Made by a program: the position numbers and the translations under genes. A model generated the notes under the pieces. The model saw only the letters and a list, made by a program, of their open reading frames with translations. It had not been told where the DNA came from and ran no database searches. From Polyangium fumosum (lineage in GTDB: Bacteria; Myxococcota_A; Polyangia; Polyangiales; Polyangiaceae): a stretch of DNA of 64,000 nucleotides. The stretch lies in the NCBI RefSeq assembly GCF_005144585.1, contig NZ_SSMQ01000026.1, positions 1 to 64,000 of the forward strand. Reading direction: 5' to 3'. Positions 1-64,000 of the stretch are shown here, piece by piece. Each line of letters begins with the position of its first letter. The first letter of the stretch is position 1.

Positions 1-9
1 CGGGCCTGT

Positions 10-117
10 TCGATGAACTGCGCATCGCGCAGTTCATCGAGCTTGGGTCCAGCCCCTGGCTGGTCCGGGGTGGAGGGGGCGGACAGCCCCCTCCTGGGGT
101 CTGGGGCAACGCCCCAG
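10..117. repeat. Multi-hairpin intergenic repeat, copy A
   Basis: Three perfect hairpins follow one another. The first is a 14-bp stem (10-23 with 27-40, loop atc). The second pairs GAGGGGGC at 73-80 with GCCCCCTC at 86-93 around ggaca. The third pairs CTGGGGC at 101-107 with GCCCCAG at 111-117. The block from about 44 to 120 closely matches 6213-6290, and the first hairpin matches the inverted module at 6060-6100, so this is a dispersed family and not one terminator. It ends just before the methyltransferase gene. Confidence 0.8.
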
Positions 118-181
118 CGCGGTGGAGCTCGGGGGCTTGAAGCGCGGCGCGGGCACCCCCATCATCGCGTTCGTGCGCCGC

Positions 182-976
182 ATGCAACTCGTCGAGCTCG
201 AGGATCTCCCCTGGATGCCTGCCGCCATCCGCGACGGCGGCACGGATCTCCTCGACTTTGGCTTCGATCGCCTGGAGTTTTACCGCGGGGTCGTGCCGAA
301 GCTCGGGGCGCTGCTCGATCAAACCGGCTGCACACAGGTGATCGACGTGTGCTCGGGTGGCGGCGGCGGCGCGCTCTATGCGATGCGGGCGCTGCGCGAT
401 GAGGGGCGGGGGGATGTGCGGTTCGTCTTGACGGATCGGTACCCGAACGAGGCGGGCCGGGCGCGTGTCGCGGAGCGGAAGGATCCTGGGCTCGTGTACC
501 GCGAAGAATCCGTGGATGCCCTCGCGGTCCCGCCCGAGCTCGACGGCGTGCGCACGATGTGGAGCGCGCTGCACCACTTCCCGCCCGAGGCTGTCGCGGC
601 GCTCGTGGCGTCGACCGTCCGTGATGGCAAGCCGCTCGCGTTTTTTGATGTCGCGGCCTCGCCTGCGCTGCGGCGGCTGCCGGGCGTGCTTGCGCCGCTG
701 GCGCTGGGCGTGAACATGACCATGCTCTTCGTCGGCTCGTTCGTCCTGGTGCCGTTCGTGCGCCCGCTGCGGGCGTCGCGCTGGGCGCTCACGTACCTCC
801 TCCCGCTGATTCCGACGCTCGTGGCGTGGGATGGGATGGTCTCCGCGCTCCGCGCCTACACGCCCGACGAGCTGCTCGCGATTGCGCGCGCCGTGCCCGG
901 CGGCGACGCCTATGCGTGGGACGCGGGTGTCGCGGGGTCGGCGCTTTATCTCACGGGATGCCCGCGCGTGTCGTGA
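182..976 (+). CDS. Class I SAM-dependent methyltransferase-like protein
   Basis: The 264-residue product has a glycine-rich SAM-binding motif I (VIDVCSGGGGGA) after about 45 residues, an acidic end of strand 2 (VLTDRYPN), and a motif IV-like stretch TMWSALHHFPPEAV. These are features of Rossmann-fold methyltransferases. A hydrophobic segment after the core (LGVNMTMLFVGSFVLVPFV and LTYLLPLIPTLVAW) suggests membrane contact. The substrate cannot be read from sequence. A GTG at 122 would extend the frame but lies at the edge of the hairpin repeat, so the ATG at 182 is preferred. No strong ribosome site is seen. The gene converges tail to tail on the next lipoprotein gene with a 24-bp gap. Confidence 0.7.
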   Translation: MQLVELEDLPWMPAAIRDGGTDLLDFGFDRLEFYRGVVPKLGALLDQTGCTQVIDVCSGGGGGALYAMRALRDEGRGDVRFVLTDRYPNEAGRARVAERKDPGLVYREESVDALAVPPELDGVRTMWSALHHFPPEAVAALVASTVRDGKPLAFFDVAASPALRRLPGVLAPLALGVNMTMLFVGSFVLVPFVRPLRASRWALTYLLPLIPTLVAWDGMVSALRAYTPDELLAIARAVPGGDAYAWDAGVAGSALYLTGCPRVS

Positions 977-1000
977 CGCGGCGGCGCCCTGGGACGGGCT

Positions 1001-2431
1001 TCACTTCTTCGCCTTGATCTCGATGACCCGGGGCCCCTTCGGGGCGTAACAGATGAGCTCGGGTTGCTCGTCCTTCATGTTCGCCTTCACGTGGGCGATC
1101 ACGGCCTCGCCTTGCTCCTTGCTCTTCACGGTGATGCCGAGGCGCCGCCCGTCGTCGTAATACTCGACGAGCCCGAGGTCGGCGACCTCGGGGAACGTGG
1201 AGAGCGCCTTCGTGGTCGTGGGGAAGGTGTATTTCGCGTCGTTCCTCCACGACACCTCGTAGAGGTAGACGAACGGCGTCTTGCAGCTTTCTTCCTCCAC
1301 GTCGGCGTTCTGCGTTTCGCGCAGCCGGGAGACGCCGCTGTGCGAGACCCAGATCGTCTCCTTGTCATCCATGACGACCGCGCCGAACCGCATGGGACGG
1401 GCGAGATTCGCGATCACGGTCCACGTGCCCTCGTCGAAACGGACGATCGACCGGCCCGAGATGCCGTGGAGCTTGCCGCTCGGCGAGACGAAGAGGTCCC
1501 GGATCGGTTTGTCGAGCGTCGGCAAGATGTCGAATTTCCCGCCGTTGTAATGCAGCACCGGCGTGGTCTCGACCCAGAGGTCGTCGCCCTTTCCCCGGAG
1601 CATCTTGGGGAAGTAGGCGAACTCCTTCACCAGGGCGCCGAGTTCGACGATGCGCGATGTGCCGGGCTTTTCCCAGACCTCCGCGGCTGGGCTCTTCGCC
1701 CGATCGCAGAGGTTTCCGATCGTCACGAGCGTGCCGGATTCGGTCGCGGCCACGGCGCTGGGCGGGAGCGCGATCCCCTTGTCGTTGTCGTCGCCCCAGA
1801 CGTTCTTCACCTCGCCCTTCTTGCAGCCGCCCTTCTCGGCCTCGATGGGCTTCAGCACGAGCGTCGGCCCCCGGACGGTGTCGAACCGATGGCCATCATT
1901 CACGTCGTACCCCACCACGAGCGTCGTCTTGCCGAGCCGGGCCGTGCCATGGATCCACCCGAGGGAGCCTCCCGGGCCGAACGTGCGCGACACGCCCTTG
2001 CCCGTGAGCGGGAAGTACGTGGGCATCGGCGCGCGGCCCATGTTCATGGAAAGCACGTCGACGCTGTCCGGCCAGGAGCCGTGGACGGAGGAGACCCGGG
2101 TGGGGCCGAGGGACAGGTTGGTCTCGGGGACGCTGCCGATCCACTCGACGCGCTCCTCGACGATCCGGCCGACGCGCAGGCCCTCGGCCACGAGGAGCGC
2201 GCCCTCGATGCCGAAGAGCTCCACGGAGAGCCCCTTCGTCCCCTCGAAGGGCTCGGGCGCGAGCGTGGGGATCGTCTTCTTCGGCGGCTCGCGCTCGGCC
2301 GACGCGGCGCTCGCGCTCGGGGCGGGGGGCGCGGCGCTCGGCGCGACGGTCGCCTCTTTTTCGGGCGTCGGGGTCGACTTGGAGCAGGAGATGGCGAGGG
2401 CGCAAAGGGCGGCGAGCGAAAGGTTTTTCAT
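1001..2431 (-). CDS. Putative lipoprotein with propeller-like segment
   Basis: The 476-residue protein begins with a lipoprotein signal (MKNLSLAALCALAISC, cysteine at 16), followed by a Pro/Ala/Ser/Glu-rich linker to about residue 60. The rest is beta-rich. The stretch around residues 310-360 (LFVSPSGKLHGIS, then VVMDDKETIWVSHSGVSRL) resembles repeats of two-component-regulator propellers, where short blades read environmental signals. The C-terminal 90 residues (from about YLYEVSW) look like a separate small domain. No catalytic motif is seen. It is probably anchored in the outer membrane or periplasm. The gene lies just downstream of the Sel1-repeat lipoprotein on the same strand, 47 bp away, and may share its transcript. 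Confidence 0.6.
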   Translation of the reverse strand: MKNLSLAALCALAISCSKSTPTPEKEATVAPSAAPPAPSASAASAEREPPKKTIPTLAPEPFEGTKGLSVELFGIEGALLVAEGLRVGRIVEERVEWIGSVPETNLSLGPTRVSSVHGSWPDSVDVLSMNMGRAPMPTYFPLTGKGVSRTFGPGGSLGWIHGTARLGKTTLVVGYDVNDGHRFDTVRGPTLVLKPIEAEKGGCKKGEVKNVWGDDNDKGIALPPSAVAATESGTLVTIGNLCDRAKSPAAEVWEKPGTSRIVELGALVKEFAYFPKMLRGKGDDLWVETTPVLHYNGGKFDILPTLDKPIRDLFVSPSGKLHGISGRSIVRFDEGTWTVIANLARPMRFGAVVMDDKETIWVSHSGVSRLRETQNADVEEESCKTPFVYLYEVSWRNDAKYTFPTTTKALSTFPEVADLGLVEYYDDGRRLGITVKSKEQGEAVIAHVKANMKDEQPELICYAPKGPRVIEIKAKK

Positions 2432-2478
2432 ACGAATCGATCGGAAAGAGGGGCGAACGATCCTGGTTCGTCGGAGCT

Positions 2479-4413
2479 TCAGGGGTCCTGGCAGAACTTG
2501 TTGATGGCGTCGACGAGCGGGTCCTCTTGCTTGACCGCCTTGTCGAGGTCGGCTTGCGCGGCGTGGATCGCGGCGACGTCCTTCGCGTCCGCCGCCTTTG
2601 CCATGGCGCGCGCGGCCTTCACGACGGCGAGGGCCATCCCGCGATAGTCAGCGCCGAACTGGACGAGCTCGGGCACCGTGAGGCGGACGCCCGCCGCCTT
2701 TTGCGCCACGTGGTCCATCACGTCGGCCATCCTGCGAAGCTCGCGTGCGCCCGTCGGATCGGCGTCGGGGTCCGGGCCCGGCACCTTGTTGAGGTCCTCG
2801 ATGCCCGTGTTGATGACCTCGATGAGCGCATTGCACTCGTCGACCTTCACGCGGCTCTTTGCGCGCAGCGCCACGCGGTCGGCAGGCTTCGCCGCGAGGA
2901 GCTTGCAGCCGAGCTCGTTCTCGCCGTCGCATGCCTTCCGGAGCAGCTCGGTCGACGCGGCCTCGTCGCGTGGCCCGCCGCGGCCCTCGGCGCGAAACAT
3001 GCCGAGTTCGAGGCACGCGTCCTCCTGCCGCCCCTCACACGCGCGGTGGTAGAGGTCGGCGGCGCGTACGTCGTCCCGCGCCGTGCCCTTCCCCTCGGCG
3101 TAGGCGATCGCCGCCTGCCCGCAGCCGATCACCGCGCCCGCCTCGCAGCTCTCCAGGAAAAGCGCGAGCGCGCGCGCCGGATCCGGTGCGGCCGTCGTTC
3201 CCTTGCCGAGGAGCTTGCCGAGCACCGCGCAGGCGTCGGGCAGGTGCGCGTCACACGCCGTGGAGACGAGCGCGAAGCCACCCCGCTTGTCCTGGGCCAC
3301 GCTGTCGCCCCGCACCATGACGAGCCCGAGCGCCGTGCAGGACGTCACGTCGCCCGCGGCGCACGCGCGCCGGAAGAGCGCGGCGGCTTTTTGTTTGTCC
3401 TTGGGCACGCCCGCGCCCTTTTCGTACGCCGCGCCGAGGTGGACGCAGGCCGAGGGCTCGGCCTCGCAGCCGCGCCGCGCGGCCGAGGCCCCTTCGACGG
3501 GATCCTTCGCGCCGCCCACGCCCTCGCCGAGGAGGGAGCCGAGGGTGGCGCAGCCGTAGGGGCTGCCCTCCTCGCAGCTCTGCGCGGCGAGGGCGCGCGC
3601 GCGTGGCCCGTCGCGAGGGACGCCGAGGCCGTAGGCATAGGCCCCGCTCAGCCATTCGCACCCGTCGGCGAGCCCCGCCATGCAGGCGCGCTGGAAGATC
3701 GCCGCGGCGCGCACCTGGTCCCGTCGCACGCCGCGCCCGAGGGCGAGCGCCTTGCCGAGCGCGAGACAGGCGCGCGGATCCTCGGCGGCGCAGCCCTTTT
3801 CGCTCACCTTGGCGGCCTTGACGAAGAGCGCCTGCGCGCGCTCGGGATCCGGCGTGACGGCGAGGCCGAAGAGGAGCGCGATGCCGAGCACGTCGCAGCT
3901 CGTGCCGTCGCCCGCGTCGCAGGCGTTCGCGAGCAGCGGGGCGCCGCGTTGATCGTCGAGGTCGGCGCCGACGCCGTGGAGGAACATCCGCCCGAGGTCG
4001 CCGCATCCAGCGGGATCTCCGCTGTCGCATGCGCGGCGCGCGAGGGTGACGGCCTGCGTCGGGTCGGCGGCGAGCGCCCCGGGAAAACCGTGCAGCATGA
4101 GCCGCGAGAGCTTCTGACAGCCGCGCGCATGGCCGCCCTTGCACGCCTTGCCGAGCGCCTCCGCCGCGGCGAGCGCCCGCGAGGGCCCGCGGTCGCGATC
4201 CCGAAACACGAGGTCGCCCAAACGCTCGCAGCAGGCCACGTTTCCGCCGTCACACGCTGTCCGGCAAGCGCTCTCCGTGGTGCTTTCGCAGGCGCCCGCG
4301 GGGGTGCTTGTGGCCACCTTGGGCGCCGGCTCCTGCGGTGCGGCTCCTCCACACGCGGCTGGCGCGACGAGCGCGAGGCCAAGGAGCAGGCGCGGAGCGG
4401 CCGAGCGATTCAT
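2479..4413 (-). CDS. Sel1-repeat lipoprotein
   Basis: The 644-residue product starts with MNRSAAPRLLLGLALVAPAAC, a lipoprotein signal with cysteine about residue 21. Between roughly residues 45 and 510 it contains a long series of about 36-residue Sel1-like repeats with the pattern A-C-x-x-G-x-x-x-G-C-x-x-L-G and G-x-G-V-x-x-D-x-x-x-A. Cysteine pairs recur in nearly every repeat, which is typical of the cysteine-rich (beta-lactamase HcpA-like) subgroup and suggests disulfides outside the cytoplasm. Such repeats usually form protein-binding solenoids. The C-terminal 120 residues are helical without repeats. An ATG at 4422 is also in frame, but the promoter placed at 4421-4450 makes 4413 the better start. 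Confidence 0.8.
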   Translation of the reverse strand: MNRSAAPRLLLGLALVAPAACGGAAPQEPAPKVATSTPAGACESTTESACRTACDGGNVACCERLGDLVFRDRDRGPSRALAAAEALGKACKGGHARGCQKLSRLMLHGFPGALAADPTQAVTLARRACDSGDPAGCGDLGRMFLHGVGADLDDQRGAPLLANACDAGDGTSCDVLGIALLFGLAVTPDPERAQALFVKAAKVSEKGCAAEDPRACLALGKALALGRGVRRDQVRAAAIFQRACMAGLADGCEWLSGAYAYGLGVPRDGPRARALAAQSCEEGSPYGCATLGSLLGEGVGGAKDPVEGASAARRGCEAEPSACVHLGAAYEKGAGVPKDKQKAAALFRRACAAGDVTSCTALGLVMVRGDSVAQDKRGGFALVSTACDAHLPDACAVLGKLLGKGTTAAPDPARALALFLESCEAGAVIGCGQAAIAYAEGKGTARDDVRAADLYHRACEGRQEDACLELGMFRAEGRGGPRDEAASTELLRKACDGENELGCKLLAAKPADRVALRAKSRVKVDECNALIEVINTGIEDLNKVPGPDPDADPTGARELRRMADVMDHVAQKAAGVRLTVPELVQFGADYRGMALAVVKAARAMAKAADAKDVAAIHAAQADLDKAVKQEDPLVDAINKFCQDP

Positions 4414-4420
4414 GCGTGTC

Positions 4421-4450
4421 ATCGGACCGTCGAGCGCGCCAGGCTGTCAA
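4421..4450 (-). promoter_or_regulatory. Candidate promoter of the Sel1 lipoprotein gene
   Basis: On the minus strand TTGACA (4445-4450) is followed after 18 nt by TCCGAT (4421-4426). The first base of the ATG at 4413 is 7 nt further on. The -35 is a consensus match and the -10 is weak. The spacing predicts transcription from at or beside the start codon, and no Shine-Dalgarno sequence is present. Confidence 0.45.
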
Positions 4451-4468
4451 GCAAGATGCACGGGAGGT

Positions 4469-4536
4469 CCAGGGCGGTGCCCTGGTTCGGGTCCAGGGGC
4501 GAAGAGCCCCTGGTCGGGACCGGGGTGAAACCCCGG
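4469..4536. repeat. Triple-hairpin intergenic repeat, copy C
   Basis: Three adjacent perfect hairpins: CCAGGGC/GCCCTGG (4469-4475, 4479-4485), CCAGGGGC/GCCCCTGG (4493-4500, 4506-4513) and CCGGGG/CCCCGG (4520-4525, 4531-4536). The GGGTCCAG and GGTCGGGACCGGGG words resemble copies A and B, but the order has diverged. It sits between the end of the TerB-like gene and the promoter of the Sel1 gene, where it could end transcription of the former. Confidence 0.65.
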
Positions 4537-4564
4537 CGAGACGCGGTGAACCCCCCTCTACGCG

Positions 4565-4603
4565 TCACGCCGGGGTTTTCACGCCGGGGTTTTCACGCCG
4601 GGT
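4565..4603. repeat. 14-bp tandem repeat at the end of the TerB-like gene
   Basis: The unit TCACGCCGGGGTTT occurs at 4565-4578 and 4579-4592, and a third partial copy begins at 4593, inside the stop codon and last codons of the TerB-like gene. The 14-bp period is not a multiple of three, so copy-number change would alter only the non-coding tail. Confidence 0.75.
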
Positions 4604-5111
4604 CCGACGAGGCGGCGTCCGCGCGCAGCGTCGGAGGTGTCCCCGCCGGATACACGAGCTTCACCCGTCGCTCCCACAGCCGGGCTTCTTCGAGGGCGAT
4701 TTCTTCGATTTGGCGGATCAAATCCTCGGCAATTCCGAGCTTCGATCCCATCTTGCGCACCGTGGCCCTCTCCCGGTCGTTGTATTCTCCATCGGCGCTG
4801 CAGGCTCGAACCGCGTCGTAAATGAGGACGCGCCGGGAAGCATCCGCCTGAGGGCTCATGGCGAGCAGCTTCTCGATATCCTCGTCGGCCTTGTAGGTCT
4901 TGAGCTCCTCCAGCAACGAGTCCAGCGCGCCCACGGCAGACCCATGGCCGAGCACCCACTCTCTTTCTGCGGGCGTCAGGTTGCCGTCTCCGTTGGCACA
5001 AGTGAGGATCGCCTTCAGGTAGCCCTCGAACGCTTCGAGCGTCGGCAATCGGTCCACGTTGCACTTCTGCTTGAGCGACCACAAAAAGCCCAGCTCTCGA
5101 TTCGTCGTCAT
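4593..5111 (-). CDS. TerB-like domain protein
   Basis: The 172-residue soluble protein has two acidic helical repeats, NGDGNLTPAEREWV near residue 40 and SADGEYNDRERATV near residue 105. These match the metal-binding helix pairs of the TerB family (also found in the N-terminus of DjlA). TerB-like domains are small all-helical modules linked to membrane stress and tellurite-type resistance systems, but no ter operon surrounds this copy, so the role is open. The chosen ATG has GAGG 5 nt upstream. A GTG two codons earlier overlaps that site. The stop codon lies in a 14-bp tandem repeat. Confidence 0.65.
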   Translation of the reverse strand: MTTNRELGFLWSLKQKCNVDRLPTLEAFEGYLKAILTCANGDGNLTPAEREWVLGHGSAVGALDSLLEELKTYKADEDIEKLLAMSPQADASRRVLIYDAVRACSADGEYNDRERATVRKMGSKLGIAEDLIRQIEEIALEEARLWERRVKLVYPAGTPPTLRADAASSDPA

Positions 5112-5442
5112 ATTCACCTCGGTGGTATCGTCGTTGGATGCGATGACTCTGTGCCGCTGTTCGGGGCGATGCCCATCTCGTCACGAGACACGGCGCCCTC
5201 CGGAGCCAGCGTTCCTGCCGCTCCGGGCCACCCTTCCGGGCCGTCGCACGCGCGCCGTCCAATTGCGCGTGGCCTCCGCGGTGCGCCGTGCGCTCCCACG
5301 CGCGCCGTGTACTTCCATGGGAATATAAAATCGCTCGATCGGACCGTCGTAACGTTACGTCGCCTTCGACGCTTGGCAGGACAGCAGCAGGCTGCGTACT
5401 TAGCTCCCAGCGCGCGGAAAATCCAGATTTATATCGGCCTTC
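5112..5442. other. Intergenic stretch without a convincing gene
   Basis: I see no credible gene in these 330 bases. AT-rich patches occur near 5321-5332 (gaatataaaa) and 5410-5435, unlike the surrounding GC-rich DNA. A 12-bp perfect palindrome CGTAACGTTACG lies at 5348-5359. The region lies upstream of the TerB-like gene and may hold its promoter. It may also hold decayed sequence of a gene lost from the Thg1 side. Confidence 0.5.
5348..5359. promoter_or_regulatory. 12-bp palindrome, possible operator
   Basis: CGTAACGTTACG is a perfect inverted repeat. It lies about 20 bp before an AT-rich TTTTATATTCC on the minus strand, about 210-240 bp upstream of the TerB-like gene. No matching regulator is known. 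Confidence 0.25.
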
Positions 5443-5520
5443 TTAGGAAGGCACGACCATCACCTTGGCCATGGGCGCCTGTGGGTCGCCCATCACGAAA
5501 ATACGCTTCGGCGTCGTCAC
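5443..5520 (-). pseudogene. Remnant start of a second gene, possibly a phosphoesterase
   Basis: A GTG overlapping the stop codon of the Thg1 remnant (GTGA overlap) opens 25 codons that read VTTPKRIFVMGDPQAPMAKV and end at a stop five codons later. The hydrophobic strand followed by GDPQAP resembles the first metal-binding strand of calcineurin-like phosphoesterases (consensus GDxHG), and the tight overlap is typical of a translationally coupled partner. Everything after the first strand is missing, so this is read as a gene fragment. The family assignment is tentative. Confidence 0.4.
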
Positions 5521-6053
5521 GCGTCGGAACGCTCCTCGCCCCCCGGGAGCGGCTTCGGCGGCGGCGTCGCCTCCTCGATCCGCTGACGAACGAACGTGGT
5601 GTACGCCATCCCCAGCGGCAACTCGAACTCCACATGCAGCCTGCGCCGCGTCGTGACGACGGCGCTTCCATCCCGCCCATCCCTGCCGACGTGCTCGACA
5701 TCGCGGTAATGCAGGCCCACGCCGCGTTTTTGCCAGGCCGGCAGATCGTTGAACTGGATCCCGTGCTGGAACAATAGCTCGTTCCGATCCGCCACCGACT
5801 GCCCTTCGAGCTGCCGCGTGGCCGCGCGATCCGTGAGCCCCTGGGATCGGAGGAGCCAGTAACAATGCCCGCCGAGCGCATTCCGGTGGGCGTCCTCGTG
5901 CCGCCAGCGGAGATAATCGATCACGTCCTTCTCGGTGGGGAGCTGCGAGATCCGGGCGTCGAAGGCCGCGTGATCGTCGAGGAGACGCGCAAACTTGGCG
6001 CTCGCCTCCCCGGCCAGGATCGACTCGTACTTGCGCAGCTTGCGGCCGAACAC
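5517..6053 (-). pseudogene. Thg1-type tRNA-His guanylyltransferase, C-terminal half only
   Basis: The 178 residues start at FGRKLRKYESILAGEASA and continue with RWRHEDAHRNAL, CYWLLR, NELLFQHGI and FNDLPAWQKRGVGL. These are diagnostic of the C-terminal half of Thg1/Thg1-like proteins, which add or repair nucleotides in the 3'-5' direction at tRNA 5' ends. Family members are roughly 230-270 residues long. Here the N-terminal roughly 90-100 residues, with the palm catalytic aspartates and the DGR motif, are absent. Upstream in the same frame only ten further codons precede a stop, and from 6060 onward the DNA is the hairpin repeat. The remaining frame is intact, so the truncation looks recent. 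A catalytically active product is not expected. Confidence 0.75.
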
Positions 6054-6059
6054 GTCTGC

Positions 6060-6100
6060 TCGATGAACTGCGCTCCGCGCAGCTCATCGAACAGGCCCGG
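6060..6100. repeat. Hairpin module of the dispersed repeat, inverted copy
   Basis: Reading the minus strand, the CGGGCCTGTTCGATGA module of copy A recurs here almost unchanged. Arms 6060-6073 and 6077-6090 form a 14-bp stem with one mismatch. It directly abuts the truncated end of the Thg1 frame. A similar module in the opposite orientation lies at 6173-6211, so the 73 bp between them is flanked by inverted modules. Confidence 0.75.
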
Positions 6101-6172
6101 TCAAGACCAGCAGCGACGTTGCCCACCAAGACAGCCGCGCTACGGCTTCTGCTGGCCCCCCGCCTTCTTCGT

Positions 6173-6287
6173 CGGCCTGTTTGAAAAACTGCGCGGAGCG
6201 CAGTTTTTCAACCCTGGGTCCAGCGCCTCGCTGGTCCGGGGTCGAGGGGGCGGACAGCCCCCCGCGGGGTCCGGGGCAGCGCCCCGG
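6173..6287. repeat. Multi-hairpin intergenic repeat, copy B
   Basis: CGGCCTGTT leads into a perfect 14-bp hairpin (6181-6194 with 6198-6211, loop gga). It is followed by GGGGGC/GCCCCC around ggaca (6246-6262) and CCGGGGC/GCCCCGG (6271-6277, 6281-6287). The order and loops match copy A. It lies immediately downstream of the DUF4178 gene and could act as its terminator. Confidence 0.8.
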
Positions 6288-6295
6288 CGCGACGG

Positions 6296-7768
6296 CTACT
6301 TGCCGCCGCCGAAGCTTGGACCGCCGATGAAGACGCCGCCGCCTCCGCTGCTTCCGCCGCAGTCGCTGAAGACGATGAGCAGGACGAACAGGACGATGAC
6401 GCCGATGATGAGCATCGTGCCGCATCCGCTGGTTGTGCAGCCGCTGCCGCCTTCGCCGGAGGCGAGCAGGGAGCCTGCGGGGGGCTTGATGCCGAAGGCT
6501 GCGCCGATGTCGCCGGACGAGAGGCGCTCGCAGAACGAGTAGGTCACCTCTTTCGGTGTCTGCTCGACGCTGACCTTGCCGCCGGGGCCTTCGTATTCTG
6601 TTGCCTGGACGGCTTCGCCGATCTCGACCTTCCAGTAGAACTCGCCGACCACGTATTCGGTCTCGGCGCGGACGCTCTGCTTCCAGTTGTAGTGCTGGCT
6701 GCGGAACATCGCGGCGCCGCCGGAGACGCTGACTTCGCCGGGTGGGATGGGCGTGACGAGCCACCACGCGCCGTCCTCCTCCATCAGCCACAGGTAGCCG
6801 ACACGCGGGCCTGCATAGAGCAGGTACTCGCGCCATCGGTAGCGCTCGCCTTCCACCGTGCAGCCGCGGATCGTGAAGCCGATGCAGATGACGCGGTTGC
6901 CGCGCAGGTTGCCTTCGGCGCCGAGCGGGATGAAGGGCTCGATCGGCGGCTTCGGCGCGGGGCCGAGCGCGCGCAACGCGCCCTGGTTGAGATCGCTCGC
7001 CATGCCGCAGTACCGGCAGACGATACGCTCGGTTTGTCCCGGGGTGACGATCGGCAGGTTGCCGCCGCAGTTCGGACACGCGACGCTCGTGACTTCGGCC
7101 TTTGCGGCTTCGACCGGCGCGCCCGAGTCGAGCACCATCACCGCGGGATCGATCTGCCGCCCGAGGTAGAGCTTCGGCGGGATGCGGCCGTCGCCGTAGT
7201 CGATCGTCCCGAAGGCGCCGTTGGGCGCGGCGATGTCCGCGTAGCCTGTGGGCACGCCGGGCGATGCGACGGCGGGCATCTCGCCTTCGCCTGAGATCAC
7301 GCGGCGCTGCCCGACCTCGGCGACGGTCCAGACGCCGTAGGTGCCGAGGCTGATTTGCTGGCCTGCGCGGAGCGCGTGGATCGGCGGGAGCTCCGGCGGG
7401 AGCGGCACCTCGCTCGTCGAGTACCAGCGCCCTTGCGCGCTCGCGACCCAGCACCACTTCCCGCTCATCGGGAACGTGATGAAAAACTCCTGCCATGGCG
7501 CGCCGGGCGCGCTCGCGCGATCGAGCTGCACGCGGCCGTCGACCGCGAACGGCTCGCCGCCGCTCCAGCGGCCTGTCCCGCCGAGCTGCAGGGGCGACGG
7601 GATGTCGACGAGGTCTGCCATCCGGCCGACGGCGACGAGGTTCCGGTCCGTGCGTGCAACGACGAAATTGCAATGCTTGCAGACCTGCGCAGCGGCGCCG
7701 GCGAAGCGGAACGTGATGGGCGCCCCGCACGACGGACACGCCGCCTGGCGGTCGAACGGGCTAGTCAC
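6296..7768 (-). CDS. DUF4178 protein with zinc ribbons and a C-terminal membrane anchor
   Basis: This 490-residue protein starts with a zinc ribbon (CPSC and CKHC, residues 11-36), followed by a beta-rich DUF4178-type module. A second ribbon (CPNC and CRYC, about residues 232-255) comes next, then a second DUF4178-type module containing YLWLMEEDGAWWLV. A single membrane helix (MLIIGVIVLFVLLIVF) and a Gly/Ser-rich tail end it. DUF4178 genes commonly neighbour membrane spermidine-synthase-like genes, as here, where the next gene is divergent 117 bp away. The biochemical role of the family is not established. Translation starts at GTG, preceded by CGAGG. Confidence 0.75.
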   Translation of the reverse strand: MTSPFDRQAACPSCGAPITFRFAGAAAQVCKHCNFVVARTDRNLVAVGRMADLVDIPSPLQLGGTGRWSGGEPFAVDGRVQLDRASAPGAPWQEFFITFPMSGKWCWVASAQGRWYSTSEVPLPPELPPIHALRAGQQISLGTYGVWTVAEVGQRRVISGEGEMPAVASPGVPTGYADIAAPNGAFGTIDYGDGRIPPKLYLGRQIDPAVMVLDSGAPVEAAKAEVTSVACPNCGGNLPIVTPGQTERIVCRYCGMASDLNQGALRALGPAPKPPIEPFIPLGAEGNLRGNRVICIGFTIRGCTVEGERYRWREYLLYAGPRVGYLWLMEEDGAWWLVTPIPPGEVSVSGGAAMFRSQHYNWKQSVRAETEYVVGEFYWKVEIGEAVQATEYEGPGGKVSVEQTPKEVTYSFCERLSSGDIGAAFGIKPPAGSLLASGEGGSGCTTSGCGTMLIIGVIVLFVLLIVFSDCGGSSGGGGVFIGGPSFGGGK

Positions 7769-7885
7769 GCCTCGGATGGTAGCCCATTTTCGTCGCGGGC
7801 GTGCTCTCTCGTCGGACGGCTTCCGACGTGGGCGTCTCGGATCGGGCTCACCGGCCGCGCCGACCCGGTGCTAGGAAGGCGCGGC

Positions 7886-9424
7886 ATGCCGCAGCCGCAG
7901 TTGCCGCGCCGCTGGGTCCACCCTGCGCTCCTCGCCATGGTGGCCGTGATCGCGACCTCCGGGCTCGTCTACGAGCTCGTGACGGGCACGCTGGCGAGCT
8001 ACGTGCTGGGCGACTCGGTCACCCAGTTCAGCCTGGTGATCGGCCTGTACTTGTTCGCGATGGGCATTGGCTCGTACCTGTCGAAGTTCCTCGAGGATCG
8101 CCTGCTCGAGCGCTTCGTCGAGATCGAGCTTTGCCTCGCCCTCGCGGGGGGCCTCTCGGCGCCGCTGCTCTTCAAGGTCTACACGGCGGCCGCGGCGTTT
8201 CGCTTCGCGCTCTACGGCGTCGTGGTGCTCGTCGGCACGCTCGTGGGCCTGGAGATCCCGCTGCTCATCCGGCTGCTCCAGTTCTCGGTCGACCTGAAGG
8301 AGCTCGTCGCGCGCGTCCTCACGCTCGACTACGTGGGCGCGTTGATCGCGAGCCTGCTCTTCCCGTCGCTGCTGCTGCCGAAGCTCGGCGTGCACCAGAC
8401 GAGCCTCTTCTTCGGCCTCCTGAACGCGGCCGTGGCGATGCTCGCGACGTTCCTCTTCCCGCTCGATCGCGCCGTCACGATCCGCTTGCGCGCGCAGTGC
8501 TTGCTCATCTTCGGCGTGCTCGCCGCGGTGTTCGGGTTCGTCACGCGGTTCGTCGACCGCGCCGAGACCGTCTATTTCGGCGCGCCGATCCTCTACACGG
8601 CGCAGTCACCCTACCAGCGCGTGGTGATCACGCGCTCGCCGCGCACGACGCGCCTCTTCCTCAACGGCAACCTCCAGTTCTCCTCGGACGACGAGCAGCG
8701 CTACCACGAGGTCCTCGTCCACCCCGCCGTCGCCGCGCTCGGCCGTGATCCGCGCAGCGTGCTCGTGCTCGGCGGCGGGGATGGGCTCGCGGCGCGCGAG
8801 CTGCTTCGTTACCCCTCGATCGAGCGCATCGTGCTCATCGACCTCGACGCCGCGGTCACGGACGCGTTCCGCACGCTGCCCGTCGCGCTGGAGCTGAACG
8901 GCGGAGCCTTGAACGATCCACGCGTCACCGTGCGCAACGAGGACGCGTACAAGTTCCTCGAGGACTCACGCGATTCGTTCGACCTCGCGATCGTCGACTT
9001 CCCCGATCCCTCGAACTACGCCGTCGGCAAGCTCTACACCGACGCGTTCTACCACCTCCTGCGCGAGCGCCTCTCCTTTCGCGGCGTCGCCGTCGTGCAG
9101 GCGACCTCGCCGCAGTACGCGCGTGAGTCGTTCTGGACCATCGTGCAGACGCTCGAAAGCGCGGGCTGGAAGACGGCGCCGCTCCACGTGTACGTGCCGA
9201 GCTTCGGCGACTGGGGCTTCGTGTTGGCGGGCGGCGAAGAACTCGCGGCGCCGGGCGCGCTCCGCATCGAACCCACGAAGCTCCGGTGGCTCGAGTCCTC
9301 GGGGCTGCCCGAGCTCTTCCGCTTCCCGCGCGACATCGGCCGTGTCGAGGCCCCCGTGAACCGGCTGAACGATCAGAAGCTCGTGGCGACCTACGCGCGC
9401 GAGTGGGGCGTCTTCACGCGCTGA
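7886..9424 (+). CDS. Membrane-embedded spermidine-synthase-like protein
   Basis: The N-terminal 215 residues carry about six to seven hydrophobic helices. The C-terminal part is a SAM/decarboxy-SAM-binding Rossmann domain with the spermidine-synthase signature GGGDGLAARELL, then IVLIDLDAAV and IVDFPDPSNYAVGKLY. Classical spermidine synthases transfer an aminopropyl group to putrescine. Membrane-fused members are widespread but their substrate is uncertain. The ATG at 7886 is chosen because AGGAAGG lies upstream and the hydrophobic region begins shortly after it. The stop codon overlaps the start of the next gene (TGATG), so the two are translationally coupled. No speD gene is present in the window. 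Confidence 0.8.
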   Translation: MPQPQLPRRWVHPALLAMVAVIATSGLVYELVTGTLASYVLGDSVTQFSLVIGLYLFAMGIGSYLSKFLEDRLLERFVEIELCLALAGGLSAPLLFKVYTAAAAFRFALYGVVVLVGTLVGLEIPLLIRLLQFSVDLKELVARVLTLDYVGALIASLLFPSLLLPKLGVHQTSLFFGLLNAAVAMLATFLFPLDRAVTIRLRAQCLLIFGVLAAVFGFVTRFVDRAETVYFGAPILYTAQSPYQRVVITRSPRTTRLFLNGNLQFSSDDEQRYHEVLVHPAVAALGRDPRSVLVLGGGDGLAARELLRYPSIERIVLIDLDAAVTDAFRTLPVALELNGGALNDPRVTVRNEDAYKFLEDSRDSFDLAIVDFPDPSNYAVGKLYTDAFYHLLRERLSFRGVAVVQATSPQYARESFWTIVQTLESAGWKTAPLHVYVPSFGDWGFVLAGGEELAAPGALRIEPTKLRWLESSGLPELFRFPRDIGRVEAPVNRLNDQKLVATYAREWGVFTR

Positions 9425-11019
9425 TGGACCGGCGGGCCTTCCTCACAACGGTCGCGGCGGGCTGGATGGTCGACACCATCCTCCCCGGAAAGGCGCCGAT
9501 CGCAGGTCGCATCATCGGCGCCTCGCACGGCGTGGGTCACCTCGTGCGCGACGGCGGTGCGCCCACGCCGAGCGGGCCGCCGGATCGTGCGGATGTCGTC
9601 ATCGTCGGCGCGGGCATCGCCGGCCTCTCCGCGGCGTGGAGGCTCGCGCCCGCGGGGCTCGACGTGCGTGTGCTCGAGCTCGAGCAGTTCCTCGGCGGCA
9701 CGAGCACGTGGGGCGACGACGGCGCCGCGCCGCATCCGTGGGGCGCGCACTACCTCGCGGCGCCGAACCCCGAGGCGCGCGCTGCGCTGCGCCTGCTCGA
9801 ACAGATGGGCGTGGTGAAGGGATGGGATGCGGCGGGTCGCCCGCGCTTCGATCCACGCGTGCTCTGCCACGCGCCGCAAGAGCGCATCTTCTACCGCGGC
9901 GCGTGGCATCCGGGGCTCGTGCCGCAGGACGAGCTCGACGCGCACGATCGTGCCGAGATGGAGCGCTTCTCCCGCTTCGAGGATGAGCTCACCGAGCGCG
10001 TCGGCGCCGACGGCAAGCCCGTCTTCCAGATCCCGCTCGCGTTCTCGTCGCGGGATCCGGACACGCTCGCGCTCGATCGGATCAGCATGCGCGCGTGGCT
10101 CGATCGCGAGGGCTACACCTCGCCGTTCTTGCGCTGGTACGTGCGCTACGCGTGCCTCGACGACTTCGGCGCCGAGCCCGAGGAGGTCTCGGCCTGGGCC
10201 GCGCTGCACTACTTCGCGGGGCGCAAGCTGAAGACACCCGAGCTCGACGGCAGCCACTTCCTCGTGTGGCCCGAGGGCAATGGAAAGCTCGTCCAAGCGC
10301 TCTCCGAACGTGCACGCGCGACGGTCACGCACGGCGCGCTCGTGACGGGCCTCGTCGCGATCGAAGGCGGTCGTGTCGAAGTGCGCTGGCTCGACGTGCG
10401 GGATCGCGCTCCGCGGCGCACGCACGCGCGGGCTGTCGTCGTCGCGGCGCCCGCGTTCGTCACCCGTCGACTCTTCCCTTCGGCTGCGGCGCGCTTGCCC
10501 ACGCGCACGAGCTCACCATGGATCGTCGCGAACATGCACGTCGAGCGCCCGATCGATCCCGACATGGCGTGGGACTCCGTCCTCTACGATGCGGCGGGCC
10601 TCGGCTACGTCGACGCGCGCCATCAGCTCACGGAGCTCTCCGCGCGCACGGTGCTCACGTACTACCGCGCGTACGGCGGGCCCGACGTCGTGGGCGCTCG
10701 AAAAGGCCTCGTCGTCGCGCCGTGGGAGCAGATCGCGAACGACGTGCTGCGTGATCTCGCACCTGCGCATCCGGAGCTGCGTGAGCAGATCACACGCATG
10801 GACGTGTGCGTGTGGGGTCACGCGATGCCACGTCCGCGCCCTGGATTTCTCGGCGAACAGCCCTTCGAACCGCTCGTCTTGCTCGACGAGCGCGTGGCCT
10901 GGGCGCACGCGGATCAGCCTGGCATGGCGCTCTTCGAAGAGTCGCAGGCGTCCGGTGTTCGAGCGGCCGAGGCGCTCGCGCCTGCGCTCGGGATCGCGCT
11001 CGGCTCGACCTGGTTGTGA
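9424..11019 (+). CDS. FAD-dependent amine-oxidase-like oxidoreductase
   Basis: The 531-residue product begins MDRRAFLTTVAAGWMV, a twin-arginine-like leader. The ADP-binding motif VVIVGAGIAGLSAAW follows near residues 58-72, with LELEQFLGGTSTWG after it. This is the NAD(P)-binding-like Rossmann fold of flavin amine oxidases. The C-terminal FAD-contact region is recognisable around HADQPGMALFEESQASGVRAAE. The start overlaps the stop of the spermidine-synthase-like gene, so the pair probably acts in one pathway, perhaps making and oxidising a polyamine-like compound. That pairing is inference. The leader suggests export or membrane association. Confidence 0.8.
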   Translation: MDRRAFLTTVAAGWMVDTILPGKAPIAGRIIGASHGVGHLVRDGGAPTPSGPPDRADVVIVGAGIAGLSAAWRLAPAGLDVRVLELEQFLGGTSTWGDDGAAPHPWGAHYLAAPNPEARAALRLLEQMGVVKGWDAAGRPRFDPRVLCHAPQERIFYRGAWHPGLVPQDELDAHDRAEMERFSRFEDELTERVGADGKPVFQIPLAFSSRDPDTLALDRISMRAWLDREGYTSPFLRWYVRYACLDDFGAEPEEVSAWAALHYFAGRKLKTPELDGSHFLVWPEGNGKLVQALSERARATVTHGALVTGLVAIEGGRVEVRWLDVRDRAPRRTHARAVVVAAPAFVTRRLFPSAAARLPTRTSSPWIVANMHVERPIDPDMAWDSVLYDAAGLGYVDARHQLTELSARTVLTYYRAYGGPDVVGARKGLVVAPWEQIANDVLRDLAPAHPELREQITRMDVCVWGHAMPRPRPGFLGEQPFEPLVLLDERVAWAHADQPGMALFEESQASGVRAAEALAPALGIALGSTWL

Positions 11020-11185
11020 AATCCAGGAAAATCGTAGCCACAAGCACATAACCGACACCTGTTCCCCGCAAATTCGGGGTTCTGGTGGGCTTGCTGGCCT
11101 TCCGGGGGGGGCGTGGGGGTGGGTCTGCGCGGGAAAGGTGACGGGATCTGCTCACCGACCTTGCACGGCCCCCCCCCTACGCGTC

Positions 11186-11191
11186 TACTGT
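11186..11191 (+). promoter_or_regulatory. -10-like hexamer set for a leaderless PP2C transcript
   Basis: TACTGT is followed by TCGGCC and the ATG at 11198. A possible -35 TTGCAC lies 19 nt upstream at 11161-11166. There is no Shine-Dalgarno sequence. The same TA-N3-T, six-base gap, ATG layout recurs at 27965, 30025 and 58897. Confidence 0.45.
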
Positions 11192-11197
11192 TCGGCC

Positions 11198-11974
11198 ATG
11201 CGAACCCGGTTCGCCGGGATGACCGATGTCGGCCTGATGCGGGAGCACAACGAGGACAACCTCCTCGTGATGCCCGAGTACCATGTCGTCGCCGTTGCCG
11301 ACGGAATGGGCGGGCATCGCTCTGGCGATGTAGCAAGCCGGCTGGCTGTCTCCACCCTCTCAGACTTCTTCTCGGTCACCGTCGGTCGCGACGGTACATG
11401 GCCATTTCCTGCCGATCCGAACCTGACGGAGGAGGAGAACTACGTCGTCACGGGCCTGCGACTGGCCAACCGTCGCATCTTCGACCGTTCGCTCAAGACC
11501 ATGGCGGACTTCGGGATGGGCACGACGATCGTGACGGCGATGTTCGACAAGAACGCGACGCGCGTGACCGTGGGTCACGTCGGCGACAGCCGTTGTTACC
11601 GCATCCGAGGCGAGAAGATCACACAGCTCACCCGTGATCATTCGCTCGTCAGCGACGCCCTGCACATGGCGCCGTGGATGACCGAGGAGGAGATCAAGCG
11701 GCTGCCGCCGAACGTGATCACCCGCGCGCTCGGCATCCGCGAGGACGTGCTCGTCGATCTGCTCACCGAGGAGACAGCCGCAGGGGACATCTACCTGCTC
11801 TGCTCCGACGGGCTCTCGGGCCTCGTGAAGGACCCGGAGATCTGCGACATCGTCACGAAGGCCCCGTCGCTCGACGAGGCGTGCCGCGTGCTCATCGAGC
11901 GCGCGAACTTCCACGGCGGACTCGACAACATCACGGTCGTGCTCGCGCGCGTGGAGCCCGAGCAGCAGGGCTGA
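11198..11974 (+). CDS. PP2C-family Ser/Thr protein phosphatase
   Basis: The 258-residue protein spans a complete PP2C (PPM) catalytic domain. It has REHNEDN at residues 15-21, the metal-binding ADGMGGH at 34-40, [41 protein letters not shown] and [11 protein letters not shown]. It should remove phosphate from Ser/Thr residues using two metal ions and so counter the Ser/Thr kinases encoded in this window and elsewhere. No membrane segment is present. A long loop ([12 protein letters not shown]) sits between motifs. The gene has its own upstream region with a -10-like hexamer placed for leaderless initiation. Confidence 0.9.
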
Positions 11975-12025
11975 TCGACCCTCACCTCAGTCCCGCCCCT
12001 CTCCTCAGTCCCGCCCTCTCCCGAA

Positions 12026-12055
12026 CCCCTCTCCCGCAAGCGGGAGAGGGGCTTT
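12026..12055. terminator. Hairpin terminator between convergent genes
   Basis: CCCCTCTCCCG (12026-12036) pairs perfectly with CGGGAGAGGGG (12041-12051), giving an 11-bp stem with a CAAG loop followed by CTTTGC. It lies between the ends of the PP2C and phosphodiesterase genes and could serve both strands. Hairpins of this sequence type are common intergenic elements in many GC-rich genomes. Confidence 0.6.
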
Positions 12056-12102
12056 GCATTTCAGCGGTGCTGGCAGCGGTCGCAGCGCGAGACGCTCGTG
12101 TC

Positions 12103-12870
12103 CTAGAGCAAGAACTGATCGCCGATCTTCATCACTTCGAGGCTCACGCCTTCGAGCGCGGCGCACTCGCGCTCCACCTCGGCCTGGAACACCGGCTTGA
12201 TGTGGTAGAGCAGCGTCGGCAAATCCTGCGGGCGGCGTAGCTTCTTCAGATCGGCGCGCAGCGTCTGCGGCGTGTGATGACCACTCACCGTGGCGAGCCG
12301 CTGCTCCCGGTTCGGAAAGCTCACCTCCATCAAGAGCGCGCGCAGGTTCGGCTGCTCGTCGAGCACCTGCCACAGCCGATCCGTGGGGCCCGTGTCACCG
12401 CTGTACGCGATGGCGCCGCCCGGCGTCTCGATCACGAACGCGGCCGACTCGATCGTGTGACTCACCATGATCGCGCGGACATTGCAGCCCGCGAGCGGCG
12501 CCGGGGTCTCCGGCGAGAGCTCGAGGTAGCGGATCGTCGGGTTGTCCGGCGTCGGGATCGTCGCGAAGTCGGGCCAGAGCTCGTTGTTGAAGAAGTGCTG
12601 CCGCAGGATGCGGATCGTCTCGCGCGTGCCCGCGACGATGAGCGGAGGCGCGCCCATCTGACAGCGGTTGTCCGCGAGCGTCGCGAGGTCGCGGATGTGA
12701 TCGAGGTGCGCGTGACTGACGAGGCACCCTTCGAGCTTGAGCTGCCCCTCGACTTCGAGGCCACTCGTGAGGGATCCCGCGTCGATCGCCAGACGCTCGT
12801 CGAGGATGAAGGCGCTCGTGCGGTGCTTCGGAGTCTCGCCGCCGTGGCAACCGATGACGCGGAGATCCAC
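12103..12870 (-). CDS. Class II cyclic-nucleotide phosphodiesterase (metallo-beta-lactamase fold)
   Basis: The 255-residue protein has the metal site HAHLDH at residues 53-58 and LSPETPAPL, then VSHTIESAAFVIETPGG, YSGDTGPTD and a late histidine region (SGHHTPQTL). Together these fit the PDE1/CpdP class II phosphodiesterases, which hydrolyse cAMP or cGMP. It starts at GTG with GGGGAAGG upstream, 5 bp after the stop of the Crp-like gene, so the two form an operon. The likely role is to control the ligand level for that regulator. Nucleotide preference is not readable. Confidence 0.75.
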   Translation of the reverse strand: MDLRVIGCHGGETPKHRTSAFILDERLAIDAGSLTSGLEVEGQLKLEGCLVSHAHLDHIRDLATLADNRCQMGAPPLIVAGTRETIRILRQHFFNNELWPDFATIPTPDNPTIRYLELSPETPAPLAGCNVRAIMVSHTIESAAFVIETPGGAIAYSGDTGPTDRLWQVLDEQPNLRALLMEVSFPNREQRLATVSGHHTPQTLRADLKKLRRPQDLPTLLYHIKPVFQAEVERECAALEGVSLEVMKIGDQFLL

Positions 12871-12875
12871 GTCGC

Positions 12876-13523
12876 TCAGCCTTCCCCGCCGAACTTCTGC
12901 GGCATCTCGAGGAACTCGACGAAGTCCTGGAGCCTGCCGACGTCGGCGACGACGATGCCCCCCGGGACCTCACTGGCGAGGCGCAACCTGCGCAGCCGCA
13001 GCATCACATCGGAGGCCGCGACCGCGTCCACGCCGACGTCACGCGCGAGATCCTCCGCCCGCGTGCGGATCAGGATCCCTTCGGCCGTCTTCTCGCCGAA
13101 GGCCTCCGCGTTCCGCGCCAGCGCGAGCATGATCCGGGCCTTCGGATCGCGGTGCATCAGCACCTCGATCAACGCGTCGGCCGAGTCGAGCCGCTTCGCG
13201 AGCTTCTTGATCAGCCGCATCGCGATCTCGGCGTTGACCGCGACCATCTTCTCGAGCGTCCTCGCCTCGACCAGCAGACACCGCGTCGTCTCGACGACCG
13301 TCGCCGTCGCGCTGCGCGGCTTGCCGTTCAGGATCGCCAGCTCGCCGAGGAACTCGCCTGGGCCGAGCATCGCGATCACGCGCTCCTCGCCCGCGATCAT
13401 CTTCGTGATGCGGACGGAGCCGGTCTGGATCACGTACATCACATCGCCGGGATCGCCCTCGCGGCACAGTATGTCCCCGGCCGAGAACTCGCGGCCAAAC
13501 CGGGCGAAGAGCGGGTCCGACAT
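12876..13523 (-). CDS. Crp/Fnr-type cyclic-nucleotide-binding regulator
   Basis: Residues 10-115 form a cyclic-nucleotide-binding beta barrel, with the phosphate-binding cassette GPGEFLGELAILNGKPRSATATV around residues 54-76. The Gly-Glu-Leu-Ala and Arg-Ser-Ala residues that contact the cyclic phosphate are present. A long dimer helix follows (MVAVNAEIAMRLIKKLAKRLDSAD). The C-terminus (RTRAEDLARDVGVDAVAASDVMLRLRRLRL) is a winged helix-turn-helix, so DNA binding is likely. It is co-transcribed with the phosphodiesterase gene. The promoter at 13534-13563 places transcription at the start codon, and no ribosome site is present. Confidence 0.8.
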   Translation of the reverse strand: MSDPLFARFGREFSAGDILCREGDPGDVMYVIQTGSVRITKMIAGEERVIAMLGPGEFLGELAILNGKPRSATATVVETTRCLLVEARTLEKMVAVNAEIAMRLIKKLAKRLDSADALIEVLMHRDPKARIMLALARNAEAFGEKTAEGILIRTRAEDLARDVGVDAVAASDVMLRLRRLRLASEVPGGIVVADVGRLQDFVEFLEMPQKFGGEG

Positions 13524-13533
13524 CGTGGGGGGG

Positions 13534-13563
13534 AGTTTACCGCCATACGGCAGGCCGGGTCAA
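13534..13563 (-). promoter_or_regulatory. Candidate promoter of the Crp-like/phosphodiesterase operon
   Basis: Minus strand: TTGACC (13558-13563), 18 nt, TAAACT (13534-13539), then 10 nt to the ATG. The predicted start of transcription lies within a few bases of the start codon, and the intervening CCCCCCC-ACG has no Shine-Dalgarno match. Confidence 0.5.
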
Positions 13564-13593
13564 AAACCGGAGGCCTGGACGCCGCGGTCTTCG

Positions 13594-13635
13594 AAAAACG
13601 AAAGCCCCGGACGCAGCAGGCGCCCGAGGCTCTCG
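13594..13635 (-). terminator. groEL terminator
   Basis: On the minus strand a 16-bp stem (13620-13635 with 13599-13614, a few G-U pairs) closes a five-base loop and is followed by TTTTT (13594-13598). It begins 26 bp after the groEL stop codon. This is a classic intrinsic terminator and separates groESL from the Crp-like operon. Confidence 0.85.
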
Positions 13636-13661
13636 TGTTGGCTTGTGGGCTCGCGGGGCGA

Positions 13662-15398
<1,737 letters not shown>

Positions 15399-15704
15399 TC
15401 AGCTCGCGGCGCCTTCGCCGCCGGTGATCGCGAGCAGGTCGTCCTCGCGCAGGAGCACGTAGTCCTCGCCGTCGATCTTCACCTCGTTGCCGGCGTACTT
15501 GCCGAAGAGGACGACGTCGCCGACCTTGATGTCGAGCGGCCGGAGCTTGCCGTCGCGGAGCAGCTTGCCGTTGCCCACGGCCACCACGCGCCCCTCGATG
15601 GGCTTCTCCTTGGCCGAATCCGGGATGATGATCCCACCCTTCGTCTGGGTCTCGCTCTCGAGACGCTTGACCACGATGCGGTCGTGCAGCGGCCTGATCT
15701 TCAT
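15399..15704 (-). CDS. groS: 10-kDa co-chaperonin GroES
   Basis: The 101-residue protein reads [16 protein letters not shown] at the start and has the mobile-loop region [17 protein letters not shown] and the core [26 protein letters not shown] and DDLLAI. It caps the GroEL ring. The ATG at 15704 is preceded by AGAGGAAG. Length and motifs are normal for the family. Confidence 0.97.
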
Positions 15705-15835
15705 GATGGCTTCCTCTATCGTCTGTTGCGGGCCCCGGCGGGCCGACTCCCCCCGGCCGTGGCTCTTGGCCACGGAGGGTGTCGAGCACCAACGCCGCTG
15801 GCACTCGGCTATGCCGGTGGCTAAAACCGGCCCGG

Positions 15836-15863
15836 AAAATAGATCCCCCCTTTCCACCGTCAA
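15836..15863 (-). promoter_or_regulatory. groESL promoter
   Basis: Minus strand: TTGACG (15858-15863), 16 nt, TATTTT (15836-15841), about 130 nt before the groES start. This is a housekeeping-type promoter. The heat-shock sigma-32 pattern is not evident. Confidence 0.55.
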
Positions 15864-16031
15864 GCCCACCCTGGACCGGCCGGTCGTTTTTCCGGAGGGC
15901 GGCGTACGTCCCGGAAGCACCCCGAACGACCTGGTTCGGGTGCACGGAGGACGGCGGGAGGACGAGCCCGGCCAAGACGGACGGAATTTCCAAGCGATCT
16001 CAAGCTGTTCCGAACAAACGACAAGAAGCGC

Positions 16032-16059
16032 TTGACAGGACCGACGGTTCGGCTAAGTT
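16032..16059 (+). promoter_or_regulatory. tRNA operon promoter
   Basis: TTGACA (16032-16037), 16 nt, TAAGTT (16054-16059), about 80 nt ahead of the first tRNA. The -35 matches the consensus exactly. Confidence 0.65.
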
Positions 16060-16141
16060 GCGCGGCCCGTGGACGACGGAGCGATTGCTCCGGTGTTCCG
16101 CCGGTCCCTTGGTCCGCAGGGCCTGGGGAGAGCCGATCCTT

Positions 16142-16212
<71 letters not shown>

Positions 16213-16254
16213 CCCGAAGTCGGCTAAGAAGTGTCGCCGACGGATTTGAAAACT

Positions 16255-16329
16255 GGTCCCATCGTCTAGCGGTTAGGACGCCGGCCTCTCACGTCGGTAA
16301 CGCGGGTTCAATTCCCGCTGGGATCGCCA
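16255..16329 (+). tRNA. tRNA-Glu (CTC)
   Basis: The acceptor GGTCCCA (16255-16261) pairs with TGGGATC, the anticodon loop CTCTCAC sits on CCGGC/GTCGG, and the T-arm contains GGTTCAATTCC. The anticodon CTC reads GAG. Unlike the neighbouring tRNA-Gln, the terminal CCA is encoded (16327-16329). The two genes are 42 bp apart and share a promoter and terminator. Confidence 0.95.
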
Positions 16330-16350
16330 GGTAAAACAGAAACAGCGAAC

Positions 16351-16380
16351 AACGGCACCTTCGGGTGCCGTTTTCGTTTT
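16351..16380 (+). terminator. tRNA operon terminator
   Basis: AACGGCACC (16351-16359), TTCG tetraloop, GGTGCCGTT (16364-16372), followed by a T-rich run ending TTCGTTTT. This is a textbook intrinsic terminator 21 bp after the tRNA-Glu gene. Confidence 0.92.
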
Positions 16381-16468
16381 GTGCCTTTGTTTCCGGACCT
16401 CGCTTCGGCCCGGCCGGCGCAAAAGACGCGAGGTTGCGCACGCGGTCCTCTTTTGAGAGAGAGGACGC

Positions 16469-17407
16469 ATGAAGGCGCTCCAGTGCACAGAAAACGGCGT
16501 CGTCCTCGCCGACGTCCCCGATCCCGCGCCCGCGCCGGGCGAGGCCATCGTCAAGGTCCTGTCGGCCGGAATCTGCAATACCGACCAGGAGCTCGCCCGC
16601 GGCTACATGGGCTTTCGCGGCGTGCTCGGCCACGAGGTCCTCGGCCTGCACGCGGGCAAGCGTGTCGTCATGGAGATCAATTGCGCCTGCGGGAGCTGCG
16701 CGACCTGCCGCGCGGGCGGGCGTAACCATTGCCCCACGCGCACCGTGCTCGGGATCCTCGGCCGTGACGGCGGAATCGCCGAATTCGTACGGATCCCCGA
16801 GGAGAACCTGCATGTCTTGCCGGACGTGATCCCCGACGAGAGCGCAGCCTTCATCGAGCCGCTCGCCGCCGCGCTGCATGCCTTCGACGAGGCCGCGCCC
16901 CGGCCGGGGGATCGCGTTTGCCTGCTCGGCGACGGCAAGCTCGGCCTGCTCACGGGGCTCGCCCTCGCAGCGCGGCGCGGGGATCTCGGCCGCGCCGTCG
17001 CCGTCGGCCGGCACCAGGACAAACTCGCGATCCTCGAAGCCGCCGGGCTCGACGTCGCGCTCGAATCCGATTTTTCCGAGGCGGGGTTCGACCTCGTCGT
17101 CGAGGCGACCGGCCAGCCTGCGGGGCTCGCCCGCGCGCTCGCCATCGTGAAGCCGCGCGGCACGATCATCCTCAAGAGCACATATGCAGGCGTTGCGAAC
17201 ATCGACCTCGCGCCCGCCGTCATCAACGAGAACAAGATCATCGGCTCGCGTTGCGGCGATTTTCAGCGCGCCATCGACGTGCTCGCCCGCGGCAGCGTCG
17301 ACCCGCGCCCGCTCCTTTCGGCGCGGTATCCGCTCGCGGACGCCGCGCGCGCGTTCGCACGCGCCGCCGAGCCGGGCGTCTTGAAGGTGCTCGTCTTGCC
17401 GTCTTGA
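16469..17407 (+). CDS. Zinc-dependent alcohol dehydrogenase-family (MDR) protein
   Basis: The 312-residue protein has the catalytic-zinc residues Cys36 (GICNTDQE) and His55-Glu56 (LGHEVLG). It has a structural-zinc cysteine cluster at residues 72-88 (NCACGSCATCRAGGRNHC) and a nucleotide-binding fold (VCLLGDGKLGLLTGLAL), followed by VVEATGQPAGL. It should oxidise or reduce an alcohol or polyol with NAD(P). The glycine motif is GDGKLG, where GxGxxG is usual. The substrate is unknown. At 312 residues it is shorter than the usual 340-360. The start has GAGAGAGGA upstream, downstream of the tRNA terminator. It ends 1 bp before the convergent phosphoesterase gene. Confidence 0.8.
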   Translation: MKALQCTENGVVLADVPDPAPAPGEAIVKVLSAGICNTDQELARGYMGFRGVLGHEVLGLHAGKRVVMEINCACGSCATCRAGGRNHCPTRTVLGILGRDGGIAEFVRIPEENLHVLPDVIPDESAAFIEPLAAALHAFDEAAPRPGDRVCLLGDGKLGLLTGLALAARRGDLGRAVAVGRHQDKLAILEAAGLDVALESDFSEAGFDLVVEATGQPAGLARALAIVKPRGTIILKSTYAGVANIDLAPAVINENKIIGSRCGDFQRAIDVLARGSVDPRPLLSARYPLADAARAFARAAEPGVLKVLVLPS

Positions 17408-17408
17408 A

Positions 17409-18683
17409 TCAGGCCGACACGAGCACGACGCGCGTCACCTCCGGCGGCGCGCCGACCCGCGCCGGCGGTCCCGCCGTCCCGAACCCGCGGTTCACCCACA
17501 GCCGCGATCCATTCCGCTCGTAAAGCCCCGCGACGTACCCGTACGGGAGCACGAGCTTGCCCGGCTGCAATGCGCCGAGGTTCACCTGCCCGCCGTGCGT
17601 GTGCCCCGAGAGCTGCAAGGCCACCTGGCCCGCGGCCTCCGGAAAAAACACGGGGTTGTGGCAAAGCAAGACACGCGGCAGGTCCTTCGGGACCCGCGCG
17701 AGCGCAGCGTCGAGGTTCGGCCCATTCCCCGGCGCGAGCCGCCGCGCCCACACGTCCTCCACGCCGAGCAGCGAAAACCCATCTTTCTCGTCGCCGATCA
17801 CGAAGCCGTCATTGCGCAGGACCCGCGCCCCGGCCGCCTGCAAGGCCGCCACGACCTCGTCGATCCCCGCATACCAATCGTGATTGCCCGGAATGGCCAC
17901 GACGCCGTCTCGCGCGAGCGGCGCGATGTTCCGCACAAAGCGCCCGAGCATCTCCGCATATCTCGCGTCGTTGTCGAGGAGGTCGCCGGTGAGCACGATC
18001 CGATCGGGCCGCGCCTTGCGCACGAGCTCCTCGGCCGCGCGCATCTCGGCGTCGCCGACGAACGTGCCGAAATGAATGTCCGAGAGCTGGACCAGCGTAT
18101 ACCCGTCGAGGCGCTTCGAAAGCCCCGGGATCCGGACGGGCACCTCCTCGATCACGTAATCGTGCCGGCCGAAGACCGCGCCATAAAACGAGCTGCCCGA
18201 GCCCACGAGCAGCGCCGAGCCCGTCACCGCCTGCGTGAGGAAGTCACGGCGCGTGGGCAAGGCGGGCGCCGCCTCGGCGTTCGCGGGCGCCGGGGCCGGC
18301 GCCTCCGCGGGCGCAGGCGCGGGCGCGGCAGACTCGGTCGCGAGGGCGAGCACGGGCTCGGGCGCAGGCGCAGGCTTCACGCGGGACGCGATCCACGTGA
18401 AAGGCAGGGCCCCGAGCTTCGCGAGATCCACGAGCAAGAGCAGGCCCGTGCTGATGAGGAGCGCGAGCAGGAGCGTGAACGCGACCTCGCCGAGCGGGCG
18501 CAGGCCGACGGCGCGCGCGAGGATCATCGCCACCACGGACCCGAGCACCACGAAGAGGCCTGCGCGCTCGGCCCGCACGGAGAGCCCGAACGCCTGCTTC
18601 AAGCGGCGGCCCACGTAAAAACTCGCGGCGAAAAGAACGAGCGAGATGACGACGAAAAAGATCACGATCCGCGGAATTCCCAT
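17409..18683 (-). CDS. Membrane-anchored calcineurin-like metallophosphoesterase
   Basis: The N-terminal 95 residues hold three hydrophobic helices (IVIFFVVISLVLFAA, AGLFVVLGSVVAMIL, VAFTLLLALLISTGLLLLV). A Pro/Ala linker, then TRRDFLTQAVTGSALLVG, a twin-arginine-like second membrane segment, lead to the enzyme domain. The metallophosphoesterase signatures are LSDIHFG, LTGDLLDND, PGNHDWY and SGHTHGGQ, all complete. The family includes YkuE-type enzymes. The enzyme domain is probably outside the cytoplasm. The start MGIPRIVIFF has GAGGG upstream. A longer frame to 18719 has no support. Confidence 0.85.
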   Translation of the reverse strand: MGIPRIVIFFVVISLVLFAASFYVGRRLKQAFGLSVRAERAGLFVVLGSVVAMILARAVGLRPLGEVAFTLLLALLISTGLLLLVDLAKLGALPFTWIASRVKPAPAPEPVLALATESAAPAPAPAEAPAPAPANAEAAPALPTRRDFLTQAVTGSALLVGSGSSFYGAVFGRHDYVIEEVPVRIPGLSKRLDGYTLVQLSDIHFGTFVGDAEMRAAEELVRKARPDRIVLTGDLLDNDARYAEMLGRFVRNIAPLARDGVVAIPGNHDWYAGIDEVVAALQAAGARVLRNDGFVIGDEKDGFSLLGVEDVWARRLAPGNGPNLDAALARVPKDLPRVLLCHNPVFFPEAAGQVALQLSGHTHGGQVNLGALQPGKLVLPYGYVAGLYERNGSRLWVNRGFGTAGPPARVGAPPEVTRVVLVSA

Positions 18684-18767
18684 GGGATGCCGTGCCCTCG
18701 GTCGCGAAGCGTAGCGCACGCCCGGCGCCCGCGGGAGGGGGCCGCCCGAAGAGTTCGGGCTCGGTGC

Positions 18768-20633
18768 TCAGCGCGCCGAGCGCACGCAACGAAAGCCGCC
18801 GCCCGCGAAACGATAATGCGGCTCGAACCGGGTGCGCGAATACGTCTTCAGCGATTGCGCGCCGAAGAGCCAGGAGCCGCCGCGCATGACGTAGAGCGGG
18901 TGCGGCGGCCGCGCCGTGTTTTTCGGGTTGCGCGAGGGGCCGTCCGTGTAAAAGGCCGGATCGTCGACGTCCTCGCACCACTCCCACACGTTGCCGGCCA
19001 TGTCGAGCGCGCCGTACGGCGATTGGCCCTCGGGGTAGGAGCCGACGGGCGAGGTGCCGCGGTGTTTTCCGCCGTAATGGGCCCGCGAGGGCGTCGGCTC
19101 GGCCTTGCCCCAGGGATACCGACGGCCGTCCGTGCCACGCGCGGCCTTCTCCCATTCGGCCTCCGTGGGCAAACGCTTGCCGGCCCACGAGGCATACGCG
19201 CACGCGTCGTCCCACGAGACGTTCACCACGGGGTGCTCCTCGAGCCCCCGAGGCACGACGCCGCGCGCCCAATGCGCGAGGAACCGACCGCCGCTCTCGT
19301 CGACCGGCTTGTATCCGGTGACCTGGACGAAGAGCGCGAATTGCCGGTTCGTGACGGGCGCGCGGTCGATGTAATACGCGTCGAGGAAGACCTCGCGGCG
19401 ATCCGGGCCCATGAGAAACGACCCCGCTGGCACGAGCACGGACTCGGCGCCGTCGGTGTCGCGCAGGACCGTGGCGAGCGGCGGAACGGAGGTGCTGGTC
19501 GGGCGCACGGCGACGTGCCCCGGCGTGGGTTCGTCAATGGCGGCGAGCAGGCGCTCGCGGAACTCTGCGCAGGTCTGCGGCCGCTCGGCGGCGTTTTTCG
19601 CGAGCGCGGAGAGGATGAGGTCTTCGAGCAGGGTCGGGATCTCGGCGCGGTGCTGCGAGGGCTTCGGGGGCTCGGCCTGGACGTGCGACATCATGAGCGC
19701 GAAATGGTTGTCCTCGGGGAAAGGCGGCCGGCCCGCCGCGAGCTCGTAGAGCGAGACGCCGAGCGAGTAGATGTCCGAGCGATGATCGGCCGTCTTGTCG
19801 CCCTTGACCTGCTCGGGCGACATGTACCGGCAGGTGCCGAGCAGCGCGCCGCTCACGGTGTACGTCGTGCCTTCGAGGATCCGCGCGATGCCGAAATCGA
19901 CGACCTTCGGAACCAGCTCGCCCGCAGGCCCGCGCATGACGAGCACGTTGTCGGGCTTGAGATCGCGATGGATGATGCCCTGCCGGTGCGCCGCGTCCAT
20001 CGCGTCGAGCACGGCGATGAAGATCTCGCGGATCTCGACGAAGGGCATGCGGCCGCGCCATTTCACGAGGTGATGCGCGAGCGTTTGCCCCTCGACGTGC
20101 TCCATCACGATGCCGAGCAAGTGCTCGTGCTCGATGAGGTCGAAGACGGAGACGACGTGCGGATGCGAGAACGTGCGCAGGACGCGGGCCTCGCGGACGA
20201 AGCGGCGCCGAATCTCGGCGTCGCCCGCGAGGTTCGAGTGCAGGCACTTGATCGCGACCGTGCGGCCGAGCGCGCCGTCGTGCGCGCGGTAGACGACGCC
20301 CATGCCACCCTCGCCGAGCACGTTCTGCACGGCGTACACGCCCGAGAGCACGGTGCCCGACGGGATGCGCATGGGCGGCAAGCGGCTGTTCGGCTGGGCA
20401 GACGCAGGCGTCGGCTCAGGCTGGACGTTGGGGGCCCCGCTCGGACGAGCCGAGCTGTGCCCCCAAACCCCCTGTTCAACCGGCGTCGTCGGCGCGAGCG
20501 CGCTCGGCACCTTCATGAAGAGGACCGTGGGATCGGGCGCGGCAGCGACAGGAGCGCCGCAATCGGCACAAAAACGCGCCTTCTCGCCAATCACGGCGCC
20601 GCAACGCCGGCAGGAGGGCTCGCCCGTAGCCAT
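18768..20633 (-). CDS. Ser/Thr protein kinase fused to a formylglycine-enzyme-like domain
   Basis: Residues 8-26 are a zinc ribbon (CRRC and CADC). Residues 95-375 are a complete Hanks-type kinase: GEGGMG loop, Lys129 (VAIKCL), HRDLKPDN at 222-229, DFG at 246-248 and a GTCRYMSPEQ activation segment. From about residue 400 a formylglycine-generating-enzyme/EgtB-like domain follows (AGSFLMG, PVTNRQFALFV, PVVNVSWDDACAYASWAGKRLPTE, DMAGNVWEWCED, GGSWLFG, GFRCVR). The two cysteines that bind copper in true FGE are absent from the GGSW segment, so this part is more likely a binding module. The ATG at 20633 is chosen because an upstream extension would run into the divergent hydrolase gene. Confidence 0.85.
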   Translation of the reverse strand: MATGEPSCRRCGAVIGEKARFCADCGAPVAAAPDPTVLFMKVPSALAPTTPVEQGVWGHSSARPSGAPNVQPEPTPASAQPNSRLPPMRIPSGTVLSGVYAVQNVLGEGGMGVVYRAHDGALGRTVAIKCLHSNLAGDAEIRRRFVREARVLRTFSHPHVVSVFDLIEHEHLLGIVMEHVEGQTLAHHLVKWRGRMPFVEIREIFIAVLDAMDAAHRQGIIHRDLKPDNVLVMRGPAGELVPKVVDFGIARILEGTTYTVSGALLGTCRYMSPEQVKGDKTADHRSDIYSLGVSLYELAAGRPPFPEDNHFALMMSHVQAEPPKPSQHRAEIPTLLEDLILSALAKNAAERPQTCAEFRERLLAAIDEPTPGHVAVRPTSTSVPPLATVLRDTDGAESVLVPAGSFLMGPDRREVFLDAYYIDRAPVTNRQFALFVQVTGYKPVDESGGRFLAHWARGVVPRGLEEHPVVNVSWDDACAYASWAGKRLPTEAEWEKAARGTDGRRYPWGKAEPTPSRAHYGGKHRGTSPVGSYPEGQSPYGALDMAGNVWEWCEDVDDPAFYTDGPSRNPKNTARPPHPLYVMRGGSWLFGAQSLKTYSRTRFEPHYRFAGGGFRCVRSAR

Positions 20634-20703
20634 GGGGGGCGGCAGAGCTTCGCAGATCGTCGGGGCACGAGGCAAGACATCGTCGCGCCCGAACCCTGCG
20701 TGG

Positions 20704-20709
20704 TAAAAA
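20704..20709 (+). promoter_or_regulatory. -10-like hexamer before the hydrolase gene
   Basis: TAAAAA is followed by GCGACC and the ATG at 20716. The layout is the same as the other six-base-gap starts but the hexamer lacks the final T. No Shine-Dalgarno sequence is seen. Confidence 0.3.
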
Positions 20710-20715
20710 GCGACC

Positions 20716-21570
20716 ATGGTTCTTCTGTCCGTCCTCGATCACGTGACGCGTGCGATGCTCGTGCGCCGCGGCGTCGAGAGCCGCTTCGTCGAAACGCCCG
20801 TCGGGCGCGTGCACGTGTACGACGCGTCGGGCCAGGGAGCGGCCCCGCCCGTCGTGTTCCTGCACGGCATCGCCGCGTCCTCCGCGGTGTTCGCGCCGAC
20901 CCTCGCGAGGCTCCGGAAACAGAGCCGTCGCGTGGTCGCCGTCGACGCGCCGGGGCACGGACTTTCGGGCGCGCCCTGGGTCACGCTCGGGCCCGAGCGC
21001 CTGTTCGAGGCCCTGTCGTACGTGCTCGATCACGAGCTCGACGCGCCGTCCGTCGTCGTGGGCAATTCGCTTGGCGGCGCGATGGCGCTCCGGTACGCGC
21101 TGCGGAGCCCCGAGCGCGTCGCAGGCCTCGCGCTCACGTCGCCGGGCGGCGCGCCGGTCGAGGATCCCGAGGAGTGCGAGCGCTTCCTGCGCGGGTTCGT
21201 CCTTTCGAACGTGCGCGACGCCCGCGACTTCCTCGGGCGATTGAACCACGCCGTGCCGTGGTACGGGCCGCTCGTCGCGCCGGATCTCGTGCGCATCTTC
21301 AAGAACCCATCCGTGCGCTCGATCCTCGACGGGCTCGAGCCGAAGCACTTCTTCGCGCCCGGCGAGCTCGCGTCGCTCTCCATGCCGATCCACGTGATCT
21401 GGGGCCAATCGGACCGCGTGATCCCGCCGTGCTGCCTCGGCTTCTTCAAGGAAAACCTGCCGCCGCACACGGTCTTCCTGGAGCCGGAGGGCATCGGGCA
21501 CTCGCCGCACACCGAGGACCCGAAGGCGTTCGCGGACTTCGTGCTCCGCGCGCTCGAACGCGCCTCGTGA
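20716..21570 (+). CDS. Alpha/beta-hydrolase
   Basis: The 284-residue protein has an oxyanion region VVFLHGIAAS, the strand VVAVDAPGHGLSG, the nucleophile elbow GNSLGG (Ser118), an acid region IWGQSDRVIPP and the catalytic histidine in EGIGHSPHTE. These are the full parts of the alpha/beta-hydrolase fold. A cap domain lies between residues 145 and 215. The substrate may be an ester, amide or C-C bond and cannot be read. It is transcribed away from the kinase-FGE gene, with 82 bp between the starts. Confidence 0.85.
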   Translation: MVLLSVLDHVTRAMLVRRGVESRFVETPVGRVHVYDASGQGAAPPVVFLHGIAASSAVFAPTLARLRKQSRRVVAVDAPGHGLSGAPWVTLGPERLFEALSYVLDHELDAPSVVVGNSLGGAMALRYALRSPERVAGLALTSPGGAPVEDPEECERFLRGFVLSNVRDARDFLGRLNHAVPWYGPLVAPDLVRIFKNPSVRSILDGLEPKHFFAPGELASLSMPIHVIWGQSDRVIPPCCLGFFKENLPPHTVFLEPEGIGHSPHTEDPKAFADFVLRALERAS

Positions 21571-21613
21571 GCCGCCGCAGCAGCCAGGCGCGCTCGCGCG
21601 AGACGGGCTCGTT

Positions 21614-23218
21614 TCAGGGCGCGCCGGGGTCGATCTTCGCGATGACCTCGTCGCGCGGCCGCGCGCGGTAAAACAGGCTGCGCTTCGGCGCCTCGGCCAT
21701 GATGCCCTCCCAGGTGCGGCGACGCGGGCGCTTCATTTGATCGGCGAGGCCAAACGGAAACCCCGTCACGGGGTCGGCGCGCTCGACGAAGATCGCGTGC
21801 TGGTGAATGTGCTTGTCGCGCTTCTCGCCCTGGATGGAGATGACGTCGCCCGGACGAACCTCGTCCGCAAAATCATGTAGCTCCGCGAAGAAACGCGACC
21901 GCTCGCCGAAGGGGATCCGCTCTTCGCCGCGGAAGCGGCGGACCTCGAAGAGCTCGGGCTTCGCCTCGGCGAACTCGCCGAACGAGATGACGCCGCGGCG
22001 GTTCTTGATGCCGGATTCGTCGAAATCGAGCCGCCCCACGGCGCGGCCGGGTTTGTCGCCGCGGGCGCGGTACCAGGTGCCCGCGGCGCGCTCGTAGGTA
22101 TCGAGGACGAAATCGACGCACACCTCGGGCGGGCGTGGGCGGCCCGAGGAATCGAAGACCGCGTACCGTTTTTCTTCGAACGAAAAGCTGTCGCGGCCCT
22201 GGAGATAGGCCGTCATCCATTGCGGCCGGAGGGTGCCGTCGCGGAAATGGTCGGGCTCGGCGTCGGGGCGATCGAAGGGAAGCGCCTCGTCGACGGCGCG
22301 GCTCACGGCGCCGCGGATCGCCTGCATCGCGCGGCGTTTTTGCGCGGTCTTGTCCTGGAAGGCGCGGACGGCTTCGCGCGCGGGGGGATCCTCGGCGAGG
22401 CAATCGAACGAGAGGCGCGCGCCGTCCGCGCGGAGGAGCGCCGCGGCCCAGGTCTCGCCAAAGCGGAGATCGGCGACGATCGCGGATTCGGTCGTGTGGC
22501 GGAGGCGCGCGCGCTCGAAGCCGATCTCGTCGGCGAGGGCGGCGAGATCGCGATGGAGCGGTCGTTCGAGCTCGGCCTCCGTGACGGCGACCCGATCGCC
22601 GAACAGCAGATCGGCGGGTTTGCCCGCGGCGTCCTGATAACGAACCTCGCGGCGGACCTCCACGCGATCGAGGGCGCGTATCTCGTGGCCTCGGAGGAGG
22701 TGGATGCGGGGCTCGTCGAAGAGGTCGGCCAGGGTGATTTGCGTGACGAGGGCGAGGGCGTCCTGCGGGTCGGATGCATACGCGTATCCCTCGCGGAGGA
22801 CGAGGGCGCGGAGCGCGCGCGGATCACCGCGGTGCCGCTTGCGCAAGCCGCCGACGCGGCCGCCTGGGCGCTCCTTGGCGTACAGGCGGGCGGAGGGGAC
22901 GAGGCGTGCGTCGAGGGCGTCCTCGGGCGTGGGCGCGGGCTCGCGGACGAAGACGAGGGGTTCGCCGCGGGCGCGGCCGAGGATTTCGATCCGGGCGGCG
23001 TCGAAGGCGGGCGCGCCTGGGGCCGCGGGAGAAGCGAGCACCTCCGCGACGCGACGGCGGCAAGCGTTTGCCTCGTCCTCGACGTTCGGGGCGGCCGGCG
23101 CGGGCGCGGAGGCGGTGGGCGCAGCCGTGCTGGCGAGCGCGGGCGCGGGGAGCGGGCCTCGGTCGCAGGCGAGGCCGAGGAGCGGAAGGACGAGGGTCGA
23201 GAGGAGTGCCCAGCGCAT
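21614..23218 (-). CDS. Lipoprotein with an NlpC/P60-like C-terminal region
   Basis: The 534-residue product starts MRWALLSTLVLPLLGLAC, a lipoprotein signal with cysteine 18. An Ala/Pro linker follows, then a charged helical middle of about 250 residues that I do not recognise. The last 200 residues have EVCVDFVLDTYERA, GDVISIQGEK and HQHAIFVE in that order. This spacing of cysteine and histidine fits an NlpC/P60- or CHAP-like papain fold that cuts peptide crosslinks in cell-wall material. The assignment rests on motif layout and is tentative. The gene is convergent with the hydrolase gene. Confidence 0.55.
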   Translation of the reverse strand: MRWALLSTLVLPLLGLACDRGPLPAPALASTAAPTASAPAPAAPNVEDEANACRRRVAEVLASPAAPGAPAFDAARIEILGRARGEPLVFVREPAPTPEDALDARLVPSARLYAKERPGGRVGGLRKRHRGDPRALRALVLREGYAYASDPQDALALVTQITLADLFDEPRIHLLRGHEIRALDRVEVRREVRYQDAAGKPADLLFGDRVAVTEAELERPLHRDLAALADEIGFERARLRHTTESAIVADLRFGETWAAALLRADGARLSFDCLAEDPPAREAVRAFQDKTAQKRRAMQAIRGAVSRAVDEALPFDRPDAEPDHFRDGTLRPQWMTAYLQGRDSFSFEEKRYAVFDSSGRPRPPEVCVDFVLDTYERAAGTWYRARGDKPGRAVGRLDFDESGIKNRRGVISFGEFAEAKPELFEVRRFRGEERIPFGERSRFFAELHDFADEVRPGDVISIQGEKRDKHIHQHAIFVERADPVTGFPFGLADQMKRPRRRTWEGIMAEAPKRSLFYRARPRDEVIAKIDPGAP

Positions 23219-23692
23219 GCGGACCGATGGACGAACGAGGGGGCCCAGGGAATTCCCATGATCGGGGCGCGGCGTCCATCCGGCGCTGTCCCGAGAGCAA
23301 CCGGGCGAGCGTCGGGGCCCCGGATCGGACCGAAAATGTCCGCTCTCGCATGAATACGACGACGCGGTGCGCCGTGGGCCGCGGCAGGGGATATGGACAT
23401 TGTCAGTCCCATCGCCGGACATTCCTCTCGACAACCACGAACGCGCCGGATCCCGCATGAAACAAGGGCTTCCGGCTTTTTTCCAGGAATTCGGTTCGCG
23501 GACGGAGAATGTCCGATCGCGGGATCGATTCCATTGCGGCGAACCCGGAGATTGCGTATGCATGGGTTCACGGCTCGCGGGACATGAGCCGGCGCTCGGG
23601 GGAGGTACGCTCGCGCAGGAAGCGCGGCGAGGGCCGTCTTTTGTGCGGAGGTGCGTCCGAACGTGGGCGCGCCCCCTCCTTTTGAGCGAACG
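23219..23692. other. 474-bp divergent intergenic region
   Basis: No gene is apparent. The region separates the NlpC-like lipoprotein gene from the unknown coupled pair and is richer in AT than its flanks. It holds four copies of a GGACATT/AATGTCC motif, listed separately, and probably promoters for both sides. Confidence 0.5.
23335..23515. promoter_or_regulatory. Cluster of AATGTCCG/CGGACATT motifs
   Basis: AATGTCCG occurs at 23335-23342 and 23508-23515, and its reverse complement CGGACATT at 23416-23423. A seven-base match, GGACATT, lies at 23395-23401, inside GGACATTGTCAGTCC, which has GGAC/GTCC ends. Flanks are partly shared (GAGAATGTCCG and the reverse-read GAGGAATGTCCG). Four copies in both orientations within 180 bp suggest operator sites for an unidentified regulator. 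Confidence 0.4.
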
Positions 23693-24349
23693 ATGAACGA
23701 CTCGAACCATTCCTCGGACCTGGCCATGCAAGGAATCGACGTCTTCCTGAATACTTACGTGCGAATCGACGAGGGAACGGCCGTGCTCCTCTGCTTGCAT
23801 CGCTCCTCGGTGCGCACGGCGGCCTGGATCTATGCTGCGCTCTGGACGCGTGGCGCGGGCCCCGAGACGTATTGCTTCGAAGAGGACGACGAGGCCGGCG
23901 ACGAGGCGGTGACCGCGGCGATCCAGGCGCTCCGCGCGCGGCCGGGCGTCCGGCGCGTGGCGGTCATCGTATGCGAGCCGGGCGGGCCGTCTCTTCAAAA
24001 CGCGCTCTGCCAGGCGCAAGGGGACAAGCCCGAGCGGACGCCGATCTTCCGCATCTCGGGCCGCGGGATGGGGATCTTCGAGACGGGATTCGGCGCGGCC
24101 GAAGACGAGGCCGAACACGAGGGCCTCGGGCTCACGCCGAGCGACATCGACGATCTGCTCGCGCAGTGCGACACCGAAATGGGCGACCTCGACGATCGCG
24201 ATATCGAGGAGGTCGCCGCGATGGCCCTGGAAGAGGATATCGACGCGCTGAGCGACGAAGAGCTCGCCGCGCTCGCCGAGCTCGAGGACAGCGAACTGCT
24301 GGAGCTCGCGACGGCCTGGGGCGAGGAGGGTTTCCGTGTCCTTGCTTGA
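23693..24349 (+). CDS. Unrecognised acidic protein, first gene of a coupled pair
   Basis: The 218-residue protein is not recognised. The first 130 residues look globular, with predicted strands (TAVLLCLH, VAVIVCEPGG) and helices. The last 75 residues are strongly acidic and helical (DDLLAQCDTEMGDLDDRD onward), with repeated Glu/Asp-Leu-Ala patterns suited to protein binding. No membrane or signal segment is seen. A GAGCGA just before the ATG is a weak ribosome site. The next gene starts 14 bp before this one ends, so both products are probably made together. Confidence 0.6.
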   Translation: MNDSNHSSDLAMQGIDVFLNTYVRIDEGTAVLLCLHRSSVRTAAWIYAALWTRGAGPETYCFEEDDEAGDEAVTAAIQALRARPGVRRVAVIVCEPGGPSLQNALCQAQGDKPERTPIFRISGRGMGIFETGFGAAEDEAEHEGLGLTPSDIDDLLAQCDTEMGDLDDRDIEEVAAMALEEDIDALSDEELAALAELEDSELLELATAWGEEGFRVLA

Positions 24350-25598
24350 AGAGGTGCCCGTGCGACGAAATGCATTGCAATCGGCGAACGGCCCCGCGTC
24401 GTCGCGGCGGCGCGTGGACGGGCGGTTCATCACGGACGAGCCGCTCGCGCCCTACGATCGTCACGTGCGGCGCGAACTCGCGAGCTGGTCGGCCGAGGTG
24501 CTGCAAAGGCTGGACACGGCGCCCGAAGACCCGATGGAGCGCGCCGCGTCGCTCGCCCGCGCGCACCAGGACGCGGCGCTCCTCGCGAGCTCCTTGGGCC
24601 GCCCGAACGAGGCGCGGCTCATTTGCCACGCGGGGCTCGATTGCGTGGCGGAGCAGGCGGAGACGTCGGGCGATACGTCCGTCCTGCTCCTCGGCTTCGG
24701 CCCGCTCGTGGAACTGTCGCGGCTCGACGCGCGGCTCGGGCGGACCGACGAGGCGCTCGGCGTGCTGGAGCGTTTGTCGGGGCTCTTGCGAGGCCAGGGG
24801 CTCGTGTTCGGGGCGCTGACGATCGCCCCCGCGACCTGGTCCCGCATCGGGCCGGGCGAAGGCGGCGCCGAGGGCGCGCTCGCGTCGATGGTGGCGATCG
24901 AGACGCTCCGGACGCTGCTCGGCTCGGGTCGTCACGAAGCGGCGCTGGAGATCGCGCGCAGCCAGGCGCCGGCGCCGGCCGATCCGGTGCTCGAAGCGAT
25001 GCGGCGCGAGGCGTACCTGGTCTCGCTCTGCCGGCTCGGTCGCGGCGAGCAAGCGCTGCTCGTGGCCGCGCTCTGGGCCGCGGAGGCGCACCCGATCCGG
25101 CGGCCGATCTTCGAGATCCGCCACGCCGAGGCGCTCGCCGCGTTCGGCGACCCGGTGCGGGCGCACGCGATCACCGAGGAATGCGTGCGGCGCGTGGAGT
25201 CACGCCTCGCGGCAGGACCCGCGACCCTGTTCGATCTGACGATCGCGGCGCGCGTGTCGCGGCTGCTCGCGACGCTCGGAGATCCGCTCGCGGCCGAACT
25301 CTGCCGAACGACGCTCCCCGCGGCGACGTCGCTCGGCGACGTGCCCCTCGCGGCGGAGCTCGCGCTCCGGATCCTCGCCATGGATCGCCGTCCGGAGGAG
25401 CGCGCCGAGGCGCTCGAAGCGCTGCGTGCGATCGCGACGGGCAGCGGATACCGGATCCCCGCCGTGGAGCGAGCGATCGAGGCCGAGGACGGCCCGCTGC
25501 TCGCGCGCTCCTTGAAAGAACGCGCGCCGAGTTATCCGCGGCTGTTCGAACGCTTGCTCGGCTTCCCGCCCGACACGCTCGATCGTTCCTCGAAATGA
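24336..25598 (+). CDS. Unrecognised helical-repeat protein, second gene of a coupled pair
   Basis: The 420-residue protein begins at a GTG inside the end of the preceding gene. It is rich in Ala, Leu, Glu and Arg, and its paired helices (LGRPNEARLICHAGLDCVAEQ, LGRTDEALGVLERLSGLL) look like degenerate TPR-type repeats across the whole length. Such solenoids bind partner proteins. The obvious candidate partner is the acidic product of the overlapping gene. No enzyme motif is present. Confidence 0.6.
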   Translation: MSLLEEVPVRRNALQSANGPASSRRRVDGRFITDEPLAPYDRHVRRELASWSAEVLQRLDTAPEDPMERAASLARAHQDAALLASSLGRPNEARLICHAGLDCVAEQAETSGDTSVLLLGFGPLVELSRLDARLGRTDEALGVLERLSGLLRGQGLVFGALTIAPATWSRIGPGEGGAEGALASMVAIETLRTLLGSGRHEAALEIARSQAPAPADPVLEAMRREAYLVSLCRLGRGEQALLVAALWAAEAHPIRRPIFEIRHAEALAAFGDPVRAHAITEECVRRVESRLAAGPATLFDLTIAARVSRLLATLGDPLAAELCRTTLPAATSLGDVPLAAELALRILAMDRRPEERAEALEALRAIATGSGYRIPAVERAIEAEDGPLLARSLKERAPSYPRLFERLLGFPPDTLDRSSK

Positions 25599-25812
25599 AA
25601 CGCTAGGACCTCGAACACGAGGCGCGGCGTACCGACGGCGACCTCTTGGCTCGCGCGTCCGTCTTCCCCATTCTTCGGGTGGACTGGAAATCCGCGCGCG
25701 CAGCGCAGAGGCGGCGCCTCCAATGCGGTCGACGGGCGCGCGCGCGTCGTGCGAGGATGCGACCCCAAACAAGCGCGATTCGCGCTGGCTCATCAAGGAC
25801 ACGAAGCGGGCG

Positions 25813-27474
25813 ATGGAGCATCGGGACGAGGTGGAGGCGCTGCGCGCCGAGGTGAGCGCGCTCCGAGCAGAGCTCGCGGAGGCCCGCGCGGCGCGGGACC
25901 GAGAGAGATGTCTCGCCGCGGGCTACCGCGAGCTCTTCCACGGCGTCCCGACCGCCATGATCCTGACCGACAGCGCCGGGCGCTTCGTGGACATGAACGA
26001 GGCCTTCGTCGCCCTGCTCGGCTATACGCTCGACGATCTGCGCGGCCGCTCCCCGGACGAGATCTCGCACCCGGATGATCTGCCCGTCGAGCGGACGCTC
26101 TTCGCGTCGCTCGCGCGCGGGACGCGGCCCTTCGTGGAGTTCGAGAAGCGCTACCGCCGCAAGGACGGGACCTGGATGTGGGCGCGCCTGTTCACGGGCG
26201 TGGTGCGGAACGAGCAAGGCGAGATCATCGCGTCGTACGGGTCGCTGAAGGACGCGGAAGAGGAGTTCAGCACGACGGTGACGTCGGTGCGCGCGGTCGA
26301 GGCGCGCAACCGCGCGCTCCTCGACGCCGTGCCCGATCTGCTCTTCGTGATGGGCCGCGACACGCGGTTCCTCGACTGCAAGCCCGCGCGGGACGTGCCG
26401 CTGCTCGTCTCGCCGGCGCAGTTCCTCGGGCGGCGCCTCGTCGACGTGTTCGGCACCGACTGGTCGCGACGGCAAGCCGACATCATCCGCGACGTGGCCG
26501 AGGACGGCGAGCCGAGGATGGACAGGTACTCCGTCGAGACGCCCGACGGCCCCATGCATTTCGAGGCCATGTTCTCGCGGTCGAGCACGGGCGAGGTCGT
26601 CGTCGCGATCCGGGACGTCACGAAGCGCGTGCAGGCCGAAGCCGAGCGGGATCGGCTCGCGCGCGAGGTGAGCGCGCAGGTGAACGAGCTGCGGCGCTGG
26701 AAGGCGCTCGCCGACCGCGCGCCCGACGGGATCTCGATCGTCGGCCTCGACGGCGAACTGACGTACGCAAACGCGGCGTTCGAGGACATGCTCGATCGAC
26801 GTCCGCTCGTCGGGACCAACGTGGCGCACGTGCTCGCGACGGCCGCGGAGGCCCGGAGCATCGACACAGCGCTCCGGGCCGAAGGCCAGTACCGCGGCGA
26901 TCTCGTGCTCCTGCGGGGCGATCGGACGCAGATCGCCACGCAAGGCGTGCTCTTCGTCATGACGAACGAGGACGGGACGCCCGCGTCGTTCGGCACGATC
27001 ATCCGGGATCGGACCGAGGAGCGGCGCGCGGAGGAGGAGCGGGCGCTCCTGCGCGAGCAGCTCATCGTGGCGCAACAAAAGCTCATCGAGGAGCTGGAGA
27101 CGCCGATCCTGCCCGTGGCGCCCGGCGTGCTCGTGATGCCGCTCGTGGGGCGGGTGGACGCGGCGCGCGCAGAACGGCTGCTCGGATCGGTGCTCGCGGG
27201 GACCACGGCGCACGGGGCGCGCATGGTGATCCTCGACATCACGGGCGTGCCGGTGGTGGACGCGGAGGTGGCCGAGGGCCTCGTGCGGGCCGCGCGCGCG
27301 GTGCGGCTGCTCGGCGCCGAGACGCTCCTCACGGGCGTCGGCGCCCTCGTGGCGCGGGAGCTCGTCGCCCACGCCGAGGAGATCGCGGTGCTCCGGCCTT
27401 GCAGCACGCTCGAACGCGCGGTCTCGATCGCGCTCGGGATGTCGCGGCGCGGCAGCGGTCCTAAAGCAAGCTGA
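25813..27474 (+). CDS. PAS-PAS-PAS-STAS sensory protein
   Basis: The 553-residue protein starts with a coiled coil (EALRAEVSALRAELAEARAA). A PAS domain (LFHGVPTAMILTDSAGRFVDMNEAF) with a PAC-like segment (YRRKDGTWMWARLFTGV) follows, then two further PAS domains (ALLDAVPDLLFVMGRD and ALADRAPDGISIVGLDGEL). The C-terminal STAS domain starts near ELETPILPVAPGVLVMPLVGRVD. This is the layout of RsbR-type stressosome proteins, which pass a sensed signal to anti-sigma or kinase partners. The ATG at 25723 is also in frame. 25813 is favoured because the coiled coil starts there. It overlaps the end of the convergent PilZ gene by 14 bp. Confidence 0.8.
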   Translation: MEHRDEVEALRAEVSALRAELAEARAARDRERCLAAGYRELFHGVPTAMILTDSAGRFVDMNEAFVALLGYTLDDLRGRSPDEISHPDDLPVERTLFASLARGTRPFVEFEKRYRRKDGTWMWARLFTGVVRNEQGEIIASYGSLKDAEEEFSTTVTSVRAVEARNRALLDAVPDLLFVMGRDTRFLDCKPARDVPLLVSPAQFLGRRLVDVFGTDWSRRQADIIRDVAEDGEPRMDRYSVETPDGPMHFEAMFSRSSTGEVVVAIRDVTKRVQAEAERDRLAREVSAQVNELRRWKALADRAPDGISIVGLDGELTYANAAFEDMLDRRPLVGTNVAHVLATAAEARSIDTALRAEGQYRGDLVLLRGDRTQIATQGVLFVMTNEDGTPASFGTIIRDRTEERRAEEERALLREQLIVAQQKLIEELETPILPVAPGVLVMPLVGRVDAARAERLLGSVLAGTTAHGARMVILDITGVPVVDAEVAEGLVRAARAVRLLGAETLLTGVGALVARELVAHAEEIAVLRPCSTLERAVSIALGMSRRGSGPKAS

Positions 27475-27874
27475 TCATGTCGACGGTGGCGGCGTAATCG
27501 ACGCGCGGCGCGCGCGACGACACGACCGTGGGATACGCGCAGAGCGCCTCTTCGAGGGCATGGCGCGTCCCGCCCGGCGGGAGCTCGAACGCGATGCCGA
27601 CGCCGCGGCGGCCCTCGTGCGCAGCAAGCTCATCGGCGATCCGCGTGACCTTGCCGCGGGCATCGATCCACTGCTCCCGCCCGGGGATTCGCAGCGAAAT
27701 CAGGACGTCGTCGCCCACGGTGGCGGGCGCGTCCGCAACGAGGAGCATCCCGCAGGTGGACAGGTCGACGCCCCGAGCGCCGAGCATGGTGAAATCGTCC
27801 TCGCGTACGACTTGACACTCGACGGTCACGGCATGGCGCGGGACGCGGCGCTCGTTGACAAGCAACATCTCCAT
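27461..27874 (-). CDS. PilZ-domain protein
   Basis: The 137-residue protein has NERRVPRHAV at residues 7-16, the RxxxR signature that binds cyclic di-GMP, followed about 25 residues later by GVDLSTCGMLLV, the D/NxSxxG motif. The middle RIPGREQWIDARGKVTRI and GVGIAFELPP are typical PilZ strands. It should bind c-di-GMP and alter a partner. Myxobacterial proteins of this kind are often linked to type IV pili or exopolysaccharide. The start has GAGGAGG upstream. Confidence 0.85.
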   Translation of the reverse strand: MEMLLVNERRVPRHAVTVECQVVREDDFTMLGARGVDLSTCGMLLVADAPATVGDDVLISLRIPGREQWIDARGKVTRIADELAAHEGRRGVGIAFELPPGGTRHALEEALCAYPTVVSSRAPRVDYAATVDMISLL

Positions 27875-27964
27875 CAGTGGCCTCCTCGCGCGAAGCCTAC
27901 CGAGCCGCCCCGACGCGGCCAAGAAAGCGCCTTTCCCACGTCCCCAGAGCGCGCCGCGTTGGGA

Positions 27965-27970
27965 TACGCT
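27965..27970 (+). promoter_or_regulatory. -10-like hexamer for a leaderless Kelch lipoprotein transcript
   Basis: TACGCT is followed by CGGGCC and the ATG at 27977, with no ribosome site. No convincing -35 is seen at the right distance. Confidence 0.4.
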
Positions 27971-27976
27971 CGGGCC

Positions 27977-29149
27977 ATGTCCTCGCGTACCTTCGTCCTC
28001 GCGCTCCTGCCTCTCGCCTGCCTCGCCTGCGGTGATCCCGCCTCGAACGAGCCGCCGGACCAAGACGGGCCGCCGAAGGAGATCGTCTGGAACGCGCTGC
28101 CCACGAACGGCGCGCCCGCGCCGCGGTACGCGCATTCGGCCGTGTGGGCGGGCTCGAAGATGATCGTGTGGGGCGGCGATCTCGGCGGAAACCCGGCCGC
28201 GACGAACACGGGCGGCATCTACGATCCGGCCACGCGCACGTGGACGAGCACGAGCACGGCGGGCGCGCCGGCCGCGCGGTTCTCGCACACCGCGGTATGG
28301 ACGGGCTCGAGGATGATCGTGTGGGGAGGCTTCGGCGCCGCGGATCTCGAAGCCGCGGGCGGGATCTACGATCCGGCGACGGACACGTGGACGCCGATGA
28401 GCACGATGGGACAACCTCCGCCGCGCTTCGCGCACACCGCGGTGTGGACGGGCTCGAAGATGATCGTGTGGGGCGGCGCGAGCGGGGCGAACGTGCTCGG
28501 CTCGGGCGGGATCTACGATCCGGAGACCGACACGTGGATGAGCACGAACGGCGCAGGAGCCCCGAAGGGGCGCCGGTATCACGGCGCCGCGTGGTCCGGG
28601 CAGCAGATGGTGGTCTGGGGCGGGACCGACGCCTTCGATTGGCTCAACGACGGTTTGTGGTTCGATCCCACGGGCACGCCGCAGGGCGTGTGGATCCGCC
28701 CGACGGGAACGAGCAACGTGCCGGAGCGGCGCGAGCGTATGACCCTGGTCGCCACGGGCCCGTTGTTCCTCGTGTGGGGCGGATGGAACGGCGGCGTCAA
28801 CTTGAACACGGGCGGGCAGCTCGACGCGGAGTCGAACGAATGGACGCCGACGACAATCAAAGGCGCTCCAGGCATCCGCGCCGATCACGCGAGCGTGTGG
28901 GCCGGCAATCACCTCGTCGTGTGGGGAGGTTGTCGGGAAACACCTTGCATGCCGAACAACATCGAAGGAGACGGGGGACAATACGTGCCGGGTCGGGACG
29001 GCGGCACGTGGTATCCGATCGCGGCGCAGGCAAACCTCCCGGCGCGGTACGGGGCGACGCTCGTGTACACGAAGAGCTCGGTGATCGCGTGGGGCGGGCG
29101 GACGGATCCGTCGACGCGGACGAATACGGGCGCCGAAGCGCCGCTTTGA
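27977..29149 (+). CDS. Kelch-repeat lipoprotein
   Basis: The 390-residue protein has a lipoprotein signal (MSSRTFVLALLPLACLAC). About seven repeats of roughly 50 residues follow, with the pattern R-x-x-H-x-A-V-W-x-G-x-K-M-I-V-W-G-G and GGIYDPxTxTW. These are Kelch motifs that form a beta-propeller, here probably on the outer membrane facing the outside or periplasm. The repeats are highly alike in DNA as well as protein, suggesting recent internal duplication. The ligand is unknown. It converges on the DUF4388-J gene with a 1-bp gap. Confidence 0.85.
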   Translation: MSSRTFVLALLPLACLACGDPASNEPPDQDGPPKEIVWNALPTNGAPAPRYAHSAVWAGSKMIVWGGDLGGNPAATNTGGIYDPATRTWTSTSTAGAPAARFSHTAVWTGSRMIVWGGFGAADLEAAGGIYDPATDTWTPMSTMGQPPPRFAHTAVWTGSKMIVWGGASGANVLGSGGIYDPETDTWMSTNGAGAPKGRRYHGAAWSGQQMVVWGGTDAFDWLNDGLWFDPTGTPQGVWIRPTGTSNVPERRERMTLVATGPLFLVWGGWNGGVNLNTGGQLDAESNEWTPTTIKGAPGIRADHASVWAGNHLVVWGGCRETPCMPNNIEGDGGQYVPGRDGGTWYPIAAQANLPARYGATLVYTKSSVIAWGGRTDPSTRTNTGAEAPL

Positions 29150-29150
29150 T

Positions 29151-29981
29151 CTACGCGACGAGCACGTGATACGCCGCGCTGACCTCGGCAAACCGCGCGG
29201 CGTTCCGATCCCGCGTCGCTGCGGGAGCCGTGACGTGGCGATCAGGATGCAGCTCGATCGCGAGCTTGCGGAAAGCGCGCCGCACCTCGTTTTCGCTGGC
29301 CGCCTCCGAGAGGCCCAGCTTCGCGAGCGCACGCCGCTTCGCTTCGGGGATCGGGTGGCAAAACCGCGACGACGACGCGCGCGGCGGCTCCCTCCGTGTC
29401 TCCTCCTCGGCCTTCGGCGCGCCGGGGTAAAACCTTTGCGCGCGCGCCGGCGCGCGGCGGTAGCGGACCTCGGACGCGGGGACGAGATCCCGCAGACGCG
29501 GCCGGCCCACCAGAAAATCACGTGGTTCGAGCGGGTGAATGCGGCGCGCGGTGATCTTCGTGGGCCGGGCCGTGTGAAACGCGATGGCCGCGTCCTCTAG
29601 CTCGAAGAGCGCGTCGAGCTTCATGCGGAGCTGCACGCGCAGCGCAGCTTCGACGGTCGACGGATCCGCGAGGCGCTCCGCGACGAGGATCTCCCCGCTC
29701 GGCCTCGGATCACCGTCCCCGAGGCGGCGCAGGAGCGCGCGCAACGCCGGCTCACCGAGGAACCCTTCGCGCCGGAGCAGCTCCCCGAGCGGCGGCGCGG
29801 GCAAGCTCGACTCCACACCGGAGACGAGGCCCGAGGCCAAGTGGATCTTGTGCCTCGACGACACCGCGCCGGGAGGCGCCCATAGATCGGAGAGCTCGAG
29901 CGTGCCCGTCGTCCGCTGGCGATACAGCCTCCCGAGCAGATCCCCGAGCGTCGTCGCCGAGAGCCGGCTGGGCAGGATCAT
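29151..29981 (-). CDS. DUF4388 (PATAN) domain plus J-domain protein
   Basis: Residues 1-150 match the DUF4388/PATAN layout (LGDLLGRLYRQRTTGTLELSD, HLASGLVSGVESS, LGELLRREGFL, ALRVQLRMKLDALFEL), a module in bacterial signalling proteins. A linker follows. Residues 210-276 form a J domain with the hallmark HPD in ELHPDRH and the YHVLV end, which would stimulate an Hsp70 ATPase. The fusion suggests a chaperone recruited by a signalling state. It starts 55 bp from the divergent GAF gene. Confidence 0.75.
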   Translation of the reverse strand: MILPSRLSATTLGDLLGRLYRQRTTGTLELSDLWAPPGAVSSRHKIHLASGLVSGVESSLPAPPLGELLRREGFLGEPALRALLRRLGDGDPRPSGEILVAERLADPSTVEAALRVQLRMKLDALFELEDAAIAFHTARPTKITARRIHPLEPRDFLVGRPRLRDLVPASEVRYRRAPARAQRFYPGAPKAEEETRREPPRASSSRFCHPIPEAKRRALAKLGLSEAASENEVRRAFRKLAIELHPDRHVTAPAATRDRNAARFAEVSAAYHVLVA

Positions 29982-30024
29982 GGGCGTCGGTTACCCAAAG
30001 CCTCCGATCGTGGCCAAGTTTTTG

Positions 30025-30030
30025 TAGGAT
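30025..30030 (+). promoter_or_regulatory. -10-like hexamer for the GAF/subtilase/TPR operon
   Basis: TAGGAT is followed by GCGGCC and the ATG at 30037. The upstream run AAGTTTTTG is AT-rich, but a -35 is not obvious. No ribosome site is present. Confidence 0.45.
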
Positions 30031-30036
30031 GCGGCC

Positions 30037-30849
30037 ATGACGCTTCCCGCGCCCGCCGCCGACGTCGCCCGAGCCTCGTTGCTCGGCTTCTCGAGCCGGC
30101 TGCGAGATCTGCTCGCCACGCTGGAGTCCGCCGCCCTCGTGGGTCAATCGGAGGTGCGCATGCGCGGGCTCGGCGAGCACCTGCGTTTCGCGTGCCTCGC
30201 GCTCCCCTGCGCCGAGGCGCTCGTCGCGCTCGAAGTCGAGACGCTCGGCCGGCTCAGCGTCCCCGTCGTGGCCGATGCCCAAGGCTATCGCCGCGCCACG
30301 CTGGAGTTTCTCCCGAGCGGGACGCCCTTCGCCTACCTGCTCGGCGGCGGCGGCGCGCACGCCGCGGAGCTCGGCCCGGACGATCCGATGATCGCCGCCT
30401 TGCGCCCCGCGCTCGCGACGAAGCCAACGGCGGGCATCTTCGTCCCGATCCGCATCGGCGAGTCCACGATCGGCGGCGCCGCGCTGCTCGCGGCGGACAC
30501 GCCGCTCGGCGATCATCACCTGGAGATGGCCGAGCGCCTCGCCGAGGTGCTCGCGTTGACGGTCGAGTCGTTCCGCACCGAGCAGATGATCTTTTCGCTC
30601 TTCGCGCGCGCGCTGCCGGACCTGCTCGGCGCGGACGCGCCCACGTCGCTGCGCGAGTCGCTCGCGCAGTACATCCACGCGTTGCGGCTCGGGCCGACGT
30701 ACAAGGAGCGGCTGAAGCTCTCGCTCGCCGTGGGCAAGCTCTGCGATCGCGGGCCGGCCGAGGCCATGCTCTGCGCCGAGGTGCTCGGCCGCATCGACGC
30801 CTACGCAGCCTCGATGGGCGGCGTCGCGTCCTACGACGGAACGCCATGA
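30037..30849 (+). CDS. GAF-like sensor protein, first gene of a three-gene operon
   Basis: The 270-residue protein is helical up to about residue 60. It then has a GAF-like core (ATLEFLPSGTPFAYLL, AGIFVPIRIGESTIGGAALLAADTPL, HHLEMAERLAEVLALTVESF), a fold that binds small ligands or chromophores. A helical C-terminus follows. No output domain is attached, so it probably signals through its partners. Its TGA overlaps the ATG of the subtilase gene (ATGA). Confidence 0.65.
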   Translation: MTLPAPAADVARASLLGFSSRLRDLLATLESAALVGQSEVRMRGLGEHLRFACLALPCAEALVALEVETLGRLSVPVVADAQGYRRATLEFLPSGTPFAYLLGGGGAHAAELGPDDPMIAALRPALATKPTAGIFVPIRIGESTIGGAALLAADTPLGDHHLEMAERLAEVLALTVESFRTEQMIFSLFARALPDLLGADAPTSLRESLAQYIHALRLGPTYKERLKLSLAVGKLCDRGPAEAMLCAEVLGRIDAYAASMGGVASYDGTP

Positions 30850-31679
30850 CGGAGACGAGCGCAGAGGCGACGAACGAGGCGCGCCGCGTGCGTGTCGCCC
30901 TCGTGGACTCGGGCGTGGACACGTCGCACCCGTGGCTCGTGAACGCAGCGCTTCGCTCGCTGCGCGTCGAGCGGAAGGGCGAGGGATACACGGTCGGCCC
31001 CGACGAACCTGTCGATCGTTCGGGCCACGGGACGGCGTGCGCGGGCATCATCCACAGGCTCGCGCCGTTCGCCGAGATCACGAGCGTCTGCGTGCTCTCG
31101 CCCGAGGGCCGATGCTCGCGCGACGGGCTGCTCGCGGCGACGCGCTTCTGCGTGCGCGAGGGCTTCGACGTGGTGAACCTGAGCCTCGGTATCGACGTGC
31201 CCAAGGGCGCGCCGCTCCGGCCGACCGACTACAAATCGATCGTCGAGCTCTACGAGATCGCGGACATCGCGTACACGGCCGGCGTGGTGCTCGTGGCGTC
31301 GGGGCCCAACGCGTCGGCGTTCCGGACCTACCCGGGCCGCTTCAAATCCCTGATCGGCGTGGGACGCGCGTCGTCCGACGACCCGGAGTTTTTGCGAACC
31401 GAGATCACGGTCGACTGGGAGATCCTCGCGCCGGGCAACGACGTGCTCGCGCCCGCGCTCGGCGGCGGCGAGCGGAGGTGGACGGGCACCTCGTTCGCCG
31501 CGCCCCACGTGGCGGCGCACGTCGCGCGCCTCCGGCGCGACCGATCCGATTTCTCGATCCAGGACATCAAGGCCGCGCTGCACGCGCTCGCGGCCCGGCG
31601 GCTCGAACGCGAAGCAGGCCTTCCGCGTGTCTCGCTCCCCCCCGCGCAGATCGATCACGGAGGCGCGCTCTCATCATGA
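30846..31679 (+). CDS. Small cytoplasmic subtilisin-like (S8) protease
   Basis: The 277-residue protein has the full subtilase triad: Asp21 in VALVDSGVDTSHPW, His61 in RSGHGTACAG and Ser216 in GTSFAAPHVAAH, with the oxyanion Asn155 in SGPNAS. It has no signal peptide and no propeptide, so unlike most subtilases it should stay in the cytoplasm and must be controlled in another way. Overlapping starts with the GAF and TPR genes (ATGA on both sides) argue that all three products act as one system. Confidence 0.85.
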   Translation: MTETSAEATNEARRVRVALVDSGVDTSHPWLVNAALRSLRVERKGEGYTVGPDEPVDRSGHGTACAGIIHRLAPFAEITSVCVLSPEGRCSRDGLLAATRFCVREGFDVVNLSLGIDVPKGAPLRPTDYKSIVELYEIADIAYTAGVVLVASGPNASAFRTYPGRFKSLIGVGRASSDDPEFLRTEITVDWEILAPGNDVLAPALGGGERRWTGTSFAAPHVAAHVARLRRDRSDFSIQDIKAALHALAARRLEREAGLPRVSLPPAQIDHGGALSS

Positions 31680-33418
31680 TCCGTCCCTTGGACCCCCTTC
31701 ACGAGGTCTCTTCGATCGCGCGGCTCCTGAAGAGCGCGCCCGCGGAGGAGGCGCACGCCGAGATGGCGCGCCTCGAAGCCCAAGGCCTCGATCCCTTGCG
31801 CGCCGCCGCGCGCCTCTTCGCGAAGGGCGCGCTCGGCCAGCGGGAAGGCGCGCTCGATGTGGCGCGCGAGAGCCTGTCCGCGGCGGCCGCGGCGTTCGCG
31901 GATCTCGGCGAGACGCGCGCCAGCAAGATCGCGCGGTGCGAGGCGATCCTGGCGGCGGTGCGGCGCGGCCCGCGCGCGGTGTACCGCGAGTCGATCGCGA
32001 TGCTCGAAGCCCTCACGCGGGAAGCGGACGGCGACGCGCTCGTCGAGGTCGTCGCGACGCACTACCGCGGCGCGGCGGAGCGGCTGCTCGGCGACGCGGC
32101 GGCGACGCAGCGCAGCCTGCTCTGGGCGCTCGAACGATCGCAGCCGTTCCTCGACGAACGCGCGAAAATCCTGAACTCGCTCGGGACGCTCTACGTGGTC
32201 ATGGGCGCGCACGGCGCGGCGCGGGAGCTGCTCGAGCACGCGGCCGAGCTGCACCACCAGCACGGCGACGTCATCGGCGAGGCGATCTCCTTCGGGCAGC
32301 TCGGCTCGGCCGCGCTCGCGCTCGGCAACCTCGAACGCGCGCGGCATTTCCTGCAGCGGCAGGAGTGGCTCTGCTCGCGGGTCGGCGACGTCTTCGGCCA
32401 GGCCCGCGCGCTGAACTTCCTCGCGGACGTGGCGAGCGCGCGCGGCCGCCCCGACGACGCCCTCGCCCTCGCGACCCGCGCCCGCGAGATCGCCGCCGCC
32501 GCGCGCCCGCCGCTCCGCCTGTGGATCGCCTACGCCACGCGCGCGATCGGCCGCGCCCGGATGGACCTCGGCGATACGAACGCGCGCGAGGATCTCGAAG
32601 CCGCGGCGACGCTCTTCGGCGAGGTGGGAAACCCGCTCGGCGCCGCGCTCACGAGCTGGGATCGCGCGAGGATCGAGGCACGCACGAGCGCCTCCGTGCC
32701 CGAACCTCGGGCGCCCGCGAGCTTCTTCGGCCCGGCTTCGCAACTCGCCGCGCTCGGCCTCTCGGGCCGCGTCGCCGAAGTGTTGCGGGACGATCGGACG
32801 TTCTCGGCGGGAGGCGCGCGCGCCTCCGAAAAGGCCATCGCGGCCGCGTCGCAGGGGTTGCCGCACCTCTCCGTGGCCCAGGAGGTGGAGCTCCTCCACG
32901 CCGCGCCCGACGAGCTCGCGCGCCTGGCCGAGGCGAAGACCACCGCGCAACGCAACCTCGCCCGCCTCTCCTCCTTTTGCCTCGCCCCGCCAGGCCTCCT
33001 CGTGGCAGCCGTGGCGAGCCCGAGCGCGGGCACGGGGCGGCCCTCGTTGCCCTCCGAGCGCAGCGCAGCGGCCGCGATCGCAGACATGCCCGGGATCGTC
33101 GTGTGGGCCTGGCTCGCGAGCACGCCGATCGTCGAGGTAGGCCGTGATCTCGCCTCGCTGAAGGTCGCGCTCGGCAGCGATGCGCGGGCGAGGCTCTCCC
33201 GCGTCGCGGAGGCGCGTGTCCTCTCGGCGCCGCTCGCGGGTGAGGTCGGGCCTCTCGTCGAGGCGCTGGATCTAGGCCCGATCGTGGCTGCGGCGCTCTC
33301 CTTGCCGCCGGCGACGCTCGAGGTCGGCGCGAGCGTCGCGTGGGATCCCGAGGCCGAGGGGCGCGCGGTGATGGCGGGCTTCGCGGTGCGCAGGGATCCC
33401 ACGGATGGGCCCGCTTGA
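31676..33418 (+). CDS. TPR-repeat protein, third gene of the GAF/subtilase operon
   Basis: The 580-residue protein has tetratricopeptide repeats from about residue 60 to 340 (for example ILNSLGTLYVVMGAHGAARELLEHA and AISFGQLGSAALALGNLERARHFL). A C-terminal region of 220 residues follows that I do not recognise. It contains LSVAQEVELLHAAPDELARL. It may be a substrate, regulator or scaffold of the protease encoded just before it. The promoter of the next gene overlaps its stop codon. Confidence 0.75.
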   Translation: MIRPLDPLHEVSSIARLLKSAPAEEAHAEMARLEAQGLDPLRAAARLFAKGALGQREGALDVARESLSAAAAAFADLGETRASKIARCEAILAAVRRGPRAVYRESIAMLEALTREADGDALVEVVATHYRGAAERLLGDAAATQRSLLWALERSQPFLDERAKILNSLGTLYVVMGAHGAARELLEHAAELHHQHGDVIGEAISFGQLGSAALALGNLERARHFLQRQEWLCSRVGDVFGQARALNFLADVASARGRPDDALALATRAREIAAAARPPLRLWIAYATRAIGRARMDLGDTNAREDLEAAATLFGEVGNPLGAALTSWDRARIEARTSASVPEPRAPASFFGPASQLAALGLSGRVAEVLRDDRTFSAGGARASEKAIAAASQGLPHLSVAQEVELLHAAPDELARLAEAKTTAQRNLARLSSFCLAPPGLLVAAVASPSAGTGRPSLPSERSAAAAIADMPGIVVWAWLASTPIVEVGRDLASLKVALGSDARARLSRVAEARVLSAPLAGEVGPLVEALDLGPIVAAALSLPPATLEVGASVAWDPEAEGRAVMAGFAVRRDPTDGPA

Positions 33419-33442
33419 CGTAACGGCACCTCCCCCTATGTT
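33415..33442 (+). promoter_or_regulatory. Promoter of the flavin reductase gene
   Basis: TTGACG (33415-33420), 16 nt, TATGTT (33437-33442), 12 nt before the ATG. It overlaps the stop codon of the TPR gene. The leader would be only about 6 nt, too short for a ribosome site. Confidence 0.5.
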
Positions 33443-33454
33443 CCGCGTCGCCGG

Positions 33455-34189
33455 ATGAAAAAACCCGAGACGTTCGAGGTGCGGCTCGCGTCGGCGACGA
33501 TGATCGCGCCGACGGTGCGGCAGCTCATGTTCGAACGGGTCGACGATCGGCCTCTCGATCACGACCCGGGGCAATGGATCAACCTCGTCTTGCCGCTCCC
33601 TGAGGGAGAGTGTCGCCGCGCGTATTCGATCGCGTCGGCGCCCGACGGATCGAGCCACTTCGAGGTCGCCGTCACGCGTGTCCCCTGCGGCCCGGGCTCG
33701 ACGTATTTGCACGATCTTTCCGAAGGCTCCGTCCTCTCGGCGATCGGCCCGCACGGCCTGTTCACGCGCGCGCCGGACGACCCGAGCCCCTCGCTCTTCG
33801 TCGGCACCGGGACGGGCGTGACGCCGCTCCGCGCGATGATGCAGGCCGCGCTCGCGTCGGGTTCGAAGGCGCCGCTCTGGCTGCTCTTCGGCGCGCGTTT
33901 CGAGGAGGACATCCTCTACCGCGCCGAGATGGAGGCCTTCACCCGCGCGCACCCGCACGTGCGGTACACGATCACGCTCTCGCGGCCGGGCGAGTCCTGG
34001 ACGGGCAAGAGCGGGTATGTCCAGACGCACGTCCCTGCCCTGCTCCGCGAGCTCGAAGCGGCGGGCGCGTCTGCTGCGCCGCACGTCTACGTCTGCGGCC
34101 TCGAACGCATGGTGAAAGCCGTGCGCGAGCTCTGTCGTCACGAGCTCGGCGTCGACCGCAAGCACGTGCACACCGAGCGGTACGACTGA
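33455..34189 (+). CDS. Ferredoxin-reductase-type FAD/NAD(P) oxidoreductase
   Basis: The 244-residue protein has the FAD-binding RAYSIASAP, a GxGxxG-like pyridine-nucleotide motif VGTGTGVTPLRAMM, LLFGARFEEDILYR, and the C-terminal YVCGLERMVKAVRE. These are complete signatures of the ferredoxin-NADP reductase family. No iron-sulfur domain is attached, so it is a single-domain electron carrier. Its partner is unknown. Confidence 0.85.
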   Translation: MKKPETFEVRLASATMIAPTVRQLMFERVDDRPLDHDPGQWINLVLPLPEGECRRAYSIASAPDGSSHFEVAVTRVPCGPGSTYLHDLSEGSVLSAIGPHGLFTRAPDDPSPSLFVGTGTGVTPLRAMMQAALASGSKAPLWLLFGARFEEDILYRAEMEAFTRAHPHVRYTITLSRPGESWTGKSGYVQTHVPALLRELEAAGASAAPHVYVCGLERMVKAVRELCRHELGVDRKHVHTERYD

Positions 34190-34545
34190 TCGAGCCCTTT
34201 CGGGTGTGGCGCGACGAACCTCTACCTACGCGCGTGTTCAAGTCGTTCCCCACGCTCCGGGTCGAGCCACTGGACAGCCGTTTCTGTATGGTGTGCATCG
34301 ACGGCAAATTCGGCGCCCCTGACTGGAATATCGACCCCGAAAACGCCGCCGCTGCCTGCGCGACGCTGAATCACGCGCCAAAACGAGCTCTGAGGGGCGG
34401 CCCGTAGGGATCCTCGACCGAGCGCGCAGACGCGCGCCGAAATGCGGCGCGCTCGGTGGACGAAGGCTGGCCCCGAAGCTATAAAATTTCCATGTTACGT
34501 CCAATGTTGGATCTTGGCGAAGCTTTCTCTATGCGAGGAGGGATC
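34190..34545. other. 356-bp stretch with one possible short ORF
   Basis: It contains the candidate ORF at 34234-34407 and the upstream region of the glycine-rich lipoprotein, which has an AT-rich patch near 34480-34495 (agctataaaatttcc) suited to a promoter. Nothing else is recognised. Confidence 0.4.
34234..34407 (+). CDS. Possible small protein of 57 residues
   Basis: A GTG-started frame of 57 codons with FCMVCIDGKFGAPDWNID in the middle reads like folded protein, and its codon use resembles the neighbours. No ribosome site is obvious and I recognise no family. Only comparison with relatives would settle whether it is a gene. Confidence 0.3.
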   Translation: MFKSFPTLRVEPLDSRFCMVCIDGKFGAPDWNIDPENAAAACATLNHAPKRALRGGP

Positions 34546-35199
34546 ATGCGTTTCGTCTTGCTGGCTCAGGTGGCGGGTGCGGCGTTGTTTTTGGCTGGAT
34601 GCCCGGGGGATCAGCAGGTCGAACCCACCGGCGGCGCGACAGGCTGCCCGGCCGGCCAGGTCTGTCCCCCGGGGACGGGCGGCGGCGGAGGCAACGGCGG
34701 TGACGGCGGTGACGGCGCCGGCGGCTCGGGCAACGGCACCGCGCAAGGCGGCAGCGGGCAAGGCGGCAATGGCGCGGGCGGCGCGGGCGCCGGCAATGGC
34801 TCCGGCGGCGCGGGCGGCAATGGCTCCGGCGGCGCGGGTGGCAATGGCTCCGGCGGCGCGGGCGCGGGTGGCTCGGGCGGAAGTGGCGGAAATGCGGCCG
34901 TTTGCGAGCCGCTCAAGGCCGACGTCGACCTCAAGCTCGTCGAAGCGACGAAATGTTACCCGCTGCAGCCCGAAATCGCACAGTGCCAGGAGATCATCGC
35001 GGGCCCCTGCTGCCCCATCAGCGTGCTCGCCCAGGATCTGCCCGAGGTCGTCGCTTACAAGGAAGCGCTCAACAAGTACGAGAGCGCCGACTGCGACGCG
35101 GCTTGCCCCCCGATTCCTTGCCCGGCAATGCCCCAGTTCAAGTGCACGGCGAACGAAAACGACCCGACCACGGGCGCCTGCACGCCGGTCACGCCCTGA
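34546..35199 (+). CDS. Glycine-rich lipoprotein
   Basis: The 217-residue product begins MRFVLLAQVAGAALFLAGC, a lipoprotein signal. A glycine/asparagine/serine repeat region from about 45 to 120 (units like NGSGGAGG) follows, then a compact C-terminal domain with eight to ten cysteines (ATKCYPL, GPCCPISV, CDAACPPIPCP). The repeats suggest a flexible surface spacer, and the cysteines a disulfide-bonded head. GAGGAGGG lies upstream and fixes this start. Earlier in-frame starts are unsupported. Confidence 0.75.
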   Translation: MRFVLLAQVAGAALFLAGCPGDQQVEPTGGATGCPAGQVCPPGTGGGGGNGGDGGDGAGGSGNGTAQGGSGQGGNGAGGAGAGNGSGGAGGNGSGGAGGNGSGGAGAGGSGGSGGNAAVCEPLKADVDLKLVEATKCYPLQPEIAQCQEIIAGPCCPISVLAQDLPEVVAYKEALNKYESADCDAACPPIPCPAMPQFKCTANENDPTTGACTPVTP

Positions 35200-35228
35200 C
35201 AGCGCCGGGAACCTCCCTGCCGCGCTCC

Positions 35229-35277
35229 CCTGCCCCTTCGTCTTCGCCCGCGCGTCGACGAAGGGGCAGGCGGGTTT
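35229..35277 (+). terminator. Terminator after the glycine-rich lipoprotein gene
   Basis: A perfect 14-bp stem (35229-35242 with 35257-35270) closes a 14-base loop and is followed by CGGGTTT. The T-run is short. Confidence 0.6.
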
Positions 35278-35349
35278 ATGCCGCCACCGCGCCGACCGAT
35301 GATTCGATGACGAGCGCCCCTCACGACCGGGGGCGCACGAGGAGTTCCC

Positions 35350-36210
35350 ATGACCCCGCATGATTCCCTCTTCGAGCAAGCCGCTCGTGCCCTCGAAACC
35401 GCGCGCGCTCTCGTCATCACGGCAGGCGCGGGCATGGGCGTCGACTCGGGTCTGCCAGATTTTCGCGGCGACGAGGGATTCTGGCGCGCGTACCCGCCGT
35501 ACAAGGACCTCGGCCTCGGCTTCTCGTCCCTCGCGAATCCGCGCTGGTTCGCGAAGGATCCCACCCTCGCCTGGGGTTTTTATGGTCACCGCCTCGGGCT
35601 CTACCGCAAGACGCGGCCGCATGACGGCTTCGGGGTGCTCGCGCGGCTCGCACGCAGGATGGACGACGGCTGCTTCGTTTTCACCTCCAACGTCGACGGC
35701 CAGTTCCAGCGCGCAGGCTTCGACCCCGCGCGCATCGTCGAGTGCCACGGCGCCATCGATTTCATGCAATGCACGCGCGGCTGCGGCGCCGGAGTCTTCC
35801 CCGCCGATCCCTACACGGTCGAAGTGGATCCGACGTCGTTCCGCGCCAAGGAGCCGCTTCCGGTCTGCCCGCGTTGCGGGGCGATGGCCCGGCCCAACGT
35901 GCTCATGTTCGGCGACGGAGGCTGGGACGCGAGCCGCACCGACGCGCAGGAGGAGAGGCTCGGGGCGTGGCTCGTGTCGATCCGGGGCGAGGCGCGCGGC
36001 CGCGTGGTCGTGATCGAATGCGGCGCCGGCACGGCCATCCCCACGGTTCGTCATTTCAGCGAACGGATCGCCACGAGCCTCGGCGGCCTGCTCGTGCGCA
36101 TCAACGTCCGCGAGCCCGAGGTCCCCGCGGGGCACGTGGGCCTGCCCCTCGGGGCCCGCGCGGCGCTGACCGAGATCCTGGCGCGCATCAAGCCCCACGC
36201 AAAGGGCTGA
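35350..36210 (+). CDS. Sirtuin-family NAD-dependent deacylase
   Basis: The 286-residue protein has the NAD-binding GAGMGVDSGLPDFRG (26-40), TSNVDGQF (112-119), catalytic His133 in ECHGAI, zinc cysteines 141, 145, 173 and 176, and late NAD contacts (ECGAGTAIPTVRHF). The motif TSNVD replaces the usual TQNID. Sirtuins remove acyl groups from lysines with NAD, and divergent members ADP-ribosylate or act in defence. None of those alternatives is indicated by the neighbours. GAGGAG precedes the start. Confidence 0.85.
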   Translation: MTPHDSLFEQAARALETARALVITAGAGMGVDSGLPDFRGDEGFWRAYPPYKDLGLGFSSLANPRWFAKDPTLAWGFYGHRLGLYRKTRPHDGFGVLARLARRMDDGCFVFTSNVDGQFQRAGFDPARIVECHGAIDFMQCTRGCGAGVFPADPYTVEVDPTSFRAKEPLPVCPRCGAMARPNVLMFGDGGWDASRTDAQEERLGAWLVSIRGEARGRVVVIECGAGTAIPTVRHFSERIATSLGGLLVRINVREPEVPAGHVGLPLGARAALTEILARIKPHAKG

Positions 36211-36294
36211 CCTGCGCGACGCGCATTCGATGGCGCGATTGTTGGGAGCTCAAAAGAACGAGCGGCGGCATCCCGGGGGACACCACCGCTCACC

Positions 36295-39200
36295 TCAACC
36301 CGGCGTGAACGCGCTGCCCGTCCAGCGGAGCGTCAGGGGTTTGCCGGTCGGCGGGAGCTCGACGTCGATCGAGACGAGCTTCGGCGGTTTGCCCTCGCCG
36401 TCGGGCACGAGCGCATCGACACGAACCTTCGTCGCGCGCGCGGGCGCGAGCTCTTCGGGGCGCGCGAGGCGGAGGGAGATCGGCGACTTCTCCGCGAGGC
36501 CAAAGCGGAGCGCGTAGAGGCCCACGCCCGCCGCGGCGACGTCGGGGCCGAGGGGGTCCTCGGTCTTGTCGCGCAGGAGCTTCACGTCGAGGGCGAGCGC
36601 GCCCGCAGGGGCACGGACGAGCGCGACCACGGCGGCATTCGGGTACGGGAGCTCCAGCGAGGCGCGCGCGAGGCGATCCGTGTCCGACTCCGAGAGCCCT
36701 TGCTGGCCGCGCCCCTCAGCGAGCAGGACATGCGCGAGGTAGCCCGCGAGCCTGCCGAGCGTCTCGTCCCCCGCGCGGCCGCCCGTCTGCGCGACCCGCG
36801 CGAGCATGCGGTGCGCGATGTCGAGCCGACCCGCGCCCGCATGCGCGAGCGCGAGGCGGATCACGGCCGCAGGCTCCTCGGGGACGAGCTCTTCGAGCAC
36901 CGCGTAGGCCAGAGAGGCGTCGTCGAAGAAGCCTTCGTTGCGAAGGCGATCCCCGAGGAAGGCGCGCGCCCAGGGGTCTCGCGGGGCGCGCTCGGAGAGC
37001 TCGCCGAACGTCCGGCGCGCCTCCGCTTCGTCGCCGATGCGCAGGAGCGCCGACGCCGCGTCCGCGAGCAAGCCCGCGTCGGCAAACGGATCACGGCGGG
37101 CGCGGCGGATCTCCTCCGAGAGCTCGGCTTTCATGTCGAGCGCTTCGAGCAGCGCGAAGAGCCTTCGCCGGAGCCGCGCGTCGTGCGGCGCAATCCCGAG
37201 GAAGCGGCGCACGACCGCGAGCCGCCCCTTGTCGCCGTCCGCCGCGCGATACTGCTTCCGGAACGTGCCCACGGGGTACCGCTCGCTGCCCACGAGCTCG
37301 CGCTTGATCGCGTAGAGCTCCTCGGGGCTCTGCGCGCGGCGGATCGCCTCGCGCCGGAGCAGCGCGGCCGCGTCGCTCTCGCCGAGCAGCTCGAGCCGCC
37401 CCGCGACGCCGACACGCGCGAGGCCGTTCGGCTCGTTCACGAGGATGAGCTCGAGCAGCGCGCGGCGATCGGTCCACGTGGGCAGCTCGCACGACTGCTT
37501 CGCCTCGACGTACACCACGTCGGCCTGGCTGCGTTCGAGTCGCTCGCGCCACACGCCGCGGCGGAGCGGCATCGGCAGAAACGAGGTCGGCGAGCACTTG
37601 CGGCCCCGCAGCGTCGCGCGCGGCGGCGGCAAGCCGAGCGTGCGCGTCACCTCGATCGACACGGTGAGCCCACTCGCGGGGAAGATCATCCCGCGCACGA
37701 CGACCTCGACGCATCGGTTGAGCGCGTCGTCGTCAGCACCAGCGACGCCCTTCACGCGGACCTTGTCGGCGCGGCCTTCGCCGTCGATCGAGAAGTTCAC
37801 GTCGAGTTTGCCCGAGAGCTCCGGCCGGAGCGCCGCGCGCGAGTCGCGGCACGCGCGGACCGAGGGGCCCGCCTCGTCGAGGAGCCTCGCAGCGGCCTCG
37901 GCCACCGCGGCCTTGTAGGCGGCCTCGTCGTCCTTGTCCTCGGCCGACTCGGTCTCCTGCGGGACGTTCATGAGCGTCCCGGCCGCCGCGCGCGGCGTGG
38001 CAAACGCCGCCGAGAAGCCGGACTCGGGCCCGGCCGAGAGGTCGAGGATGCGCGTCTGCAAGAGCGACGGCGGGTAGACGCGCGGGCCGCCGATCACGAA
38101 GCCGGTCCACGGCGTGAGCAGGCCGGCACGCAGGGCCACGTCGGTCGCGGCCTCCCGCCCCTTGCCCTTCAGCGCGATCTCCTCGACGCGCGCCGCGGCC
38201 CAGCGCCGCGCCACGTCCTGCTCGCGGAGCGCGCGCTCCACAACGACGGGCCGCTTCTCCTCGTGCACGCCGCGCGCATCCCGGTACCGAAGCGTGATCG
38301 AGCGCGGCGGATCCCCGCGCACGCGCCCCACCGCGAAGACCGTCTCGCCGGCTGTGATCGCGCGGGCCGAGCGCGGGTAGATGCGATCGACCTCGGTCCC
38401 GAACACGACCTCGACGCCCGCCACCGCAGGCTGGAGCGCCTCGGCGATGAGCTCGGTCGCGACGCGCGCGGCGTCGGTCGTGTCCGCGATCTCGAGCAGC
38501 GGCCCCGAGCCGCGCACCAGGCTCGCGAGCGCGAACCGGTTCACGAGCGGCCCGACGCCCACGGCCCCGAGGCGCGGCGCCCCGCCCTGCCGGCGCGCGA
38601 GCCGCGCCTGGATTCGATCAACCGTTGGATCTCCAACGGTCGGCCAGCCGTCGCCCACGTAGATCACCATGCCCGCAGGCGCGTCGGCCGGAAGCGCGTC
38701 CGCACCGGCTTCGAGGGCGCGGCCGAGATCCGTCGCGCCGCCTGTCGAGATCTGCCCGAGCGCATCGCGGATCGCCTTGCGGCGCGCCTCGTCCACCGGG
38801 CCGATCGCGGCCGGGCCGAGGGGGCGCACGGTCTGATCGGCGGCCAGCACGACCACCTTGTCGCGCGCCCCGAGGCCCGAGAGCACCGCGTCGACGAGCG
38901 CACGCTCCGCATCGAGCAGCGCCGGCTCCACGCTCGACGAGACATCGAGCACGAGCGCAAGCGTGACCCCGTCCTCGGCGCGCGCCTCGGGCACCTCGGT
39001 GCGCACGAGGATCGTCGAGGCCGGATCGTCCTCGTCTCCCTCGAACGGCGGCGCCACGAAGAGCCGCGCGGGCGCCGATGAAGGCTCGATCGCGACGTCC
39101 ACCACGAGGTCCGCGGTCGGCCGATAATCGGGCCGCCGCACCTCGACGGTGCTGCCCGTCACGCGCGCGCCGAGCCCTGCGCCGATCGACTTCGGGCTCG

Positions 39201-40740
39201 ACTGCGTCGCGTCGATCTTCGCGGAAAACTCGCCGATGAGCGGAGGCGCGGCGTCCGAGACCATGGGGTAGCGGTACTGCACGACCCAGGTCCCGTCGCC
39301 CTTCGGCCGCGGTGAGAGCCACTCGACGTACCGGACGATCACCTGCACCGTCGCGCCGGGCGAGATGCTCGGGATCGTCGCGCGGACCCAGCCTTCGCCG
39401 GCCCACTCGAGCACCTCGCCGCCCGAGCTGGAGCTCCCCGGGCCGCGCAGTTCGCGCGTGGCGAGCGCGATGTGGCCCTCGTTCACGTTGCCACCACGCA
39501 CGGAGGCGAAACGCGCGACGATCGCGCCCGGCGGGATCGCGAGGCGATAATCACCCGTCACGGAGGTGCTGCCGGCGTTGAAGAACGTCGTCCGCACCTC
39601 GGTCTCGGCGAGCTCCCGCGCGACGGTCGCCTCCACGTCGTGCGCGCGGATCGTGAGCGGGGAGCCGGCGTCTCCGGGTTTGTCCGGCCGACCCCACAGC
39701 TCACCGACGGCCCTCCGCGGCGCGCCCTTCGCGCCCCACGGCGCGGCCATCCCACCGGTCCAGTCGTCGTAACCGCGCTCGGGCGCGATCTCGACCTTGC
39801 TGCCGTCCACCGTGGCCGTCTCGCCCGCGCGCACCGTCTTCTCGGCGCCGCCCGCGCGCACCGTGATCTCCTCGGTCGCCGCGTAGAGCTTCGCGCTCGC
39901 TGGGCGCTCGCGCGAGCGCTCGATGCCGGTGTTCGCGCCGCTGACGATGCCCGTCGCCTCGCCGAGCTCGATCTCGGTCCGCGCGCCGAGCGCGCCCTGC
40001 ACGAAGATGCGCCCGTGTTCGAGGGCCACGCCCTTTTGCGTGATGCGCAGGCTCGTCGCTCGATCGAGCACGAGGCCCGTGCCGTCGTCGAGGCGCAGGC
40101 GCGCGCGGCCGTCGGTGTCGGTCTTGACGACGTCTCCCTCGGAGAGCCGCCGCGTCTTGTGCACGGGCGCGCCCGCGGCGGTCACCGAGGCGTGCACCGC
40201 TTGCAGATCGGCCACCGTCGGCACGAGCGGCTGGCTTGGCATCCGCTCGCCTTGCCCGCGCAGCAGGACGACCGTCACGAGGATGACCACGATCGAGCTC
40301 ACGATCGCAAAGAGCGCGGGCGGGATGCTCCCGCCTCCGGACGGCAGGGGCGGAGGCGGGGTCCGCCGGATCTGCTCCTGCGCGCGCGGATCACTCACGG
40401 GGAGCCACTCGGCCGTGTCGAGCTTCTCGCCGCGCGTGACCACGATGATCCGACGCTCGTTCGTGCGCGGAGGCTCAGGCGTAGCGGCCGCGGGCGCGTC
40501 GTCGTCGTGATCATCGTCGTCGTCGCTTCCGCCGCCGCTTCCGCTTCTGCTTCCGCCGCCGCTTCCGCTTCCGCTTCCGCCTCCGCTCGCGGTTTCGTCT
40601 CCGCTTTCGCTCGCGCGCGCGCTCTCCTCTGCGCTGCCCGTGGGTTCTTCGGGACGAACGGCTGCCTCTCCGGCCGCCTTGCTCGCTTCCTCGGAGGGCG
40701 TGCTGTTCACGTCTTGCTCTTCTCGTCGCTCGTCGCTCAC
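36295..40740 (-). CDS. Giant VIT/von Willebrand protein with FecR-like and AgmX-like regions
   Basis: The 1481-residue protein has an acidic low-complexity N-terminus, one membrane helix (141-160), a FecR-like region (200-310), and a VIT domain (358-555). A von Willebrand A domain follows (590-780) with an intact MIDAS motif DVSSS at 599-603 and GGATDLG. After it comes a TonB/AgmX-like segment (GKLDVNFSIDGEGRADKVRV, CVEVVVRG), then TPR-like helices to the end. Such proteins bind other proteins through metal ions and are linked in myxobacteria to cell-surface and gliding machinery. It starts at GTG, overlapping the stop of the larger paralogue by 4 bp. Confidence 0.8.
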   Translation of the reverse strand: MSDERREEQDVNSTPSEEASKAAGEAAVRPEEPTGSAEESARASESGDETASGGGSGSGSGGGSRSGSGGGSDDDDDHDDDAPAAATPEPPRTNERRIIVVTRGEKLDTAEWLPVSDPRAQEQIRRTPPPPLPSGGGSIPPALFAIVSSIVVILVTVVLLRGQGERMPSQPLVPTVADLQAVHASVTAAGAPVHKTRRLSEGDVVKTDTDGRARLRLDDGTGLVLDRATSLRITQKGVALEHGRIFVQGALGARTEIELGEATGIVSGANTGIERSRERPASAKLYAATEEITVRAGGAEKTVRAGETATVDGSKVEIAPERGYDDWTGGMAAPWGAKGAPRRAVGELWGRPDKPGDAGSPLTIRAHDVEATVARELAETEVRTTFFNAGSTSVTGDYRLAIPPGAIVARFASVRGGNVNEGHIALATRELRGPGSSSSGGEVLEWAGEGWVRATIPSISPGATVQVIVRYVEWLSPRPKGDGTWVVQYRYPMVSDAAPPLIGEFSAKIDATQSSPKSIGAGLGARVTGSTVEVRRPDYRPTADLVVDVAIEPSSAPARLFVAPPFEGDEDDPASTILVRTEVPEARAEDGVTLALVLDVSSSVEPALLDAERALVDAVLSGLGARDKVVVLAADQTVRPLGPAAIGPVDEARRKAIRDALGQISTGGATDLGRALEAGADALPADAPAGMVIYVGDGWPTVGDPTVDRIQARLARRQGGAPRLGAVGVGPLVNRFALASLVRGSGPLLEIADTTDAARVATELIAEALQPAVAGVEVVFGTEVDRIYPRSARAITAGETVFAVGRVRGDPPRSITLRYRDARGVHEEKRPVVVERALREQDVARRWAAARVEEIALKGKGREAATDVALRAGLLTPWTGFVIGGPRVYPPSLLQTRILDLSAGPESGFSAAFATPRAAAGTLMNVPQETESAEDKDDEAAYKAAVAEAAARLLDEAGPSVRACRDSRAALRPELSGKLDVNFSIDGEGRADKVRVKGVAGADDDALNRCVEVVVRGMIFPASGLTVSIEVTRTLGLPPPRATLRGRKCSPTSFLPMPLRRGVWRERLERSQADVVYVEAKQSCELPTWTDRRALLELILVNEPNGLARVGVAGRLELLGESDAAALLRREAIRRAQSPEELYAIKRELVGSERYPVGTFRKQYRAADGDKGRLAVVRRFLGIAPHDARLRRRLFALLEALDMKAELSEEIRRARRDPFADAGLLADAASALLRIGDEAEARRTFGELSERAPRDPWARAFLGDRLRNEGFFDDASLAYAVLEELVPEEPAAVIRLALAHAGAGRLDIAHRMLARVAQTGGRAGDETLGRLAGYLAHVLLAEGRGQQGLSESDTDRLARASLELPYPNAAVVALVRAPAGALALDVKLLRDKTEDPLGPDVAAAGVGLYALRFGLAEKSPISLRLARPEELAPARATKVRVDALVPDGEGKPPKLVSIDVELPPTGKPLTLRWTGSAFTPG

Positions 40741-43700
40741 GGCTCGACCTCCCGGGCCTCACCCTTCGAGATGGCGAACGCCCGCACCGGCTTGCCGCCG
40801 CGCGCGAAGCGGATCGATTGCTTCACGATGGTCTCGCCGTCCTCCCCTTCGTCGAAGACGATCGTCAGGATCGCCTCCGCGCCGAGCCGCGCGGCGTGCT
40901 CCACGTCCTCCCCTTCGAGCCGCACCTCCACGCGTGCGTCGGGGCGCATCGGCAGGAGCGCCTGCGCGATGCCCAGCGTCACGTCGCCCTCCGGCGCAGG
41001 CATCTGCGTGCCGAGACCGTTCGTCCAGAGCGACGGGTGAAACTCGGGGTGCGACCACGTCAGCGAGACCCGCGCCCCGCGCGGCGCCTTGCCGGCCGCG
41101 CGTTCGGTCGAGATCACCCGCAGGAGCCGCGCGCGCAGCGTCTGCTCCTCGTCCTTCTTGCCGTTCTTCTGCGCGAGGAGCCGGCCCCACGCGAGGTACG
41201 TCGCGGCGAACGCGCGCGCCGTCACGGCCGGGCTCTGCTCCGCGTCGGGCGCGCCGGCCGCGCCGCCCTTCTCGGTCCACTTGATCGCCTCTTCGAGCTT
41301 CCCCATGCCCTCGGCGGCGGCCGCGAGCAGGAGCGAGACGCTCGTGTCGTCGGGCGCGAGCCGCGCCAGCGTCTCGTACTGCCGCGCCGCGTCCGCGTAC
41401 CAACCGTGGGCCCTCAAAAGATCGCCGAGCCTGCGCCGCGCGACCGGATCGTCGGGAGCGAACTCCACGATCTCGCCGAACGACCGCCGCGCCTCGGCCT
41501 CGTACGCGGCCTTCTTGCCCGCGTCGGCCTCCTTCGCCGCGAGGCGCATGTAGAGCTCGCCGACCGCGGTCCGCACCCGCGCGTCCGCGTCGGGCCTCGA
41601 CCGCAACGTCCTGCCGAGCTCACGCGCGCCCGCGTCGTCCGACGCATCCTCCAGCATGTCGAGCAGGCGCAGCGCGAGCGCAAAATCGTCCGGCCACTGC
41701 GCCACGAGCTCCCGCACCTTCTTCACCCGCTCGTCGGGAGACTTCGTGTCCTTGATGAGCTTCTCCAGGAGGCTCGGATCCATCGTCTTCAGGCCGAGCG
41801 CCGCGTGCAGCTCGCGCATCTCCTGCGCCGTGCGCACCCGCGCGAGGATCCCGCGGTAGAGCGCGTCGGCCACGCCGAGATCCGTGAACATCACGCGCCA
41901 GAGCGACACCTTCGCGGCGATCGACGGCATCGCATCGAGCATGAGCGACACGAGCTTCGACCTCTCCCGCCACGTCGGCGCCTCGCACGCCGAGAGCGCC
42001 GCGCGGTAAACCGATCGCACGCCCTGCGCGTTGCCCGCGGCGCGCCCGAACCGCTCGCGCCACAAGCCCACGCGCTCCTCGAACGGAACGAGCGCGGCGC
42101 CGCTGCACGGCGACGCCTGATGCGGCACGTCGCCCACGTGCACCACGATCGTCGTGCCCGTGAGGCCGGAGGCGCGCTTGGCCTTCTCCGCGGGCTTCTG
42201 ATCCTCATCGGCCTTGGAGATGTCCTCCCCGGCAGACGGCTTGCCACTCAGGTCCCCGCCCGCGAGCGGATCCCCTGGTGCATTCGACTGCTTCGTCGAG
42301 CCGAACGGCAGCGACGGCGCGGGCTGCGGTACAGGCGGACGTGCCGCCGGCGCGGCCGTCGCCGCGGCGCTCGGCATCGCGATCGGCGCCTCCATGATCT
42401 TCGGCGGCGCGCTCTTGTGCTGTCCACCGAGCCGGCCCTGCCCCGAGCCAAAGCCTTGCCCCGTGCCCGTGCCCGCGCCGTGCCCGATCGTCCCGATGGA
42501 ACCGAGCCCGATCCCTTCGCCTCGTCCGCCGCCACCCTCGGCGACGCCCGAAAGCCCGAGGCCGCCGGCGCCGAACCCGTCGCCGATCGTGTTGCCCCAC
42601 TGGTTGCCGACGGCGGAGGTCGGCTCACTCGCGAGCGAGTCGTCGCGCCCCCACGGCGCCGTCGGCGCGTTCGGATCGCCGCCCGCGCCCGTGTTCAGCA
42701 TGCCGATCATCCCGAACTCGGCTGCGTCACGCAGCGCGGCTTGCCGCGCGATGTGTGGATCGGCGTTGTCCGCGGGCCCTTGCACGCCGTAGCGGTTGCC
42801 CGTCGAGCGCGAGACCGGGTTCCCCATCGATCCCTCTTCGCCCTTCGCGCGCGTGCCCGTGCCGCCTTCCTTGTTGTCGGCGTTCGGCGCAGCCGCGACC
42901 TCCGCGGTCGCGACGCTGACTTCCTCTTCCTCGTCGTCGACGTCCGCCTTGATGATCGGCGTCCAGCCCATCCGCCGCTTCGTCTCGACGAGGCTGCGCG
43001 CCATGCCCTTCTTGCGCTCGAGCTCCGCGCGCTCCTCCGGCGTCATCTCGTTCTTCGTCGGCACGTAGAGCGACGTGACCGGCGTGATGATCGCGTGCCG
43101 CGAGCCGAGATCCACCATCGCCGCGCGCCCCGTCGCCTCGGCCATCATCTGCATCAGGCGCCCTTCCGCCCAGCGACGTCGCAGATCCCCCTCGTCCTCG
43201 ATCCGCGTCACCTGCAGGTTCGTCTTGACCGTACCCGCGGGCCCCGTCAGCGAGACCGACGTCGGCAGCCCCGCCGTCGTCACGCGGCCGATCACCGCGA
43301 TGCTCTCGTCCGCCACGAGCGCGCCGAGATCCCGCGGGAAAATGCGCTCCACCGTCGGACCGAGATCCACCTGCGCGCCCAGCCAAACCGGACGCTCAGC
43401 ATGTTCGAGCAGCCGGAGCGCCACGCGCGCCGCGGCGTTCGCGTCGGCCACGCGCTCCGCAAACCCGCCCCGCGCGAGGCCTTCGAGCAACGCCATGTCC
43501 GCCTCGTCGCCCACGCCCACGCCGAACATCCGCACCGGCCGCGGCAGCTTCGCCATCCGATCGCGAAGCTCCTGCAGCCTGAGCTCGCCGACCGTGGGCG
43601 CGCCGTCGCCGACGTACACCACCGCGCCGCGCCGCGCCGGATCGAGCAGCGCCGCGGCCTGGCTCAACATCGCCCCGAGATCCGTCGCGCCGCCTCGCTC

Positions 43701-45377
43701 GATGCGCGACATCCGCGCGAGCACCTCACGCCGCCCCGCCTCGTCGATCGGCGCGAGCCCCTCCTTGCCCGGCACGACCGGCACGAGCGACGTGTCCCCG
43801 CCGAACACGCCCACCCGATCGTCCTTGCCGAGGTGCGCGAGGAGCGCCGCCGTCGTCGCGCGCGCGATCGCGAGCGACGGCGCGTCCGTCGCGGCCGACG
43901 TGTCGATCACGATCGCCAGATCGAGCCCGCCCTTCGCGAGCGGCACGTCCGCGGATCGCACCGGCACGATGACGTAGTCGGCCTCCGTCCTCGCGCGCTG
44001 CATCGCGTCCGCGCGCTCCGACGGCGGCACCGTCTCGGGATCCATCGTGTGCGGCGCCGTGTAGCCGCGCGGCGCGACGAGGCCGTCGTCGAAGAGCTCG
44101 ATCGCGAGATCGGCCCTCGGCACGAAGTCCTGCGCGCGCACCGTGATCGTCCCGCCCTCGCGCACGCCGCTCATGCCCGTGCGCACCTCGCGCGCGCCCG
44201 CCCGCGCGAGATCGATCGTGGCCGTCAACTCCTCGATGTGCGGCAGCGACCCCTCGGCGCCCTCGGCGGCCATCGGGTACACGTAGAGCCGGCGTTCACC
44301 GCGCGCGCCCGTGCGTCCGAGCCACTCGGCATAACGCACCACGACACGCCGCGATTGTCCGGGCAAGAGCGGGTAGAGCCGCGCCTTGTACACGCCCGGC
44401 GCCTCCCACTCGAGCAGCGCCGGATCCTCCTTGCTGCCCTCGTAGACGTTCGCCTGGTACTGCGCGGCGGCGGCCGCCTTCTCTTTGACGTACCCCCAGA
44501 ACACCACGCCGTCGCGATCCACGCCGAACTTGTGCAGCGTCGCGCCCGCGGGCGTGCGGAACCGATACACGCCCTCGACCGTCGCCGAGCTCGGATTGAA
44601 GAAGACCTCGTCGACCTCGGTGATCGCGAAGTCGTCCTGGATCGACACGCGCACGTCGAGTCTCTGGATCGCGAGCGGAAAGCGCGGCGCGCCTTGCTCG
44701 CCCGGGCGACGCGCGCCCACCGTGCCCACGCCGTACGGCGAAGGTTCGGCGGAGCGATCCGTCGTCGCGAGGCCGCCCGTCCAGTCCTCCCACGTGAGCA
44801 CCGGCGACGTCTTCGCCGTTGGCTCGCCCTTGTGGGGTTCGAGCGTGAGCCGCTCGCCGGCCGTCGCGCGCCCCGCGCCGTCCGTGCGCACCTCGCCGGC
44901 GAGTACGTATACGTCCGACGCGCCGTCCTTCTGCGCCACGTCGATGCTCGCCCGCACGTGCGCGAGGTGCAGCGGCCCAGTCGGCGTCCGCAGCTCGGTC
45001 GTGATCGTCGCGGGCGTGTCCACGAAGACGCGCCCGTGCTTGATGTCGATCACGTCGGCGTGGAGGACGAGCTCCGCGGGGCCTCGGATGAGCAGCGTCG
45101 CACCCCCGTCGCGCCGGAGCCACGCGAGCCCGTTCTCCTGCACCCGCACCACCTCGCCGTCCACGAGCCTTTCTCGCGGGTACGGAGGCCGTATCGGCTC
45201 GCCGGGCGGCGCGACCAGGACGTCGCGGCGGACCGTCCGCAGCTCGGCCCAGGTCTGGGATCGTGGCAGGAGCGGGCGCTCCGGTTCACGACACGCGGTG
45301 AGCAGCCCCGGACAAACCAGGGCGAAGAACGCCAGCACCACGAGGGCGAGGCGCGAACGAGCGCGGTACGAGGACAT
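40737..45377 (-). CDS. Giant VIT/von Willebrand lipoprotein, paralogue of the preceding gene product
   Basis: The 1546-residue product has a lipoprotein signal (lipobox LLTAC, Cys29), a FecR-like region (100-200), the shared DWTGG signature, a VIT domain (230-430) and a vWA domain. The MIDAS motif is DTSAA (492-496), so the second serine of DxSxS is missing and metal binding may be weaker. A Gly-rich linker (GSIGTIGHGAGTGTG) typical of AgmX/PglI-type proteins follows, and then TPR-like helices. GGAGG at 9 nt supports the start at 45377 over an ATG 18 bp upstream. It is translationally coupled to its paralogue. Confidence 0.8.
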   Translation of the reverse strand: MSSYRARSRLALVVLAFFALVCPGLLTACREPERPLLPRSQTWAELRTVRRDVLVAPPGEPIRPPYPRERLVDGEVVRVQENGLAWLRRDGGATLLIRGPAELVLHADVIDIKHGRVFVDTPATITTELRTPTGPLHLAHVRASIDVAQKDGASDVYVLAGEVRTDGAGRATAGERLTLEPHKGEPTAKTSPVLTWEDWTGGLATTDRSAEPSPYGVGTVGARRPGEQGAPRFPLAIQRLDVRVSIQDDFAITEVDEVFFNPSSATVEGVYRFRTPAGATLHKFGVDRDGVVFWGYVKEKAAAAAQYQANVYEGSKEDPALLEWEAPGVYKARLYPLLPGQSRRVVVRYAEWLGRTGARGERRLYVYPMAAEGAEGSLPHIEELTATIDLARAGAREVRTGMSGVREGGTITVRAQDFVPRADLAIELFDDGLVAPRGYTAPHTMDPETVPPSERADAMQRARTEADYVIVPVRSADVPLAKGGLDLAIVIDTSAATDAPSLAIARATTAALLAHLGKDDRVGVFGGDTSLVPVVPGKEGLAPIDEAGRREVLARMSRIERGGATDLGAMLSQAAALLDPARRGAVVYVGDGAPTVGELRLQELRDRMAKLPRPVRMFGVGVGDEADMALLEGLARGGFAERVADANAAARVALRLLEHAERPVWLGAQVDLGPTVERIFPRDLGALVADESIAVIGRVTTAGLPTSVSLTGPAGTVKTNLQVTRIEDEGDLRRRWAEGRLMQMMAEATGRAAMVDLGSRHAIITPVTSLYVPTKNEMTPEERAELERKKGMARSLVETKRRMGWTPIIKADVDDEEEEVSVATAEVAAAPNADNKEGGTGTRAKGEEGSMGNPVSRSTGNRYGVQGPADNADPHIARQAALRDAAEFGMIGMLNTGAGGDPNAPTAPWGRDDSLASEPTSAVGNQWGNTIGDGFGAGGLGLSGVAEGGGGRGEGIGLGSIGTIGHGAGTGTGQGFGSGQGRLGGQHKSAPPKIMEAPIAMPSAAATAAPAARPPVPQPAPSLPFGSTKQSNAPGDPLAGGDLSGKPSAGEDISKADEDQKPAEKAKRASGLTGTTIVVHVGDVPHQASPCSGAALVPFEERVGLWRERFGRAAGNAQGVRSVYRAALSACEAPTWRERSKLVSLMLDAMPSIAAKVSLWRVMFTDLGVADALYRGILARVRTAQEMRELHAALGLKTMDPSLLEKLIKDTKSPDERVKKVRELVAQWPDDFALALRLLDMLEDASDDAGARELGRTLRSRPDADARVRTAVGELYMRLAAKEADAGKKAAYEAEARRSFGEIVEFAPDDPVARRRLGDLLRAHGWYADAARQYETLARLAPDDTSVSLLLAAAAEGMGKLEEAIKWTEKGGAAGAPDAEQSPAVTARAFAATYLAWGRLLAQKNGKKDEEQTLRARLLRVISTERAAGKAPRGARVSLTWSHPEFHPSLWTNGLGTQMPAPEGDVTLGIAQALLPMRPDARVEVRLEGEDVEHAARLGAEAILTIVFDEGEDGETIVKQSIRFARGGKPVRAFAISKGEAREVEP

Positions 45378-45549
45378 CCTGGGGTGCCTCCACATCGAAA
45401 GGAATGCGAAGGCACAGGCGCGCCCCCGATCCTGTCGAGAAGACTCTACCAGGACACCCGAGCTGGGATTTGGTTCCTTTTGAGATGGGATCGCGAGGGA
45501 GGGGCGAGGAGCGAGGCGAAGACGTCACCCCGCTCCTCGTCGAGCCTGC

Positions 45550-47535
45550 TCAGGGCGGGGGGGCCGCCTGGCTCTTCTTCGCCGACTTCAGGATGTTGAA
45601 CTCGACGCGGCGGTTCTTCTGGCGGCCAGCGGACTGCTTGTTGTCGGCGACCGGCTTGTCGGGCCCGTAGCCCTTCGCCTGGATCCGCGTCTTGTCGATG
45701 CCCTTGTCGATCAGGTACTTGACCACGGCATCGGCGCGCTTCTGCGACAGCGCCCGGTTCTCCTCCGTCTTGCCCACGTTGTCCGTGTGGCCCGCGACCT
45801 CCACGAGGAAGATCTCCTTGTGGATTTCGAGCACGCTCGCGACCGCGTTGAGCACGGCGAAGCTCGTCGCGCCCTGGATCTTGTCGCTGTTCGTGGCGAA
45901 CTCGACGCGCTGGAGGATCTTGATGTCGTCGTCCGTGATCGTGACGAGCGACGGGCCCTTGTCCGGGCAGCCGTCGGTGTCCTCGAAGCCGTTCAGGTTC
46001 TCCGGCTGCTTCGGGCACTTGTCCTTGTCGTCCGGGATGCCGTCCTTGTCCGAGTCCGGCGACTCGTCGGGGCAGCCGTCCTCGTCCTTGAAGCCGTTGT
46101 AGACCTCCGGCTGATCGATGCACTCGTCGGAATCGTCGTTGATCTTGTCACCGTCGTTGTCCGGATCCGGGCAACCGTCGGTGTCGGCGAAGCCGTCGGT
46201 GTCTTCCGGCTGATCCGGGCAGCCGTCGGCCTTGTCGGCGACGCCGTCCTGATCCTTGTCCGGGCAGCCGTAGAACTCCTTCACGCGCATCTTGCCGAAG
46301 TCGTCGGGGCACTTGTCGTCCGCGTCCCCGATGCCGTCCTTGTCGCGATCCGGCAGCTCGTCGGGGCAGCCGTCGTCGTCGTTCAGGCCGTTGATCGTCT
46401 CCGGCTTGAGCGGGCACTTGTCCTTGACGTCGGGGACCTTGTCCTGATCGTTGTCGTCTTCGAGGCAGCCGTCGTCGTCCTCGAAGCCGTCGATGTCCTC
46501 GGCGATCGACGGGCACTTGTCGTCCTTGTCGTTGATGCCGTCGCCGTCCTCGTCGCCGACCTCCGCGACGAACGCGATGCCGCCGAGCGCGCGGAAGAGC
46601 GGCACGCCCACGCCTTGCAGCACGCCGCCGCCACCGCCGACCGTGAAGGCGAGCGGCAGGCTGAGCGGCGTGATCTGAAGGGCGCCGTCGACCTCGAGCG
46701 AGTTCGTCCCGTTCTGCGAGCTGAACTTCGTGCCGCCGAAGCCCTCGGCGATCACGCGGACCGTCGGGCTCACCCGGTAGCCGAGCGCCGCGCCGTAGCG
46801 GAACTCGAAGGGACCGACCGTCGTCGTGCCGAGCCGCGCCTCGGGGCGGTAGACGCCGCGCAGGTTCAGGCCGAACGACAACGCACCGAACGAGCCGTCG
46901 AAGATCAGCCGACCGCCGGCCGTGATCGGCGTGCTGTTGCCGATGTACTTGTCCTTCGCCGTGATCGTCCCGAGCGGCGCCGACACGTCCACGGCGCCGC
47001 CGAGCACCACGGCGCTGTTCTTCGGGTCGCCGTAGAAGCGGAACTTGCCTTCGAGCGTCGCGTCGCCGACGCCGAACGCCTTGAGCCCGTTCGGATCGGG
47101 CCCGCCCGTGTCGAGGTTGATGCCCGAGCCGCTCACGTACATCACGGGCAGACGCAGGCCGATCTGCACGGCCGGGATGGGCGTCAGCGACGCGAGCACG
47201 TCGGCCGTGAACATGTCGCTGATGACCGCGACGTCCTGGAGCTGCGCGTTCGGCGAGGCGCAGTCCGCCTGCGCCCTACAGCTCTTCACCACGAACGGTT
47301 TGTTCGCGTAGTTCACCATCAGGCCCGCGGTGAAGCCCATCGCGGCGTCCATGCGAGCGCCCGCGACCGTGAGGTAGTTCTTCGAGCCCGGCACGGGTTC
47401 GAACCGCTGGACGGAGAACTCTCCCTCCTTGGCGCCCCCCGCGGAGCTCTCCTGGGCCAGCGCGGCGGTTGGAACGAGCGAGACGGAGAGAAGTCCCAGA
47501 AGAGTCAGCAGCCTTGGCGATAGTCGCGTTCTCAT
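45550..47535 (-). CDS. OmpA-family outer-membrane protein with thrombospondin-3-like repeats
   Basis: The 661-residue protein has a signal peptide ending ALA-Q, an outer-membrane beta-barrel-like region to about residue 345, and then about 185 residues of acidic repeats (DxDxDGxxDxxDxCP). These match thrombospondin type-3 calcium-binding repeats. A C-terminal OmpA domain (EVAGHTDNVGKTEENRALSQKRADAV, GRQKNRRVEF) should bind peptidoglycan. It therefore links outer membrane and cell wall through a calcium-stiffened rod. AAGAGGG precedes the start. Confidence 0.9.
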   Translation of the reverse strand: MRTRLSPRLLTLLGLLSVSLVPTAALAQESSAGGAKEGEFSVQRFEPVPGSKNYLTVAGARMDAAMGFTAGLMVNYANKPFVVKSCRAQADCASPNAQLQDVAVISDMFTADVLASLTPIPAVQIGLRLPVMYVSGSGINLDTGGPDPNGLKAFGVGDATLEGKFRFYGDPKNSAVVLGGAVDVSAPLGTITAKDKYIGNSTPITAGGRLIFDGSFGALSFGLNLRGVYRPEARLGTTTVGPFEFRYGAALGYRVSPTVRVIAEGFGGTKFSSQNGTNSLEVDGALQITPLSLPLAFTVGGGGGVLQGVGVPLFRALGGIAFVAEVGDEDGDGINDKDDKCPSIAEDIDGFEDDDGCLEDDNDQDKVPDVKDKCPLKPETINGLNDDDGCPDELPDRDKDGIGDADDKCPDDFGKMRVKEFYGCPDKDQDGVADKADGCPDQPEDTDGFADTDGCPDPDNDGDKINDDSDECIDQPEVYNGFKDEDGCPDESPDSDKDGIPDDKDKCPKQPENLNGFEDTDGCPDKGPSLVTITDDDIKILQRVEFATNSDKIQGATSFAVLNAVASVLEIHKEIFLVEVAGHTDNVGKTEENRALSQKRADAVVKYLIDKGIDKTRIQAKGYGPDKPVADNKQSAGRQKNRRVEFNILKSAKKSQAAPPP

Positions 47536-47994
47536 CAACCCTCTTGGCGCGGACAGCAAACCGGCACGTTGGGAACGGCGGTACACGAGAATTGCAGGAA
47601 TAGAAGACCGTCCAGAGCGCCGCAACGGGGATCCTGGATTCGGGTGAAATTTCGAGCCGTTCTGGTCGTACTGGACGCGATCCGCGGTGCCGGCTTGCGC
47701 CGGCGCGGCGGGCCCGGGGGCGCGAAAGGCCGTCGCGGAGGGGCCGTCCACGACGCGGACGACCCGGAGACCGGGTTTTCCCCGAGGGACCTCGGAACCT
47801 GTCCCTTGGCCAGGCGGCCAACACCGATCCACGTTGACCACACCCGCTCGGCGTGAGACATCGCCCCTGCCCGAGCGCCCGGACGATCCGTGCGCGGGCA
47901 CGGCGAGACGAACCTCGTTACGACACCCAAAGCGCGCGGCACGCGGATTCCAAAGCGGGGCCCCGTCCGGCGCGACACACGCAGCAAACGCGCC
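47536..47994. other. 459-bp divergent intergenic region
   Basis: No gene is convincing here. It separates two outer-membrane protein genes transcribed in opposite directions and should carry both promoters. Only the one for the OmpA-type gene is proposed. Confidence 0.5.
47597..47625 (-). promoter_or_regulatory. Candidate promoter of the OmpA-family gene
   Basis: Minus strand TTGCGG (47620-47625), 17 nt, TATTCC (47597-47602), about 60 nt before the start codon. Both boxes are imperfect. Confidence 0.35.
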
Positions 47995-50115
47995 ATGCGA
48001 ATTTCGTCGCGGTACCTAGGCTCCTCGTACGGATCGGGAACGAGAACGGCAGTGTCGCTCGCGGCGCTCGCCTTCGGCCTCTCTGCGGCAGGGTCCGCCC
48101 TCGCCCAGCCCGCGGCGCCGCCTCCGCCCAAGCCCGCGGAGACCACGACGACAGCGCCGACGACGGCGCCCGCAGACGAGCCTCTCGTACCGCCGAACGG
48201 CACGACGCCGCCCGCGACCACGCCTGCGACGCCGCCCGCGACCACGCCTGCGCAAAAGCCCGCCGCGCCCGTCGCTGCCACGCCGGATCCGGATCGCGAC
48301 GCGCGCGCGCTCACGCGCCAGGGCGCCGATCGTCCTGCGCCGACAGGCGACGTGGGCGTGCGGCCGAGCGACGTCTTCGCGGAGGACTGGTGGTCCCAGG
48401 CGCGACCAAGCCTGGAGATCCACGGCCTCTTCCGCGTACGCGCCGAGCTCTTCCATACGTTCGATCTCGGCCGTCGAGAGCTGCCCGATCGCGCGCTCTG
48501 GCCGCAGCCGCCGGACAACGCCTACTACCCCATGTCGGGCGAGGTGCAGACCGTCACCCTCTGCGGCGACGATCCCACGGGGACCACGCCTTGTGAGAAC
48601 CACACGCAGGCCGGCGCGAACATGCGCTTCCGCCTCACGCCGGAGCTGCACATCAGCGACAACCTCCGGGTCCTCTCGCAGATCGACATCCTCGACAACT
48701 TCGTCCTCGGCTCGACGCCCGAGGGCTACTGGAACAACCCCGCAGCCGGCGGCGGCTACACCGTCGGCCAGCGCGGCGGCTACGCGCCGATCGGCGCGCT
48801 CGCGACCACCTCGTGGGCGCCCGTTGCGGGACAAACGAGCACGGTCGACAGCATCATCGTCAAGCGCGCCTGGGGCGAGTACGTCACGCCCGTCGGCCTC
48901 CTCCGCTTCGGCCGCATGCCGAACCAGTGGGGCCTCGGCATCCTCAACAACGAGGGCAACGGCTACGACTCCGACTACCAGAGCACGGTCGACCGGATCA
49001 TGTTCGTCACCGGCATCAAGAAGTACGACCTCTACTTCGCCGGCGCGTGGGACTTCATCAGCGAGGGGGCGACGAGCGCCGCGCTCCGCGAGCAACAGGG
49101 CCAGCCCTACGATCTCGGCCAGTTCGACGACGTGAGCCAGTACGTGTTCATGGCCGCGCGCAGGCGGGATCCCGAGCTCGCGCGGCTCGATCTCGCCAAG
49201 GGGCTGCCGGTCATCAACGGCGGCCTCTACTTCGCCTACCGCAACCAGGCCCTCGCGAACGACACCACGGATCCGGCGACGAGCGCCACGTTCGGCCAGG
49301 CATCGAACAACATCCGCGCCGGCTACTCCCGCCGCGGCGCGCAGTTCTTCACGCCCGACCTCTGGTTCCAGTTCCTCTACAAGAAGTTCCGCTTCGAGGC
49401 CGAGGCCTCGATGACCTACGGCACCATCGACAACCTCCAGACCGCGGGCGGCACCACCGTCGAGAGCAACCCGCTCGACGCCGAGGACACCGGCTGGACC
49501 GTGCGGAGCTTCATCGTCGCGGCGCAGTCCGAGTTCCGCGCCCTCGACGACAAACTCCGCCTCGACCTCGGCTTCGGCTGGGCCTCGGGGGATCCCGACG
49601 TCGAGGGCCTCGCGCCGCCGCGCGGCGGCCTCGAGCGGCAGCTCACGGCCGATCGGACGTTCTCGACGGGCCGGTTCCACCAGGACTACCGCGTCGACCT
49701 CATCCTCTGGCGCAACATCATGAGCCGCGTGCAGGGCGCGTACTACTTCCGTCCTTCGGTGCAGTACGACTTCGCGCGCGACCCGAACGGACAGCGCCTC
49801 GGCGGCAGCGCGGCGATCATCTGGAGCCGCGCGAGCGAGTTCATTCAGACGCCCGGCAACAAGCGTGACCTCGGCGTCGAGCTCGATTTCTCGCTCTATT
49901 TCCAGGCGAAGGACGGCGCGCTGAACGACCGTCCCGATCAGATGGGCGGCTTCTACACGATGCTCCAGTACGGCGTGCTCTTCCCCCTCGGCGGCTTCAA
50001 CTACTTGCCCGGCGAGGCCAGCCGCTACGAGAGCGCTCCGGAGAACCGCAACGCGCCGGCGCTCGACACCGAGACGGCGATGACGCTCCGCTGGTACCTC
50101 GGGATCATGTTCTGA
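47995..50115 (+). CDS. Predicted outer-membrane barrel protein, myxobacterial type
   Basis: The 706-residue protein has a signal peptide (VSLAALAFGLSAAGSALAQ), a Pro/Thr-rich linker to about residue 95, then many alternating amphipathic strands (for example RFRLTPELHISDNLRVLSQIDI and YRVDLILWRNIM) ending in an aromatic strand (WYLGIMF). This layout is typical of large beta-barrels. It contains WGLGILNNEGNGYDSDY and resembles conserved myxobacterial outer-membrane proteins (TIGR04551-like, from memory). The start at 47995 is chosen because a signal peptide follows it closely. alaS begins 30 bp downstream. Confidence 0.7.
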   Translation: MRISSRYLGSSYGSGTRTAVSLAALAFGLSAAGSALAQPAAPPPPKPAETTTTAPTTAPADEPLVPPNGTTPPATTPATPPATTPAQKPAAPVAATPDPDRDARALTRQGADRPAPTGDVGVRPSDVFAEDWWSQARPSLEIHGLFRVRAELFHTFDLGRRELPDRALWPQPPDNAYYPMSGEVQTVTLCGDDPTGTTPCENHTQAGANMRFRLTPELHISDNLRVLSQIDILDNFVLGSTPEGYWNNPAAGGGYTVGQRGGYAPIGALATTSWAPVAGQTSTVDSIIVKRAWGEYVTPVGLLRFGRMPNQWGLGILNNEGNGYDSDYQSTVDRIMFVTGIKKYDLYFAGAWDFISEGATSAALREQQGQPYDLGQFDDVSQYVFMAARRRDPELARLDLAKGLPVINGGLYFAYRNQALANDTTDPATSATFGQASNNIRAGYSRRGAQFFTPDLWFQFLYKKFRFEAEASMTYGTIDNLQTAGGTTVESNPLDAEDTGWTVRSFIVAAQSEFRALDDKLRLDLGFGWASGDPDVEGLAPPRGGLERQLTADRTFSTGRFHQDYRVDLILWRNIMSRVQGAYYFRPSVQYDFARDPNGQRLGGSAAIIWSRASEFIQTPGNKRDLGVELDFSLYFQAKDGALNDRPDQMGGFYTMLQYGVLFPLGGFNYLPGEASRYESAPENRNAPALDTETAMTLRWYLGIMF

Positions 50116-50145
50116 GGCGCGAAACATGGTAGATGGGCGGGCGCC

Positions 50146-52929
50146 ATGTCCGCCTCGAGCCATCAGATCCGCCGCACCTTCCTCGATTTCTTCGCCTCTC
50201 GCGGCCACGAGGTCGTCCCGAGCGCGCCGATCGTCCCGCAGAACGACCCCACGTTGATGTTCGTCAACGCCGGGATGGTCCCGTTCAAGGACGTCTTCAC
50301 GGGCAAGGACCGCCGCGCGTACACGCGCGCCGCGAGCAGCCAGAAGTGCATCCGCATCAGCGGCAAGCACAACGACCTCGAGAACGTCGGCGTCACCGCG
50401 CGCCACCACACGTTCTTCGAGATGCTCGGCAACTTCAGCTTCGGCGACTACTTCAAGGAAGAGGCCATCACGAGCGCGTGGGAGCTGCTCACGAAGGTCT
50501 ACGGCGTCCCGAAGGAGCGGCTCGTCGTCACCGTGTTCAAGGGCGAGAACAACTTCCCCGCGGACGAGGAGGCGGCCTCGATCTGGCGCAAGGTCACGGG
50601 CTTCGGCGACGATCGCATCCTCCGGCTCGGCATGGCGGACAACTTCTGGAGCATGGGCGACACCGGCCCGTGTGGCCCCTGCTCGGAGATCCACTTCTTC
50701 ACGGGCGACGAGGTCGACCTCGCGCGGTTCGGCGAGGAGCCCCGGCTCGACGGCTCCGGCTGGACCGAGATCTGGAACCTCGTCTTCATGCAGTACGACC
50801 GCGCGGAGAAGGACGCGCCCGTCACGTCGCTCCCGGCGCCGAGCATCGACACGGGCATGGGCCTCGAGCGCATTTCGTTCGTGCTCCAAGGGGTCACGTC
50901 GAACTACGACACCGACCTCTTGCGCCCGCTCGTCGAGCGCGCGGCCGAGATCGCGGGCAAGAAGTACGGCGCGAGCCTCGCGCCCGACGACGTCTCGATG
51001 CGCGTCATCGCCGACCACGCCCGCACCACCGCCTTCCTCGTGGCCGAGGGCGTGATGCCCGAGAAGCAACGGCGCGAGTACGTGCTCCGCCGCGTCATGC
51101 GCCGCGCGATCCGGCACGGCTACCGGCTCGGCATCGAAAAACCCTTCCTCCACGAGGTCGCGCTGCTCGTCGTGGATCGCATGGGCGACGTCTACCCCGA
51201 GCTTCGTGATCGGCGCGAGCTCATCGCCCGCGTCACCGAGGACGAGGAGGTCCGCTTCCGCGCCACGTTGAAGCGCGGCATGAAGATCCTCGACGAGCGC
51301 TTCGAGGAGATGCGCGAGAAGGGCGACAAGGCCCTCTCGGCGCCGGCGGCCGCGGACCTCTACACGACGTACGGCTTCCCGCTCGATCTGACGCAGGTCA
51401 TCTGCGGCGAGCAGGGTTTTGCCGTTGATCTCGAGGGCGCCGAGAAGATCGTCAAGGGCGCGGACGAGGCCGACGGGCCGATCGATCCGACGGCCGCCGT
51501 CGACCCGGCATACCGGCAGGCCCGCGAAAAACTCGGCTCGCCCGTGACCTTCACCGGCTACGAGCGCGAGGCGGGCGAGAGCGAGGTCGTCGTGATCATC
51601 GCGGTCGAAACGAAGGACGGCTCGGACAAACTCACCCGCGCGCTCGTGGACCGGGCGAGCGCGGGCGCGCGCGTCGAGGTCGTCGTGAAGGAGACGCCCT
51701 TCTACGCGGAGAGCGGCGGCCAGGTCGGCGACATCGGCGTGATCACGGCGGGGTTTGGGGCGCAGGACGCCGAAGGCGATCCGAAGCCCCAAATGTCGAT
51801 GGGCGATCTGCGCATCCGCGTCACGGATACGCAGCGCCCGCTCACCGGGCTCGTCGTGCACGAGGGTGTGGTCGAGGCGGGCGAGGTCAGCGTGGGCCAG
51901 AAGGTCACGCTCACCGTCGATCACGCCGCGCGCTCGGCCACGCGGCGCAACCACTCCGCGACGCACCTGCTCCACTGGGCCCTGCGCACGGTGCTCGGCG
52001 AACATGCGCAGCAGAAGGGCTCGCGCGTCGGCCCGGACATGCTCCGCTTCGACTTCGCGCACAACAAGCCTCTCACGCGTGACGAGGTCGAGCGCATCGA
52101 GGACCTCGTGAACGGCAAGGTCCTGGAGAACGCGCCGGTGCTCACGGAGGTCTTGCCCGTCGACGAGGCGCGCAAGCGCGGCGCCGTCGCGATCTTCGAG
52201 GAGAAGTACGGCGACGTCGTCCGCATGTTGACGATGACCCAGGACTCGATCGAGCTCTGCGGCGGCACGCACGCGCGCGCGCTCGGCGACATCGGCCTGT
52301 TCAAGATCACGGGCGAGGGCGGCGTCGCGGCCGGCGTGCGTCGCGTCTTCGCGGCGACGGGCAAGAACGCGCTCGGCTACATGCGCGGCCTGGAAGACGA
52401 CATCCAGAAGGCGCGCCAGGTCGCGAAGGCACAAGGCGGCGACCTCGCGGACAAGATCGGCAAGATCGTCGCGCACGAGCGGGAGCTCGAGAAGAAGGTC
52501 GCCGAGCTCGAGCGCCGGCTCATCGAGGGTGGCGGCCCCGGCGGCGGCGGGGGCGGCGGGATCGACGCGATGCTCGCGGAGGCCCGCGAGATCTCGGGCA
52601 TCAAGGTCCTCGCCCGGCGCATGCCCGACGGCACGCAGGCGGCGGCGCTGCGCGAGATCGCGGAGAAGCTCCGGGACAAACTCGGCGCGTCGAGCCTCGT
52701 GCTCGTCGGCGCGGTGGACGCGGGCAAGGCGCAGCTCGCGGTGATGGTCTCGAAGGCCGCGACGAGCCGGGTGAAGGCCGGCGACGTCATCAAGAACGTG
52801 GCTGCCCTCGTGGGTGGGCGCGGCGGCGGCCGGCCCGACATGGCGCAGGCCGGCGGTCCCGAGGCCGGCAAGCTCGACGAGGCCATCGCGGCCACGTATG
52901 GCGAGGTCGAGCGTCTCGTGACGGCGTGA
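50146..52929 (+). CDS. alaS: Alanyl-tRNA synthetase
   Basis: The 927-residue protein is complete. It has the class II aminoacylation core (HHTFFEMLGNFSFGDYFKEE, NLVFMQYDR, GMGLERI), the editing domain zinc ligands (HSATHLLHWALR and CGGTHARALGD), and the C-terminal coiled coil plus DHHA1-like region (GGRGGGRPDMAQAGG). It charges tRNA-Ala and clears mischarged Ser/Gly. The length is at the long end of the family. Confidence 0.97.
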   Translation: MSASSHQIRRTFLDFFASRGHEVVPSAPIVPQNDPTLMFVNAGMVPFKDVFTGKDRRAYTRAASSQKCIRISGKHNDLENVGVTARHHTFFEMLGNFSFGDYFKEEAITSAWELLTKVYGVPKERLVVTVFKGENNFPADEEAASIWRKVTGFGDDRILRLGMADNFWSMGDTGPCGPCSEIHFFTGDEVDLARFGEEPRLDGSGWTEIWNLVFMQYDRAEKDAPVTSLPAPSIDTGMGLERISFVLQGVTSNYDTDLLRPLVERAAEIAGKKYGASLAPDDVSMRVIADHARTTAFLVAEGVMPEKQRREYVLRRVMRRAIRHGYRLGIEKPFLHEVALLVVDRMGDVYPELRDRRELIARVTEDEEVRFRATLKRGMKILDERFEEMREKGDKALSAPAAADLYTTYGFPLDLTQVICGEQGFAVDLEGAEKIVKGADEADGPIDPTAAVDPAYRQAREKLGSPVTFTGYEREAGESEVVVIIAVETKDGSDKLTRALVDRASAGARVEVVVKETPFYAESGGQVGDIGVITAGFGAQDAEGDPKPQMSMGDLRIRVTDTQRPLTGLVVHEGVVEAGEVSVGQKVTLTVDHAARSATRRNHSATHLLHWALRTVLGEHAQQKGSRVGPDMLRFDFAHNKPLTRDEVERIEDLVNGKVLENAPVLTEVLPVDEARKRGAVAIFEEKYGDVVRMLTMTQDSIELCGGTHARALGDIGLFKITGEGGVAAGVRRVFAATGKNALGYMRGLEDDIQKARQVAKAQGGDLADKIGKIVAHERELEKKVAELERRLIEGGGPGGGGGGGIDAMLAEAREISGIKVLARRMPDGTQAAALREIAEKLRDKLGASSLVLVGAVDAGKAQLAVMVSKAATSRVKAGDVIKNVAALVGGRGGGRPDMAQAGGPEAGKLDEAIAATYGEVERLVTA

Positions 52930-53010
52930 CCGTCGCGGAGGGGGACGAGGTGAGTCGATGAGCGGACCTGAACCCGTCCCTCCGTGCAGCTACCTGCTTC
53001 AGGTCACGCC

Positions 53011-53646
53011 ATGGCTGTCAAATCGCGAGCCGATCTCTTCCGGACCAACGAGAGCGAGCCAAAGCACCCGCGCCTCCGTCGCTGGAAAAAACTGCGCGAA
53101 TCGGGATACCACCTGGATCTGGAGATCCACCGTGAATGGGACGGCCTGACATTTTCTCCGGCCAAGATGTTCGTCACCCTCCGCAAGCATGAAGAAGACC
53201 CTGGAATTCTAGAGGAATTGCTGTGGGAGGATGCGCTGAACCAGGGGCTCGTGGAACTCGGCATTCCGGCGAGCACGCCCGAGGGGGAGGTCATGCGTTA
53301 CGCCCTCGCGTTCAAGACAGCGCTCGAGCCCGTATCGCTACGCCATAACGAGGATTTCCTGCGGTCCGTGCTCGTGGAGTTCTTGCGCGCTGGCGACGTC
53401 TTCCCCTCGCATCCCGAGCTGATGAAGATGCTCGATCAGGTGCACCCGGCGCAGGCCTACCGGGGCGCGTCGTATGACCAGGCGCTCGAAGCGGTGGAGA
53501 GCATTATCAACGCGAAGGCCGAGGAGCTCGAATCCAAGCTCCGCTATCCACAGGAGAAGGCCTTCGATATCCTCTGCCGCGCGCTTGCCCAGTACCTCGA
53601 CGAGATCTTCCACGTCACGGCAAGGCGGTTTTGGTTCCCGAAATGA
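53011..53646 (+). CDS. Unrecognised soluble protein
   Basis: The 211-residue protein is not recognised. It is charged and mostly helical, with no signal peptide, membrane segment or known motif. The stretch LVEFLRAGDVFPSHPELMKML and the C-terminal AQYLDEIFHVTARRFWFPK look well ordered. Base composition is lower in GC (for example gaattctagaggaattgctg near 53205) than in its neighbours, which may indicate transfer. It follows alaS by 81 bp. Confidence 0.65.
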   Translation: MAVKSRADLFRTNESEPKHPRLRRWKKLRESGYHLDLEIHREWDGLTFSPAKMFVTLRKHEEDPGILEELLWEDALNQGLVELGIPASTPEGEVMRYALAFKTALEPVSLRHNEDFLRSVLVEFLRAGDVFPSHPELMKMLDQVHPAQAYRGASYDQALEAVESIINAKAEELESKLRYPQEKAFDILCRALAQYLDEIFHVTARRFWFPK

Positions 53647-54136
53647 GTTGATAGCCCGCCGTCGCCCGGTAGTACCCTCCGCGGCCGCCGCAGCGTCACG
53701 CAAGCGCCAGGCCAGTTGCAGGCGATGCGCGAGCAGGCAGCCGCAGGGCGGACGAAAAGCCAGGCCCGGACGAGGGCGAAGGCTGAGGCTTCGCTGAGGT
53801 CGGGAACTCGGCGGAGGCTCGGGCGCGAGGCTTGGGGGAGGTCGGGAACTCGGCGGAGGCTCGGGCGCGAGGCTTGGGGGAGGTCGGGAGCTCGCCTGAG
53901 CCTCGCGTGGGAAGGTCTTGCAGAAGTCGGGAACTCGGGAGAGGCGCGCGCGCGACGCTCTGGGGAGGTCGCCGGCTCGGCGGAGCACCGTGGCGACGGA
54001 TAGAACACGCTTCTCTCCCTGCACGTGATGCACTTTCCTACGTCGCCCCCCCTACCCCTTAGGGCTCCCCCGTACACCGGTCTTGCCCGGCGAAGGAAGA
54101 CGCGTTACCGTCGCCCAATTTCCACGGGTCGAGGGG
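53647..54136. other. 490-bp non-coding stretch holding a tandem repeat
   Basis: Several frames are open through this GC-rich stretch, but their translations are only low-complexity products of the 42-bp repeat. No credible gene is seen. The last 100 bases precede the PAS-STAS gene. Confidence 0.55.
53796..54006. repeat. 42-bp tandem repeat
   Basis: Units start at 53796, 53838, 53880, 53923 and 53965. The first two are identical over all 42 bases, beginning GAGGTCGGGAACTCGGCGG. The third to fifth have diverged, with one extra base in the third. The decay gradient suggests recent duplication at the left end. Confidence 0.85.
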
Positions 54137-55045
54137 ATGAGCCAGGACACGGATTCGCTCGCTGCACAGGTCGCGGAACTCCAGCGTCGCAACGCCGAGC
54201 TCCAGCGGGAGCTGCACCTGAAGAAGCAGATGTACGCCGCGCTCGTGGAGGACCAGCGCGAGCTCATCTGCAAGTTCAACCTGGACAGCACGCTCTCGTT
54301 CGTGAACGACGCGTATTGCCGCTTCTTCGGCAAGACACGCGAAGAGCTCGTCGGTCACCACTTCACGCCCCTCGTCCCGGAGGAGGATCGGGTCCTCATC
54401 GCCGACGTACTCGCCCGGCTCGGGCCAAAGGAGCCGGTCCTCGAATGCGAGCACCGCGTGCTGACGCCCGGGGGCGAGGTGCGCTGGCTCAACTGGGTCG
54501 ATCGCGCCATCTTCGACGAAGCGGGCAACATCGCGGCGTTTCAGGCCGTCGGAATCGACGTCACCGATCGGCGGAGCGCCGAGGAGCACGCGGAGCGGAA
54601 CGAAGTGCTGCGCGCGGAGCTCATTCACGCGCAAGAGCAGGCGCTCCGGGAGCTCGCGGCGCCGCTCATCCCCATCGCCGACGACGTGCTCGCCATGCCG
54701 CTCGTCGGACGTATCGACGAGAAACGCGCGCAGCTCGTGCTGGAGACGCTGCTCGAAGGGGTCGTGCGGATGGCGGCCGAGACCGTGCTGCTCGACGTGA
54801 CGGGCATCACGACGGTCGACACCCAGGTCGCCGAGGCGCTCGTGCGCACGGCGCATGCCGTGAAGCTCATCGGCGCCAAGGCCGTATTCACCGGCATCCA
54901 GCCCCACGTCGCGCAGACGCTGATCACGATGGGCATCGAGGTGCACGGCGTGATCTCGGTGCGCAGCCTGAAGGACGGGATCGCGTGGGCCATGCAGGAG
55001 CGCGGCAAGAGCCGCAAGGTGGCCCCACGGCCTCGATCGCGGTGA
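54137..55045 (+). CDS. PAS-STAS sensory protein
   Basis: The 302-residue protein has a short coiled coil (LAAQVAELQRRNAELQRELHL), one PAS domain (LICKFNLDSTLSFVNDAYCRFFGKT) with a PAC segment (HRVLTPGGEVRWLNWVDRAIF), and a C-terminal STAS domain (LAAPLIPIADDVLAMPLVGRID, VLLDVTGITTVDTQVAEALV). It is a shorter relative of the PAS-STAS protein at 25813. Both would act as RsbR-type switch components. A serine or threonine at the usual phosphorylation site (GITTVD) is present. Confidence 0.8.
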   Translation: MSQDTDSLAAQVAELQRRNAELQRELHLKKQMYAALVEDQRELICKFNLDSTLSFVNDAYCRFFGKTREELVGHHFTPLVPEEDRVLIADVLARLGPKEPVLECEHRVLTPGGEVRWLNWVDRAIFDEAGNIAAFQAVGIDVTDRRSAEEHAERNEVLRAELIHAQEQALRELAAPLIPIADDVLAMPLVGRIDEKRAQLVLETLLEGVVRMAAETVLLDVTGITTVDTQVAEALVRTAHAVKLIGAKAVFTGIQPHVAQTLITMGIEVHGVISVRSLKDGIAWAMQERGKSRKVAPRPRSR

Positions 55046-55061
55046 ACCTTGCGAGGGAGCC

Positions 55062-55622
55062 ATGGGCACGATCGTCTGGGTGAAACGGCAGGGGCTCGAC
55101 GCGACACTCGGGTTCACGTTCCGCGCGCAGGTGGAGCGGCTGCCGGCGCGCAAGGCGCGGACGCTCTCGATCGAGGGGCCCGTGCGCAACGTGGATCTGC
55201 CCCGCAAGCAGGCGTTCGGCGTCTCGGCGCGTTCGCCCTTTGATCATCGTGGCCACCTCATCGCCGAGCGGTTCGGCGGGCCGAACAGCTCGGTCAACCT
55301 CGTGGCCATGCACGGGCTCGTGAACATGAACGGCGGGCCCTGGTACGCGATGGAGGTCGAGATCGCGCGGATGCTCGACGCGAGCGGCGCGCACCGCCCG
55401 GGGCTGCCGCGGACGGGGTGGATGAAGGTCACCGTGCGCTACCACAGCGCCGAGCCGCTTCGGCCGATCGCATTTCACGTCGAGGCGAAGGATCCGAACG
55501 GGACCACGAAGTTCTGGCAGATCTTCAATGCGAACCCGCACCTGCCGAACCCGAACGATCCGCGGCGCCCGGACGCAAACGCGCTCGCCGTCGAGGTGAA
55601 CGCGGACATCGCGCGCGGCTGA
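55062..55622 (+). CDS. DNA/RNA non-specific endonuclease-like protein
   Basis: The 186-residue protein has SPFDHRGHLIAERFGGPNSSVNLV around residues 58-81, matching the D-x-G-H-L-I-A and G-G-x-N-x-x-x-N-L-V pattern of the Endonuclea_NS_2 nuclease family. His65 would be catalytic and Asn75/Asn79 would help bind the metal. It has no signal peptide and no attached export or toxin domain, and no immunity gene is obvious beside it. GAGGGAG precedes the ATG. It starts 16 bp after the PAS-STAS gene and may be in its operon. Confidence 0.65.
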   Translation: MGTIVWVKRQGLDATLGFTFRAQVERLPARKARTLSIEGPVRNVDLPRKQAFGVSARSPFDHRGHLIAERFGGPNSSVNLVAMHGLVNMNGGPWYAMEVEIARMLDASGAHRPGLPRTGWMKVTVRYHSAEPLRPIAFHVEAKDPNGTTKFWQIFNANPHLPNPNDPRRPDANALAVEVNADIARG

Positions 55623-55640
55623 CCACGCGCGCCGCCACGT

Positions 55641-57878
55641 CTACGTCCCGTCCGTCACGCCGAGCCTGTCGAGGAGCCATGCGTACTTGAACGCCATCTC
55701 CTGCATCCGCTCGTAACGCCCGGATTTGCCCCCGTGGCCGGCCGGGTCGAGGTGAATGCGCAGGAGGAGCGGGTTCGTGTCCGTCTTCATCGCGCGCAGC
55801 TTGGCCACCCATTTCGCGGGCTCCCAGTACATCACCTGGCTGTCGTTGTACGACGTGTTCACGAGGATCGACGGGTACGCCTTCTTCGCGACATTTTCAT
55901 AAGGACTGTAGCGGAGGATGTACTCGAATTCGTCCTTCTTCTTCGGGTTCCCCCACTCCTCGAATTCTTCCACCGTGAGCGGGAGGGATTCGTCGAGCAT
56001 CGTGTTGATCACGTCGACGAAAGGCACGTCGGCGATCGCCGCGCGATAGAGGTCCGGGCGCATGTTCAGGACCGCGCCCATGAGCAGCCCGCCCGCGCTC
56101 CCGCCCTGGATCGCGATGCGATCCTTCGCGGCCCAGCCCATTTGCACGAGCCCCTCGGTCACGTCCACGAAATCGGTGAACGTGTTCATCTTCGTCTTCA
56201 TGCGCCCGGCCTCGTGCCAGGTCTCGCCGAGCTCGCCGCCGCCGCGGATATGCGCGATCGCGCAGACCACGCCGCGATCCACGAGCGAAAACGTCGGGGC
56301 CGAGAACATCGGGAAGAGCGGGGCACCATACGAGCCGTACCCATACAAGAACAGCGGGTGTTTCCCGTCCGGGTTCGTCCCCTTCTTGAAAAGCAGCGAC
56401 ACCGGGATCTTCGTGCCGTCCTTGGCCGTCGCGTGCACCCGCTTCGACTCGTACCGGCTGGAATCGTAGTTCGGGACCTCCGTGCGCTTCTTCAACACGA
56501 GCGCGCGTTTCTTCGGCTCGTAGTCGTAGACCGTGGAGGGCGTCGTCGGCGACTCGAAGCGGAATCGATAAAACGACGCGTCGAATTCACGGTTCTCCCC
56601 TGCCCGCAGCGTGAAGATCGGCTCGGGCAGCGCGATCCGGTGGGATCCGTCGAGCGCGAGCTTCTTCGGGTCGAGCACCCGGATCTGGCGCAAGCCGTCC
56701 TCGCGCTCGAACGCGACCGCGAACGTCGAGAAGAGCTGGATCGACTCGATCATCACGTCCTTGCGGTGCGGGATCGTCTCCTTCCATGAGGCGCGCCCCG
56801 GGGACGAGACCTTCGCCACCACGAGCCGGAAGTTCGTCGATTTCGCTTCGCCCGGCTTCGCGGGGCTGTTCGTGCGGATCACGAGCTCGTCGCCGTGATG
56901 GTCCACGTCGTACTCGTGGTCCTGCGCCCGCGGCTCCACGAGCGTGAGCGGCGCCTGGGGTTTGTCCGCAGGCAGGAAACGGACCTCGCTCGTCGTCATG
57001 CTGTTCGACTCGACGAAGATGAGCTTCTTGCTGCTGGAGCGCTTTGCAAACAGGCGGAACCGCTCGTCCTTCTCCTCGTAGAGCAGCACGTCCTTGGCCG
57101 CGTCCTCGCCGAGGTTGTGCCGGAACACCTTGTGCGAGCGCTTCGTGACCGGATCCTCGACCGTAGAAAGGAGCGTCTTGCCATCCTTGGCGAACACGAC
57201 CGACGTGACGCGCTCGATCCGATCCGCGAGATCCTTGCCCGTCCGGAGGTCCCGCACGTGCAATACGAATTGCCGGAAGCCGGTGGTATCGAGGCCGTAC
57301 GCGAGGAGATGGCCGTCCTCGGAGACGGCCAGCGGGCCAAGACCCACGAATTTCTCGGTCTTCGCGATCTCGTTCAAATCGATCAAGATCTCCTCGGGCG
57401 CCTTGTCCCCGCCCTTCACGGGCTTGCGACAGTAAAAGGGGTATTGTTTCCCTTTTTCGGTGCGCGTGTAATAGACATATGCGCCCTCCCGGAAAGGGAC
57501 CTCCTCGTCGGACTCCTTCAGCCGGCTGAGCATCTCGCCGTAGATGCGCTCCTTCGCCGGCGCGAGCCCGGCCGTCATGGCCTCGGTGTACGCGTTCTCC
57601 GCGCGCAGGTACGCGAGCACCTCGGGCGTGTCCTTCTTGCGCAGCCACGCATAGTCGTCGACGAGCTCCACGCCGTGGATCTTGGTGACGTGCGGCTCCT
57701 TCTTGGCGATCGGCGCGACGGGGCCCTTCGGCGCCGGCGTTTCCGCGGCGGCGCTCGTCGCGGCCGGAGGCGGGGCGGACGGCGGGCTCGTGGTCGGCGC
57801 GGGCGCCGGAGGCAAGCCCTCACCCGAGCAGCCGAGGACGACGAGGAGCGCAAAAACGAACGGCGTTCGGCGGATCAT
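55641..57878 (-). CDS. Prolyl oligopeptidase-family (S9) lipoprotein peptidase
   Basis: The 745-residue protein has a lipoprotein signal (MIRRTPFVFALLVVLGC), a Pro/Ala/Thr linker, a seven-bladed propeller region, and a C-terminal peptidase domain with the nucleophile in GGSAGGLLMG, IAHIRGGGELGETWHEAG and a late LDPAGHGGKSGR. This matches oligopeptidase B-type S9 enzymes (protease II), which cut short peptides after basic residues. Lipid anchoring is unusual, since such enzymes are commonly cytoplasmic. A start 12 bp upstream is also possible. Confidence 0.85.
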   Translation of the reverse strand: MIRRTPFVFALLVVLGCSGEGLPPAPAPTTSPPSAPPPAATSAAAETPAPKGPVAPIAKKEPHVTKIHGVELVDDYAWLRKKDTPEVLAYLRAENAYTEAMTAGLAPAKERIYGEMLSRLKESDEEVPFREGAYVYYTRTEKGKQYPFYCRKPVKGGDKAPEEILIDLNEIAKTEKFVGLGPLAVSEDGHLLAYGLDTTGFRQFVLHVRDLRTGKDLADRIERVTSVVFAKDGKTLLSTVEDPVTKRSHKVFRHNLGEDAAKDVLLYEEKDERFRLFAKRSSSKKLIFVESNSMTTSEVRFLPADKPQAPLTLVEPRAQDHEYDVDHHGDELVIRTNSPAKPGEAKSTNFRLVVAKVSSPGRASWKETIPHRKDVMIESIQLFSTFAVAFEREDGLRQIRVLDPKKLALDGSHRIALPEPIFTLRAGENREFDASFYRFRFESPTTPSTVYDYEPKKRALVLKKRTEVPNYDSSRYESKRVHATAKDGTKIPVSLLFKKGTNPDGKHPLFLYGYGSYGAPLFPMFSAPTFSLVDRGVVCAIAHIRGGGELGETWHEAGRMKTKMNTFTDFVDVTEGLVQMGWAAKDRIAIQGGSAGGLLMGAVLNMRPDLYRAAIADVPFVDVINTMLDESLPLTVEEFEEWGNPKKKDEFEYILRYSPYENVAKKAYPSILVNTSYNDSQVMYWEPAKWVAKLRAMKTDTNPLLLRIHLDPAGHGGKSGRYERMQEMAFKYAWLLDRLGVTDGT

Positions 57879-57983
57879 CGTGGCAACCATAGCCCAGGTT
57901 CGCCAGCCCGTTGCGGCCCTCGGGGCCCCTTCGGTATCGTACGGGCCTGCCGCGGCGGACGACGCGGCCAGACGAGGAGCACC

Positions 57984-58877
57984 ATGTCGTATCGAGCGGG
58001 TGATGTCATCGACGGTCGGTACAAGCTCCTCGACCTCATCGGCAGCGGCGGCCACGGCTACGTGTTCCGCGCCGAGGACATGGACCTCAGCGCGCCCGTC
58101 GCCGTGAAGTGCCTCTTGCCGAACATCACGAGCGAGCCGATCTTCACGACGCGCATCGCCCGCGAGGCCCGCGCCATGGGCCTGCTCAGCGGCACGGCCG
58201 CGACGCAGATCCTCGCCTTCAACCGCTCGGACAACGGCACGCTCTACATCGTGATGGAGCTGCTCGAAGGCAAGGATCTCGAAGCCTACGTGCGCGGCGT
58301 CGAGGCGAAAGGCGCGCCCATGCCGATCGACAGCGCGCTCGAGATCATGCGGCCCGTCGCCGAGACGCTCTCCGCCGCGCACGCGCGCGGCATCGTGCAC
58401 CGCGACGTCAAACCCGCGAACATCTTCGTCTTGCGGACGCGCGCGCGGGGACGCGTCCGCCTGCTCGATTTTGGCCTCGCCAAGGAGGTCGGAGGCTTCA
58501 CGGTCACGCGCGACGGCACCATCGCCGGCTCCCCGACGTACATGGCGCCCGAGATCTGGGCCGGCAAACCCAAGGACCTCGACCATCGCGCCGACGTCTA
58601 CTCGTTCGGCGCCGTCGTCTTCCGCATGATCGGCGGCAGGCTCCCGTTCCCGGCGCGCAAGATGGTGGAGCTGCTCCGCGCGGTCTCGACCGACCCGCGC
58701 CCGAGCCTGCGCGCGCTCCGCCCCGATCTGCCGGAGGCCGTGGATCCGTGGGTCGCGCGGGTGCTCGCGAGCCAGCCTGCGCACCGCTACCCGTCGATGC
58801 AGGAGGCGTGGATCGAGCTCTGCAAGGCGCTCGGGCGCCCCGCGGAGATGGAAGACGACGACCTCGGCGCGCCTTGA
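57984..58877 (+). CDS. Ser/Thr protein kinase (catalytic domain only)
   Basis: The 297-residue protein consists of a Hanks-type kinase: Gly-rich loop GSGGHGYV at 20-27, Lys42, HRDVKPAN at 139-146, DFG at 162-164 and the MAPE motif at 187-190. The loop has His where most have Met or Phe. No transmembrane segment follows, so it is soluble. GAGGAG precedes the ATG. The next kinase gene's promoter lies in its last codons. Confidence 0.9.
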   Translation: MSYRAGDVIDGRYKLLDLIGSGGHGYVFRAEDMDLSAPVAVKCLLPNITSEPIFTTRIAREARAMGLLSGTAATQILAFNRSDNGTLYIVMELLEGKDLEAYVRGVEAKGAPMPIDSALEIMRPVAETLSAAHARGIVHRDVKPANIFVLRTRARGRVRLLDFGLAKEVGGFTVTRDGTIAGSPTYMAPEIWAGKPKDLDHRADVYSFGAVVFRMIGGRLPFPARKMVELLRAVSTDPRPSLRALRPDLPEAVDPWVARVLASQPAHRYPSMQEAWIELCKALGRPAEMEDDDLGAP

Positions 58878-58902
58878 ATCGCCGTTTGTCTGCCTTTACG
58901 CT
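58874..58902 (+). promoter_or_regulatory. Promoter of the kinase-STAS-like gene, leaderless layout
   Basis: TTGAAT (58874-58879), 17 nt, TACGCT (58897-58902), then CCCGGC and the ATG at 58909. It overlaps the stop codon of the preceding kinase gene. It is the most complete example of the six-base-gap start signature in this window. Confidence 0.6.
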
Positions 58903-58908
58903 CCCGGC

Positions 58909-60414
<1,506 letters not shown>

Positions 60415-60595
60415 GGCGGCGCCGACGGGCGTCATCACCGTTCCTACGCACGCGAAACGAGGCCACGGTCGAGAGTGGACGTTCGCCGGCCGTCCCTTAC
60501 GTACTCACGTGAGGGCTCGTCGTGGAACCGCGTTCGGTGAGAGGGCGTTTTTCCCTGTTGGCGAGGCGCGGCGCGGGCCCTCGGGGAGGGATCGT

Positions 60596-60967
60596 ATGAA
60601 GAAGCTACAAGGGTTGGCGGCGTTGCTGTTCCTCTCGGGCGGGTCTGTGCTCCTCGGCGCCGGCTGCATGGCGACGATGGAAGACCCCGCGGAAGACGGA
60701 ATCCAGGCCGGCGGGGAGGACACCGCCTCGGCAGGGCAGGAACAGCGGCGGGGTCGCCGGCGGTTCCGCTGGGGCGGCGGGGGCGGGCCCGGTGGAAGCC
60801 CCTGCGCCTGGCTCGAAAATGGCGCGTATTGCGGCGGCAACATGTACGAGCCCGGCAATCCCAACCGGCTCTACCGGTGCTATCAAGGCAGCCTCCTCAG
60901 CAGCCAGTGGTGCGGCGTCGGTCGGTGCGTGAAGAGGCCCCCGGGCCAACCCGATTTCTGCATCTGA
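60596..60967 (+). CDS. Small cysteine-rich lipoprotein
   Basis: The 123-residue protein has a lipoprotein signal (MKKLQGLAALLFLSGGS, then LLGAGC), an acidic linker, an Arg-rich GRRRFRWGGGGG patch, and a C-terminal domain with six cysteines (SPCAWLENGAYCGG, YRCYQG, QWCGVGRC, FC) that probably form disulfides. It resembles other small myxobacterial secreted lipoproteins. The function is unknown. GGGGAGGG precedes the start. Confidence 0.7.
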   Translation: MKKLQGLAALLFLSGGSVLLGAGCMATMEDPAEDGIQAGGEDTASAGQEQRRGRRRFRWGGGGGPGGSPCAWLENGAYCGGNMYEPGNPNRLYRCYQGSLLSSQWCGVGRCVKRPPGQPDFCI

Positions 60968-60980
60968 GTCACGTGAGGTG

Positions 60981-61012
60981 CCCCCTCTCCTCCCGTCGGA
61001 GAGGGGGGGTTT
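60981..61012. terminator. Hairpin terminator between convergent genes
   Basis: CCCCCTCTCC (60981-60990) pairs with GGAGAGGGGG (60998-61007) around tcccgtc, followed by GGTTT. It separates the small lipoprotein gene from the cyclic-nucleotide-binding gene and can serve both. Confidence 0.6.
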
Positions 61013-63221
61013 ACCCCAGCAAGAACTTCCGGATCCGACCCGCGACCCCCTCCGTGCCCACCTGCCGCATGCGGCCCTCGCGATCGAGCTGCCGCGCCGC
61101 GATGAGCAGGCCGAGCTCGACCACGAGCTGCGGGCGTGACTCGATGATCGGCGCGAGCGCCTGCTTGCTGATCTCGTAGAGCGTCGACTCGCACGTCGTC
61201 CGCACGGTCGCGATGCGCTCGCTGCCCGTGAGCAGCGCGACCTCGCCGAAAACCGCGCCGCGCTCCAGCGTGGCGACGGCGACGTCCTGGCCGCTCTGCT
61301 GGCGCACGAGGACCTCGACCGTGCCCGCGGCCAGCACGAAGAGCGACGAGCCCCGCTCCCCCTCGCGCACCACGCGATCGTGCGGGCCGTACACGACGGG
61401 ACGTGTCTTCTGCGCGAGCCGCTCCACCTCGCGATCCGTCAGCGGCTTGAAGACCGGCACGCGCCGGAGGAGCGCCGCGATGTCGGCGTGCGTGGGCTCG
61501 GGGCCGAGGGAGAGCGGCTCGGCCGCGTCGAGCCCGCCGCCATAGCCGTCGCGCCGCTGCAGGGCGTCGACGAGGGCGCTGTCGCCGCGCATGTACGCCT
61601 CGAAGAGGCTCGCGGTGCGCGGGATGCACGCGTCGCCCGTGTGATCCATGAGCCCACGCTCGCGGGCGAACCGCGCGACCTCGTTCATCGACTGGCGGTA
61701 CTGCCGGCACGCTGACGGGAAAACGCCGTCCTGATCACCGAAGGCGCCCGTCACCGACTCGGGCAACGCGTAGCTGCCGAAGACGCCGCGCTGGTGCCAC
61801 ATGGCGAAGTCGCGCGTGCGTTTGTCCAGCCACCCGAGCTCGGGGAACGCGGCGAGGCCGTTCTTGAGCACCGCGCGCTCGGCGTCGCGGAAGACGCGGT
61901 GCCAGGTCTCCTGCGCGTTCTCGACGTTCGGGCCGGCGAGGGCGATGGCGTGCTTGAGGTCCTCGTGGTGCGCGTGCAAGAACGCGAGCGTCGCCTTCTG
62001 CTTGCGCAGCAGGTTCGCGAAGCTCACGGGCCCCGCGGCGAGCAGGTCCGACGTGCGCGGGACGATCTCGCGCGTGGCCCAGACCCGCCTCCACGCCGCG
62101 ACGTCGATCCGCTCGCGGATCTTCGCGAAGACAGGGCTCTTTTCAAACACCTGGCGCTCGGCCGGCGAGAGCAGATCCGGGTGCTCGGCCCGCACCGCCT
62201 CGAAGATGCCGAGGCACGTGAGCAGCTCCAGGTAGAGGCCCACCCGCAAGAGCCACGCGGGATCGGGGAGGTTTCGCCGCTGCTCGCCGAGGTCCTGCCG
62301 GATGGCGTGCAGGTAGAGCATCGCCTTGTCGGTCCCGATCGTGAGGACCGGGAACCACGGGTGGTAGCCGACGTGTAGATCCGGGATGTCCAGCGCGTCG
62401 GCTTGCAGCTTGGTGTCGGCCGGGATGAGCCGTTCGAGCAGCCGCGCGTAGAGCGAGCCGAAGCGGCCCGTGTCGTAGATCTCGGCCTCGATCGTGTCTT
62501 CGGAGACGTACTTGCTGCCGTCCGTGTGCAGGGCCAGCGTGACGCGGATCTTCTGGTGGAAGAGGTTCGCGAAGGTGAAGGGATCGGCGCCGTCGGGCGT
62601 ACGCGCGCGCAGGGACGCGTCGACCTCGGACCAGTCGTAGCCGCGCCCCTCGGGGCTGCCTTCGCGGCGCGGCAGGAGGCCCTGCGGGCTCAACGTCGCC
62701 GCGTAGACGGTCTTGTAGAACTCGGCCCACGACGCGTCCGCGATCGCGGGGAACGGGTACGCGGCCGCGGAGACGACCTTCGGTTCGAGGACGACGCCCT
62801 GGAGCCCCGGGACGGGGCAAGGCGCGCCGTGGCCCTCGACGTGGGGCAGGAACGCGACCGACATGCGGACCTCGAACGTTCGATGGAACGGCGCGACGTA
62901 CGCGTAGAGGTCCTTCACCTGGTAGAGCAGGCAGAGGTCGTCGGTCGGCGCGCCCTCGGCCGCGGTCGACACGAGGCCGGCGTGCTCGCTCGCGCCGAGC
63001 CCGGGGCCGAGCGCCTCGTCCAGGGGCCTTCGGCCGGCCTCGAACGGGACGATATCGATCGCCGGCTCGAGCTCGGCGGACTCCTCCATCGGGTCCTTGC
63101 GCGACTCGAGCTCGCGCATGTACGCCCGCACGAACGCGAGTTTGTCCTCCCAGGACATCCCCGCGACGGGGCTCAGGAGAAGGCGTTTGAAGAGCTTCTT
63201 GAAGTCTCGGGGGTTGTGCAT
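61011..63221 (-). CDS. Large protein with a C-terminal cyclic-nucleotide-binding domain
   Basis: The first 570 residues of this 736-residue protein form a large helical region I do not recognise. Residues about 605-715 are a cyclic-nucleotide-binding domain (VVREGERGSSLFVLAAGTVEVL, LERGAVFGEVALLTGSERIATVRTT), with the phosphate-binding Gly-Glu-Val-Ala and Arg-Ile-Ala present. No DNA-binding domain follows. It overlaps the upstream monooxygenase gene by 49 bp, and a later ATG at 63158 would remove the overlap, so the start is not certain. Both starts lack a good ribosome site. Confidence 0.7.
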   Translation of the reverse strand: MHNPRDFKKLFKRLLLSPVAGMSWEDKLAFVRAYMRELESRKDPMEESAELEPAIDIVPFEAGRRPLDEALGPGLGASEHAGLVSTAAEGAPTDDLCLLYQVKDLYAYVAPFHRTFEVRMSVAFLPHVEGHGAPCPVPGLQGVVLEPKVVSAAAYPFPAIADASWAEFYKTVYAATLSPQGLLPRREGSPEGRGYDWSEVDASLRARTPDGADPFTFANLFHQKIRVTLALHTDGSKYVSEDTIEAEIYDTGRFGSLYARLLERLIPADTKLQADALDIPDLHVGYHPWFPVLTIGTDKAMLYLHAIRQDLGEQRRNLPDPAWLLRVGLYLELLTCLGIFEAVRAEHPDLLSPAERQVFEKSPVFAKIRERIDVAAWRRVWATREIVPRTSDLLAAGPVSFANLLRKQKATLAFLHAHHEDLKHAIALAGPNVENAQETWHRVFRDAERAVLKNGLAAFPELGWLDKRTRDFAMWHQRGVFGSYALPESVTGAFGDQDGVFPSACRQYRQSMNEVARFARERGLMDHTGDACIPRTASLFEAYMRGDSALVDALQRRDGYGGGLDAAEPLSLGPEPTHADIAALLRRVPVFKPLTDREVERLAQKTRPVVYGPHDRVVREGERGSSLFVLAAGTVEVLVRQQSGQDVAVATLERGAVFGEVALLTGSERIATVRTTCESTLYEISKQALAPIIESRPQLVVELGLLIAARQLDREGRMRQVGTEGVAGRIRKFLLG

Positions 63222-64000
63222 GCTTCGTCGCGATCACGCGCCTGCCGGGCGCGCGTATCGAGCTCCTCCTCGAGGTCCGCGTAGAGCGAAGGATCCACCG
63301 GAAGGAGGAACTCGCGGAAGGGATTTTGCGGCAGCCTCCGCGTCCGCGCTCCCATGTCCCGGCAAAGGTCGTCGATGTAGTGGAAGTTCCAGGGCACGAC
63401 GCACGCGCCGGCCGTGAACGCGTCCGGCCGCTCGCGCTTGCGGTAGGCGATCCACTCGTCGATGCGCGCGATCACCTCCTCCCGCGGCGGCAGCTTCATC
63501 CGGCCCAGGAAGAGCTCGCAGAGCCACCGCGCCCCGACCTCCGAGGTGAGCTGGCTGTAGAGGCTGTTCACGAAGCCGCAAAAGCCGAGTCCCGGGACGT
63601 CGGGATGGTAGAGGCCACGATAAAGCCGGAACGTTCCGTCCTCGTCCTGCACGACGCGCCGGAGCGAGGGGTCGAGGAAAGGGAACTCCTGGCGGAAGCC
63701 CGTCCCGAAGATCACGACGTCGGCCGGGATGCGCTTTCCCTGGGAGGTCTCCACGGCGCCTTCGTGAAACCGAGCGATCTCGCCCCGCGCGAGCTTCAGC
63801 GTCCCGCGCTGCGCGGCCTCGTAAAAGCCTGGGGGCGTCATGTTCAGCGAGCAACCGACGCCGCTCAGCGGCATCTCGGGCCGGAGGCCGCTCTTGCTGA
63901 GCCCGAGGTCCATGTCGAGGGCGGCCATGACCCCGCCCCAGTACTGGGCGACGAACCCGCTGGCCCTCTCGTGGAGCGCGCGCTCAAAACCCTCGGCGCC
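63173..64000 (-). CDS. Flavin-containing monooxygenase-like protein, 5' end outside the window
   Basis: The visible 275 C-terminal residues include VVIFGTGFRQEFPFL, the ATG/Y-like motif, then PGLGFCGFVNSLYSQLTSEVGARW and a C-terminal helical part. This matches the distal half of FMO/Baeyer-Villiger-type monooxygenases, which use FAD and NADPH to oxygenate substrates. The FAD and NADPH glycine motifs lie beyond the window edge. The frame is open to base 64000. It overlaps the cyclic-nucleotide-binding gene. Confidence 0.75.
   Translation of the reverse strand, partial: GAEGFERALHERASGFVAQYWGGVMAALDMDLGLSKSGLRPEMPLSGVGCSLNMTPPGFYEAAQRGTLKLARGEIARFHEGAVETSQGKRIPADVVIFGTGFRQEFPFLDPSLRRVVQDEDGTFRLYRGLYHPDVPGLGFCGFVNSLYSQLTSEVGARWLCELFLGRMKLPPREEVIARIDEWIAYRKRERPDAFTAGACVVPWNFHYIDDLCRDMGARTRRLPQNPFREFLLPVDPSLYADLEEELDTRARQARDRDEACTTPETSRSSSNAFS

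Follow-up and report, generated by a model that had tools for sequence, protein, structure and literature searches.

The thg1 locus of the window

The window, by which we mean the whole stretch of 64,000 nucleotides of Polyangium fumosum DNA that was analysed, carries close to its left end the remains of a thg1 gene, next to a copy of a dispersed two-hairpin repeat. The features discussed below are the following, in window coordinates:

1..122, (+): partial copy of the same two-hairpin repeat family, at the contig end
4593..5117, (-): small ORF, TerB/DUF533-like but below Pfam cut-offs, standing where the relative G060 has the partner gene of thg1
5443..5520, (-): 25-codon stub of a lost partner gene, MTTPKRIFVMGDPQAPMAKVMVVPS, with a GTGA overlap (5517-5520) with thg1
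5517..6053, (-): residual thg1-like ORF of 178 aa, recognised by its Pfam match and its homology to the intact gene of relatives
6057..6058: junction, where thg1 codon 91 (GAC, first base 6056) gives way to the foot of hairpin 1, with the single base 6057 assigned to neither
6058..6297, (+): copy of the dispersed repeat without its left arm, composed of hairpin 1, a middle, hairpin 2 and the right arm
6060-6090: hairpin 1, read from the sequence
6170..6291, (+): stretch that recurs unchanged as the first 122 bp of contig C49, probable assembly crossover point
6181-6211: hairpin 2, read from the sequence
6296..7768, (-): DUF4178 gene, not the ancestral neighbour of thg1

The 178-aa ORF matched the Pfam model PF14413 (Thg1C) with an E value of 3.2e-14 and 53.6 bits, well above the curated cut-off of 26.3, and by this relationship it belongs to the Thg1/TLP family. 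In the same Pfam search it had no match to the N-terminal Thg1 model, and PF04446 had none in the entire assembly (201 contigs) at E ≤ 0.001. Compared with solved Thg1/TLP structures, the fragment matches their C-terminal part (residues 82-226 of 5axk), and its GTG start is an internal Val in the intact protein. With the 112 N-terminal residues of a relative's Thg1 as query, the sole match in the assembly was the thg1 locus itself, from query residue 90 onwards; the first 90 codons of the gene had no match in the 201 contigs. Against relatives the residual frame shows one in-frame length difference and no stops. A preliminary description of this DNA had read 5517-6053 as the C-terminal half of a Thg1 protein whose catalytic N-terminal half was gone. 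The presence of PF14413 and absence of PF04446 bear this out, and the search of the whole assembly that it had proposed found neither an intact thg1 nor the missing half.

Intact thg1 in related genomes

Six Polyangium genomes, the window's own included, were searched for thg1. A full-length gene was found in G056, G060 and G062 and the fragment in the window's genome, and no match was obtained in the other two, G061 and G014. In G056, which is assembled in two contigs, the gene is whole, with 268 codons from an ATG (L002:1228-2034), and its product matches PF04446 (4.7e-30) and PF14413 (9.2e-14), as well as PDB entries 5axk (4.3e-24) and 4kgk (5.6e-17). The query for the genus and family searches consisted of 266 of these 268 codons, from the third codon; it was covered at residues 1-266 in G056, its source, 1-264 in G060 (94%) and 1-260 in G062 (89%). 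In a sample of 60 Polyangiaceae genomes the thg1 fragment was matched in 11, counting the window's own.

The intact G056 protein contains the motifs RLDGRSF and SDE, which bear three conserved carboxylates and are both encoded upstream of codon 91. The report on the Bacillus thuringiensis TLP gives D30, D75 and E76 as the carboxylates of its metal site (PMC3701042). A functional Thg1/TLP would be expected to have the PF04446 catalytic domain and the three metal-site carboxylates, and the window copy has neither. It is shorter than the full-length orthologues of close relatives, and no intact copy was found elsewhere in the assembly, as is expected of a pseudogene. Because the metal-site residues are missing, the 178-aa ORF is most likely an inactive pseudogene, as far as can be judged from its sequence. 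Neither a conserved 178-residue protein nor an intact locus with the repeat in the same place, the two cases that the preliminary description had set against its own reading, was seen in the six genomes of the genus.

The substitution pattern bears on the age of the loss. When 175 codons were compared and the changes polarised, the window branch had 3 non-synonymous and 3 synonymous changes and the G056 branch 0 and 11 (Fisher one-sided 0.029, worked by hand). Unpolarised pairwise counts of non-synonymous to synonymous differences (9/16 for G000-G056, 15/35 for G056-G060 and 25/19 for G060-G062) showed no relaxation or excess. Small as they are, the codon counts fit a recent loss of thg1. The proposal that the decay was recent is in this sense plausible, with no stop in the frame, though it is drawn from few substitutions. 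It could be argued that the ORF encodes a functional shortened protein, its frame being open, its C-terminal domain kept and its pairwise counts not raised. We consider this highly improbable: in the genus the gene is full-length in three genomes, unmatched in two and truncated in the window's alone, the metal site is absent, the start codon is an internal Val, and the polarised counts lean to relaxation.

The break at the hairpin and the missing genes

DNA homology to the intact thg1 of G056 (94% over 541 bp) ends at 6056. The repeat begins at about 6058: in most of the listed copies the alignment opens at query base 2, in some at 3-5 or further in. The gene was thus correctly described at the outset as ending at a repeat hairpin. 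The gene upstream of thg1 in G056, G060 and G062, lost in the window, encodes a methyltransferase; it is divergent from thg1 and does not belong to an operon with it. A search of the assembly for an orthologous methyltransferase found none: its own best match had an E value of 8e-9, against values below 1e-152 in G056, G060, G061 and G062. The genes located beyond the methyltransferase in G056 are carried by contig C49. This contig starts in the element, passes its right end and regains homology to the relatives at the methyltransferase stop codon; its next gene after the 122 bp is the neighbour of the methyltransferase in the relatives. As no single contig spans both, we infer the adjacency of C49 and thg1. 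No element was found between the methyltransferase-side neighbour and thg1 in G056, G060 or G062, or between the same C49-type neighbour and a SEL1 gene in G061, where thg1 is absent.

On comparison of these sequences, the simplest explanation is the loss of about 1.13 kb, comprising the methyltransferase, the intergenic region and 90 thg1 codons, with the element minus its left arm in their place. Among the scored copies of the window's genome, a non-random sample ranked by similarity to the window element, 38 of the 39 others (including one that a contig end interrupts) keep the left arm that is missing here, which places the break at the foot of hairpin 1. The locus comparison with relatives that had been suggested supports the truncation, the repeat at the break and the loss of one neighbouring gene to the left and one to the right. 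The preliminary description had gone further and seen both ends of a former operon lost; one flanking gene has indeed disappeared on either side, but the upstream one is the divergent methyltransferase.

Two other accounts of the break were weighed. The truncation could be an artefact, with intact thg1 and methyltransferase genes sitting in an assembly gap, given that the assembly is a draft of 201 contigs, several of which end in or near two-hairpin repeats. However, both sides of the missing 1.13 kb join the repeat inside contigs (C119, the contig of the window, at 6056/6058; C49 at about 122-150), and the assembly yielded no piece of the missing genes, which makes an artefact quite unlikely. 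Alternatively, a complete element could have inserted straight into thg1, with the flanking genes decaying later. The presence of elements does differ between species (one in G061, none in G056 and G060), but the N-terminal half of thg1 was not found anywhere in the assembly and the window copy has no left arm, and we regard direct insertion as very improbable. Of the two roles first suggested for the repeats, that of bounding deletions fits the locus, while simple insertion does not, with about 1.13 kb and the left arm missing. We retain the deletion with one end at the repeat. At the same locus, G061 has lost thg1 and the partner gene, and G062 the partner gene, and neither junction carries an element; deletion here therefore does not require one.

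The partner gene

The stub opens at the GTGA (5517-5520), runs for 25 codons and ends in VVPS. At the corresponding place in G060 the overlap is ATGA, and it opens a 374-aa gene that begins with MTGRRRMFVMGDPQAPMAKV, similar to the stub. By this likeness the stub is the start of a partner gene that is whole in G060, and the overlap and stub were as first described. The loss of the partner gene in the window left a junction without a full repeat. An arm-like repeat piece (a 56-bp match) lies at 4482-4537, beside the TerB-like ORF and near the end of homology with G056 (4451). The place that the partner gene has in G060 is taken in G056 by two repeat elements, which fits an association with the loss, not a cause. 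The partner gene was not found at the thg1 locus in G056, G061 or G062, and so was lost more than once, or early. It was matched at one of 56 thg1 loci, that one in Polyangium, some of the 56 being short contigs that end near the gene; outside the genus, the neighbourhood of thg1 and partner gene was not found among these loci.

The partner protein contains the motifs GDPQAP, GDHFD, GNHD and GHTGH, which we take to be typical of the calcineurin-like metallophosphoesterase fold. It had no Pfam, NCBIfam or PDB match, and a plasmid search likewise gave no confirmation of a metallophosphoesterase; that identity found no backing from a family profile or a solved structure. A single-sequence fold of the protein was unusable (mean pLDDT 38.6).

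The right-hand neighbour

In G056 the DUF4178 gene lies at 3.12 Mb and thg1 at 6.30 Mb, 3.18 Mb apart, and in the drafts G060 and G062 the two are on different contigs. The element already adjoins the DUF4178 gene in G056, G060, G061 and G062. Past the junction, C119 and the 3.12-2.98 Mb region of G056 are broadly collinear, with indels. The DUF4178-adjacent flank of G056 was found on contig C3, whose end lies within the same two-hairpin repeat. The assembly most likely crossed over between two element copies, within 122 bases that are identical in both, and in this way joined the thg1 element to the DUF4178 gene. A crossover there does not explain away the junction of thg1 and hairpin at 6056/6058, since this lies outside the shared 122 bases.

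A real join at 6058-6291 would mean that distant copies recombined and moved a 6-kb block, or a larger one; such a join would not conflict with the thg1 deletion. In its favour, thg1 and DUF4178 are adjacent in the contig as it stands, and the 122 identical bases common to C49 and C119 are presumably enough for homologous recombination. Against this, the 6-kb block ends at the contig end inside another repeat copy, C3 and C49 both terminate inside the same two-hairpin repeat, the remainder of C119 is broadly collinear with G056 apart from indels, and two neighbours each without the expected partner are what an assembly crossover yields. Recombination is possible but requires more coincidence, and we hold it to be unlikely. 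Contigs C3, C49, C119, C196, C159 and C16 of the window's genome end in or near the two-hairpin repeat, which seems to limit the assembly. In the 138 kb of C119 to the right of the junction, repeat elements are rare.

The two-hairpin repeat family

The usual form of the element consists of an inverted left arm, hairpin 1, a middle, hairpin 2 and a right arm, roughly 315 bp in all; in the window copy the right arm reaches about 6291. Hairpin cores with up to 2 mismatches occur 3 times in the window, against 0.01 expected from shuffles. A first look gave 370 repeat candidates in the window's genome, 251 in G056 and 125 in G014; 40 were scored in each, with 115, 105 and 73 matches respectively, a single copy being able to yield several. 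Copies are also present in G060, G061 and G062. In the family sample, with at most 13 candidates scored per genome, long copies were found in three Polyangium genomes, and 5 of the 57 others had only weak arm matches of 35-52 bp. The 14-base arms form a perfect palindrome in hairpin 2 in 37 of 40 copies and in hairpin 1 in 31 of 40. In being multi-copy and having inverted terminal arms, the family resembles MITE-like elements.

The left arm is absent from the window copy and from L150 (C114:74950-75950 of the window's genome), whose break lies within about 3 bases of the same hairpin-1 foot. L150 could point to an independent armless form. The element present in G061 (two pieces, 1125-1520 of reversed L063; C146, reverse strand 1113-1530) has empty counterparts in G056 and G060, and a possible, unproven 8-bp repeat, GGCGCCTC, flanks it. 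On contig C1 of G056, two stretches of about 810 bp, 86% alike (about 6301460-6302268 and 6316127-6316934; L014/L015), each have element parts on either side of a core of about 340 bp. In the same genome, about 6313948-6316958 (L015) is a 3-kb insertion relative to G062, where the empty site is almost clean; parts of the element lie close to the borders of the insertion. The motif GAGCATGGGTC / GACCCATGCTC, with up to two mismatches, is near one end in 12 of 40 copies and at both ends in one of those 12, and is suggestive only. Positions 1-8000 of the window had no Rfam match at E ≤ 1. One Y1 transposase gene was matched in the window's genome, with no hairpin core in the 3,357 bp around it, and a Y1 (RAYT) transposase was rejected as partner of the repeat for this genome.

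Discussion

Taken together, the findings make a lineage-specific deletion with one end at the repeat, which left a thg1 pseudogene, the probable explanation of the locus, the crossover at the DUF4178 join included. An ancestor of this Polyangium lineage had a full-length Thg1-like (TLP) gene and a downstream partner gene, as the relatives show. An element of about 315 bp may then have come to sit at the stop codon of the divergent methyltransferase upstream of thg1, and a deletion may have run from the foot of hairpin 1 through the left arm, the methyltransferase, the intergenic region and the first 90 thg1 codons; the end state is supported, while the order of the steps is what we infer. The partner gene was lost separately, leaving 25 codons, and the remaining thg1 would most likely be inactive. 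The join of element and DUF4178 gene would most likely reflect assembly crossover in the 122 identical bases of two copies.

Of the six Polyangium genomes, three have an intact thg1, one has a truncated copy and in two no thg1 was found. This pattern suggests that the genus can do without the gene, and the window offers a clear case of the loss of a 3'-5' polymerase-family gene in bacteria. The decay of the gene is ordinary; the repeat family, which sits in many copies in the genome, at the junction of a gene loss, and confuses the assembly, is the more interesting part and is worth a study of its own. Both armless copies among the 40 scored, those of the window and L150, break within about 3 bases of the hairpin-1 foot. 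We tentatively propose, with considerable doubt, that Polyangium carries so far undescribed mobile two-hairpin elements, restricted to this genus within the sensitivity of our survey, whose hairpin-1 foot would be a preferred deletion end-point that trims neighbouring genes. If hairpin feet are generally deletion end-points, the repeats would be a source of gene loss, which is testable across the genus. Searches of the open-licence literature returned nothing relevant on Polyangium or myxobacterial repeats, judged by titles and opening abstract lines.

Bacterial and archaeal TLPs are described as adding to or repairing tRNA 5' ends in vitro, and the same account gives them no demonstrated in vivo role in tRNA-His identity (PMC6471195). 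The intact G056 protein resembles those of known structure (PDB 4kgk, 5axk). The window fragment matches only their C-terminal part and, unlike them, is without the N-terminal half and all three conserved carboxylates. MITE-like and other intergenic palindromic elements are a general kind in bacteria, and the Polyangium repeat has in common with them its shortness, many copies, inverted arms, hairpins and presence or absence between species; it differs in that no transposase was found with it and no target duplication established. Pseudogenes that arose through a deletion beside a dispersed repeat are likewise a known general kind. With these the window shares the shortened ORF, the missing upstream gene and the repeat at the break, but here the break lies at the hairpin foot of a non-coding repeat and not at an insertion sequence.
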